From positions 1 through 33,583 of the forward strand of contig CADBYZ010000035.1 of the NCBI GenBank assembly GCA_902799075.1: a stretch of DNA of 33,583 nucleotides. The letters are read 5' to 3'. The stretch's first letter is position 1; each line of letters opens with the position of its first letter. Both the position numbers and the translations under genes were made by a program. The notes beneath the pieces are model-generated. The model saw only the letters and a list, made by a program, of their open reading frames with translations. It searched no databases and was not told where the DNA came from. This document shows positions 1-33,583 of this stretch, piece by piece. The DNA is from Oscillospiraceae bacterium (lineage in GTDB: Bacteria > Bacillota > Clostridia > Oscillospirales > Oscillospiraceae).

Positions 1-1116
1 GGCATGGCCTATGCCGAAGAAGACACCATCAAGATCGGCTACATCGGTGACCTCTCCCAGGGCACGGCCCTGTGGGGCAACGCCGGCAAGTTCGGCGCGC
101 TGGAAGCGATCGAAGAGATCAACGCCGCCGGCGGCGTGCTGGGCGGCAAGAAGCTTGAGCTCGTCCCCATGGACGGCAAGGGCGACTCCGCTGACTCCGT
201 CAACGCCCTGCGCAAGCTCATCACCGATAACGGCATCGTCGCCGAGATCGGCACCAACTTCTCTTCCTGCAATATCCCGATGGCCTCCGTTGCCGACGAG
301 CTGAAGGTTCCCATCATCGGCACCGCCGCCTCCAATGAGCTCGTCACCATCGACGAGCAGGGCAAGCTGCATCCCTACTCCTTCCGTATGTGCTTCCTGG
401 ATGCCTACATCGGCACCGTTGTCGGCACCTATGCCACCAAGGACCTTGGCTTTACCAAGGGCGCTCTGTTCACCATCAACGGCGACACCAACTCCGAGGC
501 TGTCGGCCAGTTCATCGAGGACGCTTTCCTTGCCAACGGCGGTGAGCTCGTCGCCAAGGAGCAGTGCCAGAGCGGCGACCGTGAGTTCCGCGCTCAGCTC
601 GCCAAAATCAAGAGAGCCGATCCCGAGGTCATCTTCGTCGTTATGAACGACTATGCCATGAACGCGACCTTTGCCAAGCAGGCCCGCGAGATGGACATCA
701 AGTGCATGCTCCTCGGCCACGACGGCTGGGACTCCGACCAGCTTGCTGAGGAAGCCCAGGGCGCGCTCGACGGATGCCAGTTCGTCAGCCGTATCGGCTT
801 TGCCATGCCCGAGGCCCGCGAGTTCGGCGAGAAGATCGTTGCCAAGTACGGCGGCACCCTCGAGACCGAGTGCCTGTTCGGCCGTGACGGCGTGTACTGG
901 ATCGCCGACGCTATCGAACGTGCCGGCTCTGCCGATCCCACCGCGATCCGTGATGCCCTCGAGGCCACCGATGTCTACAACGGCCTGATCGGCCAGCTCG
1001 TCATGAACGCCGAGACCCACAACCCCGTCATGGCCTGCGAAGTCTTCGAGTTCCAGACCAACGACGGCGCGCATGTGAAGGTTCCCATCAAGACCGTCGA
1101 GGCTGTTACCGGCTGA
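1..1116 (+). CDS. livK: Branched-chain amino-acid ABC transporter substrate-binding protein (5' partial)
   Basis: Extracytoplasmic binding protein of a Liv-type importer that captures leucine, isoleucine, valine or related ligands and hands them to the LivHM channel. The window opens inside the gene: the visible frame runs from base 1, and AYA followed by EEDTIKIGYIG looks like the end of a signal peptide and the start of the mature protein. The rest, about 365 residues, has the type I periplasmic-binding fold (Peripla_BP_6): IKIGYIGDLS at the N-terminus, an AAGGVLGGKKLELV segment, and a GRDGVYWIADAIERAG helix late on. It is followed by a hairpin and then livH, the classic order. Real ligand specificity cannot be read from sequence. 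The ATG at base 4 is probably not the true start, since the signal peptide lies upstream of the window. Confidence 0.93.
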   Translation, partial: GMAYAEEDTIKIGYIGDLSQGTALWGNAGKFGALEAIEEINAAGGVLGGKKLELVPMDGKGDSADSVNALRKLITDNGIVAEIGTNFSSCNIPMASVADELKVPIIGTAASNELVTIDEQGKLHPYSFRMCFLDAYIGTVVGTYATKDLGFTKGALFTINGDTNSEAVGQFIEDAFLANGGELVAKEQCQSGDREFRAQLAKIKRADPEVIFVVMNDYAMNATFAKQAREMDIKCMLLGHDGWDSDQLAEEAQGALDGCQFVSRIGFAMPEAREFGEKIVAKYGGTLETECLFGRDGVYWIADAIERAGSADPTAIRDALEATDVYNGLIGQLVMNAETHNPVMACEVFEFQTNDGAHVKVPIKTVEAVTG

Positions 1117-1154
1117 TCATCCGCTGAAAGCATAACATTACGCAATTCCCAGAC

Positions 1155-1183
1155 AGAGGGGGAGGACTTGCTCCTCCCCCTCT
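1155..1183 (+). terminator. Intercistronic hairpin between livK and livH
   Basis: A perfect 12-bp stem (AGAGGGGGAGGA with TCCTCCCCCTCT) closes a 5-nt loop and is not followed by a T-run. Such a hairpin after a binding-protein gene typically stabilises the upstream message or lets only part of transcription pass, so that livK is made in excess of the membrane parts. That role is inferred. Confidence 0.7.
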
Positions 1184-1217
1184 CAAATTAGAGAGTTTGT
1201 AATAGGAGAGTAAACAT

Positions 1218-2090
1218 ATGTTCTTGCAACAGCTTATTACGGGAATCTCCATCGGCGGCATCTACGCGCTGCTCGCCACCGGGTATTCCCTGATCTACAG
1301 CTTGCTGGACTTCTCCAACTGGGCCCACGGCGAATTTGCCATGCTCGGCGCCTATGTGGCGATCGTGTTTGCCAACATGGTGGGCGTGCCGTTTCTGATC
1401 GCGGCTGTTCTCGGCGTGTGCGGCGCGGCACTGATCAGCTTTTTCTGCGAAAAGGTGGTCTATCGGCATATCCGCAGCACCGGTGCACCGAACATGTTCC
1501 TGATGATCGGCGCCATGGGCATGTCCACGATCTTCCAGCAGGTCGCAAACCTGGTCTTCACCGGCCAGTACCGCTCCTTCAAGTTTAAACTCCCCGTCAA
1601 CACCATTGAGATCGCGGGCGCCTACCTCGGCGTTCTGGACCTGATCAGCCTGGTGCTCACAGCGGTGATCCTCGTCTTCCTTATGTACCTCATCAACAAG
1701 ACCAAGTTCGGCCTGAACGTGCGCGCCATCGCCTGCAACGCAAACGCCGCCCGCGTTCTCGGCGTGCGTGTGGACCGTTCCATTGCCTCCGTGTTCCTGC
1801 TGGCAGGCTCCCTCGCGGGCGTAGCCGGCATCCTCTACGGTATGAAGTACAATGTCTTTCCCACCATGGGCAACATCGGCCTGAAGGCGTTCGTGGCCTC
1901 CGTGGTCGGCGGTCTCGGCAGCGTGCCCGGCGCCATCGTCGGCTCTCTGCTGCTGGGTGTGCTGGAGACCTTCGTCTCCGGCTATATCAGCTCCAGCCTG
2001 CGCGACTTCTTCTCCTTCGCTCTGCTGATCGTGCTGCTGCTCGTCAAGCCCAGCGGCCTGTTCGGCGTGGATGTCCAGGATAAGGCATAA
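1218..2090 (+). CDS. livH: Branched-chain amino-acid ABC transporter permease LivH
   Basis: One of the two membrane subunits of the Liv importer; it pairs with LivM to form the pore driven by LivG and LivF. The 290-residue product is almost entirely hydrophobic, with about eight transmembrane segments, and carries family signatures: the N-terminal QQLITGISIGGIYALLATGY, the conserved ARVLGVRVDR loop and a VVGGLGSVPGAIVGSLLLGV segment (the EAA-like coupling region). Length matches the family (about 290). The start ATG is preceded by GGAG at about 1205. It lies behind the hairpin that follows livK and 15 bp ahead of livM, so it belongs to the same operon. Confidence 0.95.
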   Translation: MFLQQLITGISIGGIYALLATGYSLIYSLLDFSNWAHGEFAMLGAYVAIVFANMVGVPFLIAAVLGVCGAALISFFCEKVVYRHIRSTGAPNMFLMIGAMGMSTIFQQVANLVFTGQYRSFKFKLPVNTIEIAGAYLGVLDLISLVLTAVILVFLMYLINKTKFGLNVRAIACNANAARVLGVRVDRSIASVFLLAGSLAGVAGILYGMKYNVFPTMGNIGLKAFVASVVGGLGSVPGAIVGSLLLGVLETFVSGYISSSLRDFFSFALLIVLLLVKPSGLFGVDVQDKA

Positions 2091-2105
2091 GGGGGGTGCG
2101 GCTGT

Positions 2106-3044
2106 ATGATTGAATTTTTCAACAACATCAACACCGGCATCTGCTCCTTCCTGCATATCAATTCCTACATACAGGGTGTCGTGGTGCTTTTGTGCATCAA
2201 CATCATCGCCATCCTCGGCATGGCGGTGCTGACCGGCTTTACCCGCCTCTTCTCCTTCGGAAACGCCGGCTTCATGGCCATCGGCGCGTACACCGCCGCC
2301 ATTTTGATCGTGCGCCATAATGTCAACTTCCTCATCGCCATGATCATCGGCGCGGCCTTCGCGGGCTTCATCGCCTTTCTGCTCGGCTCGCTCACACTCA
2401 AGCTCAAGGGCGACTACTTCCTGATTACCTGCCTGGGCTTCGGCGAATGCGTGCGCGTCCTGTTTAACTACTTCAAAAAGCTCACCGGCGGCTCGGCGGG
2501 CTTCCCCGGCATCCCGAATTATTCCAGCATGCTCTTTGCCGTGATCTGCGCGATCCTCGCGTTTTTCATCGCCTGGCGCTTCATCCACTCCAAGTACGGG
2601 CGAAACCTCACCTCCATCCGTGAAAACGAACTGGCGGCCGAGGCGGTCGGCATCAACGCCTTCCGCTACAAGAGGCTGAGCTTCACCTTCTCCGCGGTTT
2701 ACGCGGGCTGGGCGGGCGCCCTGTACGCGGGCTACATGATGTACATCGTGCCCACGAACTTCGCGCTCAACAAGTCCATCGAGCTCATCACCACCACCGT
2801 TATCGGCGGTCTCGGGTCACTCACCGGCTCGGTGCTCGGCGCCATGCTCGTCACCCTCCTGCCGGAGGTGTTCCGCTCCCTCTCCAACTACCGCATGCTG
2901 ATCTACGGCTTTGCCGTCGTGCTGATCATCATGTTCCGTCCCAACGGCCTCTACGGCTATAAGGAATTCTCGCTCAAGCGCACGATCGCCTGGTTCAAGA
3001 AGCTCTTCGGCGGCAAGGCGAAGGCCGGAAAGGAGGAAGCGTAA
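2106..3044 (+). CDS. livM: Branched-chain amino-acid ABC transporter permease LivM
   Basis: Second membrane subunit of the Liv importer. The 312-residue polytopic protein has the LivM hallmarks: an N-terminal block (ILGMAVLTGFTRLFSFGNAGFMAIGAY), a KLKGDYFLITCLGFGE segment, SIRENELAAEAVGIN in the coupling loop, and TTVIGGLGSLTGSVLGAM. It has a short Lys-rich C-terminal tail. The start lies 15 bp after livH behind a G-rich stretch that is a poor Shine-Dalgarno site. The stop TAA shares its last base with the livG ATG (TAATG), indicating translational coupling. Confidence 0.95.
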   Translation: MIEFFNNINTGICSFLHINSYIQGVVVLLCINIIAILGMAVLTGFTRLFSFGNAGFMAIGAYTAAILIVRHNVNFLIAMIIGAAFAGFIAFLLGSLTLKLKGDYFLITCLGFGECVRVLFNYFKKLTGGSAGFPGIPNYSSMLFAVICAILAFFIAWRFIHSKYGRNLTSIRENELAAEAVGINAFRYKRLSFTFSAVYAGWAGALYAGYMMYIVPTNFALNKSIELITTTVIGGLGSLTGSVLGAMLVTLLPEVFRSLSNYRMLIYGFAVVLIIMFRPNGLYGYKEFSLKRTIAWFKKLFGGKAKAGKEEA

Positions 3045-3892
3045 TGGAAGATCTTGAAAAAAGAGTAGCTGAACTCGAAGACAGGGTCACGATGCTGGGC
3101 TACAGGATTTCTGTCATGGAAAACCGCGACCCGGTGCTGGAGATGCAGAATGTGGAGAAGCACTTCGGCGGCGTGCATGCCATCGACAACTTCTCCGTCA
3201 AGATCGAGCAGGGCCAGATCCACGGCCTCATCGGCCCGAACGGCGCCGGCAAGACCACCATCTTCAACAATATCACCGGCATCTACGCCCCCGACGCCGG
3301 CAAGATCCTCTTCCGCGGCTATGATATCACCGGCTCCTCGCCCCACAGGGTCGCACAGCTCGGCATCGGCCGCACCTTCCAGAATATCCGCCTGTTTTCA
3401 AACCTCTCGGTCATGGATAATGTCATCATCGCAAGCGGCATGGACGCGACCTACAATCTTGCGGAGGCCATCTTCCACAACAAGAACTACAGGCGCCGCG
3501 AGCAGCACCTGCAGGACAAGGCCATGCACTTACTTGAGATCGTGGGCCTGCAGGACAAGGCAAACGAGCGGGCAAGCGCTCTGCCTTACGGCCATCAGCG
3601 CAAGCTGGAGATCGCCCGTGCCATGGCGCTCGAGCCCAAGCTCCTGCTTTTGGACGAGCCGGCGGCCGGCATGAACGCGGACGAATCCATGGAACTGGTC
3701 GATTTCGTACAGGAGATCCGCAGCCGCTTCAAGATCACCATCCTCATGATCGAGCACCACATGGATGTCGTCTCCAACCTCTGTGACTACTGCACGGTGC
3801 TGAACTTCGGCAAGACCCTGGCCGTCGGCACCCCCGCCGAGGTCAAGAGCAATCCGGAGGTCATCCGCGCCTATCTGGGAGGGACTGAATAA
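3044..3892 (+). CDS. livG: Branched-chain amino-acid ABC transporter ATPase LivG, with N-terminal coiled-coil extension
   Basis: Cytoplasmic ATPase of the Liv importer. Walker A GPNGAGKTT is at residues 64-72, the signature-like ALPYGHQRKLEIARAMA and Walker B LLLLDEPAAGMN follow, and the H-loop is in MIEHHMD; the YGHQR form of the signature is usual for LivG. The protein has 282 residues against about 255 for the family. The surplus is a charged heptad-like N-terminus (residues 1-30, MEDLEKRVAELEDRV and on) predicted to form a short coiled coil before the ABC domain starts at about residue 31. The start is fixed by the TAATG overlap with livM, and the extension lies in frame directly behind an upstream GGAGG, so it is likely translated. 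Its job is unknown. Confidence 0.94.
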   Translation: MEDLEKRVAELEDRVTMLGYRISVMENRDPVLEMQNVEKHFGGVHAIDNFSVKIEQGQIHGLIGPNGAGKTTIFNNITGIYAPDAGKILFRGYDITGSSPHRVAQLGIGRTFQNIRLFSNLSVMDNVIIASGMDATYNLAEAIFHNKNYRRREQHLQDKAMHLLEIVGLQDKANERASALPYGHQRKLEIARAMALEPKLLLLDEPAAGMNADESMELVDFVQEIRSRFKITILMIEHHMDVVSNLCDYCTVLNFGKTLAVGTPAEVKSNPEVIRAYLGGTE

Positions 3893-4602
3893 TGGCTGTA
3901 TTGTTGAAAGTTGAAAACCTGAAAGCGGCCTACGGCGGCATTCATGCTCTGCGCGGCGTGTCATTGCAGGTGGAGGAGGGGGAGATCGTCTCCGTCCTCG
4001 GCGCAAACGGCGCGGGAAAGTCCACACTTTTAAAGTGCATCTCCGCTGTCATGAAGCGTGTAGAGGGCGACATCGAATTTGACGGCAAGCCCATCTCCAA
4101 CAAGCCCTATGAGATCGTGGAGGCGGGACTTGTTCAGGTCCCGGAGGCCCGGCAGATCTTCGCCAAGCTCACGGTGGAGGAAAACCTTCGTGTCGGCGCG
4201 GGCAACCGCAAGGATGCCGACGGGATAAAAAAGGACTTTGAGCGCGTCTACGCCATGTTCCCCCGCCTCAAGGAGCGCGAGAAGCAGTACGGCGGCCTCC
4301 TGTCCGGCGGCGAGCAGCAGATGCTTGCCATCGCCCGCGGCATCATGGCAAAGCCCAAGCTCATGATGTTTGACGAGCCGTCCCTCGGCCTTGCGCCCGT
4401 GATCGTTACACAGATGTTCGAGGCAATCAAGGGGCTGAACAAGGAGGGCATTTCCATTCTGCTTATCGAGCAGAACGCGAACAAGGCCCTGCAGATTTCC
4501 GACCACGCCTACATCATGCAGACCGGCCTTGTGGTGCGCAGCGGCACCGGCAAGGAGCTGCTGGCGGATGATACCCTCAGCGCCGCTTATCTCGGCGAAT
4601 AA
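3892..4602 (+). CDS. livF: Branched-chain amino-acid ABC transporter ATPase LivF
   Basis: Second ATPase of the Liv importer, forming a heterodimer with LivG. The 236-residue product shows Walker A GANGAGKST, signature LLSGGEQQMLAIAR, Walker B LMMFDEPSLGLAP and the LivF-typical LLIEQNAN, where Gln replaces the switch His seen in most ABC ATPases. It overlaps the livG stop by one base (TAATG) and is the last gene of the operon; a strong intrinsic terminator follows 18 bp downstream. Length and motifs are normal for the family. Confidence 0.95.
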   Translation: MAVLLKVENLKAAYGGIHALRGVSLQVEEGEIVSVLGANGAGKSTLLKCISAVMKRVEGDIEFDGKPISNKPYEIVEAGLVQVPEARQIFAKLTVEENLRVGAGNRKDADGIKKDFERVYAMFPRLKEREKQYGGLLSGGEQQMLAIARGIMAKPKLMMFDEPSLGLAPVIVTQMFEAIKGLNKEGISILLIEQNANKALQISDHAYIMQTGLVVRSGTGKELLADDTLSAAYLGE

Positions 4603-4619
4603 GCGTGACCAAAACCCAA

Positions 4620-4656
4620 AACAGGAGCTGCGATTTCTCGCGGCCCCTGTTTTTTC
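4620..4656 (+). terminator. Intrinsic terminator of the liv operon
   Basis: A 14-bp stem (AACAGGAGCTGCGA with TCGCGGCCCCTGTT, one mismatch and one wobble) with a TTTC loop runs into a T-run. It ends the liv operon and separates it from the next promoter. Confidence 0.9.
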
Positions 4657-4683
4657 TGTCTGTGAAAGATTATCAGGTTTTTA

Positions 4684-4712
4684 TTGACAGATTTCGGTGA
4701 AATAAGTAAAAT
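4684..4712 (+). promoter_or_regulatory. Sigma-A-type promoter for the methionine gamma-lyase unit
   Basis: TTGACA (4684-4689), a 17-bp spacer and TAAAAT (4707-4712) form a near-consensus promoter about 60 bp ahead of the gene start. The leader is AT-rich, and I see no riboswitch or T-box structure in it. Confidence 0.8.
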
Positions 4713-4775
4713 ATACAAGTCAATTTAATTTTTATGCCTGAACAGCATTGACCGGGCAAAACGGAGGAACACAGC

Positions 4776-5969
4776 ATGAGCAAGGAAAACCACGGCTTCA
4801 CCACGACGGCCATTCACGGCCACAGCATCAAGGACACAAACGGCGCGCTGATCACGCCGATCTATAATTCATCCACCTTTATTTTCGATTCCACTGCCCA
4901 GGGCGCGGCGCGTTTCGCGCTGGAGGAGCCTGGCTATATTTATGCCCGTCTCGGCAACCCCACCTGCACCGCCGTGGAGGAGACGCTTGCAAAGCTCGAG
5001 GGCGGCGAGGCCGGGCTTATCACTGTCTCCGGCATGGGCGCCATCACCGCCACGATCTGGACCTGCATCTCGGCAGGGGAGGAGATCGTCGCCGACAAGA
5101 CCCTCTACGGCTGCACCTTCGAGTTTTTTGAGCACCACCTGAGCCGCTTCGGCGTCAAGGTGCACTTCATCGAGATGACCAATGAGGACGAGCTTCGCGC
5201 GGCCCTCAACGACAAGACCCGTATCGTCTACCTCGAGACCCCGGCAAACCCCAACCTCAAGATCACCGATATTGAAAAGACCGCGAAGATCGCCCACGAC
5301 TATAACCCCGCCATCAAGGTCATCTGCGACAACACCTTCTGCTCTCCCTACATCCAGCGCCCGCTGGAGCTGGGCGCGGACATCGTCGTTCACTCTGCCA
5401 CGAAGTACATCAACGGCCACGGCGACCTGCTGGCCGGTGTCGTCGTCAGCGACGCGGAGACTATCAACAACATCCGCCTCATCGGCATCAAGGACATGAC
5501 CGGTGCCTTCATGCCCGCAAACGAAGCCTACCTCGTGGCCCGCGGCCTCAAGACGCTGGAGATCCGCATGCAGCGCCACTGCGACAGCGCCATGAAAGTG
5601 GCACAGTATCTCAAGACCTGTGACAAGGTGGAGAAGGTCTATTATCCCGGCCTTGAGGAGCACGAAGGCCACGAGATCGCCAAAAAGCAGATGCACGGCA
5701 TGTACGGCGGCATGGTCAGCTTCGTTGTCAAGGGCGGGCGTGCGAAGGCGGCGGTCGTTGCCGACAGCGTAAAGGTCGCCACCCTCGCCGTCTCCCTCGG
5801 CGCGGCCGAGACCCTTATTGAGCATCCGGGCTCCATGACCCACTCCCCCTACACCGAGGAGGAGCTGGAGGCCGCGAACATCGCCCCGGGGCTTATCCGC
5901 TTCTCCGTGGGCCTGGAAAACCCCGAGGATATCATCGCCGACCTCAAGCAGGCTTTTGAGAAGATTTAA
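4776..5969 (+). CDS. megL: Methionine gamma-lyase (PLP-dependent Cys/Met metabolism enzyme)
   Basis: Cytoplasmic PLP enzyme that splits L-methionine into methanethiol, ammonia and 2-oxobutyrate; related family members use cystathionine or O-acetylhomoserine. The 397-residue length fits. Residues that favour the lyase are Tyr111 and Cys113 in TLYGCTFEFF (Cys here is a methionine gamma-lyase hallmark), the PLP-binding Lys210 in HSATKYINGHGD, the cofactor Asp in CDNTFCSPYIQRP and the phosphate-binding SGMGAI loop. The start ATG has a good GGAGG at 4763-4767. A GNAT gene follows 3 bp after the stop, so the two are co-transcribed. The link implies methionine or sulfur-amino-acid catabolism with methanethiol release. 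Cystathionine gamma-lyase is the main alternative, but the Cys113 context argues against it. Confidence 0.88.
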   Translation: MSKENHGFTTTAIHGHSIKDTNGALITPIYNSSTFIFDSTAQGAARFALEEPGYIYARLGNPTCTAVEETLAKLEGGEAGLITVSGMGAITATIWTCISAGEEIVADKTLYGCTFEFFEHHLSRFGVKVHFIEMTNEDELRAALNDKTRIVYLETPANPNLKITDIEKTAKIAHDYNPAIKVICDNTFCSPYIQRPLELGADIVVHSATKYINGHGDLLAGVVVSDAETINNIRLIGIKDMTGAFMPANEAYLVARGLKTLEIRMQRHCDSAMKVAQYLKTCDKVEKVYYPGLEEHEGHEIAKKQMHGMYGGMVSFVVKGGRAKAAVVADSVKVATLAVSLGAAETLIEHPGSMTHSPYTEEELEAANIAPGLIRFSVGLENPEDIIADLKQAFEKI

Positions 5970-5972
5970 GCC

Positions 5973-6494
5973 ATGATACGCAAAGCGACAGCCGAAGACC
6001 TTGACGCCGTGGAGGCCCTGTACGATGGGATCCACGACGCCGAGGAGCGGGGGAGCATCACCACCGGCTGGCTGAGAGGCATCTATCCCGTACGGGCGAC
6101 AGCCGAGGCGGCAATCGCGCGGGATGAGCTTTTCGTCATGATCGAGGACGGAAAGCTCATCGGCGCCGCCGTCATCAATCAGTTCCAGGTGGACGTATAC
6201 GAGGGCGCGGCCTGGGAGTACCCGGCTTCCCCTGATGAGGTCTGCGTCCTGCACACGCTGGTCATCTCACCGTCGGCATCCGGAAAGGGCTTCGGCAGCG
6301 CGTTCGTGCGGTACTATGAGGACCATGCCCGCGCTCATGGCTGCCTGGAGCTTCGCATGGACACCAACGCGAGAAACCGCGCCGCAAGATGCCTCTACGC
6401 AAAGCTCGGCTACAGGGAGCTCGGCACCGTGCCCACCGTCTTCAACGGCATCCCGGGTGTGCAGCTCGTCCTGCTGGAAAAGCATCTGGCTTAA
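5973..6494 (+). CDS. GNAT family N-acetyltransferase
   Basis: Probable acetyl-CoA-dependent N-acetyltransferase, substrate unknown. The 173-residue product shows the GNAT core: an N-terminal IRKATAEDLDAVEALYDGI helix, the beta-4 strand VCVLHTLVISPSASGKGFGSAFV with the pyrophosphate-binding SGKGFG loop, and a C-terminal NRAARCLYAKLGYRELG motif. It starts 3 bp after the methionine gamma-lyase stop with no clear Shine-Dalgarno site of its own, so translational coupling is likely. A hairpin follows the stop. Confidence 0.85.
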   Translation: MIRKATAEDLDAVEALYDGIHDAEERGSITTGWLRGIYPVRATAEAAIARDELFVMIEDGKLIGAAVINQFQVDVYEGAAWEYPASPDEVCVLHTLVISPSASGKGFGSAFVRYYEDHARAHGCLELRMDTNARNRAARCLYAKLGYRELGTVPTVFNGIPGVQLVLLEKHLA

Positions 6495-6509
6495 CGAAAC
6501 AGAAAACCA

Positions 6510-6538
6510 CGCCCTGCGTATAATCAGTACGCGGGGCG
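6510..6538 (+). terminator. Hairpin after the megL-GNAT pair
   Basis: An 11-bp stem (CGCCCTGCGTA with TACGCGGGGCG, one wobble) with a 7-nt loop lies 15 bp after the GNAT stop. The T-run is weak, so termination may be inefficient. Confidence 0.55.
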
Positions 6539-6637
6539 CATATCATTTCCCGCTGAAACGGGGAACCGAGGGAAAAGAAAATCAAACACGATGTGAAGCC
6601 AGGCACAAATTCTCTGCCCTCTTCGGCAAAAGAAGTG

Positions 6638-6692
6638 TTGACAACAAAAAACCGCTTTTGGGAGTTGACAACCTTCTGATGTTGTGTATAAT
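6638..6692 (+). promoter_or_regulatory. Promoter with repeated TTGACAAC boxes ahead of the Cys-peptide/radical SAM pair
   Basis: TTGACA (6665-6670), a 16-bp spacer and a perfect TATAAT (6687-6692) make a strong promoter. The octamer TTGACAAC occurs at 6638-6645 and again at 6665-6672, 27 bp apart, the second copy covering the -35 box. Two CAATTG palindromes lie just downstream (6701-6706 and 6711-6716). The paired boxes may be a regulator site; this is inference. Confidence 0.75.
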
Positions 6693-6773
6693 AGAAATAT
6701 CAATTGAACACAATTGAAAAGAGCTAAATTGAATTACGTGAAATGAACGCTTGCTGAAAGGAAGTCAACTGTC

Positions 6774-6932
6774 ATGTACACTGTCAAAAAAATCATGAAT
6801 GCCATCATTCGCTGTCTCGCCGTCTGCTGCGGCGTGTTCCTGATCATCCACTGCCGTGTCATCGCCGCCTGCCTTACCGGCATTGAAATGCCCGAAGCTC
6901 CCGCGTGGCACAAACGCTGCTTCCATTGCTGA
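6774..6932 (+). CDS. Small Cys-rich membrane peptide (52 aa), possible radical SAM partner or substrate
   Basis: Not matched to a family. An ATG with AAAGGAAG 9 bp upstream (6757-6764) opens a 52-residue frame ending in TGA at 6930-6932. The peptide has a short basic N-terminus (MYTVKKIMN), a hydrophobic stretch over residues 10-35 that could span the membrane, and a polar tail ending KRCFHC. It contains seven cysteines (residues 14, 18, 19, 27, 33, 49, 52), far more than expected by chance. It is the first gene after a strong promoter and lies 17 bp ahead of a radical SAM enzyme with its own ribosome-binding site. Position and size would suit a precursor peptide for the enzyme, but it could equally be a membrane anchor or metal-binding partner. 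Coding status is inferred from the ribosome-binding site, promoter and tight spacing. Confidence 0.6.
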   Translation: MYTVKKIMNAIIRCLAVCCGVFLIIHCRVIAACLTGIEMPEAPAWHKRCFHC

Positions 6933-6949
6933 ACAGGGGGGATCGCGCA

Positions 6950-8059
6950 ATGAGCCGGATCGATGAAAGCTTTGACATACAGGCATACATGACAAAGGGT
7001 GTGGAAAACGTCGTAGCCGACGCCCTGAAGGCCACCTTCAAGGACCCCAGGGAGAGTGCCTTCATGCTGAAATTCGCCGCGGCCAGTGTGGCTGCCTCCA
7101 AGAAGCGCCGGGAGGCGGAAGACAGAGGCGAACACATTCCGCCTTTTCTGATCGCCAGCATCACCAGCCAGTGCAATCTGCACTGTGCGGGCTGCTACTC
7201 CCGCTGCAACAACGCCACCGTGGACGCAGTTCCTGTCGAGCAGCTCACGGATGCCGAATGGCTTCGGATCTTTGACGAGGCCGATGAGCTTGGCATCAGC
7301 TTCATCCTGCTTGCGGGCGGTGAGCCGATGCTCCGCCGGGACATTATCGAGGCCGCCGGGAAAAAGCCCAATATCCTGTTCCCCATCTTCACCAACGGCA
7401 CCTTTATCGACAAGCGCTACTTCGAGCTTTTCGACCGCTGCCGCAACCTGATCCCCATCATGAGCATCGAGGGGGAGAAGGAGATCACCGACGCTCGCCG
7501 CGGCAAGGGTGTGTACGACAGCCTCATCCGCAGCATGGATGAGTTTAAGCGCCGCGGCCTGATCTTCGGCGCTTCCGTCACGGTGACGACGCAGAACATC
7601 AGGGAGGTCAGCTCCGACGCTTTTCTTAAAAAGCTGTCGGACCGTGGTTGCAAGGTCGTGGTTTTCGTGGAATTTGTGCCCGTAACCGACGAGAGCAGAG
7701 AGCTTGCCCCCGGCGATGCAGAGCGCGAATATCTGCGCGACGAGATCGAGAGACTGCGTGCCGAGCACCCGGAGATGGTCTACATATCCTTCCCCGGCGA
7801 CGAGAAGAGCTCGGGCGGCTGCGTTGCGGCCGGGCGCGGCTTTTTCCACATCAACTCCCATGGCGGCGCGGAGCCCTGCCCCTTCTCACCCTATTCGGAT
7901 GTGAACGTCAAAAACAGCTCCCTGCGTGAGGCGCTGCACTCCCCGCTGTTCACAGCTCTCAGAAGCGGCGACATCCTGCTCGACGACCACGAGGGCGGCT
8001 GCGTTCTTTACGAAAAGCGTGCCCAGGTGGAGGCGCTGCTCGCCGGTCAGCCGGTATAA
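6950..8059 (+). CDS. Radical SAM protein with C-terminal twitch/SPASM-like Cys cluster
   Basis: Radical SAM enzyme of unknown substrate. With the ATG at 6950 (GGGGGG about 8 bp upstream) it has 369 residues. The 4Fe-4S motif CNLHCAGC gives Cys75, Cys79 and Cys82 (CxxxCxxC); LLAGGEPMLRRD (residues 120-131) is the GGEP SAM-binding motif. Cys291 in SSGGCVAAGRG, Cys310 in GGAEPCPFSPYSDVN and Cys351 in EGGCVLYEK lie in a region laid out like the twitch/SPASM domain of peptide-modifying and MoaA-like enzymes, suggesting an auxiliary iron-sulfur cluster. A longer GTG-started frame from 6905 overlaps the preceding small gene and lacks a ribosome-binding site. It is co-transcribed with the Cys-rich peptide gene and closed by a strong terminator; no transporter or protease is adjacent. 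Confidence 0.88.
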   Translation: MSRIDESFDIQAYMTKGVENVVADALKATFKDPRESAFMLKFAAASVAASKKRREAEDRGEHIPPFLIASITSQCNLHCAGCYSRCNNATVDAVPVEQLTDAEWLRIFDEADELGISFILLAGGEPMLRRDIIEAAGKKPNILFPIFTNGTFIDKRYFELFDRCRNLIPIMSIEGEKEITDARRGKGVYDSLIRSMDEFKRRGLIFGASVTVTTQNIREVSSDAFLKKLSDRGCKVVVFVEFVPVTDESRELAPGDAEREYLRDEIERLRAEHPEMVYISFPGDEKSSGGCVAAGRGFFHINSHGGAEPCPFSPYSDVNVKNSSLREALHSPLFTALRSGDILLDDHEGGCVLYEKRAQVEALLAGQPV

Positions 8060-8065
8060 TAAAAG

Positions 8066-8105
8066 AGCCCTGAATGTCTGCAATGCACGGCATTCAGGGC
8101 TTTTC
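8066..8105 (+). terminator. Intrinsic terminator after the radical SAM gene
   Basis: An 11-bp stem (AGCCCTGAATG with CATTCAGGGCT) closes a 14-nt loop and ends in TTTTC; AAAAG on the left side could serve the opposite strand. It lies 6 bp after the stop codon. Confidence 0.85.
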
Positions 8106-8186
8106 ACTGTCTGCTTTCAGGGAGGCCGCAGCGCTCACCTCCCTCTGTGTGAGGAAACGGGATGACACGAATATAAGATAACAGAC

Positions 8187-8330
8187 AAAGGGGCTGTCTC
8201 AAAACTGTTCCCGCTTTGTCATCCTGAGGAGCGAAGTGACGAAGGATCTTTCTTTTGATGGTTTCTTATAATCTTCGGAAAAGATTCTTCGCTTCGCTCA
8301 GATGACACGGAGTTTTGAGACAGCCCTTTC
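8187..8330 (+). repeat. MITE-like palindromic repeat with 16-bp terminal inverted repeats
   Basis: Perfect 16-bp inverted ends GGGCTGTCTCAAAACT (8191-8206) and AGTTTTGAGACAGCCC (8311-8326) enclose two imperfect inner arms of the TGTCATCCTGAG...GCGAAG...GGATC type, so the whole 140 bp can fold as one long hairpin. It has no coding capacity. It sits between convergent genes, where it may also stop transcription. Similar TCATxCTGAGCGAAGCGAAG sequences recur in many bacterial genomes; membership of a named family is not checked. Confidence 0.8.
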
Positions 8331-8363
8331 CATAATACAGGTTACATAATTTAATTGACGTAA
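8330..8363 (-). repeat. 14-bp tandem repeat array (3 cores) downstream of the Card1-like gene
   Basis: On the minus strand the cores TTACGT, TTATGT and TTATGG follow each other at exact 14-bp steps (plus-strand cores at 8358-8363, 8344-8349, 8330-8335). The array lies between the nuclease stop and the end of the palindromic repeat at 8187-8330. Same unit as the other arrays in the window. Confidence 0.65.
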
Positions 8364-8377
8364 TTTTGATATGTCTG

Positions 8378-9559
8378 TTATTTGATATCCTGCATCAGAT
8401 TCTTCAGCCGTTTGTCGATCCGGCCTTCTGTCAGGTCATACAGGTCGATGACCGTGATGCCGAGCTCAGAGGCGCGGTTTCGCATAGCGGACCCGCCGCG
8501 TTCCGCGGTGACGATGGCGGCACGCGCCATCTTGCCGCCGAAGCGGTCGCGCAGGATGGCAAGCTCGTTGAGGGCTTCGGTTTTCACGTCACAGGTTTTG
8601 CAGCTGATGAATACCGGGACCACGCTGCGGGTACACATCACATCCAGCTCGTTGCTGACCGCCTTGCTGCCGCCATCCGCTTCCCAGTCCACCACAGCGC
8701 TGGTTCGCACGTCATGGAACAGCCCCGTGTCGAGACAAGCCTTGTAGACATAGAGCTCCAGCACGCTCCCCACATCCCGCAGCCAGGCACGGACCTGTCC
8801 ATCGCGGAAACGGAAGGACACGCTCTCATCCGGCACGATCTCAAGGTTTTGCAGAAAACCGATCTTTTCCATGGCCCTCAGGGCATCGACCGGGGCTTCG
8901 ATCCTGGAACCGCGTTCACCCTTCACACGGTAGTCGCCGTGGACCTCCAGACTGGAGGTCCCGTCGGCACGGGTGGGGGAGATGCGCTGCATAAAGTTGA
9001 CGGTGCGTGTCCAGCCCCGGCGGTGTGCAAGGTAAAGCTCGAAAAAGGGCTTCACGTCATCAAGGTATTTGAAAAGAATAGCGTTGTCGACTCTGCCGGG
9101 ACGCATGGAGCCGCCGGCCATCATGAAGCAGTCCTCCACCGTATACTGCACATTGCAGGGCAGGGCTTCGGCAAAGGCTGCGCCGCGGATATCATAGAAG
9201 CAGTTCCGGCGGCGGGAATATGTAAAGACCGGGATCTCTGCCTCCGCGCACAGAAGACCGGCCGCGAAGAGCACCGCGTCCGTACCGCCGGTGATGTCCA
9301 GGGCGCAGTCCGGGTACTGCTCAACGATGCCGCGAAAGAGCTCCAGCATACTCTCGGTTTCGTAGACGCTTGCACGGGCAAAAAACAGCATCGGCGAAAG
9401 ACCGCGGTGCTTGAAATAGGCGTCCAGCTTTGCGCGGACACGCTTCTCATTATGAAAGTCGTCCGGACAGACATAAACCACCTGCTCCGGGCGGAACACC
9501 TCTACCCCCAAAACGTTTTCGAGCGGTCGTTCATCATACAGCTCAATGAGTGTCTGCAT
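8378..9559 (-). CDS. Card1-like CARF-domain nuclease (DUF1887 family)
   Basis: Probable nucleotide-sensing nuclease. The 393-residue product has a Rossmann-like CARF half with the DITGGTDAVLFAAGLL motif (residues 88-102), a middle winged-helix-like part, and a C-terminal restriction-endonuclease-like half. There, VGSVLELYVYKA (Glu268), NELDVM (Glu304, Asp306) and VFISCKTCD (Lys321) form a PD-(D/E)xK-type site. This layout matches Card1/Can2-type DUF1887 proteins, which in type III CRISPR systems are switched on by cyclic oligoadenylate and cut DNA or RNA. The catalytic residues are intact. No cas gene, CRISPR array or adenylate cyclase lies in the window, so the activating signal is unknown. 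The start ATG has AGGAGG 7-8 bp upstream. The upstream spacer is a 14-bp repeat array; the gene may be read with recG or from its own promoter. Confidence 0.85.
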   Translation of the reverse strand: MQTLIELYDERPLENVLGVEVFRPEQVVYVCPDDFHNEKRVRAKLDAYFKHRGLSPMLFFARASVYETESMLELFRGIVEQYPDCALDITGGTDAVLFAAGLLCAEAEIPVFTYSRRRNCFYDIRGAAFAEALPCNVQYTVEDCFMMAGGSMRPGRVDNAILFKYLDDVKPFFELYLAHRRGWTRTVNFMQRISPTRADGTSSLEVHGDYRVKGERGSRIEAPVDALRAMEKIGFLQNLEIVPDESVSFRFRDGQVRAWLRDVGSVLELYVYKACLDTGLFHDVRTSAVVDWEADGGSKAVSNELDVMCTRSVVPVFISCKTCDVKTEALNELAILRDRFGGKMARAAIVTAERGGSAMRNRASELGITVIDLYDLTEGRIDKRLKNLMQDIK

Positions 9560-9579
9560 AACATGTCCTCCTGTCTGTG

Positions 9580-9663
9580 GAAGGTTAACGTAATATCAAT
9601 TTCATAATCAAATTTACACAATATAGTTTACGTAAAAAGAATTACATAAATTAGTACACATAA
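9580..9663 (-). repeat. 14-bp tandem repeat array (6 units) between recG and the Card1-like gene
   Basis: Read on the minus strand, six consecutive 14-bp units start TTATGT, TTATGT, TTACGT, TTGTGT, TTATGA and TTACGT (plus-strand cores at 9658, 9644, 9630, 9616, 9602, 9588). The first unit begins at the base after the recG stop codon, and the last ends shortly before the AGGAGG of the nuclease gene, so the array fills the spacer. No part of it is an obvious promoter, although its AT content could hide one. Confidence 0.8.
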
Positions 9664-11718
9664 CTAATTGAAGCTGTCGGCGTTCACGCTCAGCAGCCGA
9701 TCCACACTCTCACGCAAAGCTTTGTGCTCCGGGGAGGCGAGGGCGGGATCGTTTGCCAGCAGCAGCGTCGCCTCCTGCTGGGCCTTTTGCAGCACGTTCA
9801 CATCCGCACCGAGATCGGCGACGTGCATCTCCGGCAGACCGTGCTGCCGCGATCCGAAAAAGTCGCCCGGCCCGCGCAGGCGCAGGTCTTCTTCGGAAAT
9901 TTTGAAGCCGTCGTTGGTCTTGGTCATGATACCGAGGCGAGCGCGGTTTTCCTCCCCGTCGTTGTCGGAGACAAGGATGCACCAGCTCTTGTGCTGCCCG
10001 CGCCCCACGCGCCCGCGCAGCTGGTGGAGCTGACTTAAACCGAAGCGCTCGGCGTTCTCCACGATGATGAGCGCCGCGTTCGGGACATCCACACCGACTT
10101 CAATAACTGTCGTAGCAACTAAAATATCCGTCTCCCCCGCCACCATGGAGGCCATGACAGCCTCCTTGTCCTTCGGCTTCATCTTGCCGTGCACGCAGGC
10201 CACGCGCAGGTCGGGAAATTCCTTCTGCAATTGCTGCGCATGCTCCTCCGCGCTCTTGAGCTTCTGGGGCAAGTCGTCGTTTTCCTCCACCATGGGGCAG
10301 ACCACAAAGACCTGCCTGCCCTCGCCCACAAGCTTGCGTATAAAGCCGTTGAGGCGGGCGCGATAGCTCTCGTCCACCGCGAAGGTGTCCACCTTCTGCC
10401 TTCCCGGCGGCAGCTCGTCGATGATGGAGACGTCGAGGTCGCCGTAGATGATGAGGGCCAGGGTGCGCGGGATGGGCGTTGCCGACATGACCAGCACGTG
10501 CGGTTTTTGCCCCTTGCCGATCAGTGCCGAGCGCTGCCCGACGCCGAAGCGGTGCTGCTCGTCCGTGACGACAAGACCCAGTCTTTCGTATTCCACATCC
10601 GCGCTGAACAGGGCGTGGGTGCCGATGACAAGGTCGAGCTGCCCGGCCTTGAGCTGTTCCCGCACAACGCGCTTTTCCTTTGCTGTCATTGCGCCGGTGA
10701 GCTTGCCTACCCGCAGCCCCAGCGGTGCCAAGAGCTCCGTGAGCGTGTGGTAATGCTGGTCGGCCAGGATCTCCGTCGGTGCCATAAAGGCGGACATATA
10801 GCCGTTTTTGGCACAGTGCCATACAAGCGCCGCCGCGACCAGCGTTTTGCCGCTGCCCACATCGCCCTGCACCAGCCGGTTCATGACAGCGCCGGAGTCC
10901 ATGTCGCTGATTGCCTCCGCTACCGCGCGTCTCTGTGCGCCGGTGGGGGAGAAGGGGAGAGCTGCCCAGAAGCGTTCCGGGTCTCCCTTTGCCATGCGTA
11001 TGCCGCTTTCCCGCGAGCGCTCTCCGCGCATGCGGCCCAGCGCGCAGGCCAGGACGAACAGCTCCTCGAAAATGAGCCGCCTCCGTGCAAGCTCCAGCGC
11101 CTCGAAGTCCTTGGGAAAGTGGATGTTCTCAAAAGCGTAAGCCGTCTGCGCAAGCTGGTTTCGCTCCCGCACCGCATGGGGCAGGATATCCGGCAGTTCA
11201 TTGAGGCAGGCGTCCAGCCCCTGGCGGACCGCCTGCTGCATCAGCCGCTGGCTCAGCCCCTGGGCTACGCGGTACACCGGGACGATGCGCCCCGTGACCT
11301 TGCGCTCGCCGTCCGCCTTCTCGGCCACGGGATTGACCATGCTGCGGCGGGGCCCATTGGCCTCAATCTTTCCGTAGAAGACGTAGCTCTCGCCGCGGTG
11401 CAGATTGTCCCTGGCGTAGGGCTGATTGAAGTAGGTGATGTCCAGCACACCGCTGTCGTCCACGGCGCGCAGCTTCACGAGGTCGAGGCCGCGGCGCACG
11501 CGGGTAAGACGCGGGGTGTCGGCGACCATAGCCTCTACGCATACGCTCTCGCCCTCGCAGGTGAGGGCGATGGGTTTGATCTCGCTGCGGTCCTCATATT
11601 TCCTGGGGAAAAAAGAAACAAGGTCACGCAGAGAAAAGACGCCGAGCTTATTGAGCGCCTGCGCCTTTTTCTCTCCTATGCCCTTGATGTAGCGTACATC
11701 GGTATTCAGATCGCTCAT
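9664..11718 (-). CDS. recG: ATP-dependent DNA helicase RecG
   Basis: Double-strand DNA translocase that reverses stalled forks and migrates Holliday junctions. The 684-residue length is typical. The order is as expected: an N-terminal helical part with a helix-hairpin-helix-like DVRYIKGIGEKKAQALNKLGV, the wedge OB-fold (about 50-150), then two RecA-like helicase domains with Walker A GDVGSGKT (285-292), VVTDEQHRFGV (DEQH box, 386-389), MSATPIPRTLAL (411-422) and a C-terminal EVGVDVPNA plus LHQLRGRVGRG. It starts 6 bp after the apbE stop (11725), so the two are read together from the promoter at 12886-12914. The TAG stop abuts a 14-bp repeat array. Confidence 0.97.
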   Translation of the reverse strand: MSDLNTDVRYIKGIGEKKAQALNKLGVFSLRDLVSFFPRKYEDRSEIKPIALTCEGESVCVEAMVADTPRLTRVRRGLDLVKLRAVDDSGVLDITYFNQPYARDNLHRGESYVFYGKIEANGPRRSMVNPVAEKADGERKVTGRIVPVYRVAQGLSQRLMQQAVRQGLDACLNELPDILPHAVRERNQLAQTAYAFENIHFPKDFEALELARRRLIFEELFVLACALGRMRGERSRESGIRMAKGDPERFWAALPFSPTGAQRRAVAEAISDMDSGAVMNRLVQGDVGSGKTLVAAALVWHCAKNGYMSAFMAPTEILADQHYHTLTELLAPLGLRVGKLTGAMTAKEKRVVREQLKAGQLDLVIGTHALFSADVEYERLGLVVTDEQHRFGVGQRSALIGKGQKPHVLVMSATPIPRTLALIIYGDLDVSIIDELPPGRQKVDTFAVDESYRARLNGFIRKLVGEGRQVFVVCPMVEENDDLPQKLKSAEEHAQQLQKEFPDLRVACVHGKMKPKDKEAVMASMVAGETDILVATTVIEVGVDVPNAALIIVENAERFGLSQLHQLRGRVGRGQHKSWCILVSDNDGEENRARLGIMTKTNDGFKISEEDLRLRGPGDFFGSRQHGLPEMHVADLGADVNVLQKAQQEATLLLANDPALASPEHKALRESVDRLLSVNADSFN

Positions 11719-11724
11719 CGTTGC

Positions 11725-12771
11725 TTACTCCACGTAGCGAAGGGTATAACTGTTGTTGGTCAGGGTGAATTTTTCGATCAGTCCCTTGGTGCAGATGACC
11801 TCGTTGTCGGTATTGACCAGCACCATGTCAAAGCCGCCGTACTGCCGCCAGTAGTTGAGCGCCTTGCTCTGTCCCAGCACGAACATGGCGGTGGACAGGC
11901 AGTCGGCCAGGGTCCCATCCTCGGTCACAATAGTGACGGACTTGAGGGTGTTGTTGATGGGCCTGCCGGATTCGGGGTTGATGAGGTGGTGATAGGTCTT
12001 GCCGTTCTGAATGAAAAAGCGCTGGTAGGTGCCGGAGGTGACTACAGCGGTTTGGCCCACAGACAGCACGCCCACATAGCTTGCGGTGTTGTTCGGGTCC
12101 TGAACGGCGACGTTCCAGAACGAGCCGTCGGGCTTGAGACCCAGGGTCTGGACATTACCGCCGAGGGAGACGATACCGCTCTTCACGCCTACGTTGCGCA
12201 TAGCGCTGATAGCGTTGTCGGCGGCGCAGCCCTTGGCCACCGCGCCGAAGCTGATGGCGGTCCCGGCCGGGAAGGACACCGCGTAGGAGCCGGAGCTCGG
12301 AAAGCTTGTGAGTACCATCTTGTCAAAGCCGCGGCGCACAAGGTCCTCCCACAGCTCCTCGTCTGTCGGCACATAGTATCGCCCGCTGTCAAAGCCCCAT
12401 TTCTGGATGACGGGGTAGATGGTGAGGTCCAGCGCGCCGCCGCTCTGCTTAAAGACGGTTTGCGCGGTGGAGAGCATATTTGCCACCTGTCCCGAGACGG
12501 AGACGTTGCTGCCGTTTGCGTGGTTGATGGCATAGGTGGTGCTGGTCTCAATGTCGGGGTCAAGCATGTCGTTCATGGACTGAATGACGCCCTGGGCAGC
12601 GGTCAGGCCGCGCTCGGCATTGCGCCCGTATGCGGTGAGCGTCATGATGGTATCCATGGCGAAGACCTGCCGCTGCGCCATCTTTGCTTCCCCACAGCCT
12701 GCCAATGGCAGCAGCATGCACAGACACAGGCACAGGAGCACCATTTTTTTGAACGTTCCAAGCTTTTTCAT
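11725..12771 (-). CDS. apbE: FAD:protein FMN transferase (ApbE lipoprotein)
   Basis: Transfers FMN from FAD to Ser/Thr of target flavoproteins (such as Rnf/Nqr subunits) on the outer face of the membrane, or acts in FAD hydrolysis. Visible features: a lipoprotein signal peptide starting MKKLGTFKK with the lipobox LAGC, the AMDTIMTLTAYG start of the domain, LTIYPVIQKWGF, SFGAVAKGCAADNAI, and the metal and flavin motifs YHHLINPESGRPINN and LADCLSTAMFVLG. From the ATG at 12771 it has 348 residues. A longer frame from 12831 exists, but AAAGGGGA lies 8 bp ahead of 12771 and the signal peptide begins there. No Rnf or Nqr gene is in view, so its target is unknown. It heads the apbE-recG unit. Confidence 0.93.
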   Translation of the reverse strand: MKKLGTFKKMVLLCLCLCMLLPLAGCGEAKMAQRQVFAMDTIMTLTAYGRNAERGLTAAQGVIQSMNDMLDPDIETSTTYAINHANGSNVSVSGQVANMLSTAQTVFKQSGGALDLTIYPVIQKWGFDSGRYYVPTDEELWEDLVRRGFDKMVLTSFPSSGSYAVSFPAGTAISFGAVAKGCAADNAISAMRNVGVKSGIVSLGGNVQTLGLKPDGSFWNVAVQDPNNTASYVGVLSVGQTAVVTSGTYQRFFIQNGKTYHHLINPESGRPINNTLKSVTIVTEDGTLADCLSTAMFVLGQSKALNYWRQYGGFDMVLVNTDNEVICTKGLIEKFTLTNNSYTLRYVE

Positions 12772-12824
12772 AGGGAATCCCCTTTGATGTCGAAAAGATT
12801 TCCGCGGTAAAGTGCAAAACGCAC

Positions 12825-12853
12825 TTGCCATCGGCTGGAAAGTTTGCTATAAT
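12825..12853 (+). promoter_or_regulatory. Promoter for tRNA-Arg
   Basis: TTGCCA (12825-12830), a 17-bp spacer and a perfect TATAAT (12848-12853) face the tRNA about 75 bp downstream. It overlaps the upstream leader of apbE on the other strand. Confidence 0.7.
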
Positions 12854-12885
12854 ACAGTCCGTTCCCGTAAGCGGCGGACAAGGAT

Positions 12886-12914
12886 ATTATACCAGAATCC
12901 ACGTTCGTTGTAAA
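12886..12914 (-). promoter_or_regulatory. Promoter for apbE-recG
   Basis: On the minus strand TTTACA (12914-12909), a 17-bp spacer and TATAAT (12891-12886) point at apbE, giving a leader of about 110 nt. It lies between the tRNA promoter and the tRNA, so the two divergent units face each other across this short region. Confidence 0.7.
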
Positions 12915-12928
12915 TACGGGCCATAGAT

Positions 12929-13005
12929 GCGGCTGTAGCTCAGCTGGATAGAGTGCCAGACTCCGACTCTGGAGGTCGTGGGTTCGAATCCCGTCAGCCG
13001 TACCA
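12929..13005 (+). tRNA. tRNA-Arg (anticodon CCG)
   Basis: A complete 77-nt cloverleaf: acceptor GCGGCTG pairs with CAGCCGT (first pair G-U), D-arm AGCTCAGCTGGATAGAGT, anticodon stem CCAGA/TCTGG around loop CTCCGAC with anticodon CCG (reads CGG), and T-arm GTGGGTTCGAATCCCGT. CCA is encoded at 13003-13005. A terminator follows directly. Confidence 0.97.
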
Positions 13006-13008
13006 TTT

Positions 13009-13056
13009 CGAGTGTTCATAACGGATTTGGGTTATGGACACTCGAATTCTTTTTTA
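13009..13056 (+). terminator. Intrinsic terminator of tRNA-Arg
   Basis: CGAGTGTTCATAAC pairs with GTTATGGACACTCG (one internal mismatch) and is followed by a run of T residues. Confidence 0.88.
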
Positions 13057-13088
13057 TCCATCGGCATATTCGTTTTTCTTTTATGTAC

Positions 13089-13115
13089 GGAGCGGGCAGG
13101 ATGCCTGCTCCTTTT
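13089..13115 (+). terminator. Candidate terminator hairpin downstream of tRNA-Arg
   Basis: GGAGCGGGC (13089-13097) pairs with GCCTGCTCC (13103-13111, one wobble) across a 5-nt loop, then TTTT. It lies just past the 3' end of the decayed recombinase and may be a leftover of the same mobile element. Confidence 0.4.
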
Positions 13116-13117
13116 GC

Positions 13118-14013
13118 TTATGCGGTGACAGGGCTGCGGAGATACTCCACGCTCACGCCCTGCCGGGTGTCGGCTCTGTAGTTTTGCGTGAACACATTAT
13201 CCGGGAGGACGATATATCCCACGAACCGGTAATGGATCACCACACGCTGGGTGCGGTTTCTGCCTGTGCCTTCGGTCTCATACACGTCGATCCGGTCGAT
13301 CAGCTCCCGCAGCAGCGGAGCGGTCAAGGTTTCCATCTTCATGAACTTCCGTACTGCTGCGAGAAAACAATCTCTGCCAAGCTCGCGGGCGCCCATCTCA
13401 GCAAGCTGCCTGCGCAGGCCGGCGATCTTGCTCTTGAGCTCCATACGCTCCACCTCGTACCTGTGGCTCAGTTGCATGAAAAACTCATCTGTGACCTTGC
13501 CGGCGGCGTTGTCCTCATAGACCTTCTTATATAGCTTCAAAACGGTCTCATTTCGGGCAATCGTCTTTTGCAGTTCAGCTTCGAGCTGCTTCTTCTCCGC
13601 CAGCGTGTCCTTTTGCGTTTTCTGTGCCAGCAGTTCAGCGAAACCTTCCTCGTCTGCTCTCATGCATTCCCCGATCTGCCGCAGTTCCAGCTTCACGATT
13701 TCCTGCCGCGGTAGTCTTTCTCGTAATTGGAGCAGCTGAAGAAATGGATGTTCTTGTTGCGGGCATTGGTTCCGTACCACAGCTTCTTGCCGCAGTCAGC
13801 TCAGTAGAGAAGATCGGAAAACATGTTCTTTTCACCGTTTTCAGGCTTGGGAGCCCTGCGTCTGGTATTCCCAATCAGCTTCTGCACGTGCTCAAAAGAT
13901 GCTCGGTCGATGATCGGCTCATGCACGTACTTGAAAACAGCCCAGTTTTCCACCGGATTCTCCAGACGTGCTTTATTCTTGAAGGACTTGGAGTAGGTCT
14001 TGAAGTTTATCAC
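13118..14013 (-). pseudogene. Large serine recombinase, C-terminal remnant with stop and frameshift
   Basis: Remains of a TndX/Tn4451-type site-specific serine recombinase. Piece 1 (14013-13801) carries the recombinase domain end (SKSFKNKARLENPVENWAVF, HEPIIDRASFEHVQKL). It ends in TGA where homologues have the first zinc-ribbon Cys (LLY-stop-ADCGKKLWYG), and the frame reads on through FFSCSNYEKDYRG. A frame change near 13695 then leads into piece 2 (13780-13118), a long coiled-coil segment (LAEKKQLEAELQKTIARNE) and the final strand region IDRIDVYETEGTGRNRTQRVVIHYRFVGYI, typical of these enzymes. The N-terminal resolvase catalytic domain with its Ser nucleophile is missing. No other mobile-element genes lie nearby, so this is a relic, here next to tRNA-Arg. 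Conditional readthrough cannot be excluded but the frameshift makes it unlikely. Confidence 0.88.
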
Positions 14014-14085
14014 ATCGTTCTCTCCAAAACGATTTTCTTAAACTCCTGAATACCGCGCAGAAGCTGTTTTTGAGAAAAAGCATAA

Positions 14086-14132
14086 GATTGGTAAAGATTT
14101 CTCTTTACCAATCATACATACTCTGCTATAAT
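14086..14132 (+). promoter_or_regulatory. HU promoter with a perfect dyad over the -35 box
   Basis: TTTACC (14104-14109), a 17-bp spacer and TATAAT (14127-14132) precede the HU gene by about 45 bp. A perfect 11-bp inverted repeat, GATTGGTAAAG (14086-14096) and CTTTACCAATC (14103-14113), covers the -35 box, which suits an operator. It could also be the end of the recombinase relic. Confidence 0.7.
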
Positions 14133-14176
14133 TCGACTGTAAACACCTTTTCATTTATAAAAAGGAGAGTTATATA

Positions 14177-14455
14177 ATGAACAAAACAGAATTGATCAAG
14201 AAAGTCGCAGCAGAAAACGAACTGACCCAGAAGCAGGCAGCGGCTGTTGTGAACAGCGTTCTCAACAACATCATGGATTCTCTCGCTGCGCATGACCCTG
14301 TCGCGATCCTCGGCTTCGGCACCTTCTCCTGCAAGCACCGTGACGCCCGCCAGGGCCGCAACCCCGCAAACGGCAAGACGATCAACATCGCCGCCAGCAA
14401 CACCCCCGTGTTCAAGGCCGCCAAGGTATTCAAGGACAAGGTAAACAAACACTGA
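14177..14455 (+). CDS. hup: HU family DNA-binding protein
   Basis: Histone-like nucleoid protein that bends and compacts DNA as a dimer. The 92-residue product has the full family pattern: MNKTELIKKVAAENELTQKQAA helices, the AILGFGTFSCKHRDAR strand, the flexible arm tip GRNPANGKTINIAAS (with the conserved Arg-Asn-Pro intercalating turn) and the final PVFKAAKVFKDKV helix. AAAGGAG lies 7-8 bp before the ATG. The gene is a single unit with its own promoter and terminator. One Cys in the body (SCKH) is unusual but harmless. Confidence 0.96.
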   Translation: MNKTELIKKVAAENELTQKQAAAVVNSVLNNIMDSLAAHDPVAILGFGTFSCKHRDARQGRNPANGKTINIAASNTPVFKAAKVFKDKVNKH

Positions 14456-14470
14456 TACGTAAAACAGGAA

Positions 14471-14510
14471 ACACCCGCCCGACGGTGAATAACCGCGGGC
14501 GGGTGTTTTT
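14471..14510 (+). terminator. Intrinsic terminator of the HU gene
   Basis: ACACCCGCCCG pairs with CGGGCGGGTGT (11 bp) across a 14-nt loop and is followed by TTTTT. Confidence 0.92.
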
Positions 14511-14518
14511 GTGGCAGC

Positions 14519-16192
14519 TTATCCGATGCTGTAGCGGATCAGCTGCATGGTCGGGACCCCGTCGTGGACATAAGGCCGGACGATCGCCGTGCCGGAGGAT
14601 TCCCGCGTGAAGTTCGGGTTGGCCTCGGCGGCGGAGGAGGTGAGGTAATAATAACTGTCGTTCACAGCGTCGTTTTCCTGGCGGTATAATTGGATATCCT
14701 CGCGGTAAATATCAAAAAGCAGGCGGAAATTCCCGTCCGGCAGCTGCTCGATCTGCCTTACCACCGTCAGGCGGTTATACGCCTCGCCGCTGGACGCAAT
14801 GATATAAAACTTCCCTTCGACATAGAAAAACTGCTCATTCCACGCCTGCTGCCGCAGCTCATCGTCCCGGAGCATGATGCCGAAATGGCGATAGAGGATA
14901 TCGTTGACCGTATCCAGCGTGAAGGTAAAGTAGGCGTGCTCCATATCCTGCGACGGCAGCTGAATACGCTCCACGCTCAGGGCGTCATGCCGGTTGATCA
15001 CGCAGTAGAGATACGCAAAGGCAGACAGCTCTCCCACGTCATAGTGATCTGCGTCGAAGCCGTTTCTCTCGAAGGCGTGCTGCTCGGAGAAGTTGGATAA
15101 AAAGATGTTGGCGGCATACTGAACACCGGGTTCGACAGGGATGACGGTTCCGCTCTGCTCGGCGGGCTGCGCCGTCTGCTGCTGCGGAAGGGAAGCGGAG
15201 GCCGCTTCGGTCCCGACGTTCAACATCGAACGGACAAATTCATCCCAGCCCATGGCCCGGATCTCGTCGACGGTGCGGAAGGGGAGCGTCCGGATCGCGT
15301 CGCTCGGACGGCTCAGCTCCTGTGTGCCGATGCTGCCGTTTTGCAGGGTGTAGTATTCGGTCTTCACAAGGCCGTTATTGCCGTCGGTGCAGAAAAGTCC
15401 CGGATAGGCCGGATCGTCAACGACATAGAGCTGACAGGCGCGGAAACCGATTCTGCCCAAAGGACGCACCCGGCCCTGTTCAAAGGTGAAGACATAGTCA
15501 ACGCCGCCTGCCATGGAGGCTGCGCCGTTGAAGCTGACAAGCTCCGGAGGACCGCTGCGATCCAGGTCATAAAGGCTGAACCGCGGCTCACTGTAGTCAC
15601 TTTTGAAGTACTGCAGCCCATCCATTGTGTAGGTCTTCTCGCCGATCACCGTTGAGACGACACCATCAAAGACCGCATCCCGGTCGAGAACATAGGCCCG
15701 GTAGGCATCGCTCCAGGAATTGGGATCGGCCTGCCCGGTGCCGACATTCTGATTTGCCAAACCGTCCGCCGCGGATTCTGCCGGCAGCGTGTAAGGGTCC
15801 GGCTCATTTGCCTGGCGCTCTTCGACAGGCGAGGTCGGCGCGGCCGAGCCGCCTTTCTCTCCCAGCGGCAGCTTTTCCATCAGCGTGTCCGAAAAGGAGG
15901 GCACGAAGACCGCGCATACAAAAACGCCTATCACAAGCAGCGACAGGATCACCAGAAACCAGAGGAAAACAGGCCCGTGTTTTTTGCTGTGAGGTGCCTC
16001 CCTGTCGGGGGCAGCGCGCCTTTCGGGGCGGGGAGTCTCCGCAGGCCGCGCTCTCTGAGGCCGAGACACAGGCACGGCAGGTGCGCCGAGGCGTGAAGAC
16101 CTGGCCGGCGGCTTTTCAAAGCGTGCCCCGCAGTAACAGCACCAGCTGGTGTTTTCTGTATTATCTCGTTTGCAGTTGGGACAAATCATCAT
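14519..16192 (-). CDS. Zinc-ribbon membrane protein with large extracytoplasmic region
   Basis: Function unknown. The 557-residue product starts with a zinc ribbon (MICPNCKRDN...WCCYCGARF, Cys pairs near residues 4-7 and 18-21). A Pro/Arg-rich linker (about 26-70) and one transmembrane segment (about 74-98) follow, and the remaining about 455 residues should face outside. That part has two segments separated by a low-complexity Gln/Pro stretch (near residues 325-350). The first reads like the calcium/EF-like LYDLDRSGPPELVSF repeat seen in some surface proteins (about residue 205). GGGAGAG lies just ahead of the ATG pair. It follows a smaller zinc-binding membrane gene by 41 bp on the same strand, so the two probably form one operon. 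Regulatory or envelope-sensing roles are possible but not shown. Confidence 0.75.
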   Translation of the reverse strand: MMICPNCKRDNTENTSWCCYCGARFEKPPARSSRLGAPAVPVSRPQRARPAETPRPERRAAPDREAPHSKKHGPVFLWFLVILSLLVIGVFVCAVFVPSFSDTLMEKLPLGEKGGSAAPTSPVEERQANEPDPYTLPAESAADGLANQNVGTGQADPNSWSDAYRAYVLDRDAVFDGVVSTVIGEKTYTMDGLQYFKSDYSEPRFSLYDLDRSGPPELVSFNGAASMAGGVDYVFTFEQGRVRPLGRIGFRACQLYVVDDPAYPGLFCTDGNNGLVKTEYYTLQNGSIGTQELSRPSDAIRTLPFRTVDEIRAMGWDEFVRSMLNVGTEAASASLPQQQTAQPAEQSGTVIPVEPGVQYAANIFLSNFSEQHAFERNGFDADHYDVGELSAFAYLYCVINRHDALSVERIQLPSQDMEHAYFTFTLDTVNDILYRHFGIMLRDDELRQQAWNEQFFYVEGKFYIIASSGEAYNRLTVVRQIEQLPDGNFRLLFDIYREDIQLYRQENDAVNDSYYYLTSSAAEANPNFTRESSGTAIVRPYVHDGVPTMQLIRYSIG

Positions 16193-16233
16193 AGCTCTCC
16201 CGCAAAAACGTTCCGTGTGATGCGTGCCTGGGG

Positions 16234-16764
16234 TTATTGCTCATCGTTTCCCTCGCGCAGACGCTGTGCCGCAAGCTTTATGTATCTTGTCAGGTAAGCC
16301 GCGACCATCGGGTCCACATCATCGAGGCGCGACATGATGCTGCGCGCCGCGACGGCGATCTCCCGGCGTTCCGTGCCTTTGACGATGGTGTTGAGCCTGC
16401 ACGCGCAGTCATAGTCGATCCGCGCCTCGGCGCCCGTATCGGCGCGATACAGTACGGCATGCCTCCAGCCGAGCTCATGGTTGCAGATGCAGCAGCGCTT
16501 TTCCTGAAAGGCCGGGATCGTCTCCGGGAAAACGAAGGTCGGCAGCTCATCCGGAACCGGGGGCACAGGCACCGTGACCGGGCTCTCCTGCGCTGCGGCG
16601 GACTTTTCCTCAGACTGCAAGTTCCCCTCATCGGCAGAGGCTTTTTGCGTCGGCGTCGCCTCCGTGCCTCCGTGCTGCGGCCGCCTGATTTCTTTTATCA
16701 GGAAGAAAGCGATCACAGCGAACAAGACGGCACAGCCTATTAATACAATTAACCATACGTTCAT
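16234..16764 (-). CDS. Membrane-anchored Cys-motif protein, unknown function
   Basis: From the ATG at 16764 (GGGAGG about 10 bp upstream) the product has 176 residues. An N-terminal transmembrane segment (WLIVLIGCAVLFAVIAFFLI) is followed by a low-complexity Pro/Ala/Glu linker. A C-terminal domain of about 90 residues holds paired cysteines, KRCCICNHEL and YDCACRLN, which could bind zinc. I do not recognise the family. A GTG-started longer frame from 16815 has no ribosome-binding site and would begin at the end of a 14-bp repeat array, so I prefer 16764. It is transcribed from the promoter at 16833-16861 together with the next zinc-ribbon gene (14519-16192). Confidence 0.7.
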   Translation of the reverse strand: MNVWLIVLIGCAVLFAVIAFFLIKEIRRPQHGGTEATPTQKASADEGNLQSEEKSAAAQESPVTVPVPPVPDELPTFVFPETIPAFQEKRCCICNHELGWRHAVLYRADTGAEARIDYDCACRLNTIVKGTERREIAVAARSIMSRLDDVDPMVAAYLTRYIKLAAQRLREGNDEQ

Positions 16765-16805
16765 TCCGCACCCCCTCCCGAACCTCGTCTTCCTTTTCAA
16801 AAGGG

Positions 16806-16833
16806 AAAATTTCACATTTTTTGATTTACATAA
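16806..16833 (-). repeat. Two-unit 14-bp repeat upstream of the Cys-motif membrane gene
   Basis: On the minus strand TTATGTAAATCAAA (16833-16820) is followed by AAATGTGAAATTTT (16819-16806), cores 14 bp apart. The first unit begins at the last base of the -10 box (TATAGT), so it would form the first transcribed bases. Confidence 0.5.
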
Positions 16834-16861
16834 CTATATCACCGGAAAAGAGCGAATGCAA
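16833..16861 (-). promoter_or_regulatory. Promoter for the two Cys/zinc-ribbon membrane genes
   Basis: On the minus strand TTGCAT (16861-16856), a 17-bp spacer and TATAGT (16838-16833) lie about 70 bp ahead of the ATG at 16764. Confidence 0.65.
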
Positions 16862-16911
16862 TAGCATGTCAAAGTCTTTTGAAATCAAGCGAGTATGGCG
16901 AACTCCGGCCG

Positions 16912-16938
16912 AAAAAAGCCGCCCCGGGAGGGGCGGCT
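16912..16938 (-). terminator. Intrinsic terminator of cdsA
   Basis: Read on the minus strand, a 9-bp perfect GC-rich stem (AGCCGCCCC with GGGGCGGCT) with a 4-nt loop runs into six T residues. It sits 9 bp after the cdsA stop. Confidence 0.9.
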
Positions 16939-16947
16939 GAGGTGATA

Positions 16948-17739
16948 TTATATCCCGTTTACAAGGAAGCACAGATACACCGTTGGGATCGAGAACAGCA
17001 GGCTGTCGGCCCGGTCGAAGACACCGCCGTGACCGGGGATGAGGTTGGAGAAATCCTTTACGCCGATCATGCGCTTGAGAAGAGATTCCGCCAGATCGCC
17101 GATCTGTCCCATGACGCAGGCCAGAAACGCCGTCAGCAGGCACAGCCGCAGGGACACGGGCGTGGACATACCGAGGATCCAGTAAGCCAGCAGCCCGGAC
17201 AGAATCGACGAGAGCAGCCCGCAGAGGGCTCCCTCCACCGTCTTCTTCGGGCTGACCAACGGTGCCAGCTTATGCCTGCCGAAGCGCATGCCGCCGAAGA
17301 GCGCCGCGCTGTCGCAGATCCAGGTGGCAAGACAGGCGGTCAGCAGGGTCTGCCACCAGATGTCGCTCACGCTGATGACGAGGATGATACCGAAAAGCAC
17401 GCAGGGATAGTTCATGCCCGCCAGGGTATACAGCGCCCCGATGCCGGACACCTCCTTGTGGAGCACCCCGGAAAACAGCGACAGATACAGACAGAAGATG
17501 AAGCATACCACATACAGGAACAGGCCCATGTGCAGATAAGCCAGTACCGCCTGCGCAGTCAGATACACGATCATTACCCACAGTGTGCACCTTGCGTTGA
17601 GCTTTTCCACGTTCTTGCTGTATTCATAGGCGCAAAGCCCCCCCGCAACGGCAAAATAAAGTATGCGAGTGATGGCCCAGGGCATACAGACCGCCGTGAC
17701 GGCGACCAGTATGACGGCGGATTTGACACGATCCTTCAA
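16948..17739 (-). CDS. cdsA: Phosphatidate cytidylyltransferase (CDP-diglyceride synthase)
   Basis: Makes CDP-diacylglycerol from phosphatidic acid and CTP, the branch point of phospholipid synthesis, in the cell membrane. The polytopic protein ends with the CdsA signature: LKRMIGVKDFSNLIPGHGG and then VFDRADSLLFS (the S-x-x-K-R-x4-K-D...H-G-G...D-R-x-D pattern). WICDSAALFGGMRFGRHKLAP and SPKKTVEGALCG are the other conserved blocks. The start needs care: the open frame reaches back to 17910, but the promoter at 17779-17807 begins transcription downstream of that. A TTG at 17739 has GAGAGGA 7 bp upstream, giving 263 residues, close to family length (about 260-285). The gene stands alone here, divergent from the HerA-like gene. 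Confidence 0.88.
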   Translation of the reverse strand: MKDRVKSAVILVAVTAVCMPWAITRILYFAVAGGLCAYEYSKNVEKLNARCTLWVMIVYLTAQAVLAYLHMGLFLYVVCFIFCLYLSLFSGVLHKEVSGIGALYTLAGMNYPCVLFGIILVISVSDIWWQTLLTACLATWICDSAALFGGMRFGRHKLAPLVSPKKTVEGALCGLLSSILSGLLAYWILGMSTPVSLRLCLLTAFLACVMGQIGDLAESLLKRMIGVKDFSNLIPGHGGVFDRADSLLFSIPTVYLCFLVNGI

Positions 17740-17778
17740 GACGGCGTCCTCTCTTTCTTCGGCGCTTTTGTTTTTATC

Positions 17779-17807
17779 AGAATACCATAAACTGAACGGA
17801 AACACAA
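17779..17807 (-). promoter_or_regulatory. Promoter for cdsA
   Basis: On the minus strand TTGTGT (17807-17802), a 17-bp spacer and TATTCT (17784-17779). Its position supports the TTG start at 17739 rather than the longer open frame. Confidence 0.6.
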
Positions 17808-17871
17808 CAGGGGAGAAGAGGCTGAGAGGCAACTTTTTCAAAATTTTGAATGAAAAACAGCGTATTTTTTG

Positions 17872-17900
17872 TTGTGCCGCGCGTAAGACTGTGGTATCAT
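17872..17900 (+). promoter_or_regulatory. Promoter for the HerA-like gene
   Basis: TTGTGC (17872-17877), a 17-bp spacer and TATCAT (17895-17900) lie about 40 bp ahead of the ATG at 17943. Confidence 0.6.
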
Positions 17901-17942
17901 AAATATACATGAAACTCTAAAAAACAACAGGAGGACAGATAC

Positions 17943-19670
17943 ATGTTTACAGACAATAAAATCTGGATGGCGCAGTCGGACAAGCGGCTGTTCCTGCTCC
18001 CGAACATGGCAAACCGTCACGGCCTGATCGCGGGCGCGACCGGCACCGGCAAGACCATCACCATGAAGGTCATGGCAGAATCCTTCTCCGAGATGGGCGT
18101 CCCGGTCTTCCTCGCGGACATCAAGGGCGACCTGACCGGCATGTGCAAGCCCGGCAGGGACAGCGCCGACATGCAGGCGCGCATTGCCCGCTTCGGCATC
18201 GAGGACTTCTCTTTCCACGGTTATCCCACCCGCTTCTGGGACATCTTCGGTGAGATCGGCCACCCCGTGCGCGTGACCGTGAGCTCCATGGGCCCCGTGC
18301 TGCTGGCAAGGCTCCTGGGACTGACCGAGATCCAGACCGGTGTTCTCAATATCGTCTTCAAGGTTGCCGACGATAACGGCCTGCTGCTCCTCGACCTCAA
18401 GGACCTGCGCTCCATGCTCCAGTTCGTGGGCGAGAACCGGGCTGAGTTCACCGTGGAGTACGGCAATGTCTCCGCCGCCAGCATCGGCGCCATTCAGCGC
18501 GCTCTGCTCGCCTTTGAGCAGGAGGGCGGCGAGATGTTCTTCGGCGAGCCGGAGCTTGACATCAGCGACTGGATGGCCACCGATGTAAACGGCCGCGGCT
18601 ACATCAACATCCTCTCCAGCCAGAAGCTTATCCAGAGCCCCACGGTCTACGCGACCTTCCTGCTCTGGATGCTCTCCGAGCTGTTCGAGAAGCTGCCCGA
18701 GGTGGGCGACCTCGACAAGCCCAAGATGATTTTCTTCTTCGACGAGGCGCATTTCCTCTTCAGCGATATGCCCAAGGCCCTGCTGCAGAAAATCGTCCAG
18801 GTGGTCAAGCTGATCCGCTCCAAGGGCGTGGGCGTCTACTTCATCACCCAGAGCCCGAGCGATATCCCCGGCGATGTGCTGGCCCAGCTCTCCAACCGTG
18901 TGCAGCACGCCCTGCGCGCCTACACCCCGGACGAGATGAAGGCCGTCCGCGCCGCGGCCAGAGCCTTCCGCGCCAATCCCGCCTTCAAAACCGAGGAGGC
19001 CATCATGGAGCTCGGCGTCGGCGAGGCGCTGGTGAGCTTCCTTGATGAGTCCGGTATCCCCGGTCTGGTCGAGCGCGCCAGCATCCTCCCGCCTCAGAGC
19101 CTAATGGGCGCTGCCGGCGAGGAAGAGGTCAAGCGCATTATCTACGCCGACGAGCTGGACGAGAAGTACCGCGAGGGCGTGGACCGCGAGTCCGCCTATG
19201 AGATCCTCACCCGCGCCGCTGTCGAGCTTGAAAAGCAGCGGGCCGAGGCCGCCATTGCCGCCGCCGAGGAGGCCGCCCGCCTCAAGGCCGAGGCTGAGGC
19301 CGAGAAGCAGCGCCTGAAGGAAGAGGCTGCTGCCGAGCGTGAGCGCATCCGCGCCGCCGCTGCCGCCGAGAAGCAGCGTCTGAAGGAAGAGGCCGCCGCC
19401 ATCAAGGCAGCGGAGAAGGAGGCCCTCGCGGCCCAGAAGGAAGCCGAGCGCGAGGCCGCCAAGAAGAAACGCATCGCCCAGCAGGCGGTGACCACCGCCG
19501 CGTCCTCCGTGATGGGAGCCCTGTCCACCAACATCATCAACGCGGCCACCGGCGGCAAGACCACCAACGCCCAGACCATCGCCAAGCGTGCCGCGAGAAA
19601 TGCACTCAGCTCCGCCATGCGCAACAGCACCAGCTCCATCATCCGCGGCCTGTTCGGCAATAAAAAGTAA
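17943..19670 (+). CDS. HerA/YjgR-like ATPase (DUF853) with C-terminal coiled coil
   Basis: Member of the FtsK-HerA superfamily of DNA-pumping ATPases, DUF853 branch (E. coli YjgR-like); biological role not established. The 575-residue product has Walker A GATGTGKT at residues 31-38, [12 protein letters not shown] after it, a Walker B FFFDEAH (DEAH at 267-270), the sensor-like [11 protein letters not shown] (299-309), and [14 protein letters not shown]. After about residue 400 comes an Ala/Glu/Lys/Arg-rich coiled coil (about 429-513) with [11 protein letters not shown] repeated; a 33-bp stretch at 19302-19334 recurs with three changes at 19368-19400. A basic, Ser/Ala-rich tail ends the protein. 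CAGGAGG precedes the ATG. No NurA-type nuclease is adjacent, as expected for this branch. The gene has its own promoter and terminator. Confidence 0.92.
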
Positions 19671-19690
19671 AGCAAACATATCATCAAAAG

Positions 19691-19716
19691 CCGCCTTCTT
19701 CGGAAGGCGGTTTTTT
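19691..19716 (+). terminator. Intrinsic terminator of the HerA-like gene
   Basis: An 8-bp stem (CCGCCTTC with GAAGGCGG) with a TTCG tetraloop and six T residues. Confidence 0.93.
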
Positions 19717-19767
19717 GTGTCGCCGAGCCTCTTCCTGCATACAATAAGGCAGGAAGGGGGAAATACC

Positions 19768-20724
19768 TTGGATCAGACTTTTTTTCTCGCTGCAAACTCC
19801 GGGCAGGGCTTTTATTCGCTCTATGACGGCTTCCCGGGTGCGTCGGCGTTTTTGCATATCATCAAGGGCGGGCCGGGGACCGGCAAGTCCGGCTTCATGA
19901 AGCGCATTCGCCGTGCAGCCCAGGAGCACGGCCTGGACACCGAGAGCATCCCGTGCTCCGGCGACCCGGATTCTCTCGACGGCCTGCTCATTCCCGCGCT
20001 GGGCCGGGCCTGGGTGGACGGCACCGCGCCTCACGTCCGGGAGCCGGGGTTGTTCGGTGCGGACTCGGATTATGTCAACCTCGGACAATTCTGCCGCCTG
20101 CCGCTGCATGAGCGGGACCGTGCCAGAGCGCAGGCCCTGAACCGGGAGTACAAAGCGCTTTACAAGACCGCATACGAGCACCTTGCAGCCGCTGCCGCAC
20201 TGGAAAAGGCAGAAGAACTGTACGATGCGGCAGTCTCACAGGAGGAAGTACAGCGCGTGCGCGCGATCCTGGACGCCCTGCCCGACAGGGGAGGGGAGTG
20301 CCTGAAACAGCGGCGCTTCCTCTCAGCCATCTCCTGCCGGGGTGTGCTGCACATGAAAAAGACAGTAAACTCATTATGTAAACAAATTTATTACCTGCGC
20401 GGCCATGCGGTTCTGGAACGGGCGGCCAAAATGGCGGAGAGAAAGGCGGAGCGCCTGATCCTCTGCCCGCGTCCGCTGCGGCCCGAACAGCTGGAGGCCG
20501 TGCTGCTGCCGGAGGAGGGGATCGCTCTCATGCGTGCTCCCGCCGCGGTCAGAGTACCCCAAGGGGAGCACCTGCAGAGCGACCGCGCCCTGGCGCAGGC
20601 CATGGACGAACTGCGCGAGGCGAAGGCCCTGCACGATAAACTGGAAGCGGTCTATAAGCCGTATATGGACTTCGACGCGCTGACGCGGCACACGAATGCG
20701 TATATCGAAAAACTCTTTTCATAA
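19768..20724 (+). CDS. PRK06851-like P-loop NTPase with decayed second nucleotide site
   Basis: Cytoplasmic P-loop protein of unknown role. From a TTG at 19768 (GGAAGGGGG 7 bp upstream) it has 318 residues. The N-terminal half carries a full Walker A GGPGTGKS (34-41), HIIKGGPG ahead of it, and the family block VDGTAPHVREPGLFG (about 83-97). PRK06851-like proteins contain two such P-loop halves. The second half is recognisable here from RFLSAISCRGV, LILCPRPLRPEQLEAVLLPEEGIALM, but where the second Walker A should stand the sequence reads YYLRGHAVLERAAKMAE, with no GKS/T. Just before this, bases 20360-20393 are AT-rich and resemble the 14-bp intergenic repeat, giving TVNSLCKQIYYL. The longer open frame from 19588 overlaps the HerA-like gene and is not used. 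Confidence 0.8.
   Translation: MDQTFFLAANSGQGFYSLYDGFPGASAFLHIIKGGPGTGKSGFMKRIRRAAQEHGLDTESIPCSGDPDSLDGLLIPALGRAWVDGTAPHVREPGLFGADSDYVNLGQFCRLPLHERDRARAQALNREYKALYKTAYEHLAAAAALEKAEELYDAAVSQEEVQRVRAILDALPDRGGECLKQRRFLSAISCRGVLHMKKTVNSLCKQIYYLRGHAVLERAAKMAERKAERLILCPRPLRPEQLEAVLLPEEGIALMRAPAAVRVPQGEHLQSDRALAQAMDELREAKALHDKLEAVYKPYMDFDALTRHTNAYIEKLFS
20360..20393 (+). repeat. 14-bp-repeat-like stretch inside a coding region
   Basis: TTATGTAAACAAAT (20374-20387) is flanked at 14-bp distance by AGACAGTAAACTCA before it and TTATTA after it. It is the only AT-rich stretch in this GC-rich gene. Only one unit is close to the consensus, so the array reading is tentative. Confidence 0.4.
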
Positions 20725-20736
20725 AGCAAAAGGGAT

Positions 20737-20951
20737 GTGAAAAAGTCCCCCGCATCAAGAACACAGAAATATCAGTAACGTAGGGGCCGACGCCCTCGGC
20801 GGCCCGGCAGAGGAAACTCAATAATTACACGTATCCCCGGCAAATTCGCAACATTTGTGCGTTTTCGCCGGGGATTTCTGCGTGTTTTTGAGCTGTTCCA
20901 CACGGGCCGCCGAGGGCGTCGGCCCCTACACTGTCAATTGACTTTTTTCAC
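20737..20951. repeat. Nested palindromic intergenic repeat with 27-bp perfect arms
   Basis: A perfect 27-bp inverted repeat, GTAGGGGCCGACGCCCTCGG onward (20780-20806) and its complement (20903-20929), encloses a second hairpin ATCCCCGGC (20833-20841) / GCCGGGGAT (20867-20875). Outside lie GTGAAAAAGTC (20737-20747) and GACTTTTTTCAC (20940-20951), nearly complementary. It has no open frame and lies between convergent genes, where it may end transcription from both. The layout is that of a MITE or REP-like element; no family name can be assigned without a search. Confidence 0.85.
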
Positions 20952-20965
20952 AGCCTCTTTCCTGT

Positions 20966-22084
20966 TCATTTTTTCTTAAACACCCATTTTTTCTGGATGA
21001 AATAGCTGATGAAAAACAGCGCCGTCTCCACCACGATCTTCACAAAGGTTGCAAGACCCGGGGAAGAGATCTCCAGCGCCCTGACAAGCGAGGTCAGGCA
21101 CACCATGGAGATGAGCGTCTGCGGGATGCACAGGCAGTAATACTTGACAAAGGCTTTGCCGTGGTCCGTCTTGTTCTGAAACACAAAGCGGTCGTTCAGC
21201 GTGAAGTTGAACAGCGACGAGAGCACACGCGCGACAGCCTGAGCCGCGGCGGATGCCGCCTCCTTTGCCATGCTTCCGAGAAACAGGGAGAACAGCAGGT
21301 GGTAAAGCCCGTTATCCAGCAGAAAAGACAGAAACGAGCTCACCAGATAGCGAAAGCCGGAGCCCGTAATGAGAAAGCGCAGCATCACCTTGGTAATGCG
21401 CCAGGAGTCCTTCACCGCGTTATAGTGCGAGCTGTAGTCGTCGGGGTCGTAGACGGTGGTGATGGGCTGCTCGAGAAAGCCGATGCCGAGGCGCTTCATA
21501 TACAGCAGCATATTGGTCTCGTACTCAAAGCGCTCACCCTCGATGTCGCAGAAGGTCTTGAGGTACTTCGCCGGAATGGCGCGAAGACCCGTCTGGGTGT
21601 CGGAGAGGTGGATCCCGAACAGGATCCGGAAAAAGCGGGAGGTGGTCCGGTTGCCCGCCACCGAGCGGGGCGGTACGCCGGGCTGGCTGAAATCCCGGCA
21701 GCCGAGCACTACCTTGTCGTCATTCTCCAGCATCCGCTGTCCGCAGGCGATGATGTCCTTTGTCAGGTGCTGCCCGTCGCCGTCGATGGTGATGACACCG
21801 CGCAGCTCCGGGAGCTTCTCCCGCACATAGCCGAAGGCGGTCTTGAGCGCCCGACCCTTGCCGCGGTTGACCTCGTGGGTCAGCACCGTGCAGCCGGGCT
21901 TTTGTGCTGCCTCGTCAAAGAAATGGCGGTTTTCCGCCTTGCTCCCGTCGTTGACGATCACAAGGTGCCGAAAGCCTTCCCGGAGAAGGCTTTCGATGAC
22001 ACTGATAAACTTTTTGTCCGGATCGAGCGACGGCAGCACAATGGCCATGCACGCCCGGCAATCCAATTGCTTTGATTGATCCAC
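20966..22084 (-). CDS. GT2 glycosyltransferase fused to a GtrA-like membrane domain
   Basis: Probable polyprenyl-phosphate glycosyltransferase that puts a sugar on a lipid carrier, with a GtrA-type domain likely to flip or anchor it. The GT-A half (about 1-225) shows VIVNDGSKAENR, NRGKGRALKTAFGYV, the metal-binding DGDGQH, and the family block LSDTQTGLRAIP with FEYETNMLLY (DPM1/GtrB-like). The last about 140 residues form four membrane helices (FRYLVSSFLSFLLDNGLYHL to the KKWVFKKK end) as in GtrA. The GTG at 22084 is the best start, with GGAGG 7 bp upstream; a TTG two codons earlier is too close to that site. It lies 13 bp after the preceding gene and ends the surface-polysaccharide-type operon. 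The sugar is unknown. Confidence 0.9.
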   Translation of the reverse strand: MDQSKQLDCRACMAIVLPSLDPDKKFISVIESLLREGFRHLVIVNDGSKAENRHFFDEAAQKPGCTVLTHEVNRGKGRALKTAFGYVREKLPELRGVITIDGDGQHLTKDIIACGQRMLENDDKVVLGCRDFSQPGVPPRSVAGNRTTSRFFRILFGIHLSDTQTGLRAIPAKYLKTFCDIEGERFEYETNMLLYMKRLGIGFLEQPITTVYDPDDYSSHYNAVKDSWRITKVMLRFLITGSGFRYLVSSFLSFLLDNGLYHLLFSLFLGSMAKEAASAAAQAVARVLSSLFNFTLNDRFVFQNKTDHGKAFVKYYCLCIPQTLISMVCLTSLVRALEISSPGLATFVKIVVETALFFISYFIQKKWVFKKK

Positions 22085-22097
22085 GGACAATCCTCCG

Positions 22098-23267
22098 TTA
22101 ATTCACTTTGAATGCCAGCGTCGTGCTTCCGTCGTCGTAGACAATGACGCTGAGCGGGATGATATCGGTGACCTCACCCTTGCCGTAGGTATAGGTGTCT
22201 GTCGTGGCGGTGACGCCGCATACATAGCAGTTGTTGGCCAGCGGCAGCACGCCGTTGAACTGAAAATCGGTGAGCTTGAAGGAAGAGGTGTGCGCCCAGC
22301 TCAGACCGTCCAGGGCATCCTGCGCGCGTTTTTCAATGTCGGAGCCGGGGACGATGTAGGGCTTGAGATTGTTCAGCGCAGTCAGACCGTCGGTGGCGCC
22401 GGAGCGGAAGAGCAGGTACTTTTCCGTAAAGGGCTGCATGAGGTTGACAAGCCGCTGCTGGGTCTCCTCATCCACAGGCTTGATGAACTGGATATCGCCC
22501 TTGCTCGGGTCGATGGTGAAGGGATTGCCGTCCTCATCGCGGATCTCGGCCTCCACATCGCCGATGACGTTGTCAAAGCGGTAGGTGACCTTGGTGGGCA
22601 GCGTGGGCAGATCGTAGTAGTAATCCTCGTACACGTCGTAGTGAATGTCCCGTGCCACGATATACTCCTCGCCGAGCTGGGTGCCGTTGAGGAAGACCGT
22701 GTATGTACTGGGCACCGTGATCTCAAAGGAGTTATAGAGGTTGGAGAAATCGAAGCTGTCGGAATAGAGCACCCAGGGCTTGAGGCCCCATTCCAGAATG
22801 CCGGGCAGGAAGCGGCTGACAAGCGGCCAGGGCATCTCGTCCAGGTTCACCTTGCCGCGGTAGTTCTGGTCCTCGACAATGGTCATGGTGCCGATCTCCC
22901 GGCCGTCGCAGCGCAGGCTGTAGCTGAGAGTGCCGGAATCGTTGACGCCGCTTTTGCGCACGGCGCTGACGCCGCTGCCCAGTCTGCCCTGCACGAAGGC
23001 TTTGATCTCCGCGTCGCTCTGGGTCTCGTGCGGCATGGCCTGCACGGCGCGTTCCATGCCGTCGTTCCACTTGTCGCGGTTGAGCGTCTCCAGATAGGCG
23101 TCCACAGCCTTCTGCGGGCGCGACAGCTCATACTGTTCGGCATAGTCGTATACCCGTTCGAGCCAGGTGTAGGCCGTCAGGGTCAGGAAAGCCCCGAACG
23201 CCAGCAGCACCAGCGTATAGATGAATTTACCGAGCAGGCCACGCCTGCGTGTGCTTTTTCCGGCCAT
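22098..23267 (-). CDS. Membrane-anchored extracytoplasmic protein, tandem paralogue B
   Basis: Function unknown. The 389-residue product has a basic N-terminus, one transmembrane segment (about 14-32, FIYTLVLLAFGAFLTLTAY) and a long outside part. It is a clear paralogue of the next gene upstream (23310-24446): both share the order AVDAYLETLNRDKW / TMDAYVADLSRNLW, AMPHE, GREIGTMTIVED / GNEIGTVTIAEA, KPW...DFSNLY / DFGGLY, a VFLNGTQLGEEYIV / VLLNGVQLGAEHVV strand and ALDGLSWAHTSSF / ALDGLHWAHTSSI. AGAGGAAAGAG precedes the ATG. Between a NAGPA-domain protein and a GT2-GtrA enzyme, it may help assemble or modify a surface polymer. No catalytic motif is apparent. Confidence 0.8.
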   Translation of the reverse strand: MAGKSTRRRGLLGKFIYTLVLLAFGAFLTLTAYTWLERVYDYAEQYELSRPQKAVDAYLETLNRDKWNDGMERAVQAMPHETQSDAEIKAFVQGRLGSGVSAVRKSGVNDSGTLSYSLRCDGREIGTMTIVEDQNYRGKVNLDEMPWPLVSRFLPGILEWGLKPWVLYSDSFDFSNLYNSFEITVPSTYTVFLNGTQLGEEYIVARDIHYDVYEDYYYDLPTLPTKVTYRFDNVIGDVEAEIRDEDGNPFTIDPSKGDIQFIKPVDEETQQRLVNLMQPFTEKYLLFRSGATDGLTALNNLKPYIVPGSDIEKRAQDALDGLSWAHTSSFKLTDFQFNGVLPLANNCYVCGVTATTDTYTYGKGEVTDIIPLSVIVYDDGSTTLAFKVN

Positions 23268-23309
23268 CTCTCTTTCCTCTCTCTCCTGCCCAAAGGCGGA
23301 TTCTATAGA

Positions 23310-24446
23310 TCAATAAAGCTCCAAAAAAATCGCCCGGATATCGTCGTTTCTCTCGCGGGCGATCACGCGCATATTGCTGACATTCTCCGACTCGCCCTTG
23401 CCGTTGGTGTAGGTCGTGGCGATGGAGGTAATGTCCAGAATATAATAGTTGTCTCCCAGGGCGAGCGCGCCGTTGAGCGTTGCCGACTCCACATTGATCG
23501 ACGAGGTGTGGGCCCAGTGCAGGCCGTCGAGCGCGTCGTGCATGCGCTTGTCCAGATCGCCGCCCGGGAGCAGGTAGGGCTGGAGCCGCTGGTAGCCGTA
23601 GGTCGGGTCCACCACGCCGGAGGTATAGCGCAGGTAGCGCTCCACAAAGCCCGCCGTGAACTGGGCAAGGCGCTCCAGCTTTTCGGGGGAGCAGGGCTTG
23701 ATAAACTGTGCGTCGTCCCGCGTGGGATCGACGATAAACACCTCGCCGTCCTCATCGAGGATCACAGGGTCGATGCTGCCGATGATGTTGTCAAAGCGGT
23801 AGCGCAGCTTGGTGGGCAGACCGTCGTAACGCTCATAGTAGTTTTTCAGCACGTCGAAGGGGATGCCGGTCTCCACCACATGCTCGGCCCCGAGCTGCAC
23901 GCCGTTGAGCAGAACACGGAAGGTGCGTGGGATCACGATTTCCACCGAGCTGTAAAGCCCGCCGAAGTCAAAGGTCTCGCTCTCCACATGCCAGGGCTTG
24001 ATGCTCCACGGGAGCAGGGTCCAGGGAAAGCGGCTCATGTCGAAGGGCGGCTCAAAATCCTCCGCCTCGGCGATGGTGACGGTGCCGATCTCGTTGCCGC
24101 GGCAGCGCAGGGAGTAGATCGCGCGGCCCGCGCCTCCGCCGCTCTTGCGGGAGTAGCTGATGCCGTCGGCGAGCATCTCGCGCACGCGCTCGCCGACCTC
24201 CTCATCGGACTGGACCTCATGGGGCATGGCCTTGATCGTATCCGCGATCCCCTCGTCCCAGAGGTTGCGGCTGAGATCGGCTACATACGCGTCCATCGTG
24301 TGGTTTGGGCGGGAGGCCTCGTAAGCCTCGGCGTAGGTCCAGACTTTATCGAGACCGTAATACACGGCGCAGCACAGCAGCGCCGCCCACAGGGCCAGGA
24401 AGAGCGTATACAGCACTCTCCCGAGACGCCTTTTCTTTTTTGCCAT
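23310..24446 (-). CDS. Membrane-anchored extracytoplasmic protein, tandem paralogue A
   Basis: Function unknown; 378 residues with a Lys/Arg-rich N-terminus (MAKKKRRLGR), one transmembrane segment (about 11-29) and an outside region alignable end to end with the neighbour at 22098-23267. Length, motif order and the shared AMPHE, DALDG.WAHTSS and FLNG/LLNG.QLG blocks show a gene duplication followed by divergence, mostly at the N-terminal linker. AAGGAA lies 7 bp before the ATG. It follows the NAGPA gene by 16 bp and precedes its paralogue by 42 bp, all on one strand. Confidence 0.8.
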   Translation of the reverse strand: MAKKKRRLGRVLYTLFLALWAALLCCAVYYGLDKVWTYAEAYEASRPNHTMDAYVADLSRNLWDEGIADTIKAMPHEVQSDEEVGERVREMLADGISYSRKSGGGAGRAIYSLRCRGNEIGTVTIAEAEDFEPPFDMSRFPWTLLPWSIKPWHVESETFDFGGLYSSVEIVIPRTFRVLLNGVQLGAEHVVETGIPFDVLKNYYERYDGLPTKLRYRFDNIIGSIDPVILDEDGEVFIVDPTRDDAQFIKPCSPEKLERLAQFTAGFVERYLRYTSGVVDPTYGYQRLQPYLLPGGDLDKRMHDALDGLHWAHTSSINVESATLNGALALGDNYYILDITSIATTYTNGKGESENVSNMRVIARERNDDIRAIFLELY

Positions 24447-24462
24447 AAACGAAATTCCTTAC

Positions 24463-25584
24463 TTATTTGAACAAAAATGCGTTGGGAAGGGGACGCGGGT
24501 TGCCGCCCTCGGCCGAGCAGCTGTTGACATAGCGGCCTTCGTAGTACATGACCGTGGAGGAGCCGCCGTCCATGTTGCAGGCGTTGACCGCGCCGTAGCT
24601 TAACAGCAGGTCAACCATGTCCTGATAGGTTGCGCCGATGGAGTGCACCTGGCGGCCGTCGATGACCAGCATGATGATCGCGCCGTCGGCGCGCTGTGCG
24701 ATGGCGGTGCGGGGATTGACGCTGGAGGTCAGGTATTCGGGCGGGGTGGGCTCCCCGTTCGAGATGAGGATGGGGCCGAAGGAGACCGCGTGCACGATGT
24801 CATTGGCCACGCAGTCCTCGTAGGAATAAAAGCCCACGTGCAAAATGCCGTCCTTGTCAAGCCCGGCAAAGCCCTCGGTCACATCCATGTCCCGGTTGTA
24901 GCAAACGCCGTCGACAATGGTCAGCCCCTCCGGCATACCGCCGAGGCCGCCGCCGCCGTCATCCTTGAAGCCGCCGGCGTTGATGCCGCCGATGGCGCCG
25001 TACTTCTGGCACATCTGCTCGAGCGTGAGGCCCACGCCGCCGTAGCTGTCGGGCATGCCGACGAACACGCGCTTGGGGTCGAGTATCACGGTCATATAGC
25101 CAAGATAGCCGTTGCCCTTGACCTCCTTGAAGATGATGCCGTCGCCGTCCTCATCCACCAGACCGTAGGGATCGGCGGCACTGTTTGTGCTGCTGGCGCT
25201 GCCGATCTGGGTGACGGTGCGCTCCTGGTTGGCGGCAACTGTGATGAGGTTTTTATCGGTGGCGATGTCGGTCTCCATCTTTTTGCGGGTACGGATGGCG
25301 TTGAGCTCATCCGCCGTCATGAAGATCTGCGGCATGGAGCGGAAGCGCCGCGTCTCGTCCATCGTGCTGATGAACAGATCGCGCAGCGCGGGGGAGGGGC
25401 CCTTCAGAATCACATACTCCAGCCCCAGCAGGCCGCTGCACAGCACGATCACAAACACGATGATGAAGCCGGCGAGCCTGTCCCAGAAGCGCCGCGCCTT
25501 GAGATGGCGGATCAGCTTTTTCTTTTTCCTCTCGGACAGCTGATTCACTTGATCTATTTCGTCAATGTTGTCTTTTTTCTTCAC
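24463..25584 (-). CDS. Phosphodiester glycosidase (NAGPA) domain membrane protein
   Basis: Extracytoplasmic protein of a family tied to exopolysaccharide or spore-coat sugar processing; the catalytic role (removal of a sugar phosphodiester) is known for the animal NAGPA and only assumed for bacterial members. The 373-residue product has a charged N-terminus, one transmembrane segment (about 37-60) and a NAGPA domain from about residue 150: GINAGGF (200-206), PRTAI (291-295), a LVIDGRQ strand and NMDGGSSTVMYYEG (337-350). The GTG start is preceded by AAGGTG about 9 bp upstream. It heads a four-gene minus-strand operon with two paralogous surface proteins and a GT2-GtrA enzyme. Confidence 0.9.
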   Translation of the reverse strand: MKKKDNIDEIDQVNQLSERKKKKLIRHLKARRFWDRLAGFIIVFVIVLCSGLLGLEYVILKGPSPALRDLFISTMDETRRFRSMPQIFMTADELNAIRTRKKMETDIATDKNLITVAANQERTVTQIGSASSTNSAADPYGLVDEDGDGIIFKEVKGNGYLGYMTVILDPKRVFVGMPDSYGGVGLTLEQMCQKYGAIGGINAGGFKDDGGGGLGGMPEGLTIVDGVCYNRDMDVTEGFAGLDKDGILHVGFYSYEDCVANDIVHAVSFGPILISNGEPTPPEYLTSSVNPRTAIAQRADGAIIMLVIDGRQVHSIGATYQDMVDLLLSYGAVNACNMDGGSSTVMYYEGRYVNSCSAEGGNPRPLPNAFLFK

Positions 25585-25614
25585 TTCTACACCTTCAACT
25601 GTTATTTTGTGTCA

Positions 25615-25628
25615 AGCCATTTACATAA
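25615..25628 (-). repeat. Single 14-bp unit in the leader of the NAGPA operon
   Basis: TTATGTAAATGGCT on the minus strand matches the consensus of the tandem arrays, but no clear second unit follows, so it may be a lone copy or chance. Confidence 0.4.
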
Positions 25629-25647
25629 CAACCCAAAGTACCAAATT

Positions 25648-25676
25648 ATTTTATCATAAGCCAGCCCTCCTGACAA
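25648..25676 (-). promoter_or_regulatory. Promoter for the NAGPA-GT2 operon
   Basis: On the minus strand TTGTCA (25676-25671), a 17-bp spacer and TAAAAT (25653-25648) lie about 65 bp ahead of the GTG start. The rest of the spacer up to 25906 holds only the palindromic repeat at 25778-25829 and AT-rich DNA. Confidence 0.7.
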
Positions 25677-25777
25677 GCGGATTTTGCTGGTTTTTGTCGA
25701 TATAATGGAATTATTTTTAAGACGGAGACAAAGTGTAAGACTGAATCATGACAAAAATGTTCCCGTGTTTCTCTTGC

Positions 25778-25829
25778 CTCCCCCAGCTGCGCATGCGGCG
25801 AAGTGGGGGAGGGGGACCGCTTCAGCGGT
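25778..25829. repeat. Double-hairpin intergenic repeat
   Basis: CTCCCCCA (25778-25785) pairs with TGGGGGAG (25804-25811), and ACCGC (25816-25820) with GCGGT (25825-25829) right after it. Such CCCCCA/TGGGGG plus ACCGC-GCGGT combinations are common in intergenic repeats of gut Clostridia as I recall them; the family was not searched. Confidence 0.6.
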
Positions 25830-25847
25830 GGAAGGGGTCGCGCTTCT

Positions 25848-25875
25848 CTTGCATCAGGTCCTCGCACAGTATAAT
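25848..25875 (+). promoter_or_regulatory. Candidate promoter for the small membrane peptide gene
   Basis: A perfect TATAAT (25870-25875) with CTTGCA (25848-25853) 16 bp upstream lies about 30 bp ahead of the GTG at 25907. The -10 is strong; the -35 is uncertain. Confidence 0.5.
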
Positions 25876-25906
25876 ATACAAAACATGAGGCCAGGGCGAA
25901 GAGCGC

Positions 25907-26053
25907 GTGCTTTACGATATGAGCGCGGAGCAGCTTGTAAAGTCGGCGCTTGTATTTGTGCTTATTACAGCGTTTATTGCCGCCGCAGTAGTCTTGATCG
26001 CCAAAGAGTTCGGAAAACTCAAGCACCGAGAGTCTGTGAGAAAGAATGGATAA
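25907..26053 (+). CDS. Small single-pass membrane protein (48 aa), unknown function
   Basis: No family recognised. From the GTG at 25907 (an in-frame ATG lies at 25919) the frame gives 48 residues: a short acidic start, a hydrophobic helix (residues 12-32, SALVFVLITAFIAAAVVLIA after VK) and a basic tail ending in VRKNG. The ribosome-binding site is weak (AGGG 10 bp upstream). Support for coding: a TATAAT just upstream, an amphipathic-plus-basic layout typical of real small membrane proteins, and a terminator read in this direction starting 30 bp after the stop. A two-unit 14-bp repeat sits between stop and terminator. The product could be a type I toxin-like or regulatory peptide, but nothing specific shows this. 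Confidence 0.5.
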   Translation: MLYDMSAEQLVKSALVFVLITAFIAAAVVLIAKEFGKLKHRESVRKNG

Positions 26054-26058
26054 TACAG

Positions 26059-26086
26059 TTATGTGAAACGGATTATGTAAATAAAA
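26059..26086 (+). repeat. Two-unit 14-bp tandem repeat
   Basis: TTATGTGAAACGGA (26059-26072) is followed directly by TTATGTAAATAAAA (26073-26086). It begins 5 bp after the small peptide stop and runs into the terminator stem. Confidence 0.7.
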
Positions 26087-26131
26087 GGACCTTTCTCATA
26101 AAGACTGAAGTCATCCGAGAAAGATCCTTTT
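26083..26131. terminator. Bidirectional terminator
   Basis: AAAAGGACCTTTCTC (26083-26097) pairs with GAGAAAGATCCTTTT (26117-26131) with one mismatch; A-rich on the left and T-rich on the right, so it can stop the small gene on the plus strand and the DUF2442 gene on the minus strand. Confidence 0.9.
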
Positions 26132-26145
26132 TATTGTTAAGCGAT

Positions 26146-26433
26146 TCAACCCATCAGCGGGTCGGACACAGATTCCGCCGCATATACCTCGAACGGGTCA
26201 ATGTCGATGCAGCTTCGCGGGTCATAATGCCCGCTTACATCCCAAGCCACCGTGTCATTGAGCACTGTCAGTCTTTGCACGAAGAAATCGGCATCCTTGA
26301 GCGGGGCGAACACACCGCCGTGTTCGATTGCCGGGGCCATATCATACTGTTTGATCTGACCGTCGGAGAAATAGGCGTAGACGGTTTTCCCGGGTCCTGC
26401 CACCGCCTGCACAACAACGGGATAATATTCCAT
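26146..26433 (-). CDS. DUF2442 domain protein
   Basis: A 95-residue DUF2442 protein; the family is often paired with DUF4160 and suspected of toxin-antitoxin or regulatory roles, unproven. Visible: YYPVVVQAVAGPGKTVYAYFSDGQIKQYD strands (shown in parts: VYAYFSDGQIKQYD), the GGVFAPLKDADFFVQRLTVL core and a TVAWDVSGHYDPRSCIDIDP end. The ATG at 26433 has only a weak upstream GGCAGG. A much better ribosome-binding site, AGGAGG at 26466-26471, sits 7 bp ahead of a different ATG (26458) that is one base out of frame and gives only a short peptide. A partner DUF4160 gene is not visible. The gene ends at the bidirectional terminator. Confidence 0.75.
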   Translation of the reverse strand: MEYYPVVVQAVAGPGKTVYAYFSDGQIKQYDMAPAIEHGGVFAPLKDADFFVQRLTVLNDTVAWDVSGHYDPRSCIDIDPFEVYAAESVSDPLMG

Positions 26434-26485
26434 AAGCCTGCCCGCCGCTTTCCGGCATGGTTCGACCTCCTATCTTCATGACATA

Positions 26486-26502
26486 ATACTAACTTTTAGT
26501 AT
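26486..26502. promoter_or_regulatory. Perfect dyad, candidate operator ahead of the DUF2442 gene
   Basis: ATACTAA-CTT-TTAGTAT is a perfect 7-3-7 palindrome just upstream of the AGGAGG. It overlaps a TATACT (minus strand) that could be the -10 box of the DUF2442 gene, so a repressor bound here would block it. Confidence 0.5.
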
Positions 26503-26559
26503 ATCACATTCACGAAACGTGAGCAATACATAAAACTGCGGTTTCGGCTTCCAAAACGA

Positions 26560-26588
26560 TTGAACAATCCCCGCAAACATGCTATAAT
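26560..26588 (+). promoter_or_regulatory. Promoter for the metallophosphoesterase-ligase pair
   Basis: TTGAAC (26560-26565), a 17-bp spacer and TATAAT (26583-26588). Transcription would start near 26595, which rules out the TTG at 26560 as a start codon. Confidence 0.75.
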
Positions 26589-26670
26589 AACAAAACTGCT
26601 ATTTCACAAACATTCGAGGTGTGGTCTGTTGTCAAAGCCGCGTGTGTTTTTCGGGGAGAGGGAATATCTG

Positions 26671-27765
26671 ATGTGGGTCGTCATCATGCTGGTGCTGGGG
26701 CTTACGGCGCTGGCGTCCTTTGTCTATCTGCTGACGCGCTTTCACAGCTTTTCGTTTATCAGGGCGCTTGACGAAAAAAGCCGGGTGCTGGCCTGGTTCG
26801 TCGCGCTGCTTCCGCTTTTGCTCACGGGCGTGTTCTGGCTTCGCTTCAACGTGACGACGCTCTTTGTGGTGCTGCTGCATCTGATGGCGGCATTTCTGCT
26901 GTGCGGGTTTGTTTTCTTCCTTATTCGGAAACTCGGGAAAATCAGCATCCCCTATGACATCGAGGGCGCTGCCGCGATCCTGTTGACCATTGTGTATCTC
27001 AGCATCGGCTGGTATAACGGCCACCATGTTTCCCAAACGGATTACCGCTTCGAGACCGCAAAATCCCTCAAGCGCGATTACCGCATCGTGGAGATCGCAG
27101 ATTCCCACTTTGGCATCACCCAGACGGGCGAGACCTTTACCCGCGAGATGCAGCGCGTCCAGGCGCTGAACCCCGACGCGGTGGTCATCGTGGGCGACTT
27201 CGTGGACGACGACAGCGACCGGGCCGACATGATCGAAGCCTGCAAAGCGCTGGGGGAGCTCAAAACCGCCTTCGGCGTCTTCTTCGTCTATGGCAACCAC
27301 GACAACGGCTATTACAAGTACCGCAATTTCGACTCGCAGGAGCTGCGCGCGGAGCTTGAGAAAAACGGTGTCGCCATCCTCACGGACGAGAGCGTCCTGC
27401 TGGACGACAGCCTGTACCTCGTCGGGCGGCGCGACCGCTCGGACCGCACACGCGCCCCCATCGACGCGCTTATGGCCGGACTTGACGGGACAAAATATAC
27501 CGTCGTCCTCGACCACCAGCCCAACGACTTTGACGACGAGGCCGCGGCGGGCGCCGACCTCGTCCTGTGCGGCCACACCCATGGCGGGCACATCTTTCCG
27601 GCGGGGCAGATCAGCCTGCTCATGGGCGCAAACGACGCCATCTACGGCGCCTCAAAGCGCAGTGATACAAGCTTCGTCGTGACCTCCGGCATCTCCGGAT
27701 GGGCCATCCCCTTCAAAACCGGCACGTTTTCCGAGTTCGTGGTCATAGACCTGATTGCACAATAA
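26671..27765 (+). CDS. Membrane metallophosphoesterase (YkuE/YaeI-like)
   Basis: Calcineurin-like phosphoesterase anchored in the membrane; substrates of relatives include UDP-sugar or lipid phosphodiesters, not determinable here. From the ATG at 26671 (GGAGAGGG 8 bp upstream) it has 364 residues: an N-terminal bundle of about four transmembrane segments (residues 1-112) and an outside catalytic domain. Metal ligands are intact: ADSHFG (Asp144, His146), VGDFVDD (Asp176), YGNHDNG (Asn209, His210) and LCGHTHGGHIFP (His302, His304). A TTG at 26629 is a possible alternative start. The next gene begins 12 bp after the stop with a strong ribosome-binding site, so the two form an operon. Confidence 0.9.
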   Translation: MWVVIMLVLGLTALASFVYLLTRFHSFSFIRALDEKSRVLAWFVALLPLLLTGVFWLRFNVTTLFVVLLHLMAAFLLCGFVFFLIRKLGKISIPYDIEGAAAILLTIVYLSIGWYNGHHVSQTDYRFETAKSLKRDYRIVEIADSHFGITQTGETFTREMQRVQALNPDAVVIVGDFVDDDSDRADMIEACKALGELKTAFGVFFVYGNHDNGYYKYRNFDSQELRAELEKNGVAILTDESVLLDDSLYLVGRRDRSDRTRAPIDALMAGLDGTKYTVVLDHQPNDFDDEAAAGADLVLCGHTHGGHIFPAGQISLLMGANDAIYGASKRSDTSFVVTSGISGWAIPFKTGTFSEFVVIDLIAQ

Positions 27766-27777
27766 GGAGGAACTGCT

Positions 27778-29649
27778 TTGAAAATCAGAATGGAACAACT
27801 TGCTGCCCGCTCATGGCGCGTGTACCTGAGCGGCAGACTCGACCCGGACAGCGCGGACAATGCCCGCACGACTTTTGCCGCCATCCCCAATGACGCGGAG
27901 GTCATCACCGTGGACTGCTCTGCCCTCAACGATGTGACCCTCCGGGGCCTTCGTGAGCTCTTGATTGCCCGCAGACGCTTTACCGCGGGGATGATGCGGC
28001 TTGTCAATGTCTGCCCGAAGGTCATGGGGACGCTTCGTACCAGCGGCTTCGTGGACTTTTTTGAAGTTCAGGCGGCGGCGGAGCCGGGCCCGGAGTACAA
28101 GCGCCTGAGCTTCCGGGATTTTCTCGCCACCAAGCGCTACGCCATGGGTGACCGTGTTGCCGTCGTGAGCGAGGCGGGGGAGCACACCTGGCGGGAGATC
28201 GACGCCTGCGCGGATGTGATCGCATCCGATCTTGCGCGCCTCGGCGTGCGCAAGGGCAGCCATGTCGCCATCTGCGGCAGAAACTCCGCCAACTGGATCT
28301 ATGCCTTTTATGCCGTGCAGAAGCTGGGCGCTGTCGCCGCGCTCATAAACCCGAGCCTCAAGGCGTCCGAGATCGCGTCCGCTGCGATGGGCGGCGACGC
28401 GGACTTCCTCTGCTACGGCGAGATCGCGGAGATGAAGGACGAGCGGATGTTTCTGGAAAAGATCGAAGCTGCCTCCGGCGGAAGGCTCACGCGCTTCTAT
28501 TCCATCCGCAGCGCCGTGGACTATCGCACGCGGCAGGGGGAACCTGTCAGCTATCCGCTTGCCCCTGTCCGGGCGGACGATCCCGCCGTCATGATCTTTA
28601 CCTCCGGCTATACCGGCACGCCCAAGGGGGTCCTGCTGTCATCCTACGGTGTGCTGAACGCATCCTACGGCAGCGCCGGGAACCAGCACCTGACGGATGC
28701 GGACAAGATCTGTCTCATCCTGCCAATGTTCCACATCTTCGGTTTGGTTGCCGGACTCTTTGCCGGAGCGTGCGCGGACGCCACCCTGTATCTGCCGAAG
28801 GATATCCGCACGGATACGATCCTGGAGCTCATCAGCCGCGAGCAGTGCACGGTCTTCCACTCGGTGCCGTCCATGCTCATTGCGCTCATCAACAACAAGA
28901 GCTTTGCGCCGGAGAAGCTTTCCAGCCTGCGCTGCACCATCATCTCCGCCGCCGCCGCCACCCGCGCGCAGATGGAGCGCTTCCAGGCCGCCATGCCGCA
29001 GAACCACTTTCTCTCCTCCTACGGCCTGAGCGAGATGGCCCCGGTCAGCATCACCGATTACGAGGACACGGACGAGCATGTCATGTACACCGTCGGAAAG
29101 CCCTGGCCGGATATCCGCATCAAGATCATAAACCGCGACACCGGCAGGGAATGTCCCGCAGGTACGGACGGCGAGATCCTGGTCCAGGGCTACAGCCTCA
29201 TGGGCGGCTATTACCGCATCGGCCTTGACGATCAGGCCATCGACGCGGAAGGCTGGCTCCACACCGGCGACCGGGGCCATCTGGACGAGGAGGGCTATCT
29301 GCGCCTGCTGGGCCGGTACAAGGAGCTCATTCTGCGCGGGGGAGAGAACGTGATGCCCGGCGAGATCGAGTATGCCCTGACCGAGCTGGAGAGCGTCGCC
29401 AACGCCAAGGTCATCGGCGTGCCGAGCGACTTCTTCGGCGAGGAGGTCTGCGCCTGCGTGGTCTGCGCCCCCGGCAAAAGCTTTGACGAGGAAACGGCCC
29501 GGGCGGCTCTCTCCGCGCGGCTTGCCCGCTACAAGGTGCCGTCCTTTTTCCTCGCATACGAGCAGCTGCCCCTTCTCGCCACCGGCAAGGTCGATATCGC
29601 GGCTCTTAAAAAGGACGCGGTGGAAAGAATTAAAAACTTACAGAAATGA
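27778..29649 (+). CDS. STAS domain fused to an acyl-CoA synthetase/AMP-dependent ligase
   Basis: Likely ATP-dependent carboxylate-CoA ligase (fatty or aryl acid activation) with an N-terminal STAS domain, an unusual pairing. A TTG start has AAGGAGG 7 bp upstream; 623 residues. The STAS part (about 1-97) follows the anti-sigma-antagonist fold: WRVYLSGRLDPDSADNAR, VITVDCSALNDVTLRGLREL, MMRLVNVCPKVMGTLRTSGF. The usual DSSG phosphorylation loop reads DVTLRG here. The ligase part has IFTSGYTGTPKG (273-284, the AMP P-loop, with Tyr for the usual Thr), SYGLSEM (414-420), HTGDRG (495-500), GRYKELILRGGENVMPGEIE (512-531) and the catalytic Lys604 in ATGKVDIA. No acyl carrier protein gene is adjacent. 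It follows a membrane metallophosphoesterase gene. Confidence 0.9.
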   Translation: MKIRMEQLAARSWRVYLSGRLDPDSADNARTTFAAIPNDAEVITVDCSALNDVTLRGLRELLIARRRFTAGMMRLVNVCPKVMGTLRTSGFVDFFEVQAAAEPGPEYKRLSFRDFLATKRYAMGDRVAVVSEAGEHTWREIDACADVIASDLARLGVRKGSHVAICGRNSANWIYAFYAVQKLGAVAALINPSLKASEIASAAMGGDADFLCYGEIAEMKDERMFLEKIEAASGGRLTRFYSIRSAVDYRTRQGEPVSYPLAPVRADDPAVMIFTSGYTGTPKGVLLSSYGVLNASYGSAGNQHLTDADKICLILPMFHIFGLVAGLFAGACADATLYLPKDIRTDTILELISREQCTVFHSVPSMLIALINNKSFAPEKLSSLRCTIISAAAATRAQMERFQAAMPQNHFLSSYGLSEMAPVSITDYEDTDEHVMYTVGKPWPDIRIKIINRDTGRECPAGTDGEILVQGYSLMGGYYRIGLDDQAIDAEGWLHTGDRGHLDEEGYLRLLGRYKELILRGGENVMPGEIEYALTELESVANAKVIGVPSDFFGEEVCACVVCAPGKSFDEETARAALSARLARYKVPSFFLAYEQLPLLATGKVDIAALKKDAVERIKNLQK

Positions 29650-29651
29650 TA

Positions 29652-29883
29652 TGAGGGACGCCCGTACGGGCGTCCCTCAGACTGTAGAAGAAGTCGGTTC
29701 CTGTCATTGCGAACCAGTGCCGCAGCACTGGTGTGGCAATCCGTATTCCCCGAAAGCCACATATTATCTGACATTGTACCGGAGAACGGATTCCCACGGC
29801 CAGTTTGCGAACTGGCCTCGGAATGACAAACTTTGGGGGGTGTCTACACATTTGAGGGGCGTCCGCGAGGACGTCCCTCAAAT
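29652..29883. repeat. Composite palindromic intergenic repeat
   Basis: A perfect 28-bp palindrome (29652-29679, TGAGGGACGCCC/GGGCGTCCCTCA around GTAC) on the left and a second hairpin (29850-29883, ATTTGAGGGGCGTCC/GGACGTCCCTCAAAT) on the right bracket two inner hairpins. The inner region runs from TGTCATTGCGA near 29702 to TCGGAATGACA near 29827, with CCAGTGC/GCACTGG and GGCCAGTT/AACTGGCC stems. It has no coding frame and lies between convergent genes; the right hairpin directly follows the DUF5662 stop and may terminate it. Confidence 0.85.
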
Positions 29884-29884
29884 G

Positions 29885-30436
29885 TTATCTTTTATGCTGC
29901 TTGTCTTCTTTCAGCCTTTTGCGCACATAGGCAAAAGCGGCGTCCTCGCCCTCGTCTCTGAGTACGCGCAGCATCTTTTCCAGCTCCGCCCCGGTCTCGG
30001 GGTGGATCATGATGACGCCTTTTGAGTTTACATAATATTCATACGGCGCGGCGTCGGTGTACTTGTCGCCCAGGTAGATCCGGCTTGCCGCGATGCGGTC
30101 ACAGAACATCTCCGCCACAAAGCGCAGCGGCATTTTGTTCCCGCCGTAGCCCACGCTGCCGTCGGGGTTGATGACGTAGTCCACCCAGTATTCCAGATGG
30201 TGACGGTTGCGCCCCTTGTGGTGCAGCCACGCCAGCGACACGCCGGTTTCCTTGCGCTCGGCGTCGTTGGGGCTGCGGTTGCCCTGGTAGTATTTCGCGC
30301 CGCTGATGAACTCCGCCGGGGAATACTTGCTCAGATCGTGCTTAAGGCCCTGGGAGTAGAGCCCCAGCCGGAAGCAGTATTTGCACACCAGATTGCGGTG
30401 ACGGGTGATGGTCTTGAAATGGGCGATGGGATGCAT
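29885..30436 (-). CDS. DUF5662 family protein
   Basis: A 183-residue protein of a family with no known activity; the pattern HFKTITRHRNLVCKYCFRLG, GLKHDLSKYSPAEF and WLHHKGRNRHHLEYW places several His/Asp residues as in HD-type metal hydrolases, which is an inference. The start ATG at 30436 has GGAGG 7 bp upstream and a promoter behind it; the open frame to 30577 is too long because transcription starts after it. A TTTACATAAT at 30027-30036 matches half of the 14-bp unit but has no neighbours at 14 bp. Confidence 0.8.
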   Translation of the reverse strand: MHPIAHFKTITRHRNLVCKYCFRLGLYSQGLKHDLSKYSPAEFISGAKYYQGNRSPNDAERKETGVSLAWLHHKGRNRHHLEYWVDYVINPDGSVGYGGNKMPLRFVAEMFCDRIAASRIYLGDKYTDAAPYEYYVNSKGVIMIHPETGAELEKMLRVLRDEGEDAAFAYVRKRLKEDKQHKR

Positions 30437-30470
30437 GAGCGGGCCTCCAGTTTTCGCGGAATGATTCTGC

Positions 30471-30522
30471 ATTATAACAGAAAGCTTTACAGATTGCAAA
30501 TTTCCAAAGAATCTATTATTAT
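30471..30522. promoter_or_regulatory. Divergent promoters sharing one TTGCAA -35 box
   Basis: TTGCAA (30494-30499) is its own reverse complement. On the minus strand it pairs with TATAAT (30476-30471) across 17 bp, driving the DUF5662 gene. On the plus strand it pairs with TATTAT (30517-30522) across 17 bp, driving the secreted metallophosphoesterase. The two polymerases could not bind together. Confidence 0.75.
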
Positions 30523-30546
30523 GGTAGGCAGAAAGAGGTGAGGGAA

Positions 30547-31800
30547 ATGAAAAAGCTGTTGTCCTTCTGTCTGACACTGCTCCTTCTGTGTACCGTGCTG
30601 CCGCGCACAGCCCGTGCGGAGGAAGGGAATATCTTGCTCACTGCGACAGACCCGCACTTTATCGCGCCGGGGCTCACCGATCACGGCGCTTACTTCACTG
30701 CCCTCACCGAAAACTCCGACGGCAAGCTCATGCGCTGCAGCGAGGAGATCATCGACGCTTTTCTTGCGGAAGCCATCGCGCAAAAGCCAGAGGCGCTGCT
30801 GCTGACAGGCGACCTCACCTTCAACGGAGCTCTCCTGAGCCACACGGCCCTGGCCGCAAAGCTGCACGCCGCGGAGGAACAGGGCCTTCGGATATACGTC
30901 CTGCCCGGCAACCACGACCTGGATAACCCCAGCGCGGCCTCCTTCTCCGGCGAGAGCTTTACCCGTGTGGCTTCCGCAACGGCAGAGGACTTCCGCCGCA
31001 TCTATGCCGACTTCGGCTTTGATGAGGCGCTGAGCATTGACACAGACTCTCTCAGCTACGTCGCAGCCCTGAACGAGGATACGCGGCTTTTGATGCTGGA
31101 CTTCAACACCCGACACGATCCCTGCGGCATTTCGGACAAGACCCTCGCCTGGGTCGGGGCACAGCTGAAGGACGCCCGGGACGCGGGAATGAAACTGCTC
31201 ACAGCCGGACACCAGAACATCTTCCAGCTCACCATGTTCCGCGCGGGCTATGTGATCCAAAACGCGGAAAAGCTCGCCGCGCTTTTCAGGGAATACGGCG
31301 TCACACTCTATCTGAGCGGACACCTGCACTGCCAGCATTGGAAAACGGAGGATGGCTTGACCGAGATCGCCACCTCCGCCCTGTCCGTGTCGCCCTGCCA
31401 GTACGGCGTTCTAAAGGTCACGGGCGACACCCTGCGTTATGAGACAAGGGAGATGGATGTTTCCGCCTGGGCAAAAGCGCAGGGTAGAACGGAGAAGGAC
31501 CTTCTGGATTTCCAAACCTATGCCGCGGACTTCTTTGACGGCCGCAACCGGGAAAATACCGCCGAGACCTTGTCCCTGTTTGCGTACTCACCGGAGGAGG
31601 TCGAGCGCATGACGGAATACATTGTCAAGCTCAACCGCGCCTACTTCTCCGGCGACATGAGCGCTGCCGCGGACTTCGACCCGACCGGGGAGATCACGGC
31701 CCTCTTTGACCGCAGTGCCAATCTCTATACGGCGTATCTCACGTCCGTTCGTCCGGATTACGGGATGGACTTTCGCAAGTGGGACAGCGAAGCAGATTGA
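30547..31800 (+). CDS. Secreted metallophosphoesterase
   Basis: Exported calcineurin-like phosphoesterase, substrate unknown. From the ATG at 30547 (GAGGTGAGGG just upstream) it has 417 residues. The signal peptide MKKLLSFCLTLLLLCTVLPR ends with TARA before EEG, a good signal peptidase I site. Metal motifs: ATDPHF (Asp35, His37), LTGDLTFNG, LPGNHDLDN, TAGHQN and LSGHLHCQH, all in order. A C-terminal helical part of about 110 residues follows. A GTG three codons earlier (30538) is a weaker start. It heads a plus-strand run of four genes whose three spacers are all filled by 14-bp repeat arrays. Confidence 0.88.
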   Translation: MKKLLSFCLTLLLLCTVLPRTARAEEGNILLTATDPHFIAPGLTDHGAYFTALTENSDGKLMRCSEEIIDAFLAEAIAQKPEALLLTGDLTFNGALLSHTALAAKLHAAEEQGLRIYVLPGNHDLDNPSAASFSGESFTRVASATAEDFRRIYADFGFDEALSIDTDSLSYVAALNEDTRLLMLDFNTRHDPCGISDKTLAWVGAQLKDARDAGMKLLTAGHQNIFQLTMFRAGYVIQNAEKLAALFREYGVTLYLSGHLHCQHWKTEDGLTEIATSALSVSPCQYGVLKVTGDTLRYETREMDVSAWAKAQGRTEKDLLDFQTYAADFFDGRNRENTAETLSLFAYSPEEVERMTEYIVKLNRAYFSGDMSAAADFDPTGEITALFDRSANLYTAYLTSVRPDYGMDFRKWDSEAD

Positions 31801-31838
31801 GTTAACAAAATTATGTTAATAGAATTAAGTAAATAAAG
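31797..31838 (+). repeat. 14-bp tandem repeat array (3 units)
   Basis: TTGAGTTAACAAAA, TTATGTTAATAGAA and TTAAGTAAATAAAG follow each other without gap (31797, 31811, 31825). The first overlaps the TGA stop of the upstream gene; the last runs into the AAAGGGG ribosome-binding site of the next. Confidence 0.75.
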
Positions 31839-31850
31839 GGGAACACATCA

Positions 31851-32345
31851 ATGGAAGAAATCACTGTAAGAGCTTATACAGAAGCCGACCTGCCGGCCAT
31901 GACTGCAATATGGAACGAGGTCGTGGAGGAGGGGATCGCCTTCCCGCAGGAGGAGAGCCTGAGTCTTGACGAGGCCCGCGCCTTCTTCGCTTCGCAGTCC
32001 CGCAGCGCCGTCGCCGTGCGGCAGAGCGACGGGAAGATCCTCGGCCTGTATATCCTGCACCCGAACAACGTGGGGCGATGCGGGCACATCTCCAACGCAA
32101 GCTATGCGGTGTCCTCCGAAAGCCGCGGCCTGCGCATCGGGGAAAAACTGGTGCGCGACTGTATTGCCACCGCACCCAAATTCGGCTACCGTGTTTTGCA
32201 GTTCAATGCCGTCGTCGCCACGAACACCCGCGCCCGCAGGCTGTATGAAAAGCTGGGCTTTACCCAGCTCGGTGTGATCCCCGGCGGCTTTCGCATGAAG
32301 GACGGACACTACGAGGACATATGCCCGTACTACATCAAACTATAA
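31851..32345 (+). CDS. GNAT family N-acetyltransferase
   Basis: Probable acetyl-CoA-dependent acetyltransferase, substrate unknown. The 164-residue protein shows EITVRAYTEADLPAMTAIWN, the beta-4 strand GHISNASYAVSSESRGLRIG with the RGLRIG acetyl-CoA loop (about 97-102), EKLVRDCI, and the NTRARRLYEKLGFTQLGVIP end. AAAGGGG lies about 8 bp before the ATG. It sits between two 14-bp repeat arrays, the second starting directly after its stop codon. Confidence 0.9.
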   Translation: MEEITVRAYTEADLPAMTAIWNEVVEEGIAFPQEESLSLDEARAFFASQSRSAVAVRQSDGKILGLYILHPNNVGRCGHISNASYAVSSESRGLRIGEKLVRDCIATAPKFGYRVLQFNAVVATNTRARRLYEKLGFTQLGVIPGGFRMKDGHYEDICPYYIKL

Positions 32346-32415
32346 TTATGTAAATGATAATATGAAAACCACTTTATGAAAATGAAAATATGTAAATAAA
32401 ATTATGGAAACGATT
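32346..32415 (+). repeat. 14-bp tandem repeat array (5 units)
   Basis: Units start at 32346, 32360, 32374, 32388 and 32402, exactly 14 bp apart: TTATGTAAATGATA, ATATGAAAACCACT, TTATGAAAATGAAA, ATATGTAAATAAAA, TTATGGAAACGATT. The first unit begins at the base after the GNAT stop codon; the last touches the GGAGG of the next gene. Confidence 0.85.
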
Positions 32416-32429
32416 GGAGGACTACTGCC

Positions 32430-32660
32430 ATGGGACTTTTCAAAAGACATCAGCCGGAGCCGGAGACTACCGCTTTTGATCCTGAATTATACGAGCCTGT
32501 GATCCGTTCAAGTATCTGCACCGGGGAGAAGGTGGCCTGCATGCGGGAGAAGGCCACCGGCAAGCTGCAGGAGCTGATGCTCATTCGCACGCAGGAGGAT
32601 ATCGACGCCTTCTGCCGCCGCTACCATGTCAAAGCGGAGAAGCTGAAGACAGTCTATTGA
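32430..32660 (+). CDS. Small hypothetical protein (76 aa)
   Basis: Not recognised. A soluble, charged 76-residue protein, MGLFKRHQPEPE at the start and a mixed alpha/beta-looking body with two Cys residues (ICTGEKVACM) and a C-terminal DIDAFCRRYHVKAEKL helix. GGAGG lies about 9 bp before the ATG, which supports coding. It is part of the plus-strand run from 30547 and flanked by 14-bp arrays on both sides. Confidence 0.75.
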   Translation: MGLFKRHQPEPETTAFDPELYEPVIRSSICTGEKVACMREKATGKLQELMLIRTQEDIDAFCRRYHVKAEKLKTVY

Positions 32661-32755
32661 TTTACATAAAAGAATTAACATAAAGCAATAGACAAGAAAA
32701 AGATTAACATAATATAGTAAACGCAAAATCAACGACATAATACTATTTACATAAG
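32656..32755 (-). repeat. 14-bp tandem repeat array (7 cores), inverted orientation
   Basis: Plus-strand cores ACATAA, ACATAA, ACAAGA, ACATAA, ACGCAA, ACATAA and ACATAA start at 32664, 32678, 32692, 32707, 32721, 32735 and 32749: steps of 14, 14, 15, 14, 14, 14. They are the complement of the TTATGT core, so this array points against its neighbouring genes, unlike the others. It fills the spacer from the upstream stop codon to the AAGGAACC before the next ATG. Confidence 0.85.
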
Positions 32756-32767
32756 AAAGGAACCGGC

Positions 32768-33019
32768 ATGGAACAAAACAACAAGCCGCCGAAGCAATAC
32801 ACCGGTACAAAGGGCCTGAGCCTTGCCATCGTGATCGGCATCGCCATCGGGACGGTGATCGGCAAGCTCATAAATAACATGAACACGGGCCTGATGCTCG
32901 GTCTTGTGCTGGGTGTGGCCGGCTGGGTTCTGCTCTTCAACCGCAGACCCAAAGCCGAAGACAGCGAGAAGAGCCCGGAAAACGAGGCGGACCCGCCGAC
33001 GGACAACGACATAAAATAA
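32768..33019 (+). CDS. Small two-helix membrane protein (83 aa)
   Basis: Not matched to a named family. After a polar N-terminus come two hydrophobic helices rich in Gly (LAIVIGIAIGTVIGKLI and GLMLGLVLGVAGWVLLF, about 18-58), then an acidic tail of about 25 residues (SEKSPENEADPP). The Gly spacing is like glycine-zipper helices. AAAGGAACC precedes the ATG. It is the last gene of the plus-strand run and is followed by a hairpin. Confidence 0.75.
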   Translation: MEQNNKPPKQYTGTKGLSLAIVIGIAIGTVIGKLINNMNTGLMLGLVLGVAGWVLLFNRRPKAEDSEKSPENEADPPTDNDIK

Positions 33020-33022
33020 CGA

Positions 33023-33048
33023 AATCCCCTGCCGTCCGGCAGGGGATT
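33023..33048. terminator. Hairpin between convergent genes
   Basis: AATCCCCTGCCG pairs with CGGCAGGGGATT (12 bp, very short loop) right after the small membrane protein; the flanking T and A runs are weak, so it may end transcription from both sides. Confidence 0.7.
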
Positions 33049-33055
33049 CATGATA

Positions 33056-33583
33056 TCAGAAATTGAAATAAACAAACGGCGTAAACGAAGAACTGATAAT
33101 AAACATGATGCACACAACAAACAAAACAAGATGTACGCCGTTTACGGCGATCAGGCGCAGGCCCTTTTCCGTTGCCGCTGATTTTTTCACGATCGGGAAG
33201 GAGAAAAGCAGCGCAAAGGGCAGGAAAAGCGCCTTGGAGCATACCGACGCGTCCAGCGACAGCAGAGCGCGCCAGTCCGTGGGCGCGTAGACGAACATGC
33301 CGAAAAGCTTTGCGAGCAGCACATGCATGTCCGTGATGTTGAAGAGCACCCAGCCCACATTCACAATGGCAAAGGTTACGGCCCAGCGCAGAAGCGGCGG
33401 CACGCGCTCGATACGCTTTCCGATCACCAGTTTTTCAATCAGCAGCAGCACGCCGTAATACAGACCCCAGAGCACAAAATTCCAGGACGCGCCGTGCCAC
33501 AGGCCGGTCAGCGCCCACACCGTCAACAGGTTCAGCACGAAGCGGGCGCGTTTCACCCGGTTGCCGCCGAGGGGGATGTACAC
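33056..33583 (-). CDS. MBOAT family O-acyltransferase (AlgI/DltB-like), C-terminal part
   Basis: Membrane-bound O-acyltransferase that transfers an acyl (often acetyl) group to a surface polysaccharide or similar acceptor. The 175 visible residues begin at the family's YIPLGGNRVKRARFVLN block and include LTGLWHGASWNFVLWG, whose His is the conserved catalytic residue, then several membrane helices to FVYFNF. The N-terminal two thirds lie beyond the window. A secreted acyl-carrier partner such as AlgJ/DltD would be expected outside the window. Confidence 0.92.
   Translation of the reverse strand: MYIPLGGNRVKRARFVLNLLTVWALTGLWHGASWNFVLWGLYYGVLLLIEKLVIGKRIERVPPLLRWAVTFAIVNVGWVLFNITDMHVLLAKLFGMFVYAPTDWRALLSLDASVCSKALFLPFALLFSFPIVKKSAATEKGLRLIAVNGVHLVLFVVCIMFIISSSFTPFVYFNF

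Follow-up and report, generated by a model that had tools for sequence, protein, structure and literature searches.

Phased 14-bp repeats in the gene spacers of an Oscillospiraceae genus match the XerD half-site of dif

Beyond its role as a recombinase, XerD is known in Bacillus subtilis to unload SMC at sites other than dif. Such XerD-specific sites (XDS), reportedly described by Karaboja in 2021, are said to unload SMC in the terminus of B. subtilis and to be used without recombination. Short oriented sites are also found in mycobacteriophages, where stoperators lie in small gene spacers and may block transcription. Accounts of B. subtilis XerD have the protein, bound at its sites, unload SMC in the terminus (PMC10945525; PMC12322038). 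The dif site itself is laid out as 11 + 6 + 11 bp, and its right arm is preferred by RipX, the XerD of B. subtilis (PMC5357621). The B. subtilis site is given as ACTTCCTAGAA-TATATA-TTATGTAAACT, with TTATGTAAACT as the right (XerD) arm; the corresponding arms of E. coli and F. alni are TTATGTTAAAT and TTATGTCAAGT (PMC3025954). Here, we describe tandem 14-bp repeats that match this arm and fill gene spacers in a genus of the Oscillospiraceae.

The window, by which we mean the whole stretch of DNA analysed, is a contig of 33,583 nucleotides (G000:C35) from a source assembly (G000) of 2.4 Mb in 116 contigs that is 75.7% complete. A run of four co-directional genes at 30538–33019 encodes a phosphoesterase, a GNAT acetyltransferase, a 76-aa protein, and an 83-aa protein, and each of the three spacers between them holds an array of 14-bp units (Table 1). 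Arrays 1 and 2 both begin at the stop codon and end 17 and 19 bp, respectively, short of the next start. Two further arrays and a pair of units are found in the window outside the run. A search of the window for RNA families returned a tRNA as the sole match; the arrays match no known RNA family. The minus strand at 8378–9559 encodes a protein whose Card1-like endonuclease domain matches PF09002 at 36.7 bits; this gene adjoins two of the arrays. At 12929–14013, a tRNA-Arg is followed by short ORFs that, read by eye, resemble broken pieces of a large serine recombinase.

Table 1. Positions of arrays, genes, and recombinases (window coordinates unless a genome or locus is named).
Feature	Position	Strand	Remark
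Array of 3 units	8327..8363	+	Convergent spacer
Array of 6 units	9585..9663	+	Between recG and the Card1-like gene; gap-free alignment with an array of G027
Pair of units, 14 bp apart	26059..26081	-	Motif pair search
Metallophosphoesterase gene	30538..31800	+	Flanks array 1
Array 1, 3 units resembling the XerD half-site (TTTACATAA on the - strand)	31797..31833	-	Phosphoesterase/GNAT spacer
GNAT acetyltransferase gene	31851..32345	+	Between arrays 1 and 2; missing from the run of L081
Array 2, 5 units	32346..32410	-	GNAT/76-aa gene spacer
76-aa gene	32430..32660	+	No match in Pfam and NCBIfam
Array 3, 7 units, one 15-bp step, opposite orientation	32661..32754	+	76-aa/83-aa gene spacer
83-aa gene	32768..33019	+	Sub-threshold TauE match, 22 bits vs 32.6
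Second Xer-like (XerC-like) recombinase	G333 C2:204994 (L240 4936-5962)	-	NCBIfam
Second Xer-like recombinase near xerD, other genomes	G404, G397, G027, G209, G373, G362, G414, G382, G422		

The counts of three, five, and seven units at a 14-bp pitch, broken by a single 15-bp step, had been read off in an earlier note on this DNA and hold. That note took one unit to be common to all three spacers, which is correct for the first two; the third carries the reverse complement, ATTTACATAA on the plus strand. The stop codons that it expected in all six frames are present in spacers 1 and 2, and spacer 3 has one stop-free frame. Self-identity at lag 14 is 0.615, 0.562, and 0.479 in spacers 1, 2, and 3, compared to shuffle means of 0.331, 0.323, and 0.354 (z of 4.2, 4.5, and 3.0), values reached by 0, 0, and approximately 7 of 2000 dinucleotide shuffles. 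Tandem Repeats Finder reports period 14 at 31796–31837 and periods 14 and 28 at 32344–32410, and gives no row for the third spacer. An excess of lag-14 periodicity across the genome, which that note proposed as a check, is modest: 256 AT-rich islands pooled give a z of 2.4, lags 5, 9, 12, and 22 score higher, and 11 of the 256 islands exceed a z of 3, several of them with unrelated 7-bp repeats. Tandem 7-bp repeats of the AAACTCC and AGTGAAA types are seen in AT-rich spacers of the source genome in L034 (2591–2658 and 5574–5648), L035 (18761–18813), L045 (8459–8533), and L033 (5913–5968).

Because plain autocorrelation is weak genome-wide, distances between motif pairs were adopted instead, in a 428-kb sample of the source genome made up of the window and 20 stretches, five of which had been picked for earlier motif matches. 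Of the 41 pairs of TTNACATAA found here on one strand (at most one mismatch, at most 80 bp apart), 33 are spaced by 14, 28, 42, 56, or 70 bp, and opposite-strand pairs have no peak at multiples of 14 bp. The exact word is found 35 times, compared to a mean of 4.6 among 300 permuted words, two of which reach 35. The feature is thus a phased motif in some spacers, rather than a general periodicity.

The consensus of 140 units from 30 arrays is YWR-TTWACATAA-TWYWR, with the C and the following A at 98%, in a sample that keeps orthologues, counts part of one L081 array twice, and has a core biased by the seed word. Its reverse complement, TTATGTWAAY, equals the right (XerD) half-site of dif as seen at the end of the B. 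subtilis site, and the variable base of the unit (A/T, some C) is the very base at which the arms of B. subtilis, E. coli, and F. alni differ. By sequence, then, the unit is a putative XerD binding site, and the view that it belongs to no named family has to be given up. Since dif comprises 11 + 6 + 11 bp, 14 bp is the length of one arm and half of the centre. The arrays depart from dif in architecture, their units being direct repeats rather than two inverted 11-bp arms around 6 bp in a site of 28 bp. They also depart from it in number and place: dif occurs once per chromosome at the shift in GC skew, whereas there are many arrays per genome and it is the xerD operator described below, not the arrays, that is found at the skew shift. 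A dif resembling that of B. subtilis was found in none of 60 genomes of relatives. In the source genome, the one match to canonical dif (32329–32354, three mismatches) overlaps the GNAT stop codon and looks accidental. A looser dif-like pattern was found in 13 of 22 genomes, but its contexts disagree between genera and we consider it unconvincing. One palindromic dif-like site, two XerD arms inverted around 6 bp, lies within a terminator-like hairpin at G026:C89:49370–49393 (L193/L195).

The arrays are a genus-wide feature of a lineage that includes rumen MAGs. A pattern of paired half-sites with up to two mismatches has 410 matches summed over 36 genomes of the genus, and the reversed control has 46; the corresponding sums for 23 genomes from other families are 99 and 77. 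Matches per genus genome range from 0 (G002) to 37 (G027), and several members have none or one despite having XerD (G002, G010, G011, and G015). In the source genome, 13 of the 30 matches of a related pattern fall on the window contig; the control pattern has 9. A scan with the phosphoesterase found six loci in relatives, five of them at 66–92% identity and with arrays near the gene; near the gene of the sixth (L086, 36% identity), no array was seen. The records of these relatives are titled Ruminococcaceae or Clostridiales bacterium, with isolate names beginning RUG, presumably for rumen genomes. At the level of the order, the exact pair TTWACATAA-N5-TTWACATAA is found in 47 of 295 genomes (48 matches, the source included), and the reversed-pattern control has none among the matches listed.

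Outside the source genome, 44 of the 47 exact pairs are located upstream of, and in sense with, an operon of proC, spoIIM, and xerD, as judged by inspection of all 47 loci, where homologues were called in phmmer comparisons to nine proteins taken from the loci themselves. The other three are away from xerD (both matches of G263 and one of G239). Ten further genomes of the family outside the genus were considered, and nine have a match with no or one mismatch 0.2–1.7 kb upstream of xerD; the sole exception, with no pair match there, is G384, which lacks a close XerD. When aligned, the operators of the order show a third, less marked element after the pair, GTCATAAT-N-CACAAAA; a promoter-like TTGA...TATTAT comes next. 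An inverted half-site follows 50–170 bp downstream, exact in 16 of 44 cases (control, 1), or in 24 of 44 with one mismatch allowed (control, 13). In the array genus, convergent half-sites 77–91 bp apart are found upstream of xerD or its operon at 14 of 18 xerD loci and are missing at the remaining four. The conservation of the half-site pair at this operon across the order suggests autoregulation of xerD. Two XerD proteins of the genus score 336.5 and 338.1 bits, above the cut-off of 329.6 for NCBIfam TIGR02225. At E<=1e-20, a XerD match is present in 18 of 23 genus genomes and absent from the source genome, in an assembly that is three-quarters complete. Ten genomes have a second Xer-like recombinase approximately 10–90 kb from xerD, with XerC as its best NCBIfam match, below the cut-off.

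The xerD operon is located at the replication terminus, opposite dnaA. In all eight genomes placed, the two genes are about half a genome apart (fractions of 0.56 in G278, 0.57 in G383, 0.54 in G404, 0.51 in G414, 0.48 in G362, 0.51 in G044, and approximately 0.55 in G397 and 0.53 in G382, the last in two contigs), with genome sizes that are rounded except for G278 and G044. The xerD of G044 has no half-site pair. GC skew switches sign at the xerD operator in G278 and, in G333 of the array genus, near xerD on C2 and likewise at dnaA on C1. The arrays themselves are not gathered there as XDS are. The xerD contig of G333, C2 (397 kb), holds 2 of 16 pair matches, and C4 (177 kb) holds 6. In G278, single strong sites number 17 per 200 kb near xerD and 20 per 200 kb elsewhere (15.8 and 17.9 for a permuted matrix). 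Clustering at the terminus as proof of SMC unloading is thus unsupported in G333 and G278. On C1 of G027, xerD is located at 12 kb, and among the matches listed (at most two mismatches) a single one falls on this contig, at 241 kb. Two mapping positions, from a survey of 0.8 Mb of G333 of which 0.32 Mb came from C2, count in favour of a cluster on the terminus side: the recG of the window, which adjoins an array, maps to G333 C2:55.8 kb, at a distance of 123 kb from xerD (recG and its neighbour, C2:56–58 kb, at approximately 120 kb), and C19 of G027, a contig rich in arrays, has its end mapped to C2:44–54 kb. The GC skew of the window and of the G027 contigs is too weak for placing them. We discarded recG as a marker of the terminus; it is approximately 0.14–0.28 of the genome from dnaA in six of seven complete or near-complete genomes of the family and near the terminus only in G278. 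With a position that varies to this extent, gene order is not transferable from other genera.

With respect to genes, 47 chains of units were placed from home-made gene calls in the stretches at hand: 35 in co-directional spacers (17 sense, 18 antisense), 6 in convergent spacers, and 1 in a divergent spacer. The remaining 5 fall within predicted ORFs. Because this orientation is near even, a role at the level of translation, through AUG-UAA minigenes or leader peptides, was dropped; an idea built on the ATGTAA start-stop that the earlier note saw within the unit is likewise unsupported. Promoter control by the arrays as a rule is also unlikely, with a single chain in a divergent spacer and six in convergent ones.

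Could the arrays simply be an AT-rich minisatellite, neutral or selfish, that expands within spacers through slippage? A comparison of array length between relatives showed that array and orientation are preserved in orthologous spacers, while unit number varies from 3 to 11, as would be expected of a minisatellite. Neighbouring units are also weakly alike (linker identity of 0.405, compared to 0.369 when shuffled; p 0.033), and array starts favour the stop codon (within 15 bp in 24 of the 38 merged arrays flanked by a stop, null mean 16.2 and maximum 23 of 5000; the rows include orthologous spacers of L082–L085 and G027 and are not independent). However, change is unequal along the unit. In the gap-free alignment of the recG-flank array between G000 and G027, 10 of 54 core positions and 13 of 30 linker positions are changed (p 0.021), and between species overall 41 of 471 core positions compared to 66 of 353 in linker and N columns (p 3.7e-5), a comparison that covers the 59 of 191 source-genome sites with an alignable orthologue. 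With fewer changes in the core than in the linkers of two species, the sites are held by selection. Unrelated spacers share an identical consensus, the 14-bp phase survives degenerate gaps of 28–70 bp, and the pair at xerD is conserved order-wide, all of which makes a minisatellite quite improbable and supports the earlier proposal of selection on a bound protein. The companion proposal of old tandem duplication is borne out weakly, by the likeness of neighbours; arrays may be born by duplication, with core and phase held by selection. The arrays might instead be the borders of cassettes at which Xer recombinases swap or delete genes, as in the dif modules of Acinetobacter plasmids. Genes do come and go in the run: L081 lacks GNAT and a single array joins the flanking genes, and L083 lacks GNAT, has a methyltransferase gene, and carries a single array at the junction, in comparison to L082, L084, and L085. 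But the units are head to tail, where dif needs inverted arms around 6 bp, and the orthologous run has only half-sites, rather than a mobile gene flanked on each side by a complete pdif site. Ordinary deletion could make such junctions, L084 and L085 show gene borders without arrays, and the comparison comprises six loci, one of them the distant L086. Active cassette borders are accordingly very improbable. In L082, a GC-richer insert of approximately 100 bp (about 7280–7390) splits an array.

A rival of another kind accepts that a protein reads the motif and makes it a different DNA-binding regulator of proC-spoIIM-xerD, with sites that became multiplied in the genus and a likeness to the dif arm that is coincidental or historical. 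The operator of the order lies just upstream of the promoter-like element, as expected for the site of a regulator, direct repeats would be in keeping with one, and the operon also includes proC and spoIIM. Against this, the motif equals the XerD arm over some ten positions, the variable base included, and the site remains with xerD in operons without proC. We therefore regard such a regulator as unlikely.

The reading that we prefer is that the 14-bp arrays are probably head-to-tail rows of sites for XerD monomers, placed in gene spacers and acting by occupancy without recombination. Each unit would be one XerD half-site, the 11-bp arm, with half of the 6-bp centre of dif, and XerD would bind at these sites; since the inverted synapse of dif cannot be built from arms in head-to-tail order, occupancy rather than recombination would be the mode of action. 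The half-sites close to xerD would provide autoregulation. In the array genus, XerD would also decorate many spacers, most likely acting on passing machines, either by unloading SMC, in the manner of B. subtilis XerD, or by slowing RNA polymerase. Should XerD bind, we give a role in chromosome organisation slightly less than an even chance and consider an effect on transcription rather unlikely, with other roles taking the rest. The dispersal of the G333 arrays beyond the terminus implies that the role may be wider or different, e.g., that of local barriers in spacers. Tentatively, XerD may be an array-binding chromosome protein that forms head-to-tail filaments, serves as a non-cutting barrier to or unloader of SMC or RNA polymerase, and limits itself through the half-sites at its own operon throughout the order. 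Tandem half-sites, if bound by XerD, would be a natural system, visible in the sequence, for the number and spacing of XerD that stops or unloads a loop-extruding complex or a polymerase. The arrays would also allow one to ask if a tyrosine recombinase acts as a filament without catalysis.

A literature search found neither arrays of this kind nor autoregulation of xerD reported among the matches listed. The arrays nonetheless resemble several described systems in part. They share with dif the match of TTATGTWAAY to the right XerD/RipX arm and a unit of 14 bp, half of the 28-bp site, but have no XerC arm or inverted partner 6 bp away, and are present in 2–11 head-to-tail copies at many loci. 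As far as the modules of Acinetobacter plasmids are described, Xer-related sites border genes there too and genes are gained and lost; the arrays, by contrast, are chromosomal and consist of half-sites, with no complete 28-bp sites. In the single-recombinase systems XerS/difSL and XerH/difH, the Xer gene lies beside its binding site (PMC5357621), an arrangement that is reminiscent of the predicted site at xerD, here also at the terminus; in our case, the sites are direct repeats upstream of an operon and a XerC-like second recombinase is present. The XDS of B. subtilis, to the extent that they are described, are XerD sites apart from dif, as the arrays are predicted to be, whereas the arrays are tandem and phased, are spread over many spacers, and in G333 show no concentration at the terminus. 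Stoperators, finally, are likewise short oriented sites in small spacers, but the arrays are non-phage, follow one another in tandem at a fixed pitch, and match the arm of a recombinase site.
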